Both the position numbers and the translations under genes were made by a program. Positions 1 through 40,394 of a stretch of 40,394 bases of DNA are shown piece after piece. The stretch is from positions 1-40,394 of the forward strand of contig JAGQZY010000018.1 of assembly GCA_020435205.1 (NCBI GenBank). The letters are read 5' to 3'. The first letter of the stretch is position 1. Every line of letters starts with the position of its first letter. A model generated the notes under the pieces. It was not told the origin of the DNA. It saw nothing but the letters and a program-made list of their open reading frames with translations, and made no database searches. This stretch comes from Bdellovibrionales bacterium (lineage in GTDB: Bacteria > Bdellovibrionota > Bdellovibrionia > Bdellovibrionales > JAGQZY01).

Positions 1-3000
1 CCTCAGCACTCATTTTTAGTCTTTTTGGTTGTGTAAAGGCCGATCGCAAGCAAACCTCGGGTGAGGATGTTAAGACCTTCTCGACGGAAAAGCGCCTCAC
101 TGAATTTAACACCCGCTCGCTTTTTGAGGCTGGTGGCATTCAGTTGGATTATAAAAAGTTTAATCGCATTCAAGAAGGGGAGTGGAAGCAAGTGGATAGC
201 TTTCAGCTCTATTTTAAAGTGTGTAACCTTAAAGATCGCGCCACCCAAGGGACTTTGGTTGGTGAAAAGTTCCATGTTAGCAGCGAGCTTGGTCAAAATG
301 TTTTTGATACGGAAAAGGGTCGCACTCAAGTTTCCAATCCTATTACCGTGAATAGCCAGCAGTGTTTGGTTTGGCATCAACCCATTCCTGTATTTAATCT
401 CCTAGCGCCTTCAGTAAATATTGTTCTTCATTATAAAATTGAGTCTTTGGCCGGAAATCTGGGCACTTTGGTTCGTCGAGTGGGCATTAACCCATGGGAT
501 ATTTTTCGCAGTGGTAGCCAGTCGAGTGGAATTATTGATCTCACTGATCTTGATCGTCAGGATTGGCCAGAAGGTCAATGGGTGACTGGTGAAGAGAACA
601 TCATCAAAGCTTTAAAAGGTGAGCTTTTCGAGAATAAGGCCCGCTTGGCCGTTCGTTCTATTGTTGTTGAGCCGGTGGAGCGAGAAAAAGAACGCAATGA
701 AGACTACAATAAAAGCTTGCAGTCCATGGACCCTGAAGAAAGAAAGCGTCGGCAAGAAATCGATAAGATGCTCCTCACTCGCTACAAAGGAGTGCACCTC
801 AATATTAATATGACAGCCCTTCCCTTTGTGCGTCTCGAGGACTCCACAGGTGTGGTCGATGATCAGCCAATCACCACGGGACGTTTTCGTATCTATATGA
901 ATCTTATTGCGAGAGCTTCAGGAGACGGGAAAACCACAAATTTAAGTCAAAATACCGCACAAATTGCTGGGCGTAACTCTGCCGCCTTCGTCTACAAAAT
1001 GACCACCAACGGTTTGCAGGCCAGCGTACCTATTTTTCTTGAAAGAAATTCGACATTCGGGCGAGTGGAGCTGTTGGTTAAAATTGTTCCTTTGGATCTC
1101 CCCGGTGTTCAACCTTTTTCCGCCGTCTATGATCTCGGTGAACACAATCAATGGGCCAAACGGCAGAGTCCTCAATTTACTTTTGAAAAATATGATCCTT
1201 TGAGTGATGTAGATTATGAAAAATACATTGAAAGAGCTGGAGGTGATGGCGATGGTTCGGCTACCATTCGCAATGCGGAAAGATTCTATTTTGGCCCATT
1301 AAAGATGCGTTTTATTCGGATTATGCCTGGTGAAACGGCAACTGACAGAACTCTGCAGTACTCAGTGACGACCTGTGTGGCTCATGGTTTGTATGGCACG
1401 CGTGTTGGACCAGGTCTTCAATTTGATATCATTACAGAGGACAAGGGGCGCGAACACTTTATGCGCAGACAGACCAACGAAGATGGCTGTCTGACTTGGT
1501 TCGGATTTTTATCCCATAAGTATTATCATAAAGAGGTTCTCGAGGAAAAAACAGCCAAGGTTAATTTTGTTGGTACCAAGGTGGACCGCACTCAGTGGCA
1601 AGATTTGGTTAACAAATACTCTAAAGAATTTGTCTATTATATGAACCCCTGGGATGAAAAGTGGACTTTTGGTTGGGATCGCCCCGACATGCCAAACAAT
1701 TACTTCCAAGAGATTATTGCGCAAAAAAATACAGCCCCTGAGTCTAAGTTGTTTATTGCTGACTTTCGTTATGAGACCATGGGTTTTCGCTATGCCATCG
1801 ACAAATATCTAAACCTAAAAGTGAAAAAAGCAGTTCTTCTTAAAGCTTACCCCTATGTCTTGAAGTACAACTCCATTGTTCTCGGGCGAAATGCCACTGA
1901 AAAATTGCGCGATGGCGTTTACTTGATGAAGATTGCTTTGCAAAAACATTATCTCGATCCTGCGGCGAAAGGCGTGCGAATTTATGATCGCAAAAACGAC
2001 GAACCTTTAAACTTAGATAACAATAAAGTGTCTCATCCCCCTTATCCTGTGGCAGAGCAAAATGGCCAAGAGGTGGTGATCGATAGCGAGCCTCTTTCTA
2101 AGGAAGATTTAGATGAAGGTAAAAAAGAATACATTTCTATCCAACAGAAGTTAGTTCGAGTGATGGGAGGGATGATCATTACCCCCATTGAATTTGAAGT
2201 GGATGACTTGCGCCTTATGAGAATTCGGAATCAGTTCTTCATTCAACTGCAAACTATCGATGAACATAAACTTCGATTGGCGAGTGTCATCGATAAAGCC
2301 TTAGATGAGCTTTATGCTGATGGTAACATTGAAGGTCGCTATAAAGAGATCTTTGCGGCCCTCGATGAAATCCAGGATATTGAGGATCAAAAGCTTCAGC
2401 TGGAAGCCGATAAGCGCCAAGGCGAAGTTGAGCGTGCCGAAGTCGCAAAAGAAATTAATAAGTTGGGTTTGAGCCTGAAAGAGGCCCAAGAAAAAGTCTA
2501 TAAGATGTTTGGTTTGGATCGCTTTGATTCGAGCAGTAAAGAGTTTGCAACCATGCAACAAGCTATTGATAATAAAATCAAGCGCTTGCAGGAGTATCGC
2601 CGACTTGGTCTTGACGAGCAGGCTGCTTTTAGAAACGACAAAAGAGCGCTAACTAACCGCCTCATCTACCAGTTGGGTGGAGATGCCAAAGCTTTAATGC
2701 AAAAAGACTGGAGTCAATCCGTTGATGAAGAGTACAAGGATACCTTTCGCGATGATCCTAAAGATCCGGTGGATCCTTTCCAGAGATTTTTCTATCTAGG
2801 CAATGCGGGTTATGGTGAATCAGCACTGCAAAGAATTATTGACTACCGTATTGAGAAGGCCCAGCAGAGTAATGACAAGCAACAGGTTGAAGACTTACAA
2901 GAGATTCGAAGCGCCGACTTTACAGAAAGTCCATTAACGCCAAACTTTTCTTTTGAAATGCTTCGCAATGATGGTCTTGGTGAAGATCAATCTGGGTTGC

Positions 3001-4910
3001 CTTCACGTACATTTGTAGGTCCCTTAACGTTTGTATATAACACCAATGGTTCGTCGTTGCGCCCAACTGATATTCTCAATGAAAAGTATTGCACCACCGC
3101 ATTTTGTGAAGTGCCTCGCATGATCGAGCAGGGGGTGCCGCCTGAGAAGACAGAAAAGTCTTTTAGACTGGATGATAAGGCAAGCTTTGCTGAGCCCTCT
3201 AATGAACCTATTTATGATAGTGGGGACTCTGTCAACGCCAACTACGAGAACAACAAATATTATGGTTATCTTAAAGCTTATCACGAAATGACAGTGGACA
3301 AGCTCATTGAAGAAAAGAAGAAGTTAGAAGAAAGAGCTTTGCGAAAGATGGAAGAAGGCTCACAAATTATCAATTTTGTGAAAACCTTGGGTTTAAAATA
3401 TGCTCTTCTTGACGAGAGCGACCGGCGTTCCCACCTTAAGAGTATTGATCATGAGTGCGCTCAAAGTGTAGAGCCTCGCAATATCGGACGCTGTTTTCAA
3501 GATATTCAAGATAGCAACTTGACCATTAGTTCTGGCCAGTTGTTTACCATGCTCAATCATCGAGCCGGCGGTCAACTGGATATGGAAGATGCCAACAGCG
3601 GCCAAGGTAATTCGGTTCATTACAACACCATCGGTGGTGAAGTCACTAAGCAAGATATCTTTTCCGTTATGGAAAAGGGCTGGAAGAACGAGGACCTTGA
3701 TCCTCAAGTTTCTCGCAAACTTATGCACCGTATGTGTTTTGTGTTGGCTCAACAATTTTTCAAGAAAGGCTATTTTGCTAAGCCTATTGATCCCAGTGAG
3801 CGCCTCACCAAAGCATTAACTCAGGAGATTATGAATCGACGTTCTGTTGGTGGCCTAGAGAGCCTTTGCCATGAAGTGGCCCATAAGCTCTATGGTCATG
3901 ATACCGGACGCATGAGTCCTAATAAAAATGCTCGGCCTTTGGAAAATTGGTATCCGCCAGTGATCTTTGAAAGAAAAGTGAGAGTCTATAAAACCACGAA
4001 ACGCTATGTTTACCGTGGTGGTAAATCTCTCAATATTAATGTGAACACTAGTTTTAACCTTTCGAGCAGTCATGGCATTAAGGTGTCCACTTCGGCCACT
4101 TTTAAACCCTGGGAATGGGTGAAAGATACTTTTAAAGATGTGGTCAATAGTGTTCCTGTGGTGGGCCCCATCGTGACGAATATTGCCGGTGCTTTTGGCG
4201 TGACTCGCACAGACTCTATGGATGAAAGTGCGGGTCGGACTAATGGAACGACGATTAACTCAGGAACTTTTCTTGTCAGCCAGCAAGCCACTTTTAATAT
4301 TGCTATCGGAGAGTATGAGCGTTGTATCGTCGCCAGACTTCACCCAGCCATCATTAAGGCCTTTTTGGAGAGCGGTTCTTATTTGAAAAATCGGTTTAAT
4401 GCTAAGACGGACATTGATACCCAAGGAATTTTGATTTGTAGCGGACAGCGTGAAACTAAATGTTTACCCATCAAAGAAAAGTACTACTATTTTACTCAGC
4501 ACTTTACTGAAGGAGATATGCTCGATACAGCGGATCTTCATAACCACCCCTGGCTGTTGCAACTGCGTGGCTTTCGTGACTTTCAAACCTTTGCCCATCA
4601 AATTGGCGCCAGAGAAGTGGACTATATCGATAACAAGAATTGGTTGACCTCCTTAGCGAATCGAGTGACCAGCGATGCTGCCTCCTTTAATATGGGCGCG
4701 GGTCATGAGGATATGATGAAGCCACAGTTTGAAATTGTTGATAAGAGCAAAGATATCAACTGGCCTCTCGAGGAGCTCAGTCGAACCTATTTTGAAATTT
4801 TGCCGACCTTCCCGGGTCTTTACACCTATCTGGATGAGACGGGTAAAGATGAGAAGGAATGGCCACATGAGAATACAAATCCAGGGCGAGACAATCTTTG
4901 CCCCGAGTGA
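1..4910 (+). CDS. giant lipoprotein, 5' end outside window
   Basis: The reading frame is open from the first bases (codons in phase with position 3), so the start codon lies upstream of the window. At least 1635 residues are present. The first visible residues are the end of a signal peptide running into a lipobox, LFGC, with the Cys codon at 30-32. The mature protein is therefore probably a lipid-anchored envelope protein. Most of the chain is hydrophilic. A charged, Glu/Lys/Gln-rich stretch around nt 2240-2600 looks like coiled coil. A Gly/Ser/Thr/Asn-rich beta-like section followed by a small hydrophobic patch (VPVVGPIVTNIAGAFG) lies around 4030-4200. I do not recognise a family and assign no enzymatic role. 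Its last codons overlap the start of the methyltransferase gene, so the two are probably co-transcribed. The frame and lipobox are clear; the function is unknown. Confidence 0.85.
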   Translation, partial: SALIFSLFGCVKADRKQTSGEDVKTFSTEKRLTEFNTRSLFEAGGIQLDYKKFNRIQEGEWKQVDSFQLYFKVCNLKDRATQGTLVGEKFHVSSELGQNVFDTEKGRTQVSNPITVNSQQCLVWHQPIPVFNLLAPSVNIVLHYKIESLAGNLGTLVRRVGINPWDIFRSGSQSSGIIDLTDLDRQDWPEGQWVTGEENIIKALKGELFENKARLAVRSIVVEPVEREKERNEDYNKSLQSMDPEERKRRQEIDKMLLTRYKGVHLNINMTALPFVRLEDSTGVVDDQPITTGRFRIYMNLIARASGDGKTTNLSQNTAQIAGRNSAAFVYKMTTNGLQASVPIFLERNSTFGRVELLVKIVPLDLPGVQPFSAVYDLGEHNQWAKRQSPQFTFEKYDPLSDVDYEKYIERAGGDGDGSATIRNAERFYFGPLKMRFIRIMPGETATDRTLQYSVTTCVAHGLYGTRVGPGLQFDIITEDKGREHFMRRQTNEDGCLTWFGFLSHKYYHKEVLEEKTAKVNFVGTKVDRTQWQDLVNKYSKEFVYYMNPWDEKWTFGWDRPDMPNNYFQEIIAQKNTAPESKLFIADFRYETMGFRYAIDKYLNLKVKKAVLLKAYPYVLKYNSIVLGRNATEKLRDGVYLMKIALQKHYLDPAAKGVRIYDRKNDEPLNLDNNKVSHPPYPVAEQNGQEVVIDSEPLSKEDLDEGKKEYISIQQKLVRVMGGMIITPIEFEVDDLRLMRIRNQFFIQLQTIDEHKLRLASVIDKALDELYADGNIEGRYKEIFAALDEIQDIEDQKLQLEADKRQGEVERAEVAKEINKLGLSLKEAQEKVYKMFGLDRFDSSSKEFATMQQAIDNKIKRLQEYRRLGLDEQAAFRNDKRALTNRLIYQLGGDAKALMQKDWSQSVDEEYKDTFRDDPKDPVDPFQRFFYLGNAGYGESALQRIIDYRIEKAQQSNDKQQVEDLQEIRSADFTESPLTPNFSFEMLRNDGLGEDQSGLPSRTFVGPLTFVYNTNGSSLRPTDILNEKYCTTAFCEVPRMIEQGVPPEKTEKSFRLDDKASFAEPSNEPIYDSGDSVNANYENNKYYGYLKAYHEMTVDKLIEEKKKLEERALRKMEEGSQIINFVKTLGLKYALLDESDRRSHLKSIDHECAQSVEPRNIGRCFQDIQDSNLTISSGQLFTMLNHRAGGQLDMEDANSGQGNSVHYNTIGGEVTKQDIFSVMEKGWKNEDLDPQVSRKLMHRMCFVLAQQFFKKGYFAKPIDPSERLTKALTQEIMNRRSVGGLESLCHEVAHKLYGHDTGRMSPNKNARPLENWYPPVIFERKVRVYKTTKRYVYRGGKSLNINVNTSFNLSSSHGIKVSTSATFKPWEWVKDTFKDVVNSVPVVGPIVTNIAGAFGVTRTDSMDESAGRTNGTTINSGTFLVSQQATFNIAIGEYERCIVARLHPAIIKAFLESGSYLKNRFNAKTDIDTQGILICSGQRETKCLPIKEKYYYFTQHFTEGDMLDTADLHNHPWLLQLRGFRDFQTFAHQIGAREVDYIDNKNWLTSLANRVTSDAASFNMGAGHEDMMKPQFEIVDKSKDINWPLEELSRTYFEILPTFPGLYTYLDETGKDEKEWPHENTNPGRDNLCPE

Positions 4911-6004
4911 TGATGGCAAAGAGCGGTCTCTTTTACCTCATAGTCAACCCTGGCCTGGAGTCTGTAGCGAAGCTAGAACTTTTCGAAGCTTGGCTGCAGG
5001 CTCCAGCATTTTTTTCTTTGGAGTCCCTTCCCGAAGTGAGAGTTTCTAAAGGGGGTCTTGAGTTTCGGGCCCCACTGGATTTCGGTTTTTTTCTGAATAG
5101 AGTTTTAAAAATTCCAAACCGTATTTTACTTCGATTGAAAACCTTTGATGCGGATCATGAGTCCAAACTTATAAAAGGCTTATCAGAGATGGAGTGGGGC
5201 GAATGGCTTAAAAAAGGAAGCCCCTACCAGCTTCAGTTCACATCAAAGTCTTCTCGTCTTTCTTACAAAAGACAAGCCGAACAAATCCTGCAAAAGATTT
5301 TAAAAGGCCATAAGCAAAGTAAAGAGGAAGGTCCTCTTTTTCAGATTCGCATCTTTCGTGATCAGTGCACACTGAGCTTGGATACCACAGGTGAGCGAGC
5401 TCAGTTTCGTGGCGAGGGCAAAAAAGTCAGTCGAGCTCCTCTCAGAGATAATTTGGCAGCGGGCCTTTTGCGAATATTACTGCAAGGCCTAGATGGGGAT
5501 ATTGAGCTCATCGATCCAATGTGTGGTTCTGGCACTTTTCTCATTGAGGCTTTGTCTATGGGGAGCCTTAGCTCAAGACGTTTTGCCTTTGAGGACTTTC
5601 CAGTCAGTCAAAACTTTCCTGAAATGGAATCGAAGTCTCAGAACTCTAAAATTCGTGGGGTCGGCTTTGACAAAGATCCCGCGGCTCTTGAGCTAGCTCG
5701 GCAAAATCTAAAGAACTTTTCTTCACAAAGCTATCAGGTGGAATTGGGAGATCTTTTTGCAAAGGACTCCTACCCGGCTCCAATGACAACTCGAGTGGTT
5801 GTGGTGAATCCACCTTGGGGCAAGCGTTTAAAAATTGAAAATAAAAATTTTCTACAGGCTATAGACCAAAAGTTTCAGCCTCAGCGCATTGGTATGCTTG
5901 TTCCAGCAAAATGGTCCTATAAAGATATAAGTATGGAAAAAGTTAAAGATGTGTTGGTGTTGAACTCTGGTCTGGAGAATCGCTTTTTGCTATTTGCTCG
6001 CTAG
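4910..6004 (+). CDS. THUMP-type class I RNA methyltransferase, RlmL/UPF0020-like
   Basis: Likely an S-adenosylmethionine-dependent enzyme that methylates an exocyclic amine of guanine in RNA. It is 364 aa from the ATG at 4910, which overlaps the TGA of the upstream lipoprotein gene (TGATG). GTG 4907 and TTG 4898 are in-frame alternatives. The N-terminal third has the size and position of a ferredoxin-like plus THUMP RNA-binding region. The SAM motif I is DPMCGSGTF (about residues 202-210). The catalytic motif IV is NPPWG (residues 300-304), matching the NPPYG-type motif of RlmL and Trm-G10 enzymes. It is shorter than E. coli RlmL, which is fused to RlmK, so it corresponds only to the RlmL half. 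The exact target nucleotide cannot be read from sequence. Its 3' end overlaps the convergent DedA gene by 62 bp. Confidence 0.8.
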   Translation: MMAKSGLFYLIVNPGLESVAKLELFEAWLQAPAFFSLESLPEVRVSKGGLEFRAPLDFGFFLNRVLKIPNRILLRLKTFDADHESKLIKGLSEMEWGEWLKKGSPYQLQFTSKSSRLSYKRQAEQILQKILKGHKQSKEEGPLFQIRIFRDQCTLSLDTTGERAQFRGEGKKVSRAPLRDNLAAGLLRILLQGLDGDIELIDPMCGSGTFLIEALSMGSLSSRRFAFEDFPVSQNFPEMESKSQNSKIRGVGFDKDPAALELARQNLKNFSSQSYQVELGDLFAKDSYPAPMTTRVVVVNPPWGKRLKIENKNFLQAIDQKFQPQRIGMLVPAKWSYKDISMEKVKDVLVLNSGLENRFLLFAR

Positions 6005-6656
6005 TTTTGTGATCTTTCCAGGCTTTGTAGAGGTAGTAAATGGCGATGACAGCCACGACACCTGCAGCCACAAACTTTAATTTATTGAGCACACCTAGAA
6101 TCACTTCCCCATAGTGGCTGATCAAAAGAACTTGGGTTGGCACGGTGAGGCAAGCGGCCACGCCCACCACCAGTGAAAACTTCCAGCGGGGAAGTCCAAT
6201 GGCTCCACACATCATGTGTCCAGGGAAGCGTAAACCCGGAGTGAAACGAAAGATGCAAGGCGCCAGTGTTCCGTATTCATGAATCCACTTTTGCACTCGC
6301 TTAAATGACTTTCCTTGAAATTTTTTACCCCAGCGCGGGTGATTCATCAGTTTGTCGCCGGCATAGGCGCCAATCCAATAAATGAGGTAATCACTCACAA
6401 AAACGGCAAACAGGCAGACAAAAGCCAGGGTGATGGGATTGACTCCGACGAGGCCAGGCTCTGGTGGAGGATATTTATCGGGGTGGCTTGCCATAAAAGC
6501 GGTCAGGCTAGCACTCACGATGGTGACCTCTTCTGGTAGAGGGAGGCCAAAACTGGAGGCAAACATCAACATCACCACCAGGCCGTAGACAAGGCTTGGT
6601 TGGTAAGCATAAAATTGAAACCACTCTGCAATTTGAGCTTCAAATCCCACGATCAA
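5943..6656 (-). CDS. DedA/VTT-family inner membrane protein
   Basis: A 237-aa multi-spanning membrane protein of the DedA (SNARE-associated, VTT) family. Bacterial members are implicated in lipid-carrier or phospholipid flipping and membrane homeostasis. Family marks are the early re-entrant segment GLPLPEE (around residue 37) and the F-x-PGLR-x-PG-like segment [10 protein letters not shown] in the middle. Several hydrophobic helices follow, then a short hydrophilic tail. The start is taken as TTG at 6656, which overlaps the TGA of the cyclophilin gene (TTGA); GTG at 6650 is also possible. Either way it is translationally coupled to the cyclophilin gene. The tail-coding end runs 62 bp into the convergent methyltransferase gene. 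Confidence 0.85.
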
Positions 6657-7339
6657 TCTTTCTTATTTTGTGCGTTTGCGTCTTTAGGCTTCTGGTTGAG
6701 TTGTGTCTTTTTTAATTTGTCTTCTTTTAGCTCGCGTTCGTAATCCTCTTTGGTGCGGATTTTTTTAATGAGAACTGTCTCCACGGGCACGTCACGCATG
6801 GAGCCGCCGCTGCCGGTTTTGACCTTGCCAATAGCATCAACCACATTCATGCCGGTGGTGACTTTACCAAAAACAGCGTAGCCAAAATTTTGTGGATTCA
6901 TGCCAGTATGGTTTAAAAAGTCGTTGTCTTTGAGGTTGATGTAAAACTGCGAAGAGGCGCTGTCTACGGCAGGTGTTCGCGCCATAGCAATCGTGCCACG
7001 GTCGTTTTTTAAACCGTTAGTGGCTTCATTTTTAATGGCAGCATCGGTGGGTTTTAGAGCTAAATCTCGAGTAAATCCCCCGCCTTGGATCATAAAATTA
7101 TCAATAACCCTATGAAAAATGAGTCCGTCATAAAATTTTCGGTTCACGTAATTGAGGAAATTTTTCGTGGAGATAGGAGCTTTTTCATTATTGAGTTCTA
7201 ACTCAATCACACCAAGGCTTGTTTCAATCACGACTTCCACTTTTTTCTCCTTGGCTTTGTTGTCTTTGGCTAGACCCAGGGAGGGAGTGGTTAAACTAAA
7301 AAAGAGAACCCCAATCCAGAAAATGCTACGTCGCTTCAT
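6653..7339 (-). CDS. exported cyclophilin-type peptidyl-prolyl isomerase
   Basis: Catalyses cis-trans isomerisation of X-Pro bonds, probably in the periplasm. From the ATG at 7339 the product is 228 aa. That start has a GGGAG site 4 nt upstream and puts a normal signal peptide (about residues 1-22, ending SLGLA) at the N-terminus; an ATG at 7399 would bury it. The cyclophilin domain (about residues 35-190) shows FHRVI followed by FMIQGG, GTIAMAR, and [11 protein letters not shown], which are the usual active-site blocks. A Lys/Gln/Asp-rich hydrophilic tail follows. Its stop codon overlaps the start of the DedA gene, so both form one unit. PpiA- versus PpiB-type cannot be decided, but the signal peptide favours a periplasmic PpiA-like role. 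Confidence 0.9.
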
Positions 7340-7370
7340 ATGACTCCCTCGGTGCAATGAATTTGGAAGA

Positions 7371-7399
7371 ATACTAATGATAATTGCAGGGCAAGGCAA
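7371..7399 (-). promoter_or_regulatory. sigma-70-like promoter for cyclophilin-dedA
   Basis: On the minus strand, TTGCCT (7399-7394), a 17-nt spacer and TAGTAT (7376-7371) lie upstream of the cyclophilin start. The leader would be about 25 nt and contains the GGGAG site. Fit is moderate (4/6 in each box). Confidence 0.4.
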
Positions 7400-7450
7400 G
7401 CTTGGTCCTTGTCAAAGTCCTGACGGCAAAAGCGCCAGGGCGTTGACGCT

Positions 7451-7654
7451 TTATTGGATGGGATGTTCCTTTCTGCGAGTCTCAACATCGCACTGATCGC
7501 AGTGGGCCGTCTCCTTAATTATGCTGCTTTCTTCATCGACTTCGTGAATGAGAGTCAGGGGAGAGGTGCACAGCGGGCAACAATTGATGGATTGCAAAAA
7601 GGTCTGATACTTTTTTTGATGATTTTCTACTTCCTGTTGTTTGATCTCATCCAT
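7451..7654 (-). CDS. small protein with two CxxC motifs
   Basis: A 67-aa protein with no signal peptide. It has a charged, Gln/Lys/Glu-rich N-terminal helix (about residues 1-22), then CCPLC and, 25 residues later, CDQC. Together these could form one four-cysteine zinc ribbon or knuckle. The start is well supported: AGGAGG lies 6 nt before the ATG at 7654. I know no named family that fits. Such proteins can be zinc-binding adaptors or nucleic-acid-binding proteins, but nothing here shows which. It lies between the small-RNA candidate and the cyclophilin gene on the same strand, without an obvious strong terminator after it. Confidence 0.65.
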   Translation of the reverse strand: MDEIKQQEVENHQKKYQTFLQSINCCPLCTSPLTLIHEVDEESSIIKETAHCDQCDVETRRKEHPIQ

Positions 7655-7776
7655 GAGAACCTCCTGTTCATGGATAAGATATGCAAGAAACGCCCCTTGA
7701 CCTTGGGTCGATCCTAACGAAATGCGTAAAGATTCATAGTGTAGAAGGCGTATTGTTGGTGTCTAAAAAAAAGGGG

Positions 7777-7810
7777 AAAAAAGGGGCTCTCGGTGGGGGG
7801 CCACCGAGAG
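7777..7810 (-). terminator. rho-independent terminator of the small-RNA candidate
   Basis: Perfect 10-bp inverted repeat CTCTCGGTGG / CCACCGAGAG (7787-7796 and 7801-7810) around a 4-nt loop. On the minus strand it is followed by CCCC and then T6, CCCC and T8 (7786-7765). The T tract starts 4 nt after the stem, slightly late for a classic terminator. There is no T tract on the plus side, so it works for minus-strand transcription. Confidence 0.6.
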
Positions 7811-7916
7811 TTCAAAATTTAGAGATCAATTGGGGGGGATCTCAAAATTGGGGTCATCAAGCTTGGGAACCGGTCAACATCCGACTGACTACGTTCCCTC
7901 TTAAATGTGTCTAACA
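7777..7916 (-). ncRNA. candidate small RNA with three stem-loops
   Basis: A stretch of 416 bp (7655-8070) has no convincing gene but holds what looks like a complete minus-strand small-RNA unit of roughly 140 nt. A promoter lies at 7950-7923, predicting transcription from about 7916. Reading 5' to 3' on the minus strand there are three hairpins. The first has the outer stem GGGAAC/GTTCCC (7898-7893 with 7870-7865) and an inner GTCA/TGAC pair. The second, at 7849-7816, is a 12-position stem (AATTT, one mismatch, GAGATC) with the C-rich loop CCCCCCAATT. The third is the terminator hairpin at 7810-7787 with loop CCCC. No open frame with a ribosome binding site fits inside. The RNA does not resemble 6S, tmRNA or SRP RNA as far as I can see. 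The C-rich loops could pair with G-rich ribosome binding sites, but that is inference. Confidence 0.5.
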
Positions 7917-7922
7917 AGAATG

Positions 7923-7950
7923 GTTATAAGAAAAAGTTGGCGAAAGTAAA
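7923..7950 (-). promoter_or_regulatory. promoter of the small-RNA candidate
   Basis: Minus strand: TTTACT (-35, 7950-7945), a 16-nt spacer and TATAAC (-10, 7928-7923, 5/6 match to consensus). The predicted start is near 7916. Confidence 0.45.
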
Positions 7951-8070
7951 AATTATTCTTATACATAGGAGGCCATCAGATATTCTAATAACCCAAAATG
8001 GCACTGATTAGGCATCCTGTACGCCTTTTATTTTTGACTTGAGCGGAAGAACACAGACCAAAGCCAAGTT

Positions 8071-8472
8071 TTAGGGGGTGTTTTTAGGGTGAGTAAAAAA
8101 TGAAAAAATATTTTTTTGGTGGTTTTTTAGAGTTTGCTGATCACTCGGGCAGAGGGGGAAATTGGCAGGAATCTGCTCAAAGGGAAGCCAAGCGAAACCA
8201 ATATGTTCCTTCGGAATGATGGGATCAGAGGTTGTACACAAGAAGCTCGTGAGCTCAATGTTGTCACAATGGACAGCTCCCAGCCGTTGACCAGAGACGA
8301 CTTGAATACCAAGCTCTTCTGCAAGTTCTCTTTGTAGGGCTGGCCAGGCGTCCTCTCCTTTTTGCAACTTGCCTCCAGGAAACTCCCAGAGGCCACCGTG
8401 ATGTTTCTCAAAAGGGCGTCTTGCGAGTAAAATTTTTTGTTCTCTGTAAAGAAGTGCGCAAACGACTCTCAT
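8071..8472 (-). CDS. mutT: Nudix hydrolase, MutT-like (putative 8-oxo-dGTP diphosphatase)
   Basis: A 133-aa protein, normal for MutT, expected to hydrolyse oxidised nucleoside triphosphates and so prevent misincorporation. The Nudix box GX5EX7REUXEEXGU is complete: GGKLQKGE at about residues 33-40, then RELAEELG at about 48-55. It is preceded by LARRPFEKHHGGLWEFPGG, typical of MutT. The C-terminal tail after residue 115 is short and Lys/His-rich. No ribosome binding site is seen before the ATG at 8472. Instead a promoter -10 sits 6 nt upstream, so the mRNA may be leaderless. The gene is divergent from fadE. The substrate is inferred from the family; other Nudix substrates remain possible. Confidence 0.85.
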   Translation of the reverse strand: MRVVCALLYREQKILLARRPFEKHHGGLWEFPGGKLQKGEDAWPALQRELAEELGIQVVSGQRLGAVHCDNIELTSFLCTTSDPIIPKEHIGFAWLPFEQIPANFPLCPSDQQTLKNHQKNIFSFFTHPKNTP

Positions 8473-8478
8473 ATTTTT

Positions 8479-8507
8479 TTGCTAGGGCATTCCGATGAAA
8501 TTGGCAA
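8479..8507 (-). promoter_or_regulatory. promoter of the Nudix gene, leaderless spacing
   Basis: Minus strand: TTGCCA (8507-8502, 5/6), 17-nt spacer, TAGCAA (8484-8479, 3/6), then 6 nt to the ATG at 8472. No Shine-Dalgarno sequence is present between the -10 and the start. Confidence 0.4.
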
Positions 8508-8513
8508 GTGTGT

Positions 8514-8526
8514 TGTGAAAGTCACA
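8514..8526. promoter_or_regulatory. inverted repeat, possible operator between Nudix gene and fadE
   Basis: TGTGA-AAG-TCACA, a perfect 5-bp dyad with a 3-nt centre. It lies immediately upstream of the Nudix -35 box and about 100 bp before the fadE start. It resembles a CRP half-site pair with the wrong spacing, and the regulator is unknown. Confidence 0.25.
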
Positions 8527-8628
8527 CCTTTCTATCTTCTCCGTACGCAACAAAACAAATGACTGACATTTTAGGTTCTAGGCATGATATTGAAAGATAT
8601 AGTAACAACTTCTAGCGAAGGAGAGATC

Positions 8629-11073
8629 GTGGAATTGGTGGAAAATCTTTTCGGTGCTTTTCTCGGTGACCACTGTTTGTGGTGGTTTTTAGGTTCAATT
8701 TTAGCTGTCCTGGCTTGTGGATACTTCGCAGTGCCCTTGCTTTTATGGACGATCGTCATCGGCATCCTGCTGGTGGGGTGGAATGCATCAACGTCGGTAT
8801 TACTGGTGTTTGCTGTGTTGGCTGTTATTTTTAATACCCCACTTAGGAAGGTTTTCGTTTCCAGTTTGGTATTAAGCCTTTTCAAAAAAATGGGTTTGAT
8901 CCCAAAGATTTCAGACACAGAAAGAACGGCGCTTGATGCTGGTGTGGTCTGGATTGAAAGTGAACTGTTTTCTGGAAAACCTAATTTTAAAAGAATCCTG
9001 AATGAGCCTTATCCAAAGCCATCCGCCGATGAGCAGGCCTTTATCGATGAAAAGGTTGATAATTTATGCTCGATGGTCGACGACTGGAAATATTGGGAGG
9101 AGCGACAGCTCACGCCAGAAGCTGAGGAACGGCTAAGGAAGGATAAGTTTTTTGGTATGATCGTTCCAAAAGAGTGGGGTGGTCTTGGCTTTTCGGCCAT
9201 TGCTAATAGTGAAGTGGTGGCAAAATCCTCCACACGCTCAGGAGCCTTGGGTGTTTTTATTATGGTGCCCAACTCCTTAGGACCCGCTGAACTTCTCATG
9301 CACTACGGAACAGAAGCTCAAAAGAAAAAGTACCTGGCTCGTCTTGCCATTGGCGATGAAATCCCATGTTTTGCTTTGACCGAACCAACAGCAGGCAGTG
9401 ATGCGGGCTCCATTAAATCCAATGGTATTGTTTTTAAAGGTGAGGACGGAAAGCTTTACGTTAAATTGAATTGGAACAAACGTTGGATCACATTGGCTGC
9501 TATTTCTACACTTCTTGGCGTTGCCTTCCGTATGCGCGACCCAGAAAATCTTTTAGGCAAAGGTGAAGATGTGGGGATTACATGTGCTTTGATCCCAACG
9601 GATACTAAAGGTGTGGTGATTGGCAGACGCCATGACCCCCTTGGGGTTCCTTTTTGGAATTGCCCGACCCAGGGGCACGATGTGATTGTTCCCATTGAAG
9701 AGGCCGTTGTCGGTGGACTTGATGGCTGCGGAAAAGGTTGGGGCATGCTTATGGATTGCCTCACAGCTGGTCGCGGGATTTCTTTGCCTTCCCAAGCCGC
9801 CGGAGCAGGGAAATATGTCAGTCGCGCAGTTTCAGCCCACGCTACCAATCGTAAGCAGTTTGGTTTGCCAGTCGGTAAATTTGAAGGGGTTGAAGAGCCC
9901 ATGGCTCGTATTGTTGGTTACACTTATATTATGGAAGCCTGTCGTAAGTTTACTGCTGGGTCTATTGATAGTGGTGTGAAGTCGCCTGTGATCACAGCGA
10001 TTGCTAAACAGTACAACACTGAAATGCTTCGCAAAGTGGTGAATGATGGTATGGACATCATGGGAGGGTCTGGGATTTCCCGCGGGCCACGCAATACTCT
10101 GGCCCACGCCTATATGACTCTCCCCATCGGAATCACAGTGGAGGGTGCAAACATTATGACGCGAACCTTGATTATTTTTGGTCAAGGATCTTTGCGTGCT
10201 CACCCTTATGCTTACAAAGAGGTGTCGGCTGTTGAAAGCAATGATCTCAGTGGGTTTGATAAAGCTTTCTGGGGTCACATTGGTTTTATTTTCACAAACC
10301 TGACTCGCTCCTTGGTTTTAAGCCTCACTCGAGGTCGACTGGTGATGTCGGCTCCTGGCGGCCCCTTAAAGCGTTATTATCAAAAATTGGCTTGGACATC
10401 GGCGACCTTTGCTTTCATGTCCGATATTGCTATGGGATCTTTGGGCGGTGCTTTGAAAGCCAAAGGTAAGATCACTGGGCGTTACGCTGACATCTTAAGC
10501 TGGATGTACTTGGCGACCTGTGTTTTGCGACGCTGGGAGGCCGAAGGACGCATGAAAGAAGATCTTCCTGTGGTCGAGTTTGCCGTCACCCATGCCTTGC
10601 ATGAGATTCAGAATGCATTTGATGGCATCTTTCAAAACTTACCGGTTCCTGGCTTATCGTGGTTATTCCGTGGGCCCATTCGTCTGTGGTCGCGTTTCAA
10701 CGCCATTTCGGGACAAGTTTCAGACAAGACATCTCATAAGGTGGCCCAGTTGATACAGCAGGACAGTGAGCAAAGAGATCGGCTGACTGAAGGTGTCTAT
10801 ATGTCGACCAACCCCGACGATGCTTTGGCTCGTTTAGACAATGCTTTCAAAATGGTGAAAAAGGCGGAAGCCATTGAAAAGAAAATCAAAAAGGCTTCTA
10901 AGCAAAAAGTTCTTCCTCGCGGTCGCGTATCGGCTTTGATTGATCTTGCCTTAGAAAAGGCCGTAATCACTCCAGAGGAACATCAAACCATTAAGAAAAG
11001 TGAAGAGATGAGACTGGATGCCATTCAAGTGGATGATTTTTCTCAAGAGGAGTATCTGCACCATCGAGGGTGA
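8629..11073 (+). CDS. fadE: FadE-type acyl-CoA dehydrogenase, membrane-anchored
   Basis: FAD enzyme for the first step of fatty-acid beta-oxidation, converting acyl-CoA to trans-2-enoyl-CoA. From GTG 8629 the product is 814 aa, the same length as E. coli FadE as I remember it. The GTG has AAGGAG with 5-nt spacing. The in-frame ATG at 8584 has no ribosome binding site, and a TATAGT -10-like box at 8598-8603 lies between the two. Hydrophobic helices occupy roughly residues 15-70. The acyl-CoA dehydrogenase core follows, with the signature LTEPTAGSDAG near residue 250 and the conserved GGSGISRGPRN near residue 485. The last third corresponds to the FadE-specific C-terminal domain (DUF1974). It stands alone between a divergent Nudix gene and a bidirectional terminator; no other beta-oxidation gene is nearby. 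Confidence 0.9.
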   Translation: MELVENLFGAFLGDHCLWWFLGSILAVLACGYFAVPLLLWTIVIGILLVGWNASTSVLLVFAVLAVIFNTPLRKVFVSSLVLSLFKKMGLIPKISDTERTALDAGVVWIESELFSGKPNFKRILNEPYPKPSADEQAFIDEKVDNLCSMVDDWKYWEERQLTPEAEERLRKDKFFGMIVPKEWGGLGFSAIANSEVVAKSSTRSGALGVFIMVPNSLGPAELLMHYGTEAQKKKYLARLAIGDEIPCFALTEPTAGSDAGSIKSNGIVFKGEDGKLYVKLNWNKRWITLAAISTLLGVAFRMRDPENLLGKGEDVGITCALIPTDTKGVVIGRRHDPLGVPFWNCPTQGHDVIVPIEEAVVGGLDGCGKGWGMLMDCLTAGRGISLPSQAAGAGKYVSRAVSAHATNRKQFGLPVGKFEGVEEPMARIVGYTYIMEACRKFTAGSIDSGVKSPVITAIAKQYNTEMLRKVVNDGMDIMGGSGISRGPRNTLAHAYMTLPIGITVEGANIMTRTLIIFGQGSLRAHPYAYKEVSAVESNDLSGFDKAFWGHIGFIFTNLTRSLVLSLTRGRLVMSAPGGPLKRYYQKLAWTSATFAFMSDIAMGSLGGALKAKGKITGRYADILSWMYLATCVLRRWEAEGRMKEDLPVVEFAVTHALHEIQNAFDGIFQNLPVPGLSWLFRGPIRLWSRFNAISGQVSDKTSHKVAQLIQQDSEQRDRLTEGVYMSTNPDDALARLDNAFKMVKKAEAIEKKIKKASKQKVLPRGRVSALIDLALEKAVITPEEHQTIKKSEEMRLDAIQVDDFSQEEYLHHRG

Positions 11074-11097
11074 TGAATAAGGATCATAACTTCAAGC

Positions 11098-11128
11098 AAA
11101 GCCTGATCATTGATCAGGCTTTTGTTTT
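11098..11128. terminator. bidirectional rho-independent terminator
   Basis: AAAGCCTGATC-ATT-GATCAGGCTTT, an almost perfect hairpin followed by a T-rich tail on the plus strand and preceded by A's, so it can also serve the minus strand. It ends the fadE transcript and overlaps the last codons of the convergent flippase gene. Confidence 0.8.
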
Positions 11129-12625
11129 TCTAGCTACAAAAAATTGCACACGCTTTATAAAAAGGCTGCGGGTGTGGGCTCCGATCAATAAATAGAAGAA
11201 AGCGACAGAGACTAAAGGTGTGGCCACCAGGGCATAAAAACAGAATTGCCACCAGCTCTCTACTTTTGGAGTTCCCCACTGATAGACCATGGAGAGGCTA
11301 GCCACTGTGGGTAGGGCAAAGGGGACGATCCAAGCCCTTGAGAGTTTTAGCAAAGAGACCCCAAATGTTTTTTTCATTAAGTGAGACTGCCAAGGAATGG
11401 TGATGAGCTGAAAGGAAACCAGAGTTCCTATAGCTGGGCCAATGAGCCCTAGGCTGTGCGTTCCGAACAAAGATATGCCAAGATTCACAATGGCTTGGCA
11501 AACGATAGCGGGAATGATGGTTTTGATATATCCGGTGCCGATGAAACACCATTGCCAGAAAGTGATAATGGAAATCAGGCCAACATTGTAAACCACAATA
11601 GAAGATAGGGCGAGCCCAGCATAGGTGCTTTCCCCTGTCCACAGGACAACAAAGGGTGGGTTGAGGAAGGCTAAAACACTGAGAAGTGCGCCCGCACACA
11701 GGGCGATAATTTCAGTCACTTCGATAATATGGAGTCTAAATTTTTCTTTGTTTTTTTCAAAATAAATTTCGCTCATAGCTGGCCAGGTCGCATTGGAAAG
11801 CTGCTGTAGTTGCTGCATGCAAAGGAGGAGCAGTCTTTGGGTCAGATAGAAAGCGGTCACTGATTTTGCGCCCAGCAAGGCGCTGATAATAAGGTTATCA
11901 GCGAGCAGTGAAGCACGCCCACTGAGGTTGGCGATAAACTGAGGGGTGCGTTGCTCTTTAATGGAAAGGTGGGCACCGGTGTGCGAAGAGGAGCGGGTGG
12001 ATCCGGTCAATTCGTCTTTGGTTTTTCGAAATAAAATGACAAAAGAAATGGCGATACTCAGTAAAAAGGCCAGGGCTTGTCCGCGGATTCCATATCCAGT
12101 CAGGGCAAGAATGACAGAAAGAAAGATAAAAATAATATTTTGTAACATCATCGTGCTACTGATGACATAGCCTCTTTGGTTTGCATCCAAATAGGCGCGA
12201 TAGATCTGCGAAAAAGTGAAAAGTAAAGAAATGCCCATAATGATCATAGCCATATGCAGATCATGAGCCATCCTTGGGCTCACGGGAATCAACTCTTTGT
12301 GGAATAAGGCTATGATGCCAAGGCCAACCCCTTGGAAAACCAAGACCTGAAAATAGCGTTTGTAAGCAAGGCGACTGATGCTGGCCGGATGGATTTGACT
12401 ACTTTTGCTAAGGCTTTTCGCGAAAACTGCCTGTAGGCTAGGGAAAAGCCCAAACTCTAGAATTCCTAACTGGGAAACCCAATCGAGAAGAACTCGAAAG
12501 GCCCCAAAGGCCTCATCACCAAGAGCCTGCAAAATGATAGGAGTGGCAACGACTCCGAGAATGAGGCCAACAAAGTTTCTCGAAAGGCTGGTGAGCACAT
12601 TAAGAAGAATGCGAAACTGGCGCAA
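11114..12625 (-). CDS. polysaccharide flippase, Wzx/MATE-like
   Basis: A 503-aa integral membrane protein with about 12-14 hydrophobic helices spread along its length and a short basic tail. It has the layout of the polysaccharide transporter (Wzx/RfbX) branch of the MOP superfamily, which moves lipid-linked sugar repeat units across the inner membrane. The start is TTG at 12625, backed by AGGGAG 5 nt upstream; no earlier in-frame start looks better. It lies 9 bp after the sugar epimerase gene and is the last of three minus-strand glycan genes, so it was probably expressed with them. Its substrate cannot be read from sequence. Its stop lies inside the bidirectional terminator shared with fadE. 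Confidence 0.8.
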   Translation of the reverse strand: MRQFRILLNVLTSLSRNFVGLILGVVATPIILQALGDEAFGAFRVLLDWVSQLGILEFGLFPSLQAVFAKSLSKSSQIHPASISRLAYKRYFQVLVFQGVGLGIIALFHKELIPVSPRMAHDLHMAMIIMGISLLFTFSQIYRAYLDANQRGYVISSTMMLQNIIFIFLSVILALTGYGIRGQALAFLLSIAISFVILFRKTKDELTGSTRSSSHTGAHLSIKEQRTPQFIANLSGRASLLADNLIISALLGAKSVTAFYLTQRLLLLCMQQLQQLSNATWPAMSEIYFEKNKEKFRLHIIEVTEIIALCAGALLSVLAFLNPPFVVLWTGESTYAGLALSSIVVYNVGLISIITFWQWCFIGTGYIKTIIPAIVCQAIVNLGISLFGTHSLGLIGPAIGTLVSFQLITIPWQSHLMKKTFGVSLLKLSRAWIVPFALPTVASLSMVYQWGTPKVESWWQFCFYALVATPLVSVAFFYLLIGAHTRSLFIKRVQFFVARKTKA

Positions 12626-12634
12626 TTGAGCTCC

Positions 12635-13582
12635 CTAGAGAATTCCCTCGGCTTGTAAAAGAGAGGAAAGGATTTCTTCCACCTTGTGGGTCGGGGCCCA
12701 CCCAATGTGATCTTTGAGGCGATCCACTTTTGCAATAAGGGTGGGGCGCTCTACCGCACGAACTCGGTCTTCGTCTTTAGTCACTTCAATGTTATGGCCT
12801 AATATCCCTTCGATGCTTTTGATAAGATCAGAAACCGATTGTCCCACCCCTGTGGCGACATTGCAGGTTTTCAATCCGGGTGAAGCTTTTGCACACATGG
12901 CAATAATGGCGCGGGCGGCATCGTCCACGGGAACATAATCTCGAATGGGCCAAATATTCCCAAGGGATAGTTTTTTGGGATTGTTGCGCAGCTGTTTAAT
13001 AATCTCCGGGATAATATGAGGGTTGGTTTCCCGCGGACCGATGAGGTTAAAAATGCGGCCGACAACATAACTCTTGTTGGGAAAGTCTTGGGACTCCATA
13101 TGCAAAAGTTGTTCACCCATATATTTTGTGAGCCCATAGATATTAAAAGGCTCGAGGGGAGTTTCATCTTCACTGAGAATAGATTCAGTGTTTTTGTACA
13201 CATCACCGGTGCTAGCAAACCAAAAACTTTTAAAAGGAATATCTCTGGAGGCTTCTATGAGAGATTGTGTCCCCTTGACATTGATATCGACAGTGAGAGT
13301 GGGTTGCTTCATAGCGAGTGGAATAAAATGAAGGGCGGCAAGGTGAATGATATGATCGGGCTCGCGGCCTTCTAAAATCCTCCTGACATTAGCAACTTCG
13401 CGAATATCAGTTTTATAAAAGTCAAAGTTCTCCACATCGAGATAGGGGTTGAGAAATTCTTCTTTGCCCCAGGACAGGTCATCCACAGCGAGGACCTCTT
13501 GTCCATTTTCTAAAAGTTGCTCAACAACATGGGAACCAAGAAAGCCCGCCGCACCTGTTACTAACCATTTCGATTTTGCCAT
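12635..13582 (-). CDS. NAD-dependent sugar epimerase/dehydratase (extended SDR)
   Basis: A nucleotide-sugar-modifying enzyme of the extended short-chain dehydrogenase family, 315 aa from ATG 13582. The Rossmann motif GAAGFLG (residues 10-16) sits at the N-terminus, followed by the acidic adenosine-binding VDDL near residue 33. The catalytic triad is visible as STG (124-126) and YGLTK (Tyr149, Lys153). Members include UDP-glucose 4-epimerase, GDP-mannose dehydratase and UDP-glucuronate decarboxylase; which one this is cannot be decided. An in-frame ATG at 13624 would add 14 residues before the Rossmann fold. Neither start has a good ribosome binding site. The gene lies between a GT4 gene and a flippase gene on the same strand, which supports a role in surface-glycan precursor synthesis. 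Confidence 0.85.
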   Translation of the reverse strand: MAKSKWLVTGAAGFLGSHVVEQLLENGQEVLAVDDLSWGKEEFLNPYLDVENFDFYKTDIREVANVRRILEGREPDHIIHLAALHFIPLAMKQPTLTVDINVKGTQSLIEASRDIPFKSFWFASTGDVYKNTESILSEDETPLEPFNIYGLTKYMGEQLLHMESQDFPNKSYVVGRIFNLIGPRETNPHIIPEIIKQLRNNPKKLSLGNIWPIRDYVPVDDAARAIIAMCAKASPGLKTCNVATGVGQSVSDLIKSIEGILGHNIEVTKDEDRVRAVERPTLIAKVDRLKDHIGWAPTHKVEEILSSLLQAEGIL

Positions 13583-13644
13583 GAAGGCAGAATAGCACCC
13601 AAAAGCCACAGATGCATCGGGCATTCGAGTGACTTGCCTATAGT

Positions 13645-14829
13645 CTAGCTCTGTTTAATGATCGCGCAATAGAGGTTTTCGATTTGATCCACCGTTGATT
13701 GTGGTCCGCAGTGTTCTTCTACAAGTTGCCGCGCTTTGAGGCGAATTTTTTCTTGCAGCTCGGGAGAGCGAAGAATCTCAACGGTTCTTTGAATCAAGCC
13801 TTCATTGTCTTCGCAAAGTCCACAGTGAACCATATCCTCAGCAGGAAGGCCTTCCGCGCCCTCACTGGTTGTAATCACGGGGACCCCAAAAAGCATGGAC
13901 TCTAAGATTTTAATCTTCATTCCGCTACCGCGACTAGGGGCGTAGAGCATGGCGGAGGCTTGATTAAAATAAGGTTGAATATCAGGCACATTTTCATAAA
14001 TTTCTACACCGGGAAGATCGAGGTAGTTTTTTAATGCTGATTTTGCAGACCAACCAACAATTCGACATCGGGCTTCGGGGACTTGCTCTTTGATTTGAGG
14101 CCAAAGGTGCTCGAGCAGTCGAATGGCGGCGCTCACTGAGGGATACCACCCCATGTTTCCAATCAAAGTGAGAATGGGTTTTTCGGTTTGCCTTTGTTCG
14201 GAGGGGATAAAAGGGTAAAGGCTAGAATCCATGCCCACAGGTACAGTTTTGACGATTTTCTTTTTTCCCCAAGATTGAATATAGGGTTCAAGTCGAGGCG
14301 AGCAGGTGCGAACATAGGGGTAGCGGCTGAGGAGTTTTTTTTCAGTATGAAACCACCTTTTGTAAAGGAGGTTTTGCTTCCAACCTCGGGCTTTAACATA
14401 TTGGAGATCAATGGTTTGTAGATGATGCACATTGATCAAAGCTTTATGAGACCAGGGGAGTGCAGTCCATCCGGCCCAGGTCTGCTCAATGTGAATAATA
14501 TCAAAGGAGTCGGGCCGAACTTTCTTCAATGCCGCCATAAAATCAGCAGAAAATTTATTGCGGTGGGGATAGAGAAGGTGATTCAACTTATCTTTGTAAC
14601 TACTTGACTTTGCAAAAGGAAAAATCTGCATATCATATTCATTTCCAGAAAACTGCTCTTTTGCTTTTTGAATGTCTTTTTCCAATCCACTGGCGACCAA
14701 AACTGTGACTTTATGCTCTCGCTTAAGAAGCTCCTGGTAAAGAACATGAAACCAGCGACTGGCGGCATTGCCAAAGGGCAAGGGTGGCTCGAGGAGGATA
14801 AGGAGGACGCGCAGCGGATAAGGTGTCAT
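13645..14829 (-). CDS. GT4-family glycosyltransferase
   Basis: A 394-aa GT-B-fold retaining glycosyltransferase. The N-terminal acceptor domain begins LRVLLILLEPPLPFG and includes NAASRW. The C-terminal nucleotide-sugar domain carries the family motif as KIKILESMLFGVPVITT (about residues 305-325), in which the Glu contacts the sugar nucleotide. It presumably adds one sugar to a lipid-linked glycan on the cytoplasmic side of the membrane. It is the first gene of the minus-strand trio with the epimerase and flippase. No Shine-Dalgarno sequence precedes the ATG at 14829, but a strong promoter has its -10 box 6 nt upstream, so the message is probably leaderless. Donor and acceptor are unknown. 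Confidence 0.85.
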   Translation of the reverse strand: MTPYPLRVLLILLEPPLPFGNAASRWFHVLYQELLKREHKVTVLVASGLEKDIQKAKEQFSGNEYDMQIFPFAKSSSYKDKLNHLLYPHRNKFSADFMAALKKVRPDSFDIIHIEQTWAGWTALPWSHKALINVHHLQTIDLQYVKARGWKQNLLYKRWFHTEKKLLSRYPYVRTCSPRLEPYIQSWGKKKIVKTVPVGMDSSLYPFIPSEQRQTEKPILTLIGNMGWYPSVSAAIRLLEHLWPQIKEQVPEARCRIVGWSAKSALKNYLDLPGVEIYENVPDIQPYFNQASAMLYAPSRGSGMKIKILESMLFGVPVITTSEGAEGLPAEDMVHCGLCEDNEGLIQRTVEILRSPELQEKIRLKARQLVEEHCGPQSTVDQIENLYCAIIKQS

Positions 14830-14835
14830 GGCTTA

Positions 14836-14864
14836 ATTATGGAAATATTACTCGAAGGGGTCAA
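14836..14864 (-). promoter_or_regulatory. strong sigma-70-like promoter, leaderless GT4 gene
   Basis: Minus strand: TTGACC (14864-14859, 5/6), exactly 17 nt, CATAAT (14841-14836, 5/6), then 6 nt to the ATG at 14829. Transcription would begin at or next to the A of the start codon. Confidence 0.65.
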
Positions 14865-14871
14865 ATTATGA

Positions 14872-14900
14872 TTCACTCTAGGCGAATCCCTCGATAAAAT
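14872..14900 (+). promoter_or_regulatory. sigma-70-like promoter, leaderless second GT4 gene
   Basis: Plus strand: TTCACT (14872-14877, 4/6), exactly 17 nt, TAAAAT (14895-14900, 5/6), then 6 nt to the GTG at 14907. It sits back-to-back with the minus-strand promoter, with the two -35 boxes only 7 bp apart. Confidence 0.6.
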
Positions 14901-14906
14901 GAAGTT

Positions 14907-16034
14907 GTGAAAGTCGCTTTCAATGCTCGCACTTTGTCCGCCCCACAGTTACGCGGTTGGAGTCGTTACACAAGTAATCTAGTCAGAGAACTCACTCAAC
15001 TTGGGGTCAAAGTTTATTTGTTTTCGGATCGTCCTCTGAATGAAGATATGCTTAAGGGTTGTGATAGTCAGAACCTCGTCTTAGTCAGTGAGCGAGGTTA
15101 TTTATACTTGGACTGGGAACAGAGAATTTTGCCCCAGTTGTGTCAGACGTACCCAATCGATATTCTTCACTGTCCGATCAACTACGGCCTGCCCTGGCGA
15201 AAGAACTGTCCACAGGTCCTAACGCTACATGACGCTATTGAAAAGGTTTTTTATGAAAAAGAAAAATCTATATTGGAAAAATGGAGTGTTCCTCATTTGT
15301 ACGTCCGCGGTTTACATAAGCTTGCCCAGAGAGCGAGTGATCTAGTGATCACCGTGAGTGAGCATGCTAAAAATGATTTGGTTAACCAATACCATATCCA
15401 CTCTGAGAAAATTAAAGTGATCTATGAAGCGGCCGACCCAAACTTTTGCGAAGGCAGTGTTTATCCTTTGGAGGAGTTGCAGAAAAAATTTTCTATACAA
15501 GGAACCTATTTGTTTTATGTGGGAGGTTTAGAAAAGAGGAAAAATTTGAAAGTGCTCATCGACGCTTTTGCGGCATTGAAAGAACCTCGGCCTCAGTTGG
15601 TGGTGGCCGGTGGCGGTCAATCTATGGAGGAGGTGAAAAGGTGGGTTTTAAACCAAGGCCTTGAAAGTCAAGTGCGCCTGTTGGGCTGGGTCGAAGATTC
15701 AGATCTGCCAAGTCTTTATTATCACAGTCGCGCTTTTGTTTATCCTAGTCTTTATGAAGGTTTTGGTTTGCAACTGGTCGAAGCCATGACCATGGGGACA
15801 GCTGTTCTTGCATCCAATCGAACCAGTCTTCCTGAAGTGCTGGCCAACCCTGAGGCAACCTTTAACCCAGAATCGGCTTCTGAGTTGACTCATCTTTTGC
15901 GCAGAGTGCTAGATGACGCCTCTTTTTTACAAAGTCTTCGTAAACATTCCTCAGAGCGACGGCAGGCTTTTCATTGGCGAAAGACGGCTGAACAAACATT
16001 GGATGCCTATTCCAAGCTGTTGTTGATGCCATAA
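14907..16034 (+). CDS. GT4-family glycosyltransferase
   Basis: A 375-aa GT-B glycosyltransferase of family 4 (WbaZ/mannosyltransferase-like branch by general look). The N-terminus VAFNARTL and RGWSRYTSNLVREL is typical of enzymes that bind a lipid-linked acceptor. The linker has FYVGGLEKRKNLKVLIDAF, and the donor site is YEGFGLQLVEAMTMG (about residues 275-292), the E-x7-E motif. It starts at GTG 14907 with no ribosome binding site and a -10 box 6 nt before it. It is divergent from the other GT4 gene and the first plus-strand gene of the glycan region. It is followed after 90 bp by the PhyH gene. Donor and acceptor are unknown. Confidence 0.87.
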   Translation: MKVAFNARTLSAPQLRGWSRYTSNLVRELTQLGVKVYLFSDRPLNEDMLKGCDSQNLVLVSERGYLYLDWEQRILPQLCQTYPIDILHCPINYGLPWRKNCPQVLTLHDAIEKVFYEKEKSILEKWSVPHLYVRGLHKLAQRASDLVITVSEHAKNDLVNQYHIHSEKIKVIYEAADPNFCEGSVYPLEELQKKFSIQGTYLFYVGGLEKRKNLKVLIDAFAALKEPRPQLVVAGGGQSMEEVKRWVLNQGLESQVRLLGWVEDSDLPSLYYHSRAFVYPSLYEGFGLQLVEAMTMGTAVLASNRTSLPEVLANPEATFNPESASELTHLLRRVLDDASFLQSLRKHSSERRQAFHWRKTAEQTLDAYSKLLLMP

Positions 16035-16124
16035 GGAGCGACCCCTTCGACAATACGAATCAAAGATTCCCTAGGAACCAGAGTTTTCATAGGATAAATC
16101 AGGTTTGACGGAATTGGGGAGCCA

Positions 16125-16910
16125 GTGATTCTCAGCAAAAGGCAAATTCACGATTTTTTAGTCCAGGGCTATTTGCATCTGCCTGGTTTTTTTACCGAAC
16201 ATCAAAGAGCTTGGTCCTTTTTAAAAGAGAATGGATACATGGATTGCGCTGAAACATGGCTTGATGTTTCTCAAGGTATTGATCCCAAGTTTTTAGAGTT
16301 TGAAAAACCCATTGCGCCACTCGCTCAACAAATTTTAAAGTCAGATGCCGTGCTGACCACAGTGCAAGTCTCCAATATTCGGTCCCAGTCACCAGCGTGG
16401 AATAAGTTTCATATTGACGGAGAAAATCATGTGATGGTTCGTCAAGAATCATTTGATGGAATGCCCTGGTTTAAAGTTATCGTTGGGATTTTTTTAACCC
16501 CAACGCGAAAGAACACCGGTGAGCTTTTTATTTGTCCAGGTGGCCATTGGCAGGTGCAGAATTTTTTTAAAAAAAATGCCCATCGATTTTGGCATCAAGG
16601 CCAATTTGTCGCAAACTCTCGAGAAGTCTACCAAGAGATGGTGCAATCCCTTTCCATTGAATTTGTACCCCTTTATGCGGATCCTGGGGATGTGGTCATG
16701 TTCCATTGTCTTGTGCCTCACACGGTGGGCGCTAATCAGGATCAAGATAGGCCTGTGACTTACTATCGTTATGGTATGTACGAACACAAAGGCGAGAAAG
16801 CCTTAACGAATATGTGGCAAGGCTTTGAGGGGCTTGAACAGGCCTTACCTTTACTTGATGAGAACGAACTTTTACACTCTCGGGTCGATCGCCAAGGGGT
16901 TTTGGTCTGA
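16125..16910 (+). CDS. PhyH-family Fe(II)/2-oxoglutarate dioxygenase
   Basis: A 261-aa protein of the phytanoyl-CoA dioxygenase superfamily, non-haem iron enzymes that hydroxylate or otherwise oxidise aliphatic carbons. The iron-binding HxD is FHIDGE (His96, Asp98). The distal ligand is likely His199 in VPHTVG, and Arg209 ten residues later would bind 2-oxoglutarate. All three positions appear intact, so the enzyme should be active. The start is GTG 16125 with GGGGAG 3 nt upstream. The gene's TGA overlaps the ATG of the next small gene, so it is the first gene of a four-gene cassette with a radical SAM protein and an SDR. Next to glycosyltransferases this suggests oxidative tailoring of a surface-glycan substituent, but the substrate is unknown. 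Confidence 0.8.
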   Translation: MILSKRQIHDFLVQGYLHLPGFFTEHQRAWSFLKENGYMDCAETWLDVSQGIDPKFLEFEKPIAPLAQQILKSDAVLTTVQVSNIRSQSPAWNKFHIDGENHVMVRQESFDGMPWFKVIVGIFLTPTRKNTGELFICPGGHWQVQNFFKKNAHRFWHQGQFVANSREVYQEMVQSLSIEFVPLYADPGDVVMFHCLVPHTVGANQDQDRPVTYYRYGMYEHKGEKALTNMWQGFEGLEQALPLLDENELLHSRVDRQGVLV

Positions 16911-17149
16911 TGGAAGTTTGTTTTGAAAGTTTAGAAAACTTTTCAGATATTAAAAAACTTTTGAAGGAAGTCGCAGAGCTTCGCCAACAGGGGGGAGTGC
17001 TCAAGCTACGCTGGCCCCACTTGGAAACGGGCCCGTCTTATGTTGACCGACAAAATAATTTGCATAGAACTTTTTTGTTCGTATTCAATCAGATTCAGAT
17101 TGAGGCTAAACAAAGTGGCAAATTTGAGGTGATCCTTGAAAACCTTTAA
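16910..17149 (+). CDS. unknown 79-aa protein within the PhyH/radical SAM cassette
   Basis: A small soluble protein with no signal peptide. A helical N-terminal half (LENFSDIKKLLKEVAELRQQ) is followed by a beta-like half with a Trp and several aromatics. The start codon overlaps the PhyH stop (TGATG), and its last 14 bases overlap the start of the radical SAM gene, so it is tightly coupled to both. I recognise no family. It could be a partner or scaffold protein for one of the two oxidative enzymes, but nothing in the sequence proves this. Its conserved placement would be the best evidence that it is real. Confidence 0.65.
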   Translation: MEVCFESLENFSDIKKLLKEVAELRQQGGVLKLRWPHLETGPSYVDRQNNLHRTFLFVFNQIQIEAKQSGKFEVILENL

Positions 17150-18233
17150 CTTGCCCCTCTACCATTGGCATTTTGAAGTAAGCAGTAAATGTGCCTTGCA
17201 GTGTCCGCGATGTCCGCGCACGGAAAGAAAAGGCGACTATAAGGTGACAGAGTTATCTTTAGATTTTATTAAAAATCTCACTGAGGATCCACTTTTTCGC
17301 AATCAGGCGTTAAAACTGACTTTTTGTGGAGGGCAAGGGGATCCCATATACAACAGCCAGTTTTTGCAGATTATCGAACATTTGAAAATGGAATTTCCTC
17401 AAATACTGATCACCATAGTGACCAATGGGTCTCATCGCAAAACTGACTGGTGGCGCCGATTGGGGGGATTGCTGACTGCCGGGGATGATATTACTTTTTC
17501 TTTAGATGGGTGGGATCAAGCTTCCAATGAAAAGTACCGAGTGGGGAGTGATTGGCAAAGCATTCTTGCTGCGATTGAAGTCCTTAGGGGACGAGAGGCG
17601 ATGTTGATTTGGAATGCTATCTATTTTCGTTTTAATCAAAATGAAATTGAAAGGATGAGTCGCTTGGCAGAGGACTTAGGCTTTGATGGTTTTCGCCTCA
17701 CTAAAAGTCACCTTTTTGGCAGCCATGGTCATCAACAGTATATGGATCCCGAGTTGGGTTATGATCCTTTGGAGCCAGATGAAACACTGGTTTCTCAGTG
17801 GGGAAAAACAGAGAAGTCAAAAATTTGGTTTACTAAAGGGAGTGAACGCTTTCAAAATTTTAACAAAAAATACGCTTCCTTTAATGCCATGAAAAAAGAA
17901 CTTACGGATGGCCTCAGGGCTAAGCAGAGTGCTTACCGGTTACTTCCGAATTGTTTGATAGGTTTTCGTGGATGTTATGTCGATGCTGAAGGCTATTTTT
18001 ATCCTTGTAGTTGGGTGAGCCATCCCCAATCGGATAAAGCCAGACATTTTTTCAAGAATGAGTTTTTCCCAGTTCATCAGAAGGAACTGAACTTGCACCA
18101 TCATAGCCTGAGTGAAGTCTTAGACATCAAGGCCTGGGATGAATTGACTTCCACGTGGTTTCCCCAGGGCCCTGAGCCTTTTATCGAGTGCCAGAGAAAA
18201 TGTCATAAAGAGGTGTTTCCCGATGTCCCTTGA
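17136..18233 (+). CDS. radical SAM protein with C-terminal SPASM-like cysteines
   Basis: A 365-aa radical S-adenosylmethionine enzyme. The 4Fe-4S motif CxxxCxxC is at the N-terminus (Cys19, Cys23, Cys26). The barrel continues with FCGGQGDP (the GGE-like SAM contact) and LTIVTNGS/SLDGWD-type strands. A second cysteine set near the C-terminus, CLIGFRGC, YPCSW and CQRKC, suggests an auxiliary cluster domain of SPASM or twitch type. The start is TTG 17136 with GAGGTGA 3 nt upstream, inside the end of the preceding gene. Members of this group act on peptides, sugars or other small molecules; no precursor peptide is obvious nearby. Its 3' end overlaps the SDR-like gene by 11 bp, completing a tightly packed cassette. 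Confidence 0.85.
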   Translation: MKTFNLPLYHWHFEVSSKCALQCPRCPRTERKGDYKVTELSLDFIKNLTEDPLFRNQALKLTFCGGQGDPIYNSQFLQIIEHLKMEFPQILITIVTNGSHRKTDWWRRLGGLLTAGDDITFSLDGWDQASNEKYRVGSDWQSILAAIEVLRGREAMLIWNAIYFRFNQNEIERMSRLAEDLGFDGFRLTKSHLFGSHGHQQYMDPELGYDPLEPDETLVSQWGKTEKSKIWFTKGSERFQNFNKKYASFNAMKKELTDGLRAKQSAYRLLPNCLIGFRGCYVDAEGYFYPCSWVSHPQSDKARHFFKNEFFPVHQKELNLHHHSLSEVLDIKAWDELTSTWFPQGPEPFIECQRKCHKEVFPDVP

Positions 18234-18780
18234 GCAGAGTTCTATTTTTATGACAGGTGGCTCAAAGGGCTTTAGTCGACTTTTGTGGGACTGTCTTCCT
18301 AGGCAAAAGAAATCTTTTTGTCGTGCAACGGGATACGACCTGAAGCGGGATGAAGATATTGTCAAAATGGCTCAGGAAAGCCTCAATTGCGATATTTTTA
18401 TAAACTACACCCACGTGGATTTTCAACAGACGGAACTTCTCTATCAAGTTTTTGCCAATTGGAAACAGAAGGGGAAAAAGGGCCTAATAGTTAATATTGG
18501 CTCCTTTGCCACTTATGAAGTCAAACCAGAAGTTAAACTCTGGGTGGCCTCAAAATATAGCTTAGATGTCGCTAACCAGCAGTGTTGCAAGGAGGCCATC
18601 GGTGAAAAACTTCCTTTTAGGGTTTGCTTGCTCAAGTTAGGTTTTCTTTCGGCCCCAGAAAACCAGGATAAACCTCACTGGGATGGGCGGGGGCATAGCC
18701 CTGAACAAATCATAGAAGCTTTGCAGCTTGTTTTTCAGAGCTCTCAAGCCATCGACGAGATAGTGATTCGTCCGTCTTAA
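18223..18780 (+). CDS. degenerate short-chain dehydrogenase-like protein
   Basis: A 185-aa protein, shorter than the usual 240-260 aa classical SDR. The cofactor loop TGGSKGFSR (residues 11-19) is recognisable as TGxxxGxG-like, with the last Gly replaced. A NYTHVD segment takes the place of NNAG. Ser94 (NIGSFA) matches the catalytic Ser, and Lys111 matches the catalytic Lys, but the Tyr of YxxxK is Trp107. The central acidic and helix regions are short. It may bind a nucleotide without the usual dehydrogenase chemistry. ATG 18223 has AGAGGTG about 8 nt upstream and overlaps the radical SAM gene by 11 bp. A terminator follows directly, so this is the last gene of the cassette. Confidence 0.7.
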   Translation: MSLEQSSIFMTGGSKGFSRLLWDCLPRQKKSFCRATGYDLKRDEDIVKMAQESLNCDIFINYTHVDFQQTELLYQVFANWKQKGKKGLIVNIGSFATYEVKPEVKLWVASKYSLDVANQQCCKEAIGEKLPFRVCLLKLGFLSAPENQDKPHWDGRGHSPEQIIEALQLVFQSSQAIDEIVIRPS

Positions 18781-18804
18781 CTGTCTCGATTTGAGACAGT
18801 TTTC
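18779..18804 (+). terminator. rho-independent terminator after the oxidative cassette
   Basis: AACTGTCTC-GATTT-GAGACAGTT, a 9-bp perfect stem beginning at the stop codon of the SDR-like gene. It is followed by a short TTTCT tail, so the U tract is modest. Confidence 0.65.
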
Positions 18805-18925
18805 TAAAGTCTAAACAAGAGGGTTACAATTATTGGCCTTTTGCAAAATCTATGGGCTGAGGAGCCCTTTATTTGTATCTCCCTGGCCTTGGAATTGCTT
18901 TTGTAGTGGCTAAGGAGAAAACCCT

Positions 18926-19621
18926 ATGAAAGCCTTAGCGATTTTGATGAGCCTTATTTTAAGCCTTCCTGCATGGAGCCATGGACCACAGGGAAAGGTC
19001 ATGACGGCATTTGAATTGAGTTCCAAGTTGAGCTCAGCTTGGGCCCAGCGCTTACCTAAAAATTTGCGCAACCAAGTCGTGCAAGTGCAGACGGCCAGCC
19101 AAAACCAGATTCGATTTTCTATCAAGGGTTTCCCCTTTGAGATGACCCGTTTACAAGGTGAAGATGCTGTCATGCAACTTAACGATAAGAAGTTTTACCC
19201 TTCTGATTTTCGCAGCCCCACAGCTCTTTTAAAAAGTCTAAAACGCAAGGTGGGTGCGAACCACTACTCTCTTTTTGATTGGTTTTTACCTAGAGCCCAG
19301 GCTCGTCAAGTTGTATTAGACCTTACGGATGCTCAGATTATTCAATTACAACAAAAGGGTTATAATGTGCAATCCTATCAGCCGACGATGACCCTTGCAC
19401 AAATGCAAAACCTTTATAGCCCAACAACGATGAATGCCTTAGTGGCGATGGTTGCGAATTTTATGGGTGGAGCGAATGCTCTTGGTCAGAACCCAGCCTT
19501 TGCCGCCGCTCTTGGTTTTGATCCGAACACTTATCAATATGTCCAACCGTGGCGACCAGCCGGTCAAACGGCCCCTACAATCCAGCCACTGAAGTTTACC
19601 AGTGGAGTGAGCACTCACTGA
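18926..19621 (+). CDS. unknown exported protein
   Basis: A 231-aa protein with a clear Sec signal peptide (about residues 1-19, ending LPAWSHG). The start ATG 18926 has AAGGAG 8 nt upstream. The mature chain is soluble, with a Gln-rich middle (IIQLQQKGYNVQSYQP) and a Gly/Ala/Asn/Pro-rich C-terminus ending in VSTH. It has no cysteine, so disulfides are absent. I do not recognise any family and give no function. A short imperfect hairpin (GGGCT/AGCCC at 18854-18867) lies in the leader region, of unclear meaning. The gene is monocistronic as far as can be seen; the ftsK-like gene follows after 149 bp. Confidence 0.75.
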   Translation: MKALAILMSLILSLPAWSHGPQGKVMTAFELSSKLSSAWAQRLPKNLRNQVVQVQTASQNQIRFSIKGFPFEMTRLQGEDAVMQLNDKKFYPSDFRSPTALLKSLKRKVGANHYSLFDWFLPRAQARQVVLDLTDAQIIQLQQKGYNVQSYQPTMTLAQMQNLYSPTTMNALVAMVANFMGGANALGQNPAFAAALGFDPNTYQYVQPWRPAGQTAPTIQPLKFTSGVSTH

Positions 19622-19770
19622 TTGTTGAGAAAACGGGGTCTATGACTGACGAAAATTGTCAGAAAGGACTGGTTTCGACACTGCATAAGCCTCGATAAAG
19701 CTTTTGTTTTCGCTCATGATGGCCTCAATTTTGCATTTTCATAAGTGAATTTTAAAAAATAGAGGACAAC

Positions 19771-22068
19771 ATGTTGAAAATTTCAAGATTGGAAACTCGT
19801 TTTCAGGAGATTATCTTTTTACTCACGATCACCTTCGCCTTGAGTATCACGGTCGGTGGCCTTTCTTATCTCACCATGAGTGAACAGGGCTTTTTGACGG
19901 TCGCAGGCCAAAGTGGGTCTTCAATGGTGAAGTCTGGATTTTCCCTCTTTGGTTATAGCTATTTCTTCATTGTGCTTTTTGTACTCCACATGGGACATCT
20001 AGCATTAGGTACAGCTCATCATGTTCGCGATTTAGCTCGCAGCCTTCCTATTTATCTTAAAAGTTTTTGTGTTTACTTTATTGTTCTTTTGTTAATTTCT
20101 AGCTTTTTGACAGTCCTTGCTAGCTACAATATGTGGGAAACCAAAAATCTATTAATGTACGGTCATGGTGGCTGGTTTGGAGCTACACTGGGTGGCTTTT
20201 TATTCAAAAGTTTTGGTCTTTTTGGCGCCTTTGTTGTTTTATTTTCTTTGACTTCGATCATTGGCATTTCTGCTGGTTATATGGAAATCGTTCATTCCTT
20301 TTATGTGATGAAAGATATTCTTGGCGAAATCTTTGAAAAGATTATTGATCAAGGTCCGAATATGGCAAAAAACCTGGGGCACAAAGTGGTTGAATTCATG
20401 GACCAAAAGCCTCAATATGCCACAGCTGCGGCTCGCATTGCTACTCCCGCCCCTAAACCGCAACGCCGGTTGAATCCTCACATGCCAGGATTGCATCAGG
20501 GCGGCCGACTCGCGACGGATCATTATCATATATTCAGAGAGCCCCTCATTGAAGAAAGCAAAGAAGAGGTGGCTAAACATCTTGTTGAAGAAACTTTGGA
20601 AAGAGCCCAACAACACGAGTTGATCAGCGAAACAGTCCCTGCCGCCCAAGCTTTAACTCCTGCTGTTGAAATTCAGCATCAGGAACCCATTGTTGAGAAG
20701 CCTAAAAAGCGCGCTTCAAGAAAAAAGAAAGCCCAGGTTGAAGAGGCCTCTGTTGTTAAGGAAGAGCCTGCTCCGGTCGAGGCGAAAGCCAATAGCGAAG
20801 ATGAAATTGAGGAAGTGGAAATTCAAGCCTGGACAAAGCGTTACTCAAAGATTCCATTGAGTCTTTTAGAAAAAGCAGAAAAGCGCAGTAAAAAAAGCCA
20901 AAAAGAAATCGACGAAATTTGTGCTTTGTTAACTGACCGCTTAGAGAGCTTTGGCATTCGTGGTGAGATCATTAAAGCCCACCAAGGGGTGACTTTGACT
21001 ATGTTTGAATTTCAACCCGCTGCTGGGATGAAATTGAGCAAAATTCAAAGTCTCAGTGATGACTTGGCTCTTGTTTTAGGCGCCAAAGCCATTCGCATTT
21101 TGACTCCTATCCCTGGTAAAATGACCGTAGGAATTGAAGTTCCTAATAAAGAAGTGGGCTTGCTTCGCTTTTCAGAACTTGTCGATGCCTGCATGAAAAA
21201 GAAAAATCAAGAACTTCCCATCCCCTTAGGCATTGACGTTTATAATAATGTGCATGTGAATGATCTAGCAAAAATGCCACATATTTTAGTTTCTGGTACC
21301 ACAGGCTCTGGGAAAAGTGTTTTTATGAACTCTTTGATTTCGGGTCTTTTGTTTCACAAATCACCGAAAGAGCTTCGCTTTTTGATGATCGACCCAAAGA
21401 TGATTGAGCTCAGTCCTTACAATGGTATCCCCCACCTGTTAAAGCCAGTGGTGACTGATGTTGTAGAAGCCAAAAACCTATTGGTCTGGGCGGAAAGAGA
21501 AATGGATAAGCGCTATCAGATTTTCTCTGATATGCAGGCCAAGAACATAGTTTCTTTTAATGAAGCGGTGAAAAAAGGCTCCAAACGCGCTATTGAAGGT
21601 CGCTTAGGTCGTAAGATCGAGTGGTCCTTTCAAGAAATGCCTTATATTGTGATTGTGATTGATGAACTCGCTGATTTAATGCTCACTCAAGGCAAAGACG
21701 TGGAACGACCCATCACTCGCATTGCGCAAAAAGCCAGAGCCGCCGGCATTCACTTAGTTATGGCGACTCAGCGTCCTTCATCAGACATTGTGACAGGTCT
21801 TATTAAAACCAATTTCCCTACACGAGTTTCATTTAAAGTGTCATCGAGCATTGATTCAAGAACCATTTTGGATCAGCCAGGGGCGGAAAAACTTCTGGGC
21901 AACGGTGACATGCTTTATATGGCTCAAGGTAAAGCGATCGAGCGTTTGCAGGGAAGTTTTATGACTGAAGAAGAAGTGAAGAAGGTCGTGCGTGCTGTCA
22001 CTGCCCAAGGTGGTTCCAGTAAGGCCAGCACCACTCGCTCTCGTCGCGGTCGCAAAAAAACCGAATAG
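19771..22068 (+). CDS. ftsK: FtsK/SpoIIIE-type DNA translocase lacking a gamma domain
   Basis: A 765-aa septal DNA pump that would move chromosome ends through the closing division septum. Four or so membrane helices occupy about residues 15-175. A charged Glu/Lys/Ala/Pro-rich linker runs to about 355. The alpha and beta motor domains follow, with Walker A GTTGSGKS (509-516) and Walker B VIVIDELADLM (Asp631, Glu632). The conserved RPSSDIVTGLIKTNFPTR and SRTILDQPGAEKLLG blocks come next. The chain then ends about 30 residues after the motor with a basic tail (RSRRGRKK). The winged-helix gamma domain of E. coli and Bacillus proteins, which reads KOPS/SRS sites and activates XerD, is not seen. 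The start ATG has AGAGGA upstream. The gene ends 3 bp before the convergent MFS gene. Confidence 0.9.
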   Translation: MLKISRLETRFQEIIFLLTITFALSITVGGLSYLTMSEQGFLTVAGQSGSSMVKSGFSLFGYSYFFIVLFVLHMGHLALGTAHHVRDLARSLPIYLKSFCVYFIVLLLISSFLTVLASYNMWETKNLLMYGHGGWFGATLGGFLFKSFGLFGAFVVLFSLTSIIGISAGYMEIVHSFYVMKDILGEIFEKIIDQGPNMAKNLGHKVVEFMDQKPQYATAAARIATPAPKPQRRLNPHMPGLHQGGRLATDHYHIFREPLIEESKEEVAKHLVEETLERAQQHELISETVPAAQALTPAVEIQHQEPIVEKPKKRASRKKKAQVEEASVVKEEPAPVEAKANSEDEIEEVEIQAWTKRYSKIPLSLLEKAEKRSKKSQKEIDEICALLTDRLESFGIRGEIIKAHQGVTLTMFEFQPAAGMKLSKIQSLSDDLALVLGAKAIRILTPIPGKMTVGIEVPNKEVGLLRFSELVDACMKKKNQELPIPLGIDVYNNVHVNDLAKMPHILVSGTTGSGKSVFMNSLISGLLFHKSPKELRFLMIDPKMIELSPYNGIPHLLKPVVTDVVEAKNLLVWAEREMDKRYQIFSDMQAKNIVSFNEAVKKGSKRAIEGRLGRKIEWSFQEMPYIVIVIDELADLMLTQGKDVERPITRIAQKARAAGIHLVMATQRPSSDIVTGLIKTNFPTRVSFKVSSSIDSRTILDQPGAEKLLGNGDMLYMAQGKAIERLQGSFMTEEEVKKVVRAVTAQGGSSKASTTRSRRGRKKTE

Positions 22069-22071
22069 AAA

Positions 22072-23319
22072 TTAACTGTGCTCTTTTTCTAATGGAACTT
22101 TTGCCAAGAGAACCATTCCGATGATGAAGAGCACCAGAATGGCCAATAGAGAAAGTCTTGGTGAATGAAACATAAGACTTGTGAGCCCAACTAAGAAGGG
22201 TCCAAGCACGGCCGAAAATTTTCCAAACATATTGTAAAAGCCGTAGTATTCAGCAGCGTGCTCATGGGGGATCATTTGCCCAAACAGAGATCGACTCAGC
22301 GCCTGTACGCCCCCTTGCACCAGTCCCAGGGCTGTGGCGAGGATAAAGAAGTGGGTGGGGGTTTGGATGAAGGCTCCGACCGAGCACACGAGACAATAGA
22401 CGAAAAGCCCTAAAAAGATCCCTTTGCGGGTTCCGATCTTATGGGCCAGGTAGCTCATGGCAATGGTGGCAGGAAAACCGACAAATTGGACGAGCACGAT
22501 GGCTTTAATGAGGTCGGAGGATTCCATGCCAATGGAAAGGGCAAAATCCACGGCCATTTTGTAAATAGTATGAACACCATCAATATAAAAAAAGTAAGCG
22601 ATCAAAAAAATAAAAATAGCCTTGTTTTCGCGAACCTTACTGAGTGTTTTTAAAACTTCGCGCACACCAGAAAGGGCGTCCTGCCCATTGGGGGTTGCTT
22701 TGACTTCGCGCACATAAATGATGAGGGGGATGGTAAAGACAAGCCACCAGACTCCCACACTGAGGAAAGCCCATCTGACACCTTCTGCAGGACTCTCAAG
22801 GCCAAACATAGCAGGTTGGGTGACCATCATAGCATTGACGACAACAAGGAGGCCTCCGCCCAAATAGCCCAAGCCATAGCCTAGGCCAGACACCACATTG
22901 TAGTGTTTGCTATCAGTCACTGAGACGAGAAGAGAGTCATAAAAAAGGTTGCCACCAGTAAAGCCTAGCCAGGATAGTCCGTAGACGAGCAGGGCTCCCT
23001 GCCACTGTCCTTGGGGAATAAAAAAGAAAAGTCCACAACAGCAGGCTCCAAATAAGGCGAAGGCCACTAAGCCCCGTTTTTGCCAGCCTTTGATGTCACC
23101 AATGCTGCCTAAAAAGGGAGCAACCATTGCAAACAAAAGTGCGGCAATGGACATGGTTGTGCCCAGATAAAAGGTGCTCTCCGTCGCCTCTAGACCAGCG
23201 CTCCAGTATTTTTTGTAAAAGATGGGGAAGAAGGCGGCAACGACGGTGGTGGCAAATGCCGAGTTCCCCCAATCGTACATGGCCCACGAAATCACCGGTC
23301 GAGACATCCATTTTTTCAT
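22072..23319 (-). CDS. MFS transporter, UMF1 (Atg22-like) family
   Basis: A 415-aa transporter with about 12 hydrophobic helices. The N-terminus ISWAMYDWGNSAFATT is the hallmark of the UMF1 group, related to the yeast vacuolar amino-acid effluxer Atg22. The bacterial members' substrates are mostly unknown, so amino acids or related solutes are only a guess. Other supporting segments are GFTGGNLFYDSLL and VQGGVQALSRSLFGQMIP, both typical of the group. The ATG at 23319 has GGAAG 5 nt upstream. The gene is convergent with ftsK, separated by 3 bp, and divergent from the FKBP gene. Confidence 0.88.
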   Translation of the reverse strand: MKKWMSRPVISWAMYDWGNSAFATTVVAAFFPIFYKKYWSAGLEATESTFYLGTTMSIAALLFAMVAPFLGSIGDIKGWQKRGLVAFALFGACCCGLFFFIPQGQWQGALLVYGLSWLGFTGGNLFYDSLLVSVTDSKHYNVVSGLGYGLGYLGGGLLVVVNAMMVTQPAMFGLESPAEGVRWAFLSVGVWWLVFTIPLIIYVREVKATPNGQDALSGVREVLKTLSKVRENKAIFIFLIAYFFYIDGVHTIYKMAVDFALSIGMESSDLIKAIVLVQFVGFPATIAMSYLAHKIGTRKGIFLGLFVYCLVCSVGAFIQTPTHFFILATALGLVQGGVQALSRSLFGQMIPHEHAAEYYGFYNMFGKFSAVLGPFLVGLTSLMFHSPRLSLLAILVLFIIGMVLLAKVPLEKEHS

Positions 23320-23441
23320 GAAGACTTCCTACCAGCTTTTTACAAAGAGTCATGAAAATGGATGATGGGCGACGCGTTAGTTGATGAAATCCAAAAAAAA
23401 GGGGGTGAGAATGGGGCGAATATTAAAAGGAGAGTGCTTCT

Positions 23442-24179
23442 ATGAAAAGATTCACGATGATTACTATTGCTGTCAGTTTTGCTGCTTTGACGGCTTGTAA
23501 TAAAATGCAAAATGCAGCGAAACCATCTTTAAGTTCTGATGACGATAAAACAGTTTACGCCATTGGTGTGGACATGGGTTCTAAGCTTAAGACTCTTCAA
23601 CTTAGCAGCAATGAAATGAATATCCTTAAAATGGGTATCGATGAAGGCGCTGCTGGAACTGAGCCTAAAGTGGATATGAAAACCCAAATCATGAAAGTGG
23701 GCGACCTTCTAAGAACTCGCGCACAAAAGTTTGCTGAAAAAGAAAAAGAGGCTGCCTCAACATTCTTAGCCAACGCTGAGAAAGCAAAAGGTGCAACGAA
23801 AACAGAAACAGGTCTTATCTTTGTAGAAACGGAAGCCGGTTCTGGTGATAGCCCCACTCCTGCTGATCGTGTGAAGGTGAACTATCATGGTACACTTCGC
23901 GACGGTACAGTCTTTGACTCCACCCGAGAGCGTGGACAGCCAGCCACTTTCCGTTTAGATCGCGTGATCAAGTGTTGGACAGAAGGTGTACAAAAAATGA
24001 AAGCCGGCGGAAAAGCTGAGCTTTACTGTCCTGCTGAAATCGCTTATGGCGATCGTGGTGCTCCACCAAAAATTCCCCCAGGTGCGGCTCTTAAGTTTGA
24101 AGTGGAACTCCTTGAAGTTGTTAAAGGTGACACTCCTCAAGCCGCAAAGCCTTCAGATAAAGCTAAAAAGACTAACTAA
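23442..24179 (+). CDS. FKBP-type peptidyl-prolyl isomerase lipoprotein (Mip/FkpA-like)
   Basis: A 245-aa periplasmic protein-folding enzyme. The signal peptide ends in a lipobox, LTAC (Cys19), so it is membrane anchored. Residues about 35-115 form a helical FKBP_N dimerisation region. The FKBP domain (about residues 120-230) contains VKVNYHGTLRDGTVFDST, the Trp floor of the active site in IKCWTEG, and AYGDRGAPPKIPPGAALKFEVELLEV. The Lys-rich tail is short. The start has AAAGGAGAG about 8 nt before the ATG. A strong terminator follows, so it is monocistronic. It is the second exported prolyl isomerase in the window, beside the cyclophilin. Confidence 0.92.
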   Translation: MKRFTMITIAVSFAALTACNKMQNAAKPSLSSDDDKTVYAIGVDMGSKLKTLQLSSNEMNILKMGIDEGAAGTEPKVDMKTQIMKVGDLLRTRAQKFAEKEKEAASTFLANAEKAKGATKTETGLIFVETEAGSGDSPTPADRVKVNYHGTLRDGTVFDSTRERGQPATFRLDRVIKCWTEGVQKMKAGGKAELYCPAEIAYGDRGAPPKIPPGAALKFEVELLEVVKGDTPQAAKPSDKAKKTN

Positions 24180-24203
24180 GTCGTAAGCTTTTCAATTCGA
24201 AAT

Positions 24204-24234
24204 AAAAAAAGCTCTCTTTCGAGAGCTTTTTTTT
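24204..24234. terminator. bidirectional rho-independent terminator
   Basis: A7-GCTCTC-TTTC-GAGAGC-T8 hairpin, symmetric, so it can end the FKBP transcript (plus) and the ferredoxin transcript (minus). Confidence 0.9.
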
Positions 24235-24238
24235 ACTT

Positions 24239-24286
24239 TACCGGATATCCGATATACCTGGATCCTCGTATACTTGATATCCGGTA
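24239..24286. repeat. 48-nt interrupted palindrome between convergent genes
   Basis: Outer arms TACCGGATATC (24239-24249) and GATATCCGGTA (24276-24286) are perfect 11-bp complements. The inside continues to pair after a 3-nt break (TATAC with GTATA) and ends on a central GGATCC. No T tract follows, and a strong terminator lies 5 bp away, so it is not needed as a terminator. It could be a protein-binding site or an extragenic repeat unit; no second copy is seen in this window. Confidence 0.6.
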
Positions 24287-24295
24287 TTGTAGGAG

Positions 24296-24571
24296 TTAGT
24301 CGGGGTATTTTATTTTTAGGGTAGGGGTCGTGGGCTTTGCGCAACAAGTGAGGATTTCCCCTGAAGCGATTTCATCCTCAGTGAGAGCGTCGGCATCTTC
24401 CATTTGCACTTCGCCTTCAAGCACTGTGGCTTGGCAAGAGTTGCAAGTTCCAGACATGCAAGCATAAGGAGCATCAATGCCATTGCGGAGGGCTCCATCT
24501 AAAATGGTCTCGTCATCATCCATTTCAAATTCGTGGACATCGCCGTAGAGTTCTAGGGTCACTTTTTTCAT
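24296..24571 (-). CDS. plant-type 2Fe-2S ferredoxin
   Basis: A 91-aa soluble electron carrier of the beta-grasp type. Cluster ligands follow the expected C-x4-C-x2-C-x29-C pattern: Cys38, Cys43, Cys46 and Cys76, with an additional Cys77. The Asp/Glu-rich surface (EMDDDETILDGAL, MEDADALTEDE) fits docking to a reductase or oxygenase. It resembles the C-terminal ferredoxin domain of PaaE-type reductases, but stands alone here. The ATG at 24571 has AGGTGAG about 8 nt upstream. It is not linked to any oxygenase gene in the immediate region; the EamA gene is divergent. Its partner cannot be named. Confidence 0.9.
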   Translation of the reverse strand: MKKVTLELYGDVHEFEMDDDETILDGALRNGIDAPYACMSGTCNSCQATVLEGEVQMEDADALTEDEIASGEILTCCAKPTTPTLKIKYPD

Positions 24572-24681
24572 GTTTTAGACTCACCTTTAAAATCCAATTT
24601 ATAAAAGATCTCGCTATTAAATGCACCCCGTTAATAGAATAACAAGGTGCATTTGTCAGCAAATTTGAGGATGTTGGGCCC

Positions 24682-25515
24682 ATGGCTCAATCCGTGATGT
24701 ATTTGTTAATCTCTACCACATTATTCTCCTTGATTAATGTGGGTGTGAAATGGATCGACCATTTGCCGGCGTCCGAGATCGTGGTCTTTCGCGGAAGCCT
24801 TTCGCTTTTAATCTGTTACCTGCTCATTAAAAAAAAGGGAATCCCTCTCTTAGGGAAAAATCGCAAAATTTTATTTTTGAGGGGTTTTTTTGGAACTTTA
24901 GCCCTGTTCTCACTTTTTATTTGCCTGCAAAAAATCCCTCTGGCTGTAGCGACGACACTCATTAATCTGTCACCAATTCTTACTGTGGTGATCTCGCAAA
25001 TTTTTCTCAAAGAGAAAGCTCATCCCATTCAATGGGGTTTTTTGCTCCTCTCCTTTTTAGGAGTCTATCTCGCCAGGGGTGGAGTCGAGCCAGTGCCAAT
25101 GGAGTGGATTGTTTTGGGCTTTTTTGCGGCTCTGTTTGCGGGGGCCGCCTACACTTGTGTCCGGCAATTGCGTTTGAGTGAAGACCCCTTGGTGGTGATC
25201 ATGTACTTTCCCCTCGTCACGATTCCTATGATCAGTCCAGTGATGGTTTATGAGTGGGTGACGCCGAAAAACTGGGACTGGGCTGTTCTCGTTGGGATTG
25301 GGCTTCTGACCCAAGTGGCTCAATATTTTATGACTCTGGCCTACCAAAGGGAGAAGGCCGCCAAAATTATGGTGTTTAATTATGCGGGCCTTCTTTGGGC
25401 GGTGCTGTGGGGCTGGTTGTTTTTCCATGAAAGCCTAGAGCCCGTACAGATACTGGGAATCACGATTGTTTTGAGCTGCCTTCTTGGCAATTATTTTGTG
25501 TCACGAAAAGCTTAA
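24682..25515 (+). CDS. EamA/DMT-superfamily transporter
   Basis: A 277-aa membrane protein with about 10 hydrophobic helices in two EamA-type halves. The first half shows SEIVVFRGSLSL and AVATTLINLSPILTVVISQIFLKEK, which is the family's signature stretch. The second half ends LLWAVLWGWLFFHESLEPVQILGI. Drug/metabolite transporters of this kind export amino acids, nucleosides or other small metabolites; the substrate is unknown. No strong ribosome binding site is seen before ATG 24682. The gene is divergent from the ferredoxin gene and followed after 39 bp by arfB, which has its own promoter. Confidence 0.88.
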   Translation: MAQSVMYLLISTTLFSLINVGVKWIDHLPASEIVVFRGSLSLLICYLLIKKKGIPLLGKNRKILFLRGFFGTLALFSLFICLQKIPLAVATTLINLSPILTVVISQIFLKEKAHPIQWGFLLLSFLGVYLARGGVEPVPMEWIVLGFFAALFAGAAYTCVRQLRLSEDPLVVIMYFPLVTIPMISPVMVYEWVTPKNWDWAVLVGIGLLTQVAQYFMTLAYQREKAAKIMVFNYAGLLWAVLWGWLFFHESLEPVQILGITIVLSCLLGNYFVSRKA

Positions 25516-25520
25516 GAGGC

Positions 25521-25549
25521 TTGGACTCTCGAGGCCTTAGGTTTAAACT
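25521..25549 (+). promoter_or_regulatory. putative arfB promoter, leaderless spacing
   Basis: TTGGAC (25521-25526), 17 nt, TAAACT (25544-25549), then 5 nt to the ATG at 25555. The match is moderate and there is no ribosome binding site. Confidence 0.35.
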
Positions 25550-25554
25550 GAAGC

Positions 25555-25974
25555 ATGGCTTATTTAACGCCCACTAAAAAAAGACAGCTATTTTCTGAAT
25601 TGAGTTTTCAATTCAGTCGCAGTTCTGGTCCTGGTGGACAAAAGGTGAACAAAAGTGAAACCCAAGTGGAGTTGCGTTGGCCCTTAGAGGATTCTTTAGC
25701 TTTTAATGAGCAAGAGAAGCTGCGAATTCGCCGCAAATTGGATAAGCGCCTAACCAAAGAGGGTGAGTTGGTTTTGACTCGAGAAACCTTTCGTAATCGT
25801 GAGCAGAATAAAAAAGCCTGTGTGGATGGTTTTTTTACAATCCTTGAGCAAGCTTTGCATGTTCCTAAAAAAAGAAAACCAACAAAGCCGACCAAATCAT
25901 CTATTGAAAAACGACTCAATGTTAAAAAACGTCAGGGTGAAAAAAAATCTCTGCGAAAAAAGGTCGAGGACTGA
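25555..25974 (+). CDS. arfB: ArfB (YaeJ)-like peptidyl-tRNA hydrolase, ribosome rescue
   Basis: A 139-aa stand-alone class I release-factor-type protein that frees peptides from ribosomes stalled without a stop codon. The GGQ catalytic loop is present as SSGPGGQKVNKSETQVEL (Gly27, Gly28, Gln29). No codon-recognition domain is present. The Lys/Arg-rich C-terminal tail from about residue 100 matches the ArfB tail that enters the empty mRNA channel. Length is the same as E. coli ArfB (about 140 aa). It lacks a Shine-Dalgarno site and sits 5 nt after a -10-like box, so it may be translated from a leaderless mRNA. Whether tmRNA also exists in this genome cannot be seen here. Confidence 0.92.
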   Translation: MAYLTPTKKRQLFSELSFQFSRSSGPGGQKVNKSETQVELRWPLEDSLAFNEQEKLRIRRKLDKRLTKEGELVLTRETFRNREQNKKACVDGFFTILEQALHVPKKRKPTKPTKSSIEKRLNVKKRQGEKKSLRKKVED

Positions 25975-26016
25975 GGAGGATTAGGGATTCAGGCTTTTTT
26001 CATGGGTCAGCTATGG

Positions 26017-26022
26017 TAGAAT
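26017..26022 (+). promoter_or_regulatory. -10 box before the small lipoprotein gene
   Basis: TAGAAT (5/6 match) lies 6 nt before the ATG at 26029, with no ribosome binding site between. The -35 region is only T-rich and does not match consensus, so confidence is low. Confidence 0.3.
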
Positions 26023-26028
26023 AATTTT

Positions 26029-26262
26029 ATGAAAGTTGTTTTATTATGTTTCGCTTTTTTGTGGATAACTTCTTGTGCTGAAAATCAGGTGAAGCCTGTA
26101 CATCAGGTGACTTGTAAGTACTGGCTACAAAAATGTCATCTCAAGGCCAGTCATCGTTGTGATCGATCCGCCTATACAGTGATCAGTAGTGTGAGGACCG
26201 AGAAAATCGGTGGTCCTCAGGGGCGCTATAAAGAATTCATTATGCGTTTCACTTGCCGTTGA
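26029..26262 (+). CDS. small cysteine-rich lipoprotein
   Basis: A 77-aa protein with a lipoprotein signal peptide ending in ITSC (Cys16). The mature part is about 60 residues and carries four more cysteines (TCKYW, QKCH, HRCD, FTCR), enough for two disulfides in the periplasm. It is basic, with many Lys and Arg. I recognise no family. It lacks a Shine-Dalgarno sequence. Its last 14 bases overlap the convergent unknown gene. The lipobox and cysteine spacing make it credible as a real gene despite its size. Confidence 0.65.
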   Translation: MKVVLLCFAFLWITSCAENQVKPVHQVTCKYWLQKCHLKASHRCDRSAYTVISSVRTEKIGGPQGRYKEFIMRFTCR

Positions 26263-26902
26263 TTTCTATTTTTTCAATCACGAGGTCAAAGCTTGAACCC
26301 GTATCATCACCATCGGCACCAATCCAAAGGGCGAGTCCTTCAACGGGAGGATCAAAACTCTTTTCAATAGTGATCTCACCTTTGTCGTTGGGCATGGTCA
26401 CGTAGGTCTCGTGAATCAAGTCACTCAGTGGATGTTTGCGGGACTGGCCGATTAATTTTTTTTGATTTGTAGCAACGATATAGTTGATGCCTTTTACGCC
26501 AATGCCTTCTGGAGCCAAACTATGGAGTTTTAAAACCCAGGCTGGAGCCACTTGGCGTTGAAACCAATTCAAACGTTGGTCGCCTTTTTCAACAATGCCT
26601 AAACGAAAAGGGAAATCGTCAAAGCCTTTGTGCCCTTGAGTTTTGCCAGAGGGGATTTGAATGCCTCCGCCACTGACTTTGGCTTTGGCTGAAATTTTGT
26701 GGATTTTCATGGGTTCTGGTAAAGGGAAAAAAGTCGGACTAGAACTTTTTTTTACCTGAATTTCGAGACCCTGGTCGCTGAACACCAATTGGTTTTTAGG
26801 TATGCTTCTGTAAGCGAGATCTTGCCACGCGCCCTTTTGATTGAGGGGAACGATAAATCCTGCCAAGAGAAATGAGGAACTGATTTTTTTTAAAAGACTC
26901 AT
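26249..26902 (-). CDS. unknown exported protein, remotely DUF3047-like
   Basis: A 217-aa protein with a Sec-type signal peptide from the ATG at 26902 (about residues 1-18; KKISSSFLLAGFIVPLNQ). It is beta-rich by appearance. The end of the chain, GLALWIGADGDDTGSSFDL, resembles the C-terminal block of DUF3047 proteins, as does the overall layout, but the similarity is weak and from memory. The ATG overlaps the TGA of the upstream small gene (ATGA), so the two are translationally coupled. A longer frame with an ATG at 26995 exists but would hide the signal peptide and run through the neighbour. Function unknown. Confidence 0.65.
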   Translation of the reverse strand: MSLLKKISSSFLLAGFIVPLNQKGAWQDLAYRSIPKNQLVFSDQGLEIQVKKSSSPTFFPLPEPMKIHKISAKAKVSGGGIQIPSGKTQGHKGFDDFPFRLGIVEKGDQRLNWFQRQVAPAWVLKLHSLAPEGIGVKGINYIVATNQKKLIGQSRKHPLSDLIHETYVTMPNDKGEITIEKSFDPPVEGLALWIGADGDDTGSSFDLVIEKIEINGK

Positions 26903-27159
26903 TGGCCTAAGGCTCCTTTGAGTTCGTCCAATTGAGCTAATGTCCACAGGCGGGTGGTCTTTAAGTCTAAATTGGGGTGGAACTGAATGCACCACTTCAT
27001 GAAATCAATCTTCTTTTGTGCCTCTTCGGGAGCTTTTTCATGATTTTCCATAAAGCGATTAAGGTAGAGAATGGTTTTTCGTTTAAAATCACCATAGTCT
27101 TTAACGGAAATGCCCTGAACGGCCATTTTTAAGTCTTCAATAGTATTTATTGTCTGCAT
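26899..27159 (-). CDS. unknown small cytoplasmic protein
   Basis: An 86-aa mostly helical soluble protein from the ATG at 27159, which has AGAGGGAA just upstream; an upstream start at 27219 has no support. It has one Cys and several Lys/Glu-rich helices (IEDLKMAVQGISVKDYGDFK, KAPEEAQKKIDFMKWC). No family is recognised. It overlaps the downstream exported-protein gene by 4 nt (ATGA). It is divergent from the DUF885 gene, and the 122-bp spacer between them has a TATAAG -10-like box (27253-27258) for the plus-strand gene. Confidence 0.6.
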   Translation of the reverse strand: MQTINTIEDLKMAVQGISVKDYGDFKRKTILYLNRFMENHEKAPEEAQKKIDFMKWCIQFHPNLDLKTTRLWTLAQLDELKGALGQ

Positions 27160-27281
27160 ATTTCCCTCTACAATTTTCACAATCTGCCACGGCTCACCGC
27201 AAAAAGGCAAGAGAAGCAATGTGACAAAGTGCAGGTTTCAACCATTTCAAGGTATAAGAGAGTCCCATACAAGGAGGCCCC

Positions 27282-29117
27282 ATGAGGTTCATTTCCCCGC
27301 TCATCGTATTTATTTTATCAGCCATGTTGGTGTCCTGTGCCAACCCCAGCAAAAAATATCCTGGGAAAACCGAAGGGGAGCGTTTGAATGCCTTTTTTGA
27401 AGCCACCTTTCAAGAGGGTATTGAGCGTTCTCCCATGGCGATGACTTATTTGGGGATTCCAAAAAGACAAGACGAACTGGACGATTTTTCGGAAGCTTTT
27501 GCAAAAGAGTCCCATGAACTGCAAAAAAAGTATTTAAAAGTTTTGCACTCTTTTGATTACGATCAGCTCTCGCCTCAGGATCAACTGAGCTATACGCTTT
27601 TTGAAAAGCAGCTCGAAGACGGTATTGAAGGTTGGAAATGGAAAGATTATCACTATCCAGTTAATCAAATGCACGGCATTCACTCTGGGCTTCCGAGCAT
27701 GATGATGAACATGCATAGAATTGCTAATAAAAAAGATGCGGAAAACTACATCTCTCGACTGAATCAGTACCAGAGACTTTTTGGTCAAGTGATCACCAAG
27801 ATGATGAGAGCCGAAGCAGCAGGAGTGGTGCCTCCCAAGTTCGTTTATCCAAAAGTATTGCAGGATTCAAAAAATCTGATCACGGGTCGGCCTTTTACAA
27901 AAACGCAGACGGACTCACCCTTGTTGTCTGATTTTAAACGCAAGGTGGGCGAGCTCAAAATCACTAAAAATGAGAAGACTCATTTGACCAAAGAGGCAGA
28001 AAAGGCTCTAAAGACTTCGGTGGGCCCAGCTTACCAGGAGCTTATTGCCTTTTTGCAGAAGCAGGAAAAACGAGCCACCACCGACGATGGCGCCTGGAAG
28101 TTTCCTAAAGGAGATGAGTTTTATCAATATCGCCTAAGGATGATGACCACCACAAATTATAGCCCAGAGAAAATCCATCAGATGGGACTTGATAATGTAA
28201 AACGCATTCACGATGAGATGCGAGCGATTCAAAAAAAGGTGGGGTTTAAAGGGAGTTTGCAAGATTTCTTTAAACACATGCAGACGAGTAAAAAGTTTTT
28301 CTTTTCAGATAACAAAAAAGGACGGCAGGCTTATTTGAAATTGGCCACCAATTTGATCAACACCATGCGCACCCGTCTTGATAAGCTGTTCATTACTAAG
28401 CCAAAAGCAGCCATTGAAGTGAAAGCCGTGGAGCCCTACCGTGAAAAGTCTGCTGGCATGGCTTTTTACAATGGTCCATCTGAAGATGGGAAAAGACCAG
28501 GGACTTACTATGTTAACCTTTCCAATATTAAAGCCCTACCGAAGTGGGAAGCGGAAGCCTTAGCTTATCATGAGGGGATTCCTGGGCACCATATGCAGAT
28601 TTCCATCGCCAAAGAGATGGAAGCTCTACCGAGTTTTCGCCGCCACGGTCATTTTACTGCCTACACTGAAGGATGGGGGCTTTATTCAGAGCGAGTTCCT
28701 AAAGAAATTGGTTTTTATAAAGATCCCTACTCCGATTTTGGCAGGCTTTCCATGGAGCTTGTGCGTGCTTGTCGCTTAGTTGTGGACTCAGGTATTCACC
28801 ATAAAAAGTGGACGCGCGAGCAAGCGATTGCCTATTTGGATAAAAACACTCCGGGAGATCATGACGATAATGTTCGTCAAATTAATCGCTATGTGGTGAC
28901 ACCGGGACAGGCTACTGCCTACATGGTGGGGATGTTAAAAATTGTGGAGCTTAAAAAGATGGCGCAAAATGAGTTGGGTCAAAAGTTTGATATCCGCAAG
29001 TTCCATGACCGCATTCTCACTAGTGGTGCCGTGCCTTTAGATGTTCTTGAAGAACTCATCAAAAATTATATTCGTGAAGAAAAGCAAAACTCAAAAACCG
29101 TAGCGCTTGAGGCCTAG
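27282..29117 (+). CDS. DUF885-family lipoprotein, putative zinc metallopeptidase
   Basis: A 611-aa protein with lipoprotein signal and lipobox LVSC (Cys19), so probably anchored in the envelope. The DUF885 metal motif HEGIPGHH is at about residues 430-437. It is followed by a conserved TAYTEGWGLYSE, whose Glu would be the third zinc ligand. The family is distantly related to the thermolysin/M32-like gluzincins; members are believed to be peptidases, but activity is rarely tested. The rest is helical and extends to about residue 600 with a Lys/Glu-rich tail. ATG 27282 has AAGGAGG 4 nt upstream, the strongest site here. It overlaps the convergent MFS gene by 27 bp. Confidence 0.9.
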   Translation: MRFISPLIVFILSAMLVSCANPSKKYPGKTEGERLNAFFEATFQEGIERSPMAMTYLGIPKRQDELDDFSEAFAKESHELQKKYLKVLHSFDYDQLSPQDQLSYTLFEKQLEDGIEGWKWKDYHYPVNQMHGIHSGLPSMMMNMHRIANKKDAENYISRLNQYQRLFGQVITKMMRAEAAGVVPPKFVYPKVLQDSKNLITGRPFTKTQTDSPLLSDFKRKVGELKITKNEKTHLTKEAEKALKTSVGPAYQELIAFLQKQEKRATTDDGAWKFPKGDEFYQYRLRMMTTTNYSPEKIHQMGLDNVKRIHDEMRAIQKKVGFKGSLQDFFKHMQTSKKFFFSDNKKGRQAYLKLATNLINTMRTRLDKLFITKPKAAIEVKAVEPYREKSAGMAFYNGPSEDGKRPGTYYVNLSNIKALPKWEAEALAYHEGIPGHHMQISIAKEMEALPSFRRHGHFTAYTEGWGLYSERVPKEIGFYKDPYSDFGRLSMELVRACRLVVDSGIHHKKWTREQAIAYLDKNTPGDHDDNVRQINRYVVTPGQATAYMVGMLKIVELKKMAQNELGQKFDIRKFHDRILTSGAVPLDVLEELIKNYIREEKQNSKTVALEA

Positions 29118-30314
29118 AATCGATAAGGCTGCCGCGACGAGGGAAAGAATCGCCATAGCCAGCAGTAGGCTCTCTGCCTGCTGCTGCTGATCAAGGATCC
29201 AGCCAAACAAAAAGGGACTTGCCGCCGTGGACATAACCATGATGGTGGCAAAAGAGCTCTTGATAGCTCCTAAGTGCCGGGTTCCATAAAGTTCTGGCCA
29301 AATTGCGGATTTGATAGGGGCGCCACTCCCTACCGTGATGCCAAATCCGATAAAACAAAGGGCTGGAATCCAAGAGTAGGAGAGCAAAGACATTCCTAAA
29401 AAGCCAATGGTCAGGGGAATTTGGTAATAGGGGTAAAGCCTCCTCGCGGTGTAGCGATCCACTAAGGGCCCGGCAAGGAAAGCGGTAAAAAAACGCCCTA
29501 AGGCAAAAAAGCTAAGGCCTGAGGCAATAATGCTTAAACTCCAACCTTTAAACTCCCCAATCGCCGCTTGATGAAATAACAAACCAGTCAGTGAAAATGG
29601 GGGCATTAAAAATTGGATCAGCAATAAATAGATCAATGGGTGAGAGTAGACTTGCTTGCGCGTCCACTGCCGACGTCCGCGATCTTGGCTTTGAGTTTCG
29701 ATCTCTTCTTCGCGTCTGGGGAAATTGAATTCAGGAATATTTTTAGTGAGCCAATAGCTGAGGGGTAAGAGAGTGAATGCAGCGATCAAAGCCAGACTCC
29801 AGCTGAGGCTTTGCCAAGAGATAAAACCCAAAATGTAGGCGCATAAGGGGGTAATGAGGCCCTCATAAATGGGAAATCCGCTAAAGGCTAAAGAGAGAGC
29901 CTTTCCTCTTTGCTCTTCAAAATAACGAGCCATGGTGGTGGCAGCAATATGGGAGCTCAGTCCTTGGCCAAAAAGTCTTAAGCCAAAAAGGGCAAGGCAA
30001 AGAATGACTAGGTTTTGGAAGCTTGCCAGCAAAACCTCACAAAGGATAAGCCCCATAGCAATGGCCACCCCAAACCAGCGCGCATCTTTTTTATCGATGA
30101 GGGGGCCTACCCAGGGAAGAATGATTCCGCTAGCCAGGGTGACCAGGGAATAGATCAAGCCGTAATCGGTGTTGCTGAGCTGATAAATCTCTTTAAAGAA
30201 GGGGTTAAATAAAGAAATGAAATGAGTTTGCCCGTAACCAGAAAAAAAGCAAAAGATTAGGCCAAAACCGAGAGTGCGGGGATGGGTTTTCAGTAGCTGC
30301 CAATAACCTTTCAT
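29091..30314 (-). CDS. MFS transporter
   Basis: A 407-aa, 12-helix major facilitator. The N-terminal half has DYGLIYSLVTLASGIILPWVG followed by the A-motif-like PLIDKKDARW. The second half has the mirrored AGPLVDRYTARRLYPY. The central loop is charged (RREEEIETQSQDRGRRQW). It resembles the oxalate/formate or monocarboxylate branch (OFA/MCT), but the substrate is not certain. The ATG at 30314 has AGGAGG 8 nt upstream. It is convergent with the DUF885 gene (27-bp overlap) and divergent from hmgA. The hmgA neighbour hints at aromatic-acid uptake, but this is weak. Confidence 0.85.
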   Translation of the reverse strand: MKGYWQLLKTHPRTLGFGLIFCFFSGYGQTHFISLFNPFFKEIYQLSNTDYGLIYSLVTLASGIILPWVGPLIDKKDARWFGVAIAMGLILCEVLLASFQNLVILCLALFGLRLFGQGLSSHIAATTMARYFEEQRGKALSLAFSGFPIYEGLITPLCAYILGFISWQSLSWSLALIAAFTLLPLSYWLTKNIPEFNFPRREEEIETQSQDRGRRQWTRKQVYSHPLIYLLLIQFLMPPFSLTGLLFHQAAIGEFKGWSLSIIASGLSFFALGRFFTAFLAGPLVDRYTARRLYPYYQIPLTIGFLGMSLLSYSWIPALCFIGFGITVGSGAPIKSAIWPELYGTRHLGAIKSSFATIMVMSTAASPFLFGWILDQQQQAESLLLAMAILSLVAAALSILGLKRYGF

Positions 30315-30455
30315 CCCTATGACCTCCTGCTTCGCTGAGAGCGGCTTTTCCTATTTACGCCGTGGGGTTGGAGGTGGCAATAAAACTTGCCATGTGCTGC
30401 ATAAGAGCTTGTGTCCCTTTCGCCATGGGGTGATAAGAAAGAAAAAGGGGCAACT

Positions 30456-31733
30456 ATGCAGTATCAATCCGGTTTTGCAAATCATTTTGAAAGCGAAGCG
30501 GTGGCAGGAAGCCTGCCCCAGGGGCAAAATAGCCCGAAGAAGCCATTGCAGGGGCTTTATCCAGAGCAGCTTTCGGGCTCAGCATTCACTGTCGATCGCA
30601 GCAAAAACTTGAGATCCTGGCTATACCGTATTCGCCCCTCGGTGGTTCACCAACCCTATGAAAGCTACGAACACCAAACCTGGAATAGTTTGGTCGCCCA
30701 CTCGGAAGAAACCAACCCCCAACAGCTGCGCTGGAAACCTTTGCCTGAACCTAAAAAGAATTTGGATTTTATTGATGGTGTGTTCACCATGGCGGCCACC
30801 CAAGAAAAGCCAGGGGTCGCAGTCCATCATTATCTTTGTAATCAGGGCATGGGGAAAAAGTTTTTTTACAATGCTGATGGTGAGTTGATCTTGATCCCAA
30901 GCCAGGGGGCTTTGCAGATCCAAACGGAAATGGGTGTTTTAGAAATTGAGCCGCAAGAGATTGCGGTGATTCCGAGAGGTATTAAATTTCAAATCAACCC
31001 CAAGCAGGCGGGATGGTGTCGGGGCTATCTTGGTGAAAATACGGGGGCTCCTTTGACCCTTCCCAGCCTTGGGCCGCTGGGCGCGAATGCTCTCGCCAAT
31101 CCAAGAGATTTTTTATATCCGGTGGCTGACTATCATGAGGGTCAGGGTGACTATCAAGTGGTGGTCAAATTTAGCCATAGTTTTTGGCAAATGCCTCTCA
31201 AACATCATCCTCTGGATGTCGTGGCTTGGCATGGAAACTATGCTCCCTATAAATACGACTTGCGCAAGTTTAATACTATGGGGACGGTCTCCTACGATCA
31301 TCCTGATCCATCGATTTACACTGTTTTGACTTCTCCGTCTTTTTCACCGGGTGTTGCAAATCTCGATTTTGTGATTTTCCCTCCTCGTTGGTTGGTGGGG
31401 GAGAATACATTTCGCCCACCCTATTACCATCGCAACATCATGAGTGAATATATGGGTCTTATCCATGGCGTGTATGATGCCAAACAGGAAGGTTTTGTTC
31501 CGGGCGGGGCGAGTTTGCACAATTGTATGAGCGCCCATGGTCCCGATGCCGAGACCTTTGCCAAGGCCATTGAAAACAGTGAGTCTCCTCAGAAGATTGA
31601 AGACACCATGGCATTTATGTTTGAAACCTGTCATATCTATCATCCCACTCATCTGGCCTTATCGTCCTCGGCTCTAGATCGAGATTATTGGGGTTGTTGG
31701 CAAAACCTAAAGTCATACTTTAACAAGGGGTAA
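30456..31733 (+). CDS. hmgA: homogentisate 1,2-dioxygenase
   Basis: A 425-aa cytoplasmic iron(II) ring-cleavage enzyme that converts homogentisate to maleylacetoacetate in tyrosine and phenylalanine degradation. The start is ATG 30456 (MQYQSGFANHF) with AAAAAGGGG upstream; an earlier ATG at 30411 adds 15 residues with no family match. Conserved blocks include HHPLDVVAWHGNY and FRPPYYHRNIMSEYMG, carrying the His and Glu iron ligands of the human enzyme. The third, LHNCMSAHGPD, carries the third His. Length is normal (about 430-445). Maleylacetoacetate isomerase, fumarylacetoacetase and hydroxyphenylpyruvate dioxygenase genes are not in the window. The following DUF423 gene lies only 2 bp downstream. 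Confidence 0.95.
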   Translation: MQYQSGFANHFESEAVAGSLPQGQNSPKKPLQGLYPEQLSGSAFTVDRSKNLRSWLYRIRPSVVHQPYESYEHQTWNSLVAHSEETNPQQLRWKPLPEPKKNLDFIDGVFTMAATQEKPGVAVHHYLCNQGMGKKFFYNADGELILIPSQGALQIQTEMGVLEIEPQEIAVIPRGIKFQINPKQAGWCRGYLGENTGAPLTLPSLGPLGANALANPRDFLYPVADYHEGQGDYQVVVKFSHSFWQMPLKHHPLDVVAWHGNYAPYKYDLRKFNTMGTVSYDHPDPSIYTVLTSPSFSPGVANLDFVIFPPRWLVGENTFRPPYYHRNIMSEYMGLIHGVYDAKQEGFVPGGASLHNCMSAHGPDAETFAKAIENSESPQKIEDTMAFMFETCHIYHPTHLALSSSALDRDYWGCWQNLKSYFNKG

Positions 31734-31735
31734 GG

Positions 31736-32119
31736 ATGGGGCGTATTTGGTTACTCTGGGGTTGCATTTTTGGACTTCTCACTGTGGCGTTAGGTGCCTT
31801 TGGTGCCCACAGTTTTCAGTCCTTTTTATCTGCTGAACAAATGACCACTTTGCACACGGCAAATCAGTATTTAGCTTATCATAGCTTTGCATTGCTAACC
31901 TTGGGGCTGTGGAGCCATTGGGAAAAATGGGCTTCTAGTTTCTTGCCTGGAATTTGTTTTGTCCTTGGTGTGGTCCTTTTTTCAGGCAGTCTTTATGTCT
32001 ACGTTTTTTTGGGGCTGCGTTGGGTTGCTTTTATCACTCCCGTAGGAGGAAGCTTGTTTATCTTGGGATGGATTCTCTTTGCCGTTTCCGTTGTGCGCAC
32101 CAAAAACTCTATTGTGTGA
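31736..32119 (+). CDS. DUF423-family small membrane protein (YgdD-like)
   Basis: A 127-aa inner-membrane protein with four hydrophobic helices. The N-terminus shows ALGAFGAHSF and then NQYLAYHSFALL, both typical of the DUF423/YgdD family, and VAFITPVGGSLFILGW at the end. Its function is unknown in the literature I know. GGGGTAAGG lies directly before the ATG, and only 2 bp separate it from hmgA, so the two are very likely one transcript. That does not prove a link to homogentisate metabolism, since the family also occurs elsewhere. Confidence 0.9.
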   Translation: MGRIWLLWGCIFGLLTVALGAFGAHSFQSFLSAEQMTTLHTANQYLAYHSFALLTLGLWSHWEKWASSFLPGICFVLGVVLFSGSLYVYVFLGLRWVAFITPVGGSLFILGWILFAVSVVRTKNSIV

Positions 32120-32217
32120 CCTTTTTTGGTAGCATCGCCGCGCATTATTTTTAGAGTCAAGGCCTTTGCATTCTCTTTTCCCCTCGTTAGAATAAATTGT
32201 CCTAAGGAGGGGGCTTG

Positions 32218-34302
32218 GTGGAACCCATCGTATTGGTTGGCAGCGGTGTTAACCACTATCATTTTATCAAAAATTTAAGCCCTGAAGAAACCAGGTCCTT
32301 TGTCTTCATATCCCAAGAGGAAAAAGCCATTCATCCTGACTGGATACCAGCCGTGATGGCAAGAGAGATTTCTTTAGAGCAGGCCCAACTGGATTTCTAC
32401 AAAGCTTGCCAGAGACAGGGAGTGGAGTGGATTGAGGATCGGGTGATCCAGCTCAGTCGAGAAGATAAATCTCTTTACCTAGAAAGCTATGGAAAGCTCA
32501 GCTATTCAAGGATCTCCATCGAGTTTGAGCCGGTATCGGCTTTGCCATTTTTTCAGGGAGGGGCTCACCAGCATTTGATTTCTCTATACCCCTTACAGCC
32601 CTTTTTAAAAAAGATGGAAGCTTTTTTTCAAGAGGTAAAAAACCACTGCCCTCGAGAGGTTCGTGTGGTTCTGTCGGGCTGCAATCAGCGCAACCTGAGT
32701 GTTGCCTTTGCAATGTTATCGCGGCTCAAGCCTTATTGCCCGCGAGCAGAAGTGGTTATGATCAGTGAGGACGCCGATGCCTTTAGGGACATTCCGATCT
32801 ATCAAAGAAAGCCTCTATTGAAAATGTTGAAAAATTTGGGTTTAAGAGTTTTGTCGGAAAAATCAGTAGAAAAGATCCAAGGTCATGATTTGCATTTTTC
32901 TGACACCACTCATCTGGATTTTGATATTTTTATTGCCGGCGAGAATTTTCGCCCTAAGCAGACGATAGCACCCATCATCAACAGCAAAGACCACCGTGTG
33001 CAGGTAAAAGAGAGTTTGCAACACTTTCGCGATCCTAGTCTTTTTGTCCACGGTCCCTGTGTTCGTTTAACTGACCACCGAGCCTTGCTCAGTTGGCAAG
33101 AACAAGTTGAAGTTTTAGGTGAAAATCTTTTGCGTGAAGATGAAGACGACCCAGTGATTGATTACAGGTCTCGTGCGGAAAACTTTCAGCCAATGATCGT
33201 TGAGGCGGGTCGAGCTCTTGGCTTTCGCGGACCATTTCCTTCCGTGAATGAAAAATTTCACAAGCAATGGAAGCAAAATTTGTCTAAAGATCGCAGAGAA
33301 ACTTTGCACATAGCGGTCAATTCGCTGGCTCAGCAAAAAGCGGACCGGGCGTGGGCCTACCAAGTGAATCATATGAGCCGTCCATGGAGTGGTTCCTTTT
33401 CAAAGCAAGCTTCAATAAGTGATCGCAAAATGGTGTCTTTTCGAGGTTTTGATTGGTGGGGCGGGTATGCGCAGTCGGCAAAACAGATTGTGCAAATGAC
33501 CCTTTTAAAGGCTCTTGCAAAAGGTGTTCGCCCCGAGCATTTTCGCTTTCTTTTGGAACTACCACCCGTCGAGGATGGTCAGCTTCAGCATGTCCTTGAG
33601 TCCACTTACCGTGGCATCGAGCAGGTTCTCGACCCTTTAGGTGTAGAGATGGATGGCGGCGAGACCTTAAATGGAGACCAATGGCGTTTATTTTCTACTC
33701 TCGACGGGACTCATAGCCGGCGGGGAGAACCATCCTTTGAGGTGGGAGACTATGTTCTCATCACACGACCTTTGGGGTTTGGTTGGCTGTGGGCGGGTCG
33801 GTTTGCCGATTCCTTTGATGGAGAGTGGATCACCCAGGTGACCAAGAAACCCTTTCTACCTTCTTTTGATGCTTTTTATACTTGGGCTCATCGCTGGCAA
33901 CCCTCAGCGATTGTCTTTAATGATGAGTGGGGTTTTCTGTATCATAGTTTGCAAAGGGTGCCTGCCGATGGACAGCTTATGATTAACTTCCGCGAGGTTC
34001 CGCGCTGGCTAGGTGTTGACGAAGTGGTGAAGAGTGGGGTGAATCATCCCGCATTGGACAGTAATTGGAATCGGGTGGCTGCTGAGTTGGCCTTTTCTCG
34101 TGAAGAAGTTTCAAAATCCAACAGTGTGCTTTGGGATCCCTTGAGCCAAGGGAGTTTAGTCATTGGAGTGAAGGCTGCGGAATGGCAGGGGGCGCTTCAA
34201 GATTTACAAAAATTGGGTTTTGAAAAAGCCTCGCTCATTGGTTGCGTTCAAGCTAAGAAAAGTGCTAATAAGATCATTCTTTCGGACTGGGCGGCATTGT
34301 GA
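32218..34302 (+). CDS. NDH-2-like/SelD-like fusion without SelD catalytic residues
   Basis: A 694-aa protein with two halves. The N-terminal half (about residues 1-310) resembles the FAD/NAD domain of NDH-SelD fusions, with VLVGSGVNHYHF in place of the VLVGGGHxH start, PDWIPAVMA, and a weak GDCA-like segment. The C-terminal half aligns in order with SelD: GFDWWGGYAQ near residue 411, then ALAKGVRP and LELPP, then GGET at about 480-483 and FEVGDYVLITRPLGFG. SelD makes selenophosphate from selenide. Here the Cys/Sec-containing loop with its Lys is absent, as are the GGDD aspartates, so that activity is unlikely. GTG 32218 has AAGGAGG 7 nt upstream; TTG 32215 is the alternative. The stop overlaps the DUF432 start. 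Confidence 0.7.
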   Translation: MEPIVLVGSGVNHYHFIKNLSPEETRSFVFISQEEKAIHPDWIPAVMAREISLEQAQLDFYKACQRQGVEWIEDRVIQLSREDKSLYLESYGKLSYSRISIEFEPVSALPFFQGGAHQHLISLYPLQPFLKKMEAFFQEVKNHCPREVRVVLSGCNQRNLSVAFAMLSRLKPYCPRAEVVMISEDADAFRDIPIYQRKPLLKMLKNLGLRVLSEKSVEKIQGHDLHFSDTTHLDFDIFIAGENFRPKQTIAPIINSKDHRVQVKESLQHFRDPSLFVHGPCVRLTDHRALLSWQEQVEVLGENLLREDEDDPVIDYRSRAENFQPMIVEAGRALGFRGPFPSVNEKFHKQWKQNLSKDRRETLHIAVNSLAQQKADRAWAYQVNHMSRPWSGSFSKQASISDRKMVSFRGFDWWGGYAQSAKQIVQMTLLKALAKGVRPEHFRFLLELPPVEDGQLQHVLESTYRGIEQVLDPLGVEMDGGETLNGDQWRLFSTLDGTHSRRGEPSFEVGDYVLITRPLGFGWLWAGRFADSFDGEWITQVTKKPFLPSFDAFYTWAHRWQPSAIVFNDEWGFLYHSLQRVPADGQLMINFREVPRWLGVDEVVKSGVNHPALDSNWNRVAAELAFSREEVSKSNSVLWDPLSQGSLVIGVKAAEWQGALQDLQKLGFEKASLIGCVQAKKSANKIILSDWAAL

Positions 34303-35102
34303 TTAGAGAGCAGGCGCAAGAGCTTAACATTTTACAAAATCCCGTGGATCTTGACTTAGGAGAAATTTTCCATCTTAGATATGGGCCACTGGATCTTTAT
34401 CTTGAGCGTGCAGAGAGCCAGTTGCGTTTGCGTTGGATGACTTCTCAAGATTTCATGGATTCTTCGTTTGAGTATCAGCTTCCTTTTAAAGGGATGTTTC
34501 CCGAAAACCTACTGTCGGAAAAACGTTTCGCTTTCACGGGCAAAATCCCGCCATTAAAAATTTTGCCCTGTTTAGGGGAAAAGCCATTTGTGGCAAGACC
34601 GGAAACTCCATTTATGATTTTGCCAGGAGAGAAGACCTCTATCTATTTAAGCACGCCAATGAGTCTAAGAATTATGGATAATCAAAGTCATCAAATTATT
34701 GATGAGCTACCTGTGATTGAGCGAACGAAGACTTGGTTTGGTGATTCTTTCACCAGCGGGCAACTTTGTTTTTTTACTCATATTCACGCCGCTCTTAAAG
34801 AGGACGAACTGCCTTTTCGCCCCCATCGCGCTCTCACTTTGGTGACTATTGAGAACCGATCTAAAAAGACCATTCAAATTAAACGATTAAAAATTCCAGC
34901 TCCTTATCTCACCTTGTACCAAGAAGAGCGTGGGGTGTTTGTCACTTCAACCCTCAACGTGAAGTGTGACATCAAAGGGAAAGTTAAAGAATTAAAGATT
35001 GTGCGGCCCAGCTTAGGGGACGGCAAAAATGTGCAAATCTTTCCGCCACGTGAGGCTTTACCGAGTTCTATTTTTAAATCTGTGACCGAGTTGATGAGGT
35101 AG
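34299..35102 (+). CDS. DUF432-family protein upstream of an MscS channel
   Basis: A 267-aa soluble protein with no signal peptide or membrane segment. The sequence LPVIERTKTWFGDSFTSGQLCFFT in the middle, and the preceding MILPGEKTSIYLSTPMSLRI, match my memory of DUF432 proteins, which sit beside MscS-type channels in many genomes. The function is unknown; a regulatory or partner role for the channel is a reasonable guess only. It starts at GTG 34299, overlapping the previous stop (GTGA), and its TAG ends 1 bp before the MscS start, so the three genes look translationally linked. Confidence 0.7.
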   Translation: MIREQAQELNILQNPVDLDLGEIFHLRYGPLDLYLERAESQLRLRWMTSQDFMDSSFEYQLPFKGMFPENLLSEKRFAFTGKIPPLKILPCLGEKPFVARPETPFMILPGEKTSIYLSTPMSLRIMDNQSHQIIDELPVIERTKTWFGDSFTSGQLCFFTHIHAALKEDELPFRPHRALTLVTIENRSKKTIQIKRLKIPAPYLTLYQEERGVFVTSTLNVKCDIKGKVKELKIVRPSLGDGKNVQIFPPREALPSSIFKSVTELMR

Positions 35103-35103
35103 T

Positions 35104-35928
35104 GTGAATATAATTAGTCAGGCCATATTTGATATTTTTTCAGGAATCCATTGGCAGCCATTACTCTCTGGATTTTTAGTGCTTTTGCTTGGTCAATTGG
35201 GAGTGAGAGGTCTGCAGTACTTGTTAGACCTTGTTCCTGGCGATGATACCAATCGGCAGAAGCGTTTTTTGATTCGTAAGCTCGTTATTTATACCACCTA
35301 CCTTTTTATCATCCTCTTGTTTTTGCGGGTGATTGGGGCCGATTTTAAAATGGTATTGAGTGCGGCAGGTGTGCTGACTCTTGCCGTGGGTTTTGCGGCC
35401 CGCACCTCTATTTCTAACTTAATTAGCGGAGTCTTTTTAATCTTTGAGCGGCCCTTTGTAGTGGGTGATATTATCGAAGTAAACAATGTGGAAGGGGAAG
35501 TGGTCTCGATTGATTTGCTATCCATGACCATTCGAACCTTGGACAATTTAAAAGTGCGCCTCCCAAATGAGATTGTAGTTGGGCATCCCGTGAAAAATTA
35601 TTCATATTTCCCCATTCGTCGCTTTGATATGACCCTGTATTTTCGCTATACGGAAAGTCTTACCAATATTCATAATTTGTTATTGAAAGTTGCGAAAGGA
35701 AACGAATATGCCCTTGAGGAGCCAGAACCCTATTTTCAGGTGAAAGCTTTTAAGGAAGACAGTATTGAAGTCATGTTTGCTGTGTGGAGCTCGGTGGAAG
35801 ACTTTTATGAGTTTCAGTCCTCATTCAGCAAAGAAGTGCACAGGGCTTTTAAAAACTCTGGGATTGAGCAGCCTTTTCATTCAGTGGAAATGTTCCATAA
35901 GTCCCATCCTGGAGCCGAGAACCCTTAG
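35104..35928 (+). CDS. MscS-family mechanosensitive ion channel
   Basis: A 274-aa inner-membrane channel that would open under membrane tension to release osmolytes. Three helices lie in the first 115 residues or so. The pore helix and following beta domain are visible as GFAARTSISNLISGVFLIFERPF, then VGDIIEVNNVEGEVVSIDLLSMTIRTLDN, then LPNEIVVGHPVKNYS. Length is close to E. coli MscS (286 aa). The start is GTG 35104, one base after the DUF432 stop. The next gene's GTG overlaps this gene's TAG by one base, so this is the middle of a tightly linked set. Confidence 0.92.
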   Translation: MNIISQAIFDIFSGIHWQPLLSGFLVLLLGQLGVRGLQYLLDLVPGDDTNRQKRFLIRKLVIYTTYLFIILLFLRVIGADFKMVLSAAGVLTLAVGFAARTSISNLISGVFLIFERPFVVGDIIEVNNVEGEVVSIDLLSMTIRTLDNLKVRLPNEIVVGHPVKNYSYFPIRRFDMTLYFRYTESLTNIHNLLLKVAKGNEYALEEPEPYFQVKAFKEDSIEVMFAVWSSVEDFYEFQSSFSKEVHRAFKNSGIEQPFHSVEMFHKSHPGAENP

Positions 35929-36824
35929 TGACAGCAGACAAAGCCTTGATTTTTGATCAACACTTTTCTGAAATTTATGGAGAGCGCTGGCCACAGCTTC
36001 GTCAAGCCTTGTTGGCGAATGAGGTCAAAGTGGCAAGGATCAATGCTTTTTATAAAGAAGATCCCTCCTTACAATCTTTAGGGCCAGAGTGGGGATTGGG
36101 TAAAGAGCTTAGTGATCCGCCGGGTTGTCGTGAAATTTTTGAAAACTTTGATTTGAATCGCTTTACGACACCCATTTTGCCAGTTTATCGAATGGATCCG
36201 GCCAGCCTGTTCCCTGCCTTGGCTCTGGATGCGAAGCCCGGAGAAAGGGTTCTTGATATGTGTGCCGCGCCTGGCGGCAAAAGCTTAGTGGTGATTGAAG
36301 CTATGCAAGGCGAAGGTGAATTCACAGCCAATGAGTTAGCGGCCAAACGTCGCTTTCGCATGATGTCTGTTTTTAAAAGGTACCTCCCCAAAGACATTCG
36401 CGCCATGGTAAAGATCACCGGCAAGGATGGCTCGCGCATCGGACTTGGTAAGAAAGACTATTTTGATCGAATCCTGTTAGACGCTCCCTGCTCTGGGGAA
36501 AGGGGGGTGGTGCAAAAGGCCTCAGAGCTCGCGCAATGGAAGCCCAAGCGCACTAAGAGTTTTGCGATTCGCCAATATGCTTTGCTGTCCTCAGCGTTCA
36601 TGGCTCTAAAGCCGGGGGGGCGATTGGTGTATTCCACCTGCTCGATTTCGCCTGCTGAAAATGATGGGGTGATTGATAAACTTTTTAAAAGGCATGAGGG
36701 ACTGTTTGATGTGCTGGAAAGTCCTTTTGCCTTTGGCGAAAAAACCCAGCATGGCATTCAATTTTTACCAGATCAAGAGGGGTGGGGTCCTATATTTTAT
36801 AGTATCCTTGAAAAACGGGCATAA
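35928..36824 (+). CDS. NSUN/RsmB-type RNA m5C methyltransferase
   Basis: A 298-aa SAM-dependent enzyme that puts a methyl group on carbon 5 of cytosine in RNA. The motif I block VLDMCAAPGGKS is at residues 108-119. The two catalytic cysteines are Cys188 in DAPCSGERG and Cys238 in YSTCSISPAEND. The N-terminal PVYRMDPASLFPALAL segment and the short length resemble mitochondrial NSUN3/NSUN4-type enzymes more than the longer RsmB or RsmF, and no PUA domain is seen. The target is unknown, with rRNA likely. GTG 35928 overlaps the MscS stop. A strong terminator follows. Confidence 0.9.
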   Translation: MTADKALIFDQHFSEIYGERWPQLRQALLANEVKVARINAFYKEDPSLQSLGPEWGLGKELSDPPGCREIFENFDLNRFTTPILPVYRMDPASLFPALALDAKPGERVLDMCAAPGGKSLVVIEAMQGEGEFTANELAAKRRFRMMSVFKRYLPKDIRAMVKITGKDGSRIGLGKKDYFDRILLDAPCSGERGVVQKASELAQWKPKRTKSFAIRQYALLSSAFMALKPGGRLVYSTCSISPAENDGVIDKLFKRHEGLFDVLESPFAFGEKTQHGIQFLPDQEGWGPIFYSILEKRA

Positions 36825-36858
36825 AAAAACCGGCATGGACCTTTGCCGGTGTTTTTTT
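36823..36858. terminator. bidirectional rho-independent terminator
   Basis: A7 followed by ACCGGCA...TGCCGGT (36829-36835 and 36844-36850) with an 8-nt loop, then G and T7. It ends the DUF432-MscS-NSUN unit and can also end the convergent small gene on the minus strand. Confidence 0.85.
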
Positions 36859-36883
36859 AAGATCTTGTTGGAAGCACTCTGTT

Positions 36884-37240
36884 TTAGTCTTTAACTTCGA
36901 CGTCGGTGACCCAACCGTAACAACCATAGTTGAATCTCTCAAAATTGGGAAGGCGGTCATCAATAACAGTATAGAAGCCGCGACCGATATTGTAGTTCAT
37001 GTTCATATTGGCCGCCCAGCAGTTGCCGAAAACCCGACCATCGCGAATGTCACACAGGTCAATATCTTCTTGGCTAGCATTGGTGTGAGAACCACTGACT
37101 CGAATCGTCTCCATGATACCATCCACATTTGCGTGTGGAATGTAGCATTGGATAGTGATCTCTTTCACTGTTTTTGCCTGAGCGAGGCTTGGCAGGACCA
37201 TGGCAATAACAAGAGTGGATAATAGCGCGATTTTTTTCAT
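36884..37240 (-). CDS. small exported protein of unknown function
   Basis: A 118-aa protein with a clear signal peptide (about residues 1-22, ending SLAQA). The mature chain has four cysteines (IQCYIP, LCDIRD, GNCWAA, YGCYGW), which could form two disulfides. It is rich in Asn, Gly and aromatic residues, as in small beta-rich periplasmic proteins. No family is recognised. The ATG at 37240 has AAAGGGG about 5 nt upstream. A good sigma-70-like promoter lies upstream, and the gene ends near a bidirectional terminator, so it is monocistronic. Confidence 0.75.
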   Translation of the reverse strand: MKKIALLSTLVIAMVLPSLAQAKTVKEITIQCYIPHANVDGIMETIRVSGSHTNASQEDIDLCDIRDGRVFGNCWAANMNMNYNIGRGFYTVIDDRLPNFERFNYGCYGWVTDVEVKD

Positions 37241-37277
37241 AACAACCCCTTTAGAAAATATCCCTTAATTCAAACTG

Positions 37278-37306
37278 GTTATAAACGCTAGAGGGGAGTC
37301 TCTCAA
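37278..37306 (-). promoter_or_regulatory. sigma-70-like promoter for the small exported protein
   Basis: Minus strand: TTGAGA (37306-37301, 5/6), 17 nt, TATAAC (37283-37278, 5/6). It gives a leader of about 30 nt that contains the AAAGGGG site. Confidence 0.6.
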
Positions 37307-37371
37307 GGGCCTCTGTAAAGCTTTCTTAACTGTCAAAGCGAGGGCGTCTAAAACCTATCCACTAGAGGAGA

Positions 37372-38139
37372 TTAGATGTTTTTCAGCTGCAGAGGGCCTT
37401 CAAGGCGGCCATTGATGTATTGCTGCACTCTTGGATCGGGGTGGTTCTGGGTTTGTTCGGGAGACCCCAGATCGAGAACTTCTTCTTCAACCACCATAAA
37501 AATGCGCTCAGCGAGAGTGTAGGCAAACTCCATTTTGCTCGAGACGAAGATGAGGGTGGAATTGTATTTTTTCTTGAGGTCCCAGATGAGGTTGGCGACC
37601 TGGTCGCTTTGCACGGGGTCCTGCCCGGCCACTGGGTCATCGTAAAAGACGATTTTAGGGCTCAATGCTAAGGCCCTGGCGATGCCCAAGCGCTTTTGCA
37701 TGCCTCCACTGAGCTCATAGGGGTATTTGTCCTTTTTTTCCCCTAAGTTCACCATGCCCAGAAGCTCTTCAGAGCGTTTGAGGATCTCACGCTCGCTCAT
37801 CATGTGGTGTTCCCGCATGGGAAAGGCCACATTTTCAAGGAGGGTCATATTGTCGAAGAGGGCATCCCTTTGAAAGAGCATGCCGAGGCGGCTAGCCAGT
37901 TGGTGTTTTTCTTCAGATTCGAGGGCTCGCCAATCCTCTCCCTCAACCAGCACTTGGCCTGTGGAGGGTGGGATCACCCCTGCCATGGTCTTTAAAAGCA
38001 CGGTCTTGCCGGATCCACTGGGCCCTATGATAGCGACGGACTGTCCTTGGGGGATGCTGAGATTGACCTTGGCAAAAATTTTCTTTTCGCCGAAGGCAAC
38101 ACTCACATTTTTTAATTCAATGACAGGAGTTTTATCCAT
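37372..38139 (-). CDS. MlaF-like ABC transporter ATP-binding protein
   Basis: A 255-aa ABC ATPase of the MlaF/Mkl lipid-transport branch, as shown by LFQRDALFDNMTLLENVAFPMREH (residues 88-111). Walker A is GPSGSGKT (39-46), and the signature is LSGGMQKR (143-150). Two key residues are changed: the Walker B catalytic Glu is Asp168 (FYDDP instead of FDEP), and the switch His is Ser201 (FVSSK instead of VSHD). ATP hydrolysis may therefore be weak. No MlaE permease or MlaD-like protein is encoded next to it, so it is an orphan here. The ATG at 38139 is preceded by GGGG and a promoter-like pair about 7 nt upstream. Confidence 0.85.
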   Translation of the reverse strand: MDKTPVIELKNVSVAFGEKKIFAKVNLSIPQGQSVAIIGPSGSGKTVLLKTMAGVIPPSTGQVLVEGEDWRALESEEKHQLASRLGMLFQRDALFDNMTLLENVAFPMREHHMMSEREILKRSEELLGMVNLGEKKDKYPYELSGGMQKRLGIARALALSPKIVFYDDPVAGQDPVQSDQVANLIWDLKKKYNSTLIFVSSKMEFAYTLAERIFMVVEEEVLDLGSPEQTQNHPDPRVQQYINGRLEGPLQLKNI

Positions 38140-38146
38140 TTCCCCT

Positions 38147-38175
38147 AGCCTAATACGCCCTTTGAGTCATGGCAA
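38147..38175 (-). promoter_or_regulatory. putative promoter of the MlaF-like gene
   Basis: Minus strand: TTGCCA (38175-38170, 5/6), 17 nt, TAGGCT (38152-38147, 3/6), then 7 nt to the ATG at 38139. The -10 fit is poor, and a GGGG lies between it and the start. Confidence 0.35.
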
Positions 38176-38218
38176 AATGTAAAAAAAATTTTTGATTTTG
38201 AAGGGTGTTTACAGAGTC

Positions 38219-38253
38219 GACAGCTCGAGCTGGCTGGGCTGTCTAATTTTTTT
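38219..38253 (+). terminator. orphan terminator-like hairpin
   Basis: GACAGC...GCTGTC (38219-38224 and 38238-38243), with a 13-nt loop, followed by TAA and T7. It is oriented for plus-strand transcription, but no plus-strand gene lies upstream for over 1 kb. The rest of 38140-38419 holds only AT-rich spacer and the MlaF-like promoter. A self-complementary CAGCTCGAGCTG lies within it. Confidence 0.35.
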
Positions 38254-38419
38254 ACGCTCTCGGTCCTCTCATTTTTAGGGGGATAAAAAGTGACGAATCA
38301 CGCACCCCCTTAGACAATCCTTTTCACCAATTTTCAAAAACACTGCAAAAATAACAAACATTTTCCATTCTCAATTATTATTGTTTTTGTAACGACCGAT
38401 GTTTTTGAGGAGGTTGAAA

Positions 38420-38779
38420 ATGAAAATAAGTTCCCAATTGATTCTAGCTGTAGTCCTGATTTTCGGCCTGAGCTTTCCAGCGCAAGCGAAAAATAAATCC
38501 ACCCAATACAAACCAACATACAAAGTGGAAAACTGCGACTGTTTAGGTTTCAGTGATGATATTCCAACTTTCCTTTCTGATTTACCCAATGCTCAAGGTG
38601 TTGAGATTTTCGGAGAAGGCAAAGATCCTAAAGAGGCCAACGAAAGAGCCCAAAATATGTGTGTAGAAACCTACCGCAACTTTGCAAGTACGGGCTATTT
38701 TGAAGACCACAAATCTGTGACTCGCACGGGTTGTAAGATGTATAAGAGCACACCGGATGGAGACTGGGTATCCATCTAA
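38420..38779 (+). CDS. small exported cysteine-containing protein
   Basis: A 119-aa protein with a signal peptide (about residues 1-24, ending PAQA). The start is ATG 38420, with GAGGAGG 6 nt upstream; an ATG at 38399 has none. The mature part carries CDC near its N-terminus plus two further cysteines (MCVET, GCKMY). The middle is Glu/Asp/Lys-rich, including AQGVEIFGEGKDPKEANERAQ, which resembles the helix-strand layout of small periplasmic domains. No family is recognised. It ends at a strong terminator and is convergent with the endonuclease gene. Confidence 0.75.
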   Translation: MKISSQLILAVVLIFGLSFPAQAKNKSTQYKPTYKVENCDCLGFSDDIPTFLSDLPNAQGVEIFGEGKDPKEANERAQNMCVETYRNFASTGYFEDHKSVTRTGCKMYKSTPDGDWVSI

Positions 38780-38807
38780 ATTCATGGGTTGTTTCAAGGA
38801 AGACAGT

Positions 38808-38837
38808 AAGCCACTCTTAGGAGTGGCTTTTTTTTTT
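38808..38837 (+). terminator. rho-independent terminator
   Basis: AAGCCACTC-TTAG-GAGTGGCTT, a perfect 9-bp stem followed by T8. It ends the small exported-protein gene and abuts the stop codon of the convergent endonuclease gene. Confidence 0.9.
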
Positions 38838-39687
38838 AAAAATTGGGAATCTCGTCGATGAGTTCAGGGTGATCGATAAACGGATTCCGTACATATTGTA
38901 TTTGATAAATCTCCTCATGGCGTCTGGCTTCATCAAAATCCACCGGATCCATTTGATGCCATGAGCGCAGGTAAGATTCCTGTAAGTCATCAATCTTCAT
39001 TTCGTAGCGAAGGGCAAAATAAAAGGTGGCGCGGGCGACATCCCCTTTCACCTCATCAGCAGGTTCAAACTGGGTGGCTTTAGAGTTGCCATTATTGCCA
39101 AGATAGGCCTTCCCGCAAACTTCAGAAATGGGGGAGTCGATTTCACCAAAAGGATGGTTGCCTCTTTGCGAGTTCACTCGGCTGGTCACGGGCAGTAGGT
39201 GGTGCAGGTCACCTTTCTGCAAATTTTTGGGAAATTTACCTGTGAAGCGACTTTGTGGCCAAACATGTTCCGCATTGACCACTTGATGACTCGGGATTTT
39301 CATGGGCCCCAAGCCATCTTTGCCAGGGAAGTCGTCATTGGTCAGGCGATTTTGACAGTAAGCCGTCAATATAGAGTATCCACTTTTAGAACTTTGCAAA
39401 TAGAGGTGGCCAAAAAGTTCCTGGCGGGCCTGACTATAGCTCAAGGCTTTGTGGCGATAGCAGCGGGGGTTGTCCTTTAATTCACATCGATCCACCTTTA
39501 TGTCTGGACCATTCTCTTGAGAAATATGATAAGCTGAGAGCGTGTAATGAAGTTCGCTACGCAAGTCACTTTCCCTTTCGGAGAGGCTTCCGTAATAGTC
39601 ATTTGCACTTTCAGCAATGATGGGGGTGGGTTCACCCGCCAGGCTCATAGATTGTGTGAGTAGTAAAAGAACGACACTTAGAAACAT
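38836..39687 (-). CDS. secreted endonuclease I family nuclease (EndA/Bsn-like)
   Basis: A 283-aa exported nuclease expected to cut DNA and perhaps RNA outside the cytoplasm. A signal peptide covers about residues 1-18 (ending SLAG). The beta-beta-alpha-metal active site is visible as NAEHVWPQS (Glu140, His141), DLHHLLPV (160-167) and VNSQRGNHPFGE (171-182). The C-terminal GDVARATFYFALRY, HQMDPVD and NPFIDHPEL blocks are those of endonuclease I. Four cysteines may form disulfides, as in Vvn/EndA. The ATG has AAGGAGG about 4 nt upstream. A second nuclease gene lies 60 bp upstream on the same strand, so the two may be co-expressed. Confidence 0.92.
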   Translation of the reverse strand: MFLSVVLLLLTQSMSLAGEPTPIIAESANDYYGSLSERESDLRSELHYTLSAYHISQENGPDIKVDRCELKDNPRCYRHKALSYSQARQELFGHLYLQSSKSGYSILTAYCQNRLTNDDFPGKDGLGPMKIPSHQVVNAEHVWPQSRFTGKFPKNLQKGDLHHLLPVTSRVNSQRGNHPFGEIDSPISEVCGKAYLGNNGNSKATQFEPADEVKGDVARATFYFALRYEMKIDDLQESYLRSWHQMDPVDFDEARRHEEIYQIQYVRNPFIDHPELIDEIPNF

Positions 39688-39747
39688 TTCCCCTCCTTGG
39701 GAGTGCAGCCTTCGTCCGTGTTTTTGACTGCAGTTTCAAGTTTATGT

Positions 39748-40394
39748 TCACCGAACGAAAACTTGAGTGTCTCCCGAATGAAATTCCGAGTCTACCGGTG
39801 GGCGCACATAAAGTTGAGCCGTGATAGGGCAGTGATCGGAAAAATATTTATTAAAGCTAGAGTAGGGGATGTAATCGCCCGGCGCTCCATCAGAGCAAGC
39901 GGGATAGGCTTCGACCGCGTAAAAGTCGAGCTGTTGGCTAATGACTATATGATCATAGTCTTTGGCCCATTCGCCAGTTCCATAAGTCGTGATTCCTTTG
40001 CCAATGGATCGCATTGGTTGGAAATCAGTGCTTAAAATGTCCTCGAAGAACTCAATATCATCCTTTTCAAGCCCGCTGCGGTCTTTGCGGTAGCTGTTCC
40101 AGTCACCAAGAATGACTGTCGGCAATGGATCTTCTTGTTGACGAAGATTTTCGGCTAGTTTTTGGATTTGTAAAATACGGTCCTCACTGAATTTGCCGGC
40201 CTTGAGATGGACGCCAATGAGCTGCATAAAGCAGAGGCCGCGAATATGACAGAGTTTAGCCTGTAAGGCAGGACGCAGGAACTTGCGAATGTTGACCTCA
40301 GGAATCATGAAGTCATCGTCATAGGCTCCCACCCGATATTTAAATTTGTCATAACAAAGGACAACATGTTGATGCATGCGACCTCGGCCTTCGT
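39748..40394 (-). CDS. endonuclease/exonuclease/phosphatase (EEP) family protein, 5' end outside window
   Basis: At least 215 residues of an EEP-fold hydrolase, the group that includes DNase I, exonuclease III and related phosphodiesterases. The frame is open to the window edge upstream of the ATG at 40377, so the N-terminus (with the first Asn and Glu of the active site) is probably missing. Visible blocks are GVHLKAG, VILGDWNS (the metal-binding Asp and Asn), YDHIVIS, and the C-terminal SDHCPI with the catalytic Asp-His. It lies next to the endonuclease I gene on the same strand. Whether it is exported cannot be told without the N-terminus. Substrate is unknown. Confidence 0.85.
   Translation of the reverse strand, partial: EGRGRMHQHVVLCYDKFKYRVGAYDDDFMIPEVNIRKFLRPALQAKLCHIRGLCFMQLIGVHLKAGKFSEDRILQIQKLAENLRQQEDPLPTVILGDWNSYRKDRSGLEKDDIEFFEDILSTDFQPMRSIGKGITTYGTGEWAKDYDHIVISQQLDFYAVEAYPACSDGAPGDYIPYSSFNKYFSDHCPITAQLYVRPPVDSEFHSGDTQVFVR

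Follow-up and report, generated by a model that had tools for sequence, protein, structure and literature searches.

A radical SAM–SDR gene pair in a four-gene Bdellovibrionales operon and its relatives in uncultured T4-like phages

What do four overlapping genes for putative oxidative enzymes do beside the glycosyltransferase and flippase genes of a Bdellovibrionales bacterium, and do they work together? The stretch of DNA that we analysed, hereafter the window, is 40,394 nucleotides long. An earlier note on its sequence proposed that the four genes together make or attach an unusual group on a surface glycan or lipid. The features that bear on this proposal are the following.

13645-14829, minus strand: second GT4 glycosyltransferase gene, beside the operon
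14907..16034, plus strand: GT4 glycosyltransferase, 375 aa (PF00534, 8e-35)
16125..16910, plus strand: PhyH, GTG start, 261 aa
16910..17149, plus strand: small ORF (p79), ATG start, 79 aa, overlapping PhyH by 1 bp
17136..18233, plus strand: radical SAM protein (rSAM), TTG start, 365 aa, overlapping p79 by 14 bp
18223..18780, plus strand: SDR-like protein, ATG start, 185 aa, overlapping rSAM by 11 bp
~18779-18801, plus strand: hairpin at the operon end, 9-bp stem, 5-nt loop, -12.2 kcal/mol

All four ORFs were found at these coordinates, and their successive overlaps of 1, 14 and 11 bp bear out the chain of PhyH, 79-aa, radical SAM and SDR-like genes with 1–14 bp overlaps described previously. 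Direct reading also reveals Shine-Dalgarno-like sequences 5' of p79, rSAM and SDR. The single terminator said to close the set corresponds to the 9-bp hairpin, which is followed by a short T tail and is not listed by a terminator consensus scan. The location beside GT4 and flippase genes was likewise read correctly, as the two GT4 genes, an epimerase gene and a flippase gene (PF01943) all adjoin the operon. The GT4 gene at 14907..16034 lies on the same strand as PhyH and ends 90 bp 5' of it, and is possibly on one transcript with the operon. The GC content of the cassette (0.40–0.44, against 0.45) does not clearly signal recent transfer.

The first and third genes encode members of families known for difficult C–H chemistry, and that part of the proposal stands. 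Both the PhyH and the radical SAM protein score above their Pfam cut-offs. PhyH matches PF05721 (3e-7; 31.4 bits against a cut-off of 22) and retains a complete metal triad, with HxD at residues 96–98 (H96, D98) and a distal His199; as judged from these residues, it is of the Fe(II)/2-oxoglutarate oxygenase type. It is the only PhyH in its genome. Across 140 genomes of the order no relative reached 1e-10, searches of phages and viruses gave no match, and none of the other rSAM–SDR loci seen contains a PhyH gene; on Streptomyces plasmids there are partial matches only, about 30% identical. We therefore read PhyH as a local addition to the operon, apparently confined to the window.

The rSAM protein matches PF04055 (1.4e-10; 42.1 bits against a cut-off of 29.5) and carries the CxxxCxxC motif as Cys19/23/26. 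In an alignment of 27 homologues these three residues are invariant, as are C273-x17-C291 and C352-x3-C356, and because the four C-terminal cysteines are invariant we predict one auxiliary cluster, which suggests a twitch-type protein like BtrN. Of the earlier description, radical SAM/SPASM-like, the first half is borne out; the SPASM profile PF13186 stays below its cut-off (E 0.34; 11.7 bits against 21.5), and there are only four C-terminal cysteines. The predicted structure (pLDDT 90.6) has BlsE as its best PDB fold match (8e-12, 17% identity, TM-score about 0.5), with further matches to viperins, SkfB, SuiB, anSME, DesII and MoaA; these matches are compatible with sugar or nucleotide chemistry in the modelled protein and are not diagnostic, being generic across the rSAM superfamily and having high rmsd. 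NCBIfam matches are weak and include peptide maturases. Elsewhere in the collection, rSAM relatives at L202:6821-7778 and L203:897-1884 are each split into two overlapping ORFs (the core and a C-terminal Cys part); these may be frameshifted or two-part proteins, and 231-aa frames in genomes G003 and G004 may be similar.

Whether the four genes belong together can be judged from their occurrence in other genomes. A search of the family, order and phylum yielded eight full-length rSAM orthologue loci in seven of the phylum's 369 genomes, a sporadic distribution: the window, L058 (genome G099), L057 (G071), L060 (G091), L061 (G093), L065 (G053), and both L198 and L199 (G304). In the rSAM tree the bacterial orthologues fall on one side (97/76), and the window pairs with G099 as its sister (100/99). 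In seven of the eight loci rSAM has a member of the same SDR family either adjacent to it or within about 1.4 kb. The two genes overlap in the window, L058, L057 and L061, are spaced by 0.4 kb in L060 and about 1.4 kb in L065, and are convergent in L198; in L199 there is no SDR near rSAM. The gene set is more than a chance arrangement, because rSAM, SDR and p79 orthologues occur elsewhere. The conserved core of the operon, however, is the rSAM–SDR pair, and conservation does not extend to all four genes together: PhyH is unique to the window and p79 occurs in three of the eight loci, as against seven for rSAM–SDR.

The glycan setting fares no better as a general feature. A glycosyltransferase gene lies directly upstream in only two of the eight loci, the window (GT4) and L057 (GT2). 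The surroundings of L058, L060, L061, L065, L198 and L199 are unrelated genes or rSAM islands, and the GT-like genes of L198 lie about 2 kb off on the opposite strand, past an S1-like gene. These six bacterial loci, together with all the T4-like phage loci considered below, amount to the outcome that the earlier note had named as refuting it, namely that most relatives carry the set apart from glycan genes. Because most relatives' loci are so placed, a glycan role is possible in the window but not general.

Separately from these orthologue loci, an island at L013 and L014 (G001:C15:636000-671000) contains numerous rSAM/SPASM-like genes of diverse kinds, distributed over the two strands, together with a mini-SDR, an SGNH-like ORF and a GT-like ORF, and adjoins integrase-like and excisionase-like ORFs (all named by eye); its gene types resemble gene sets of aquatic phages. 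A second recurrent mini-SDR neighbourhood occurs at L059:9285-17322 and L062:910-6674, near oxygenase-like, rSAM, desaturase-like and GNAT-like ORFs (again by eye), with an ACP-like ORF in L059; Pfam returned nothing for the one ORF of this neighbourhood that was searched.

Turning to the SDR-like partner, its match to adh_short (0.002) is below cut-off, but the assignment is clear with a profile of its family, which matches solved SDRs with E-values down to 3e-16. Compared with the classical TGxxxGxG, its nucleotide-binding motif TGGSKGF retains the first Gly residues, with the last position variable. The classical YxxxK reads WVASK in the window (Trp107; residues 107–111, 18541–18555). G099, the sister of the window, likewise has Trp at the catalytic Tyr position, and G091 and G093 have Met there, whereas sequences read by eye retain YxxxK in all phage SDR partners viewed and in some bacterial ones. 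Because the catalytic Tyr is Trp or Met, an ordinary ketoreductase step is doubtful on sequence grounds in these four genomes. The window and G099, the two sisters with p79, have thus both lost the Tyr, and their SDR may have become a binding partner instead of a full reductase.

The small protein p79 matches nothing in Pfam, NCBIfam or PHROGs, and as a lone query over 148 genomes it gives weak, scattered matches, of which that in G099 is real judging by its position. There, the rSAM ORF is 496 aa long and its C-terminal part matches p79 with a score of 68 (z = 9.2; none of 3000 shuffles reached the score). In G071, a 94-aa ORF between the GT2 gene and rSAM has a weak likeness to p79 (z = 3.6; shuffle fraction 0.006), and its position lends support to calling it p79-like. 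A p79 or p79-like sequence thus accompanies rSAM in three of the eight loci, once as a C-terminal fusion, so that conservation beside the other genes, on which the earlier note had staked its proposal, is limited in extent but convincing where the fusion occurs. The C-terminal fusion shows p79 to be a genuine protein, a small accessory domain tied physically to rSAM in a relative.

A small protein beside or fused to an rSAM recalls PqqD–PqqE, and it could be argued that the rSAM modifies a peptide in RiPP-type maturation, with p79 as an RRE/PqqD-like recognition domain or as the precursor. Peptide maturases are among the weak NCBIfam matches, and SkfB and SuiB among the fold matches. However, the p79 model is a fairly confident beta-alpha-beta-alpha-beta fold (pLDDT 82) with no PDB match at E <= 0.001, and it does not follow the RRE/PqqD winged-helix order of strands and then helices. 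Since p79 is modelled as a folded domain and is fused to rSAM in G099, both the precursor and RRE identities are disfavoured; a precursor peptide is unlikely, in line with the earlier reading that none is present. In addition, the four C-terminal cysteines fit one auxiliary cluster whereas typical SPASM peptide enzymes have two, and SDR pairing is uncommon for RiPPs. We consider peptide maturation quite improbable.

Another view is that there is no common pathway, unrelated small enzymes having accreted in a variable glycan region so that only rSAM and SDR belong together. The absence of PhyH elsewhere, the restricted occurrence of p79 and the sporadic distribution across the phylum would all fit. 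The tight gene overlaps in the window and the p79–rSAM fusion in G099, a real functional link, speak against it, and we regard accretion as unlikely.

The rSAM–SDR pair also extends beyond bacteria. When the window rSAM was used as a lone query it found nothing in genome contigs; homologues were reached with an alignment of the orthologues. An alignment scan of viral contigs gave 80 loci with 32–41% identity, and dozens of contigs from uncultured T4-like phages carry full-length homologues (36–41% identity). The best viral predicted-structure match is an rSAM of an uncultured Caudovirales (5e-17). The viral loci that were read are T4-like, with an SbcC/gp46-like gene before the site and a baseplate-hub gene after it. 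In the closer viral group, 37 of the 42 loci with upstream room have an SDR gene that runs into the beginning of rSAM, with overlaps of 1, 4 or 11 bp. The contigs are partly redundant (near-copies), so that the effective number is lower, at 32 distinct rSAMs and 29 distinct SDRs. Among the more distant viral loci such an overlap occurs in only 1 of 32. In the tree, bacterial and viral sequences join in a single clade (100/99), and at the level of these sequences their rSAMs share ancestry. Many of the T4-like contigs also encode a protein of 147–180 aa after the rSAM genes (for example, L106:7082-7621, L125:8259-8729 and L138:8220-8663) with a shared motif, F-x-x-K-x-x-x-D-T-x-x; the one tested had no Pfam match. 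A 214-aa ORF overlapping a phage rSAM (L118:7077-7721) has an HTD motif that recalls 2OG oxygenases, but we set it aside as an oxygenase candidate, this HxD-like motif being the sole basis and Pfam giving no match.

These phage copies bear on a further alternative, in which the product of the rSAM, taken as similar to viperin, BlsE or MoaA, is a modified nucleotide (an antiviral, a cofactor or a DNA-base precursor) on which the SDR then acts. The PDB sequence-profile matches of rSAM are mainly viperin-like (best 1.7e-7), viperins acting on nucleotides and not sugars; BlsE, viperin and MoaA are among the fold matches; and the phage copies adjoin SbcC/gp46-like genes, an occurrence that nucleotide chemistry would explain. 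Nonetheless, the region in common is mostly the general rSAM core, viperin is not known to have a twitch cluster, and the gp46-side position, which several different rSAM sets occupy, may be a mere insertion hot spot. Nucleotide chemistry is a competing reading that we think unlikely to be right.

Our preferred reading, to which we give slightly less than an even chance, is that the core is a two-enzyme rSAM–SDR module whose sugar-like substrate undergoes oxidation or deoxygenation, and that PhyH was added locally. The substrate would resemble a sugar or cyclitol and might be linked to a nucleotide, and a 5'-deoxyadenosyl radical would abstract hydrogen from one of its C–H groups beside a hydroxyl. 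Two outcomes could follow: a ketone, if the auxiliary cluster accepts the electron (the BtrN route), or a deoxy-ketone, if water is lost (the AprD4 route). The SDR would bind NAD(P)H and either reduce the ketone or assist, in the manner of AprD3, while p79 would hold the substrate or a partner in place. In this genome only, PhyH could add a hydroxyl, and the neighbouring GT4 could then use the product in building a surface glycan. What survives of the original proposal is thus a functional unit of two enzymes, supported by the sequence comparisons, and a glycan group is one possible use only.

More broadly, we suggest, as a possibility that leans towards doubtful, that Bdellovibrionota-type bacteria share with uncultured T4-like aquatic phages an undescribed rSAM–SDR module whose product is a new kind of modified nucleotide or sugar; one bacterial lineage would have gained p79 as a dedicated small subunit, separate or fused, and the window PhyH. 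An rSAM with an SDR partner is carried by dozens of uncultured T4-like phage contigs, and a bacterial copy with extra subunits offers a tractable handle on the reaction; if such a product is made, part of the unexplained rSAM load in aquatic phages would be accounted for.

A literature search for the gene combination found no described pathway among the papers covered, and the earlier note likewise knew of none with this gene order. Among 50,697 GenBank phages, no full-length rSAM homologue was found; the matches are only the distant rSAMs of Campylobacter phages such as CP220 and CPt10 (PMC2853527) and Pelagibacter phage Mosig, with 27–29% identity over the core only and no SDR–rSAM pair annotated in the stretches read. 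These distant relatives in isolated phages sit with sugar- and amino-transfer genes, NDP-sugar-transferase folds in CP220 and an L-Ara4N-type aminotransferase and a carbamoyltransferase in Mosig, and because of such neighbours a sugar-like substrate stays plausible. AprD4/AprD3, the radical SAM diol dehydratase and NADPH reductase of apramycin biosynthesis, is a precedent for an rSAM plus a reductase (PMC5461906), a likeness of logic; unlike that system, the window has lost the SDR catalytic Tyr and contains no aminoglycoside cluster. BlsE, an rSAM decarboxylase whose substrate, cytosylglucuronic acid, is a nucleoside-like sugar acid (PMC3715490), resembles the window rSAM as its best fold match, whereas the low identity and TM-score given above set the window rSAM apart, and BlsE is not known to pair with an SDR. 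Finally, the twitch rSAM BtrN, 2-deoxy-scyllo-inosamine dehydrogenase, has operon partners unlike those of the window rSAM and is absent from the top PDB sequence and fold matches listed for it, but the two have in common an N-terminal CxxxCxxC, four C-terminal cysteines and a similar domain plan, and BtrN uses four Cys ligands on its auxiliary cluster in oxidising an aminocyclitol alcohol (PMC9012708).
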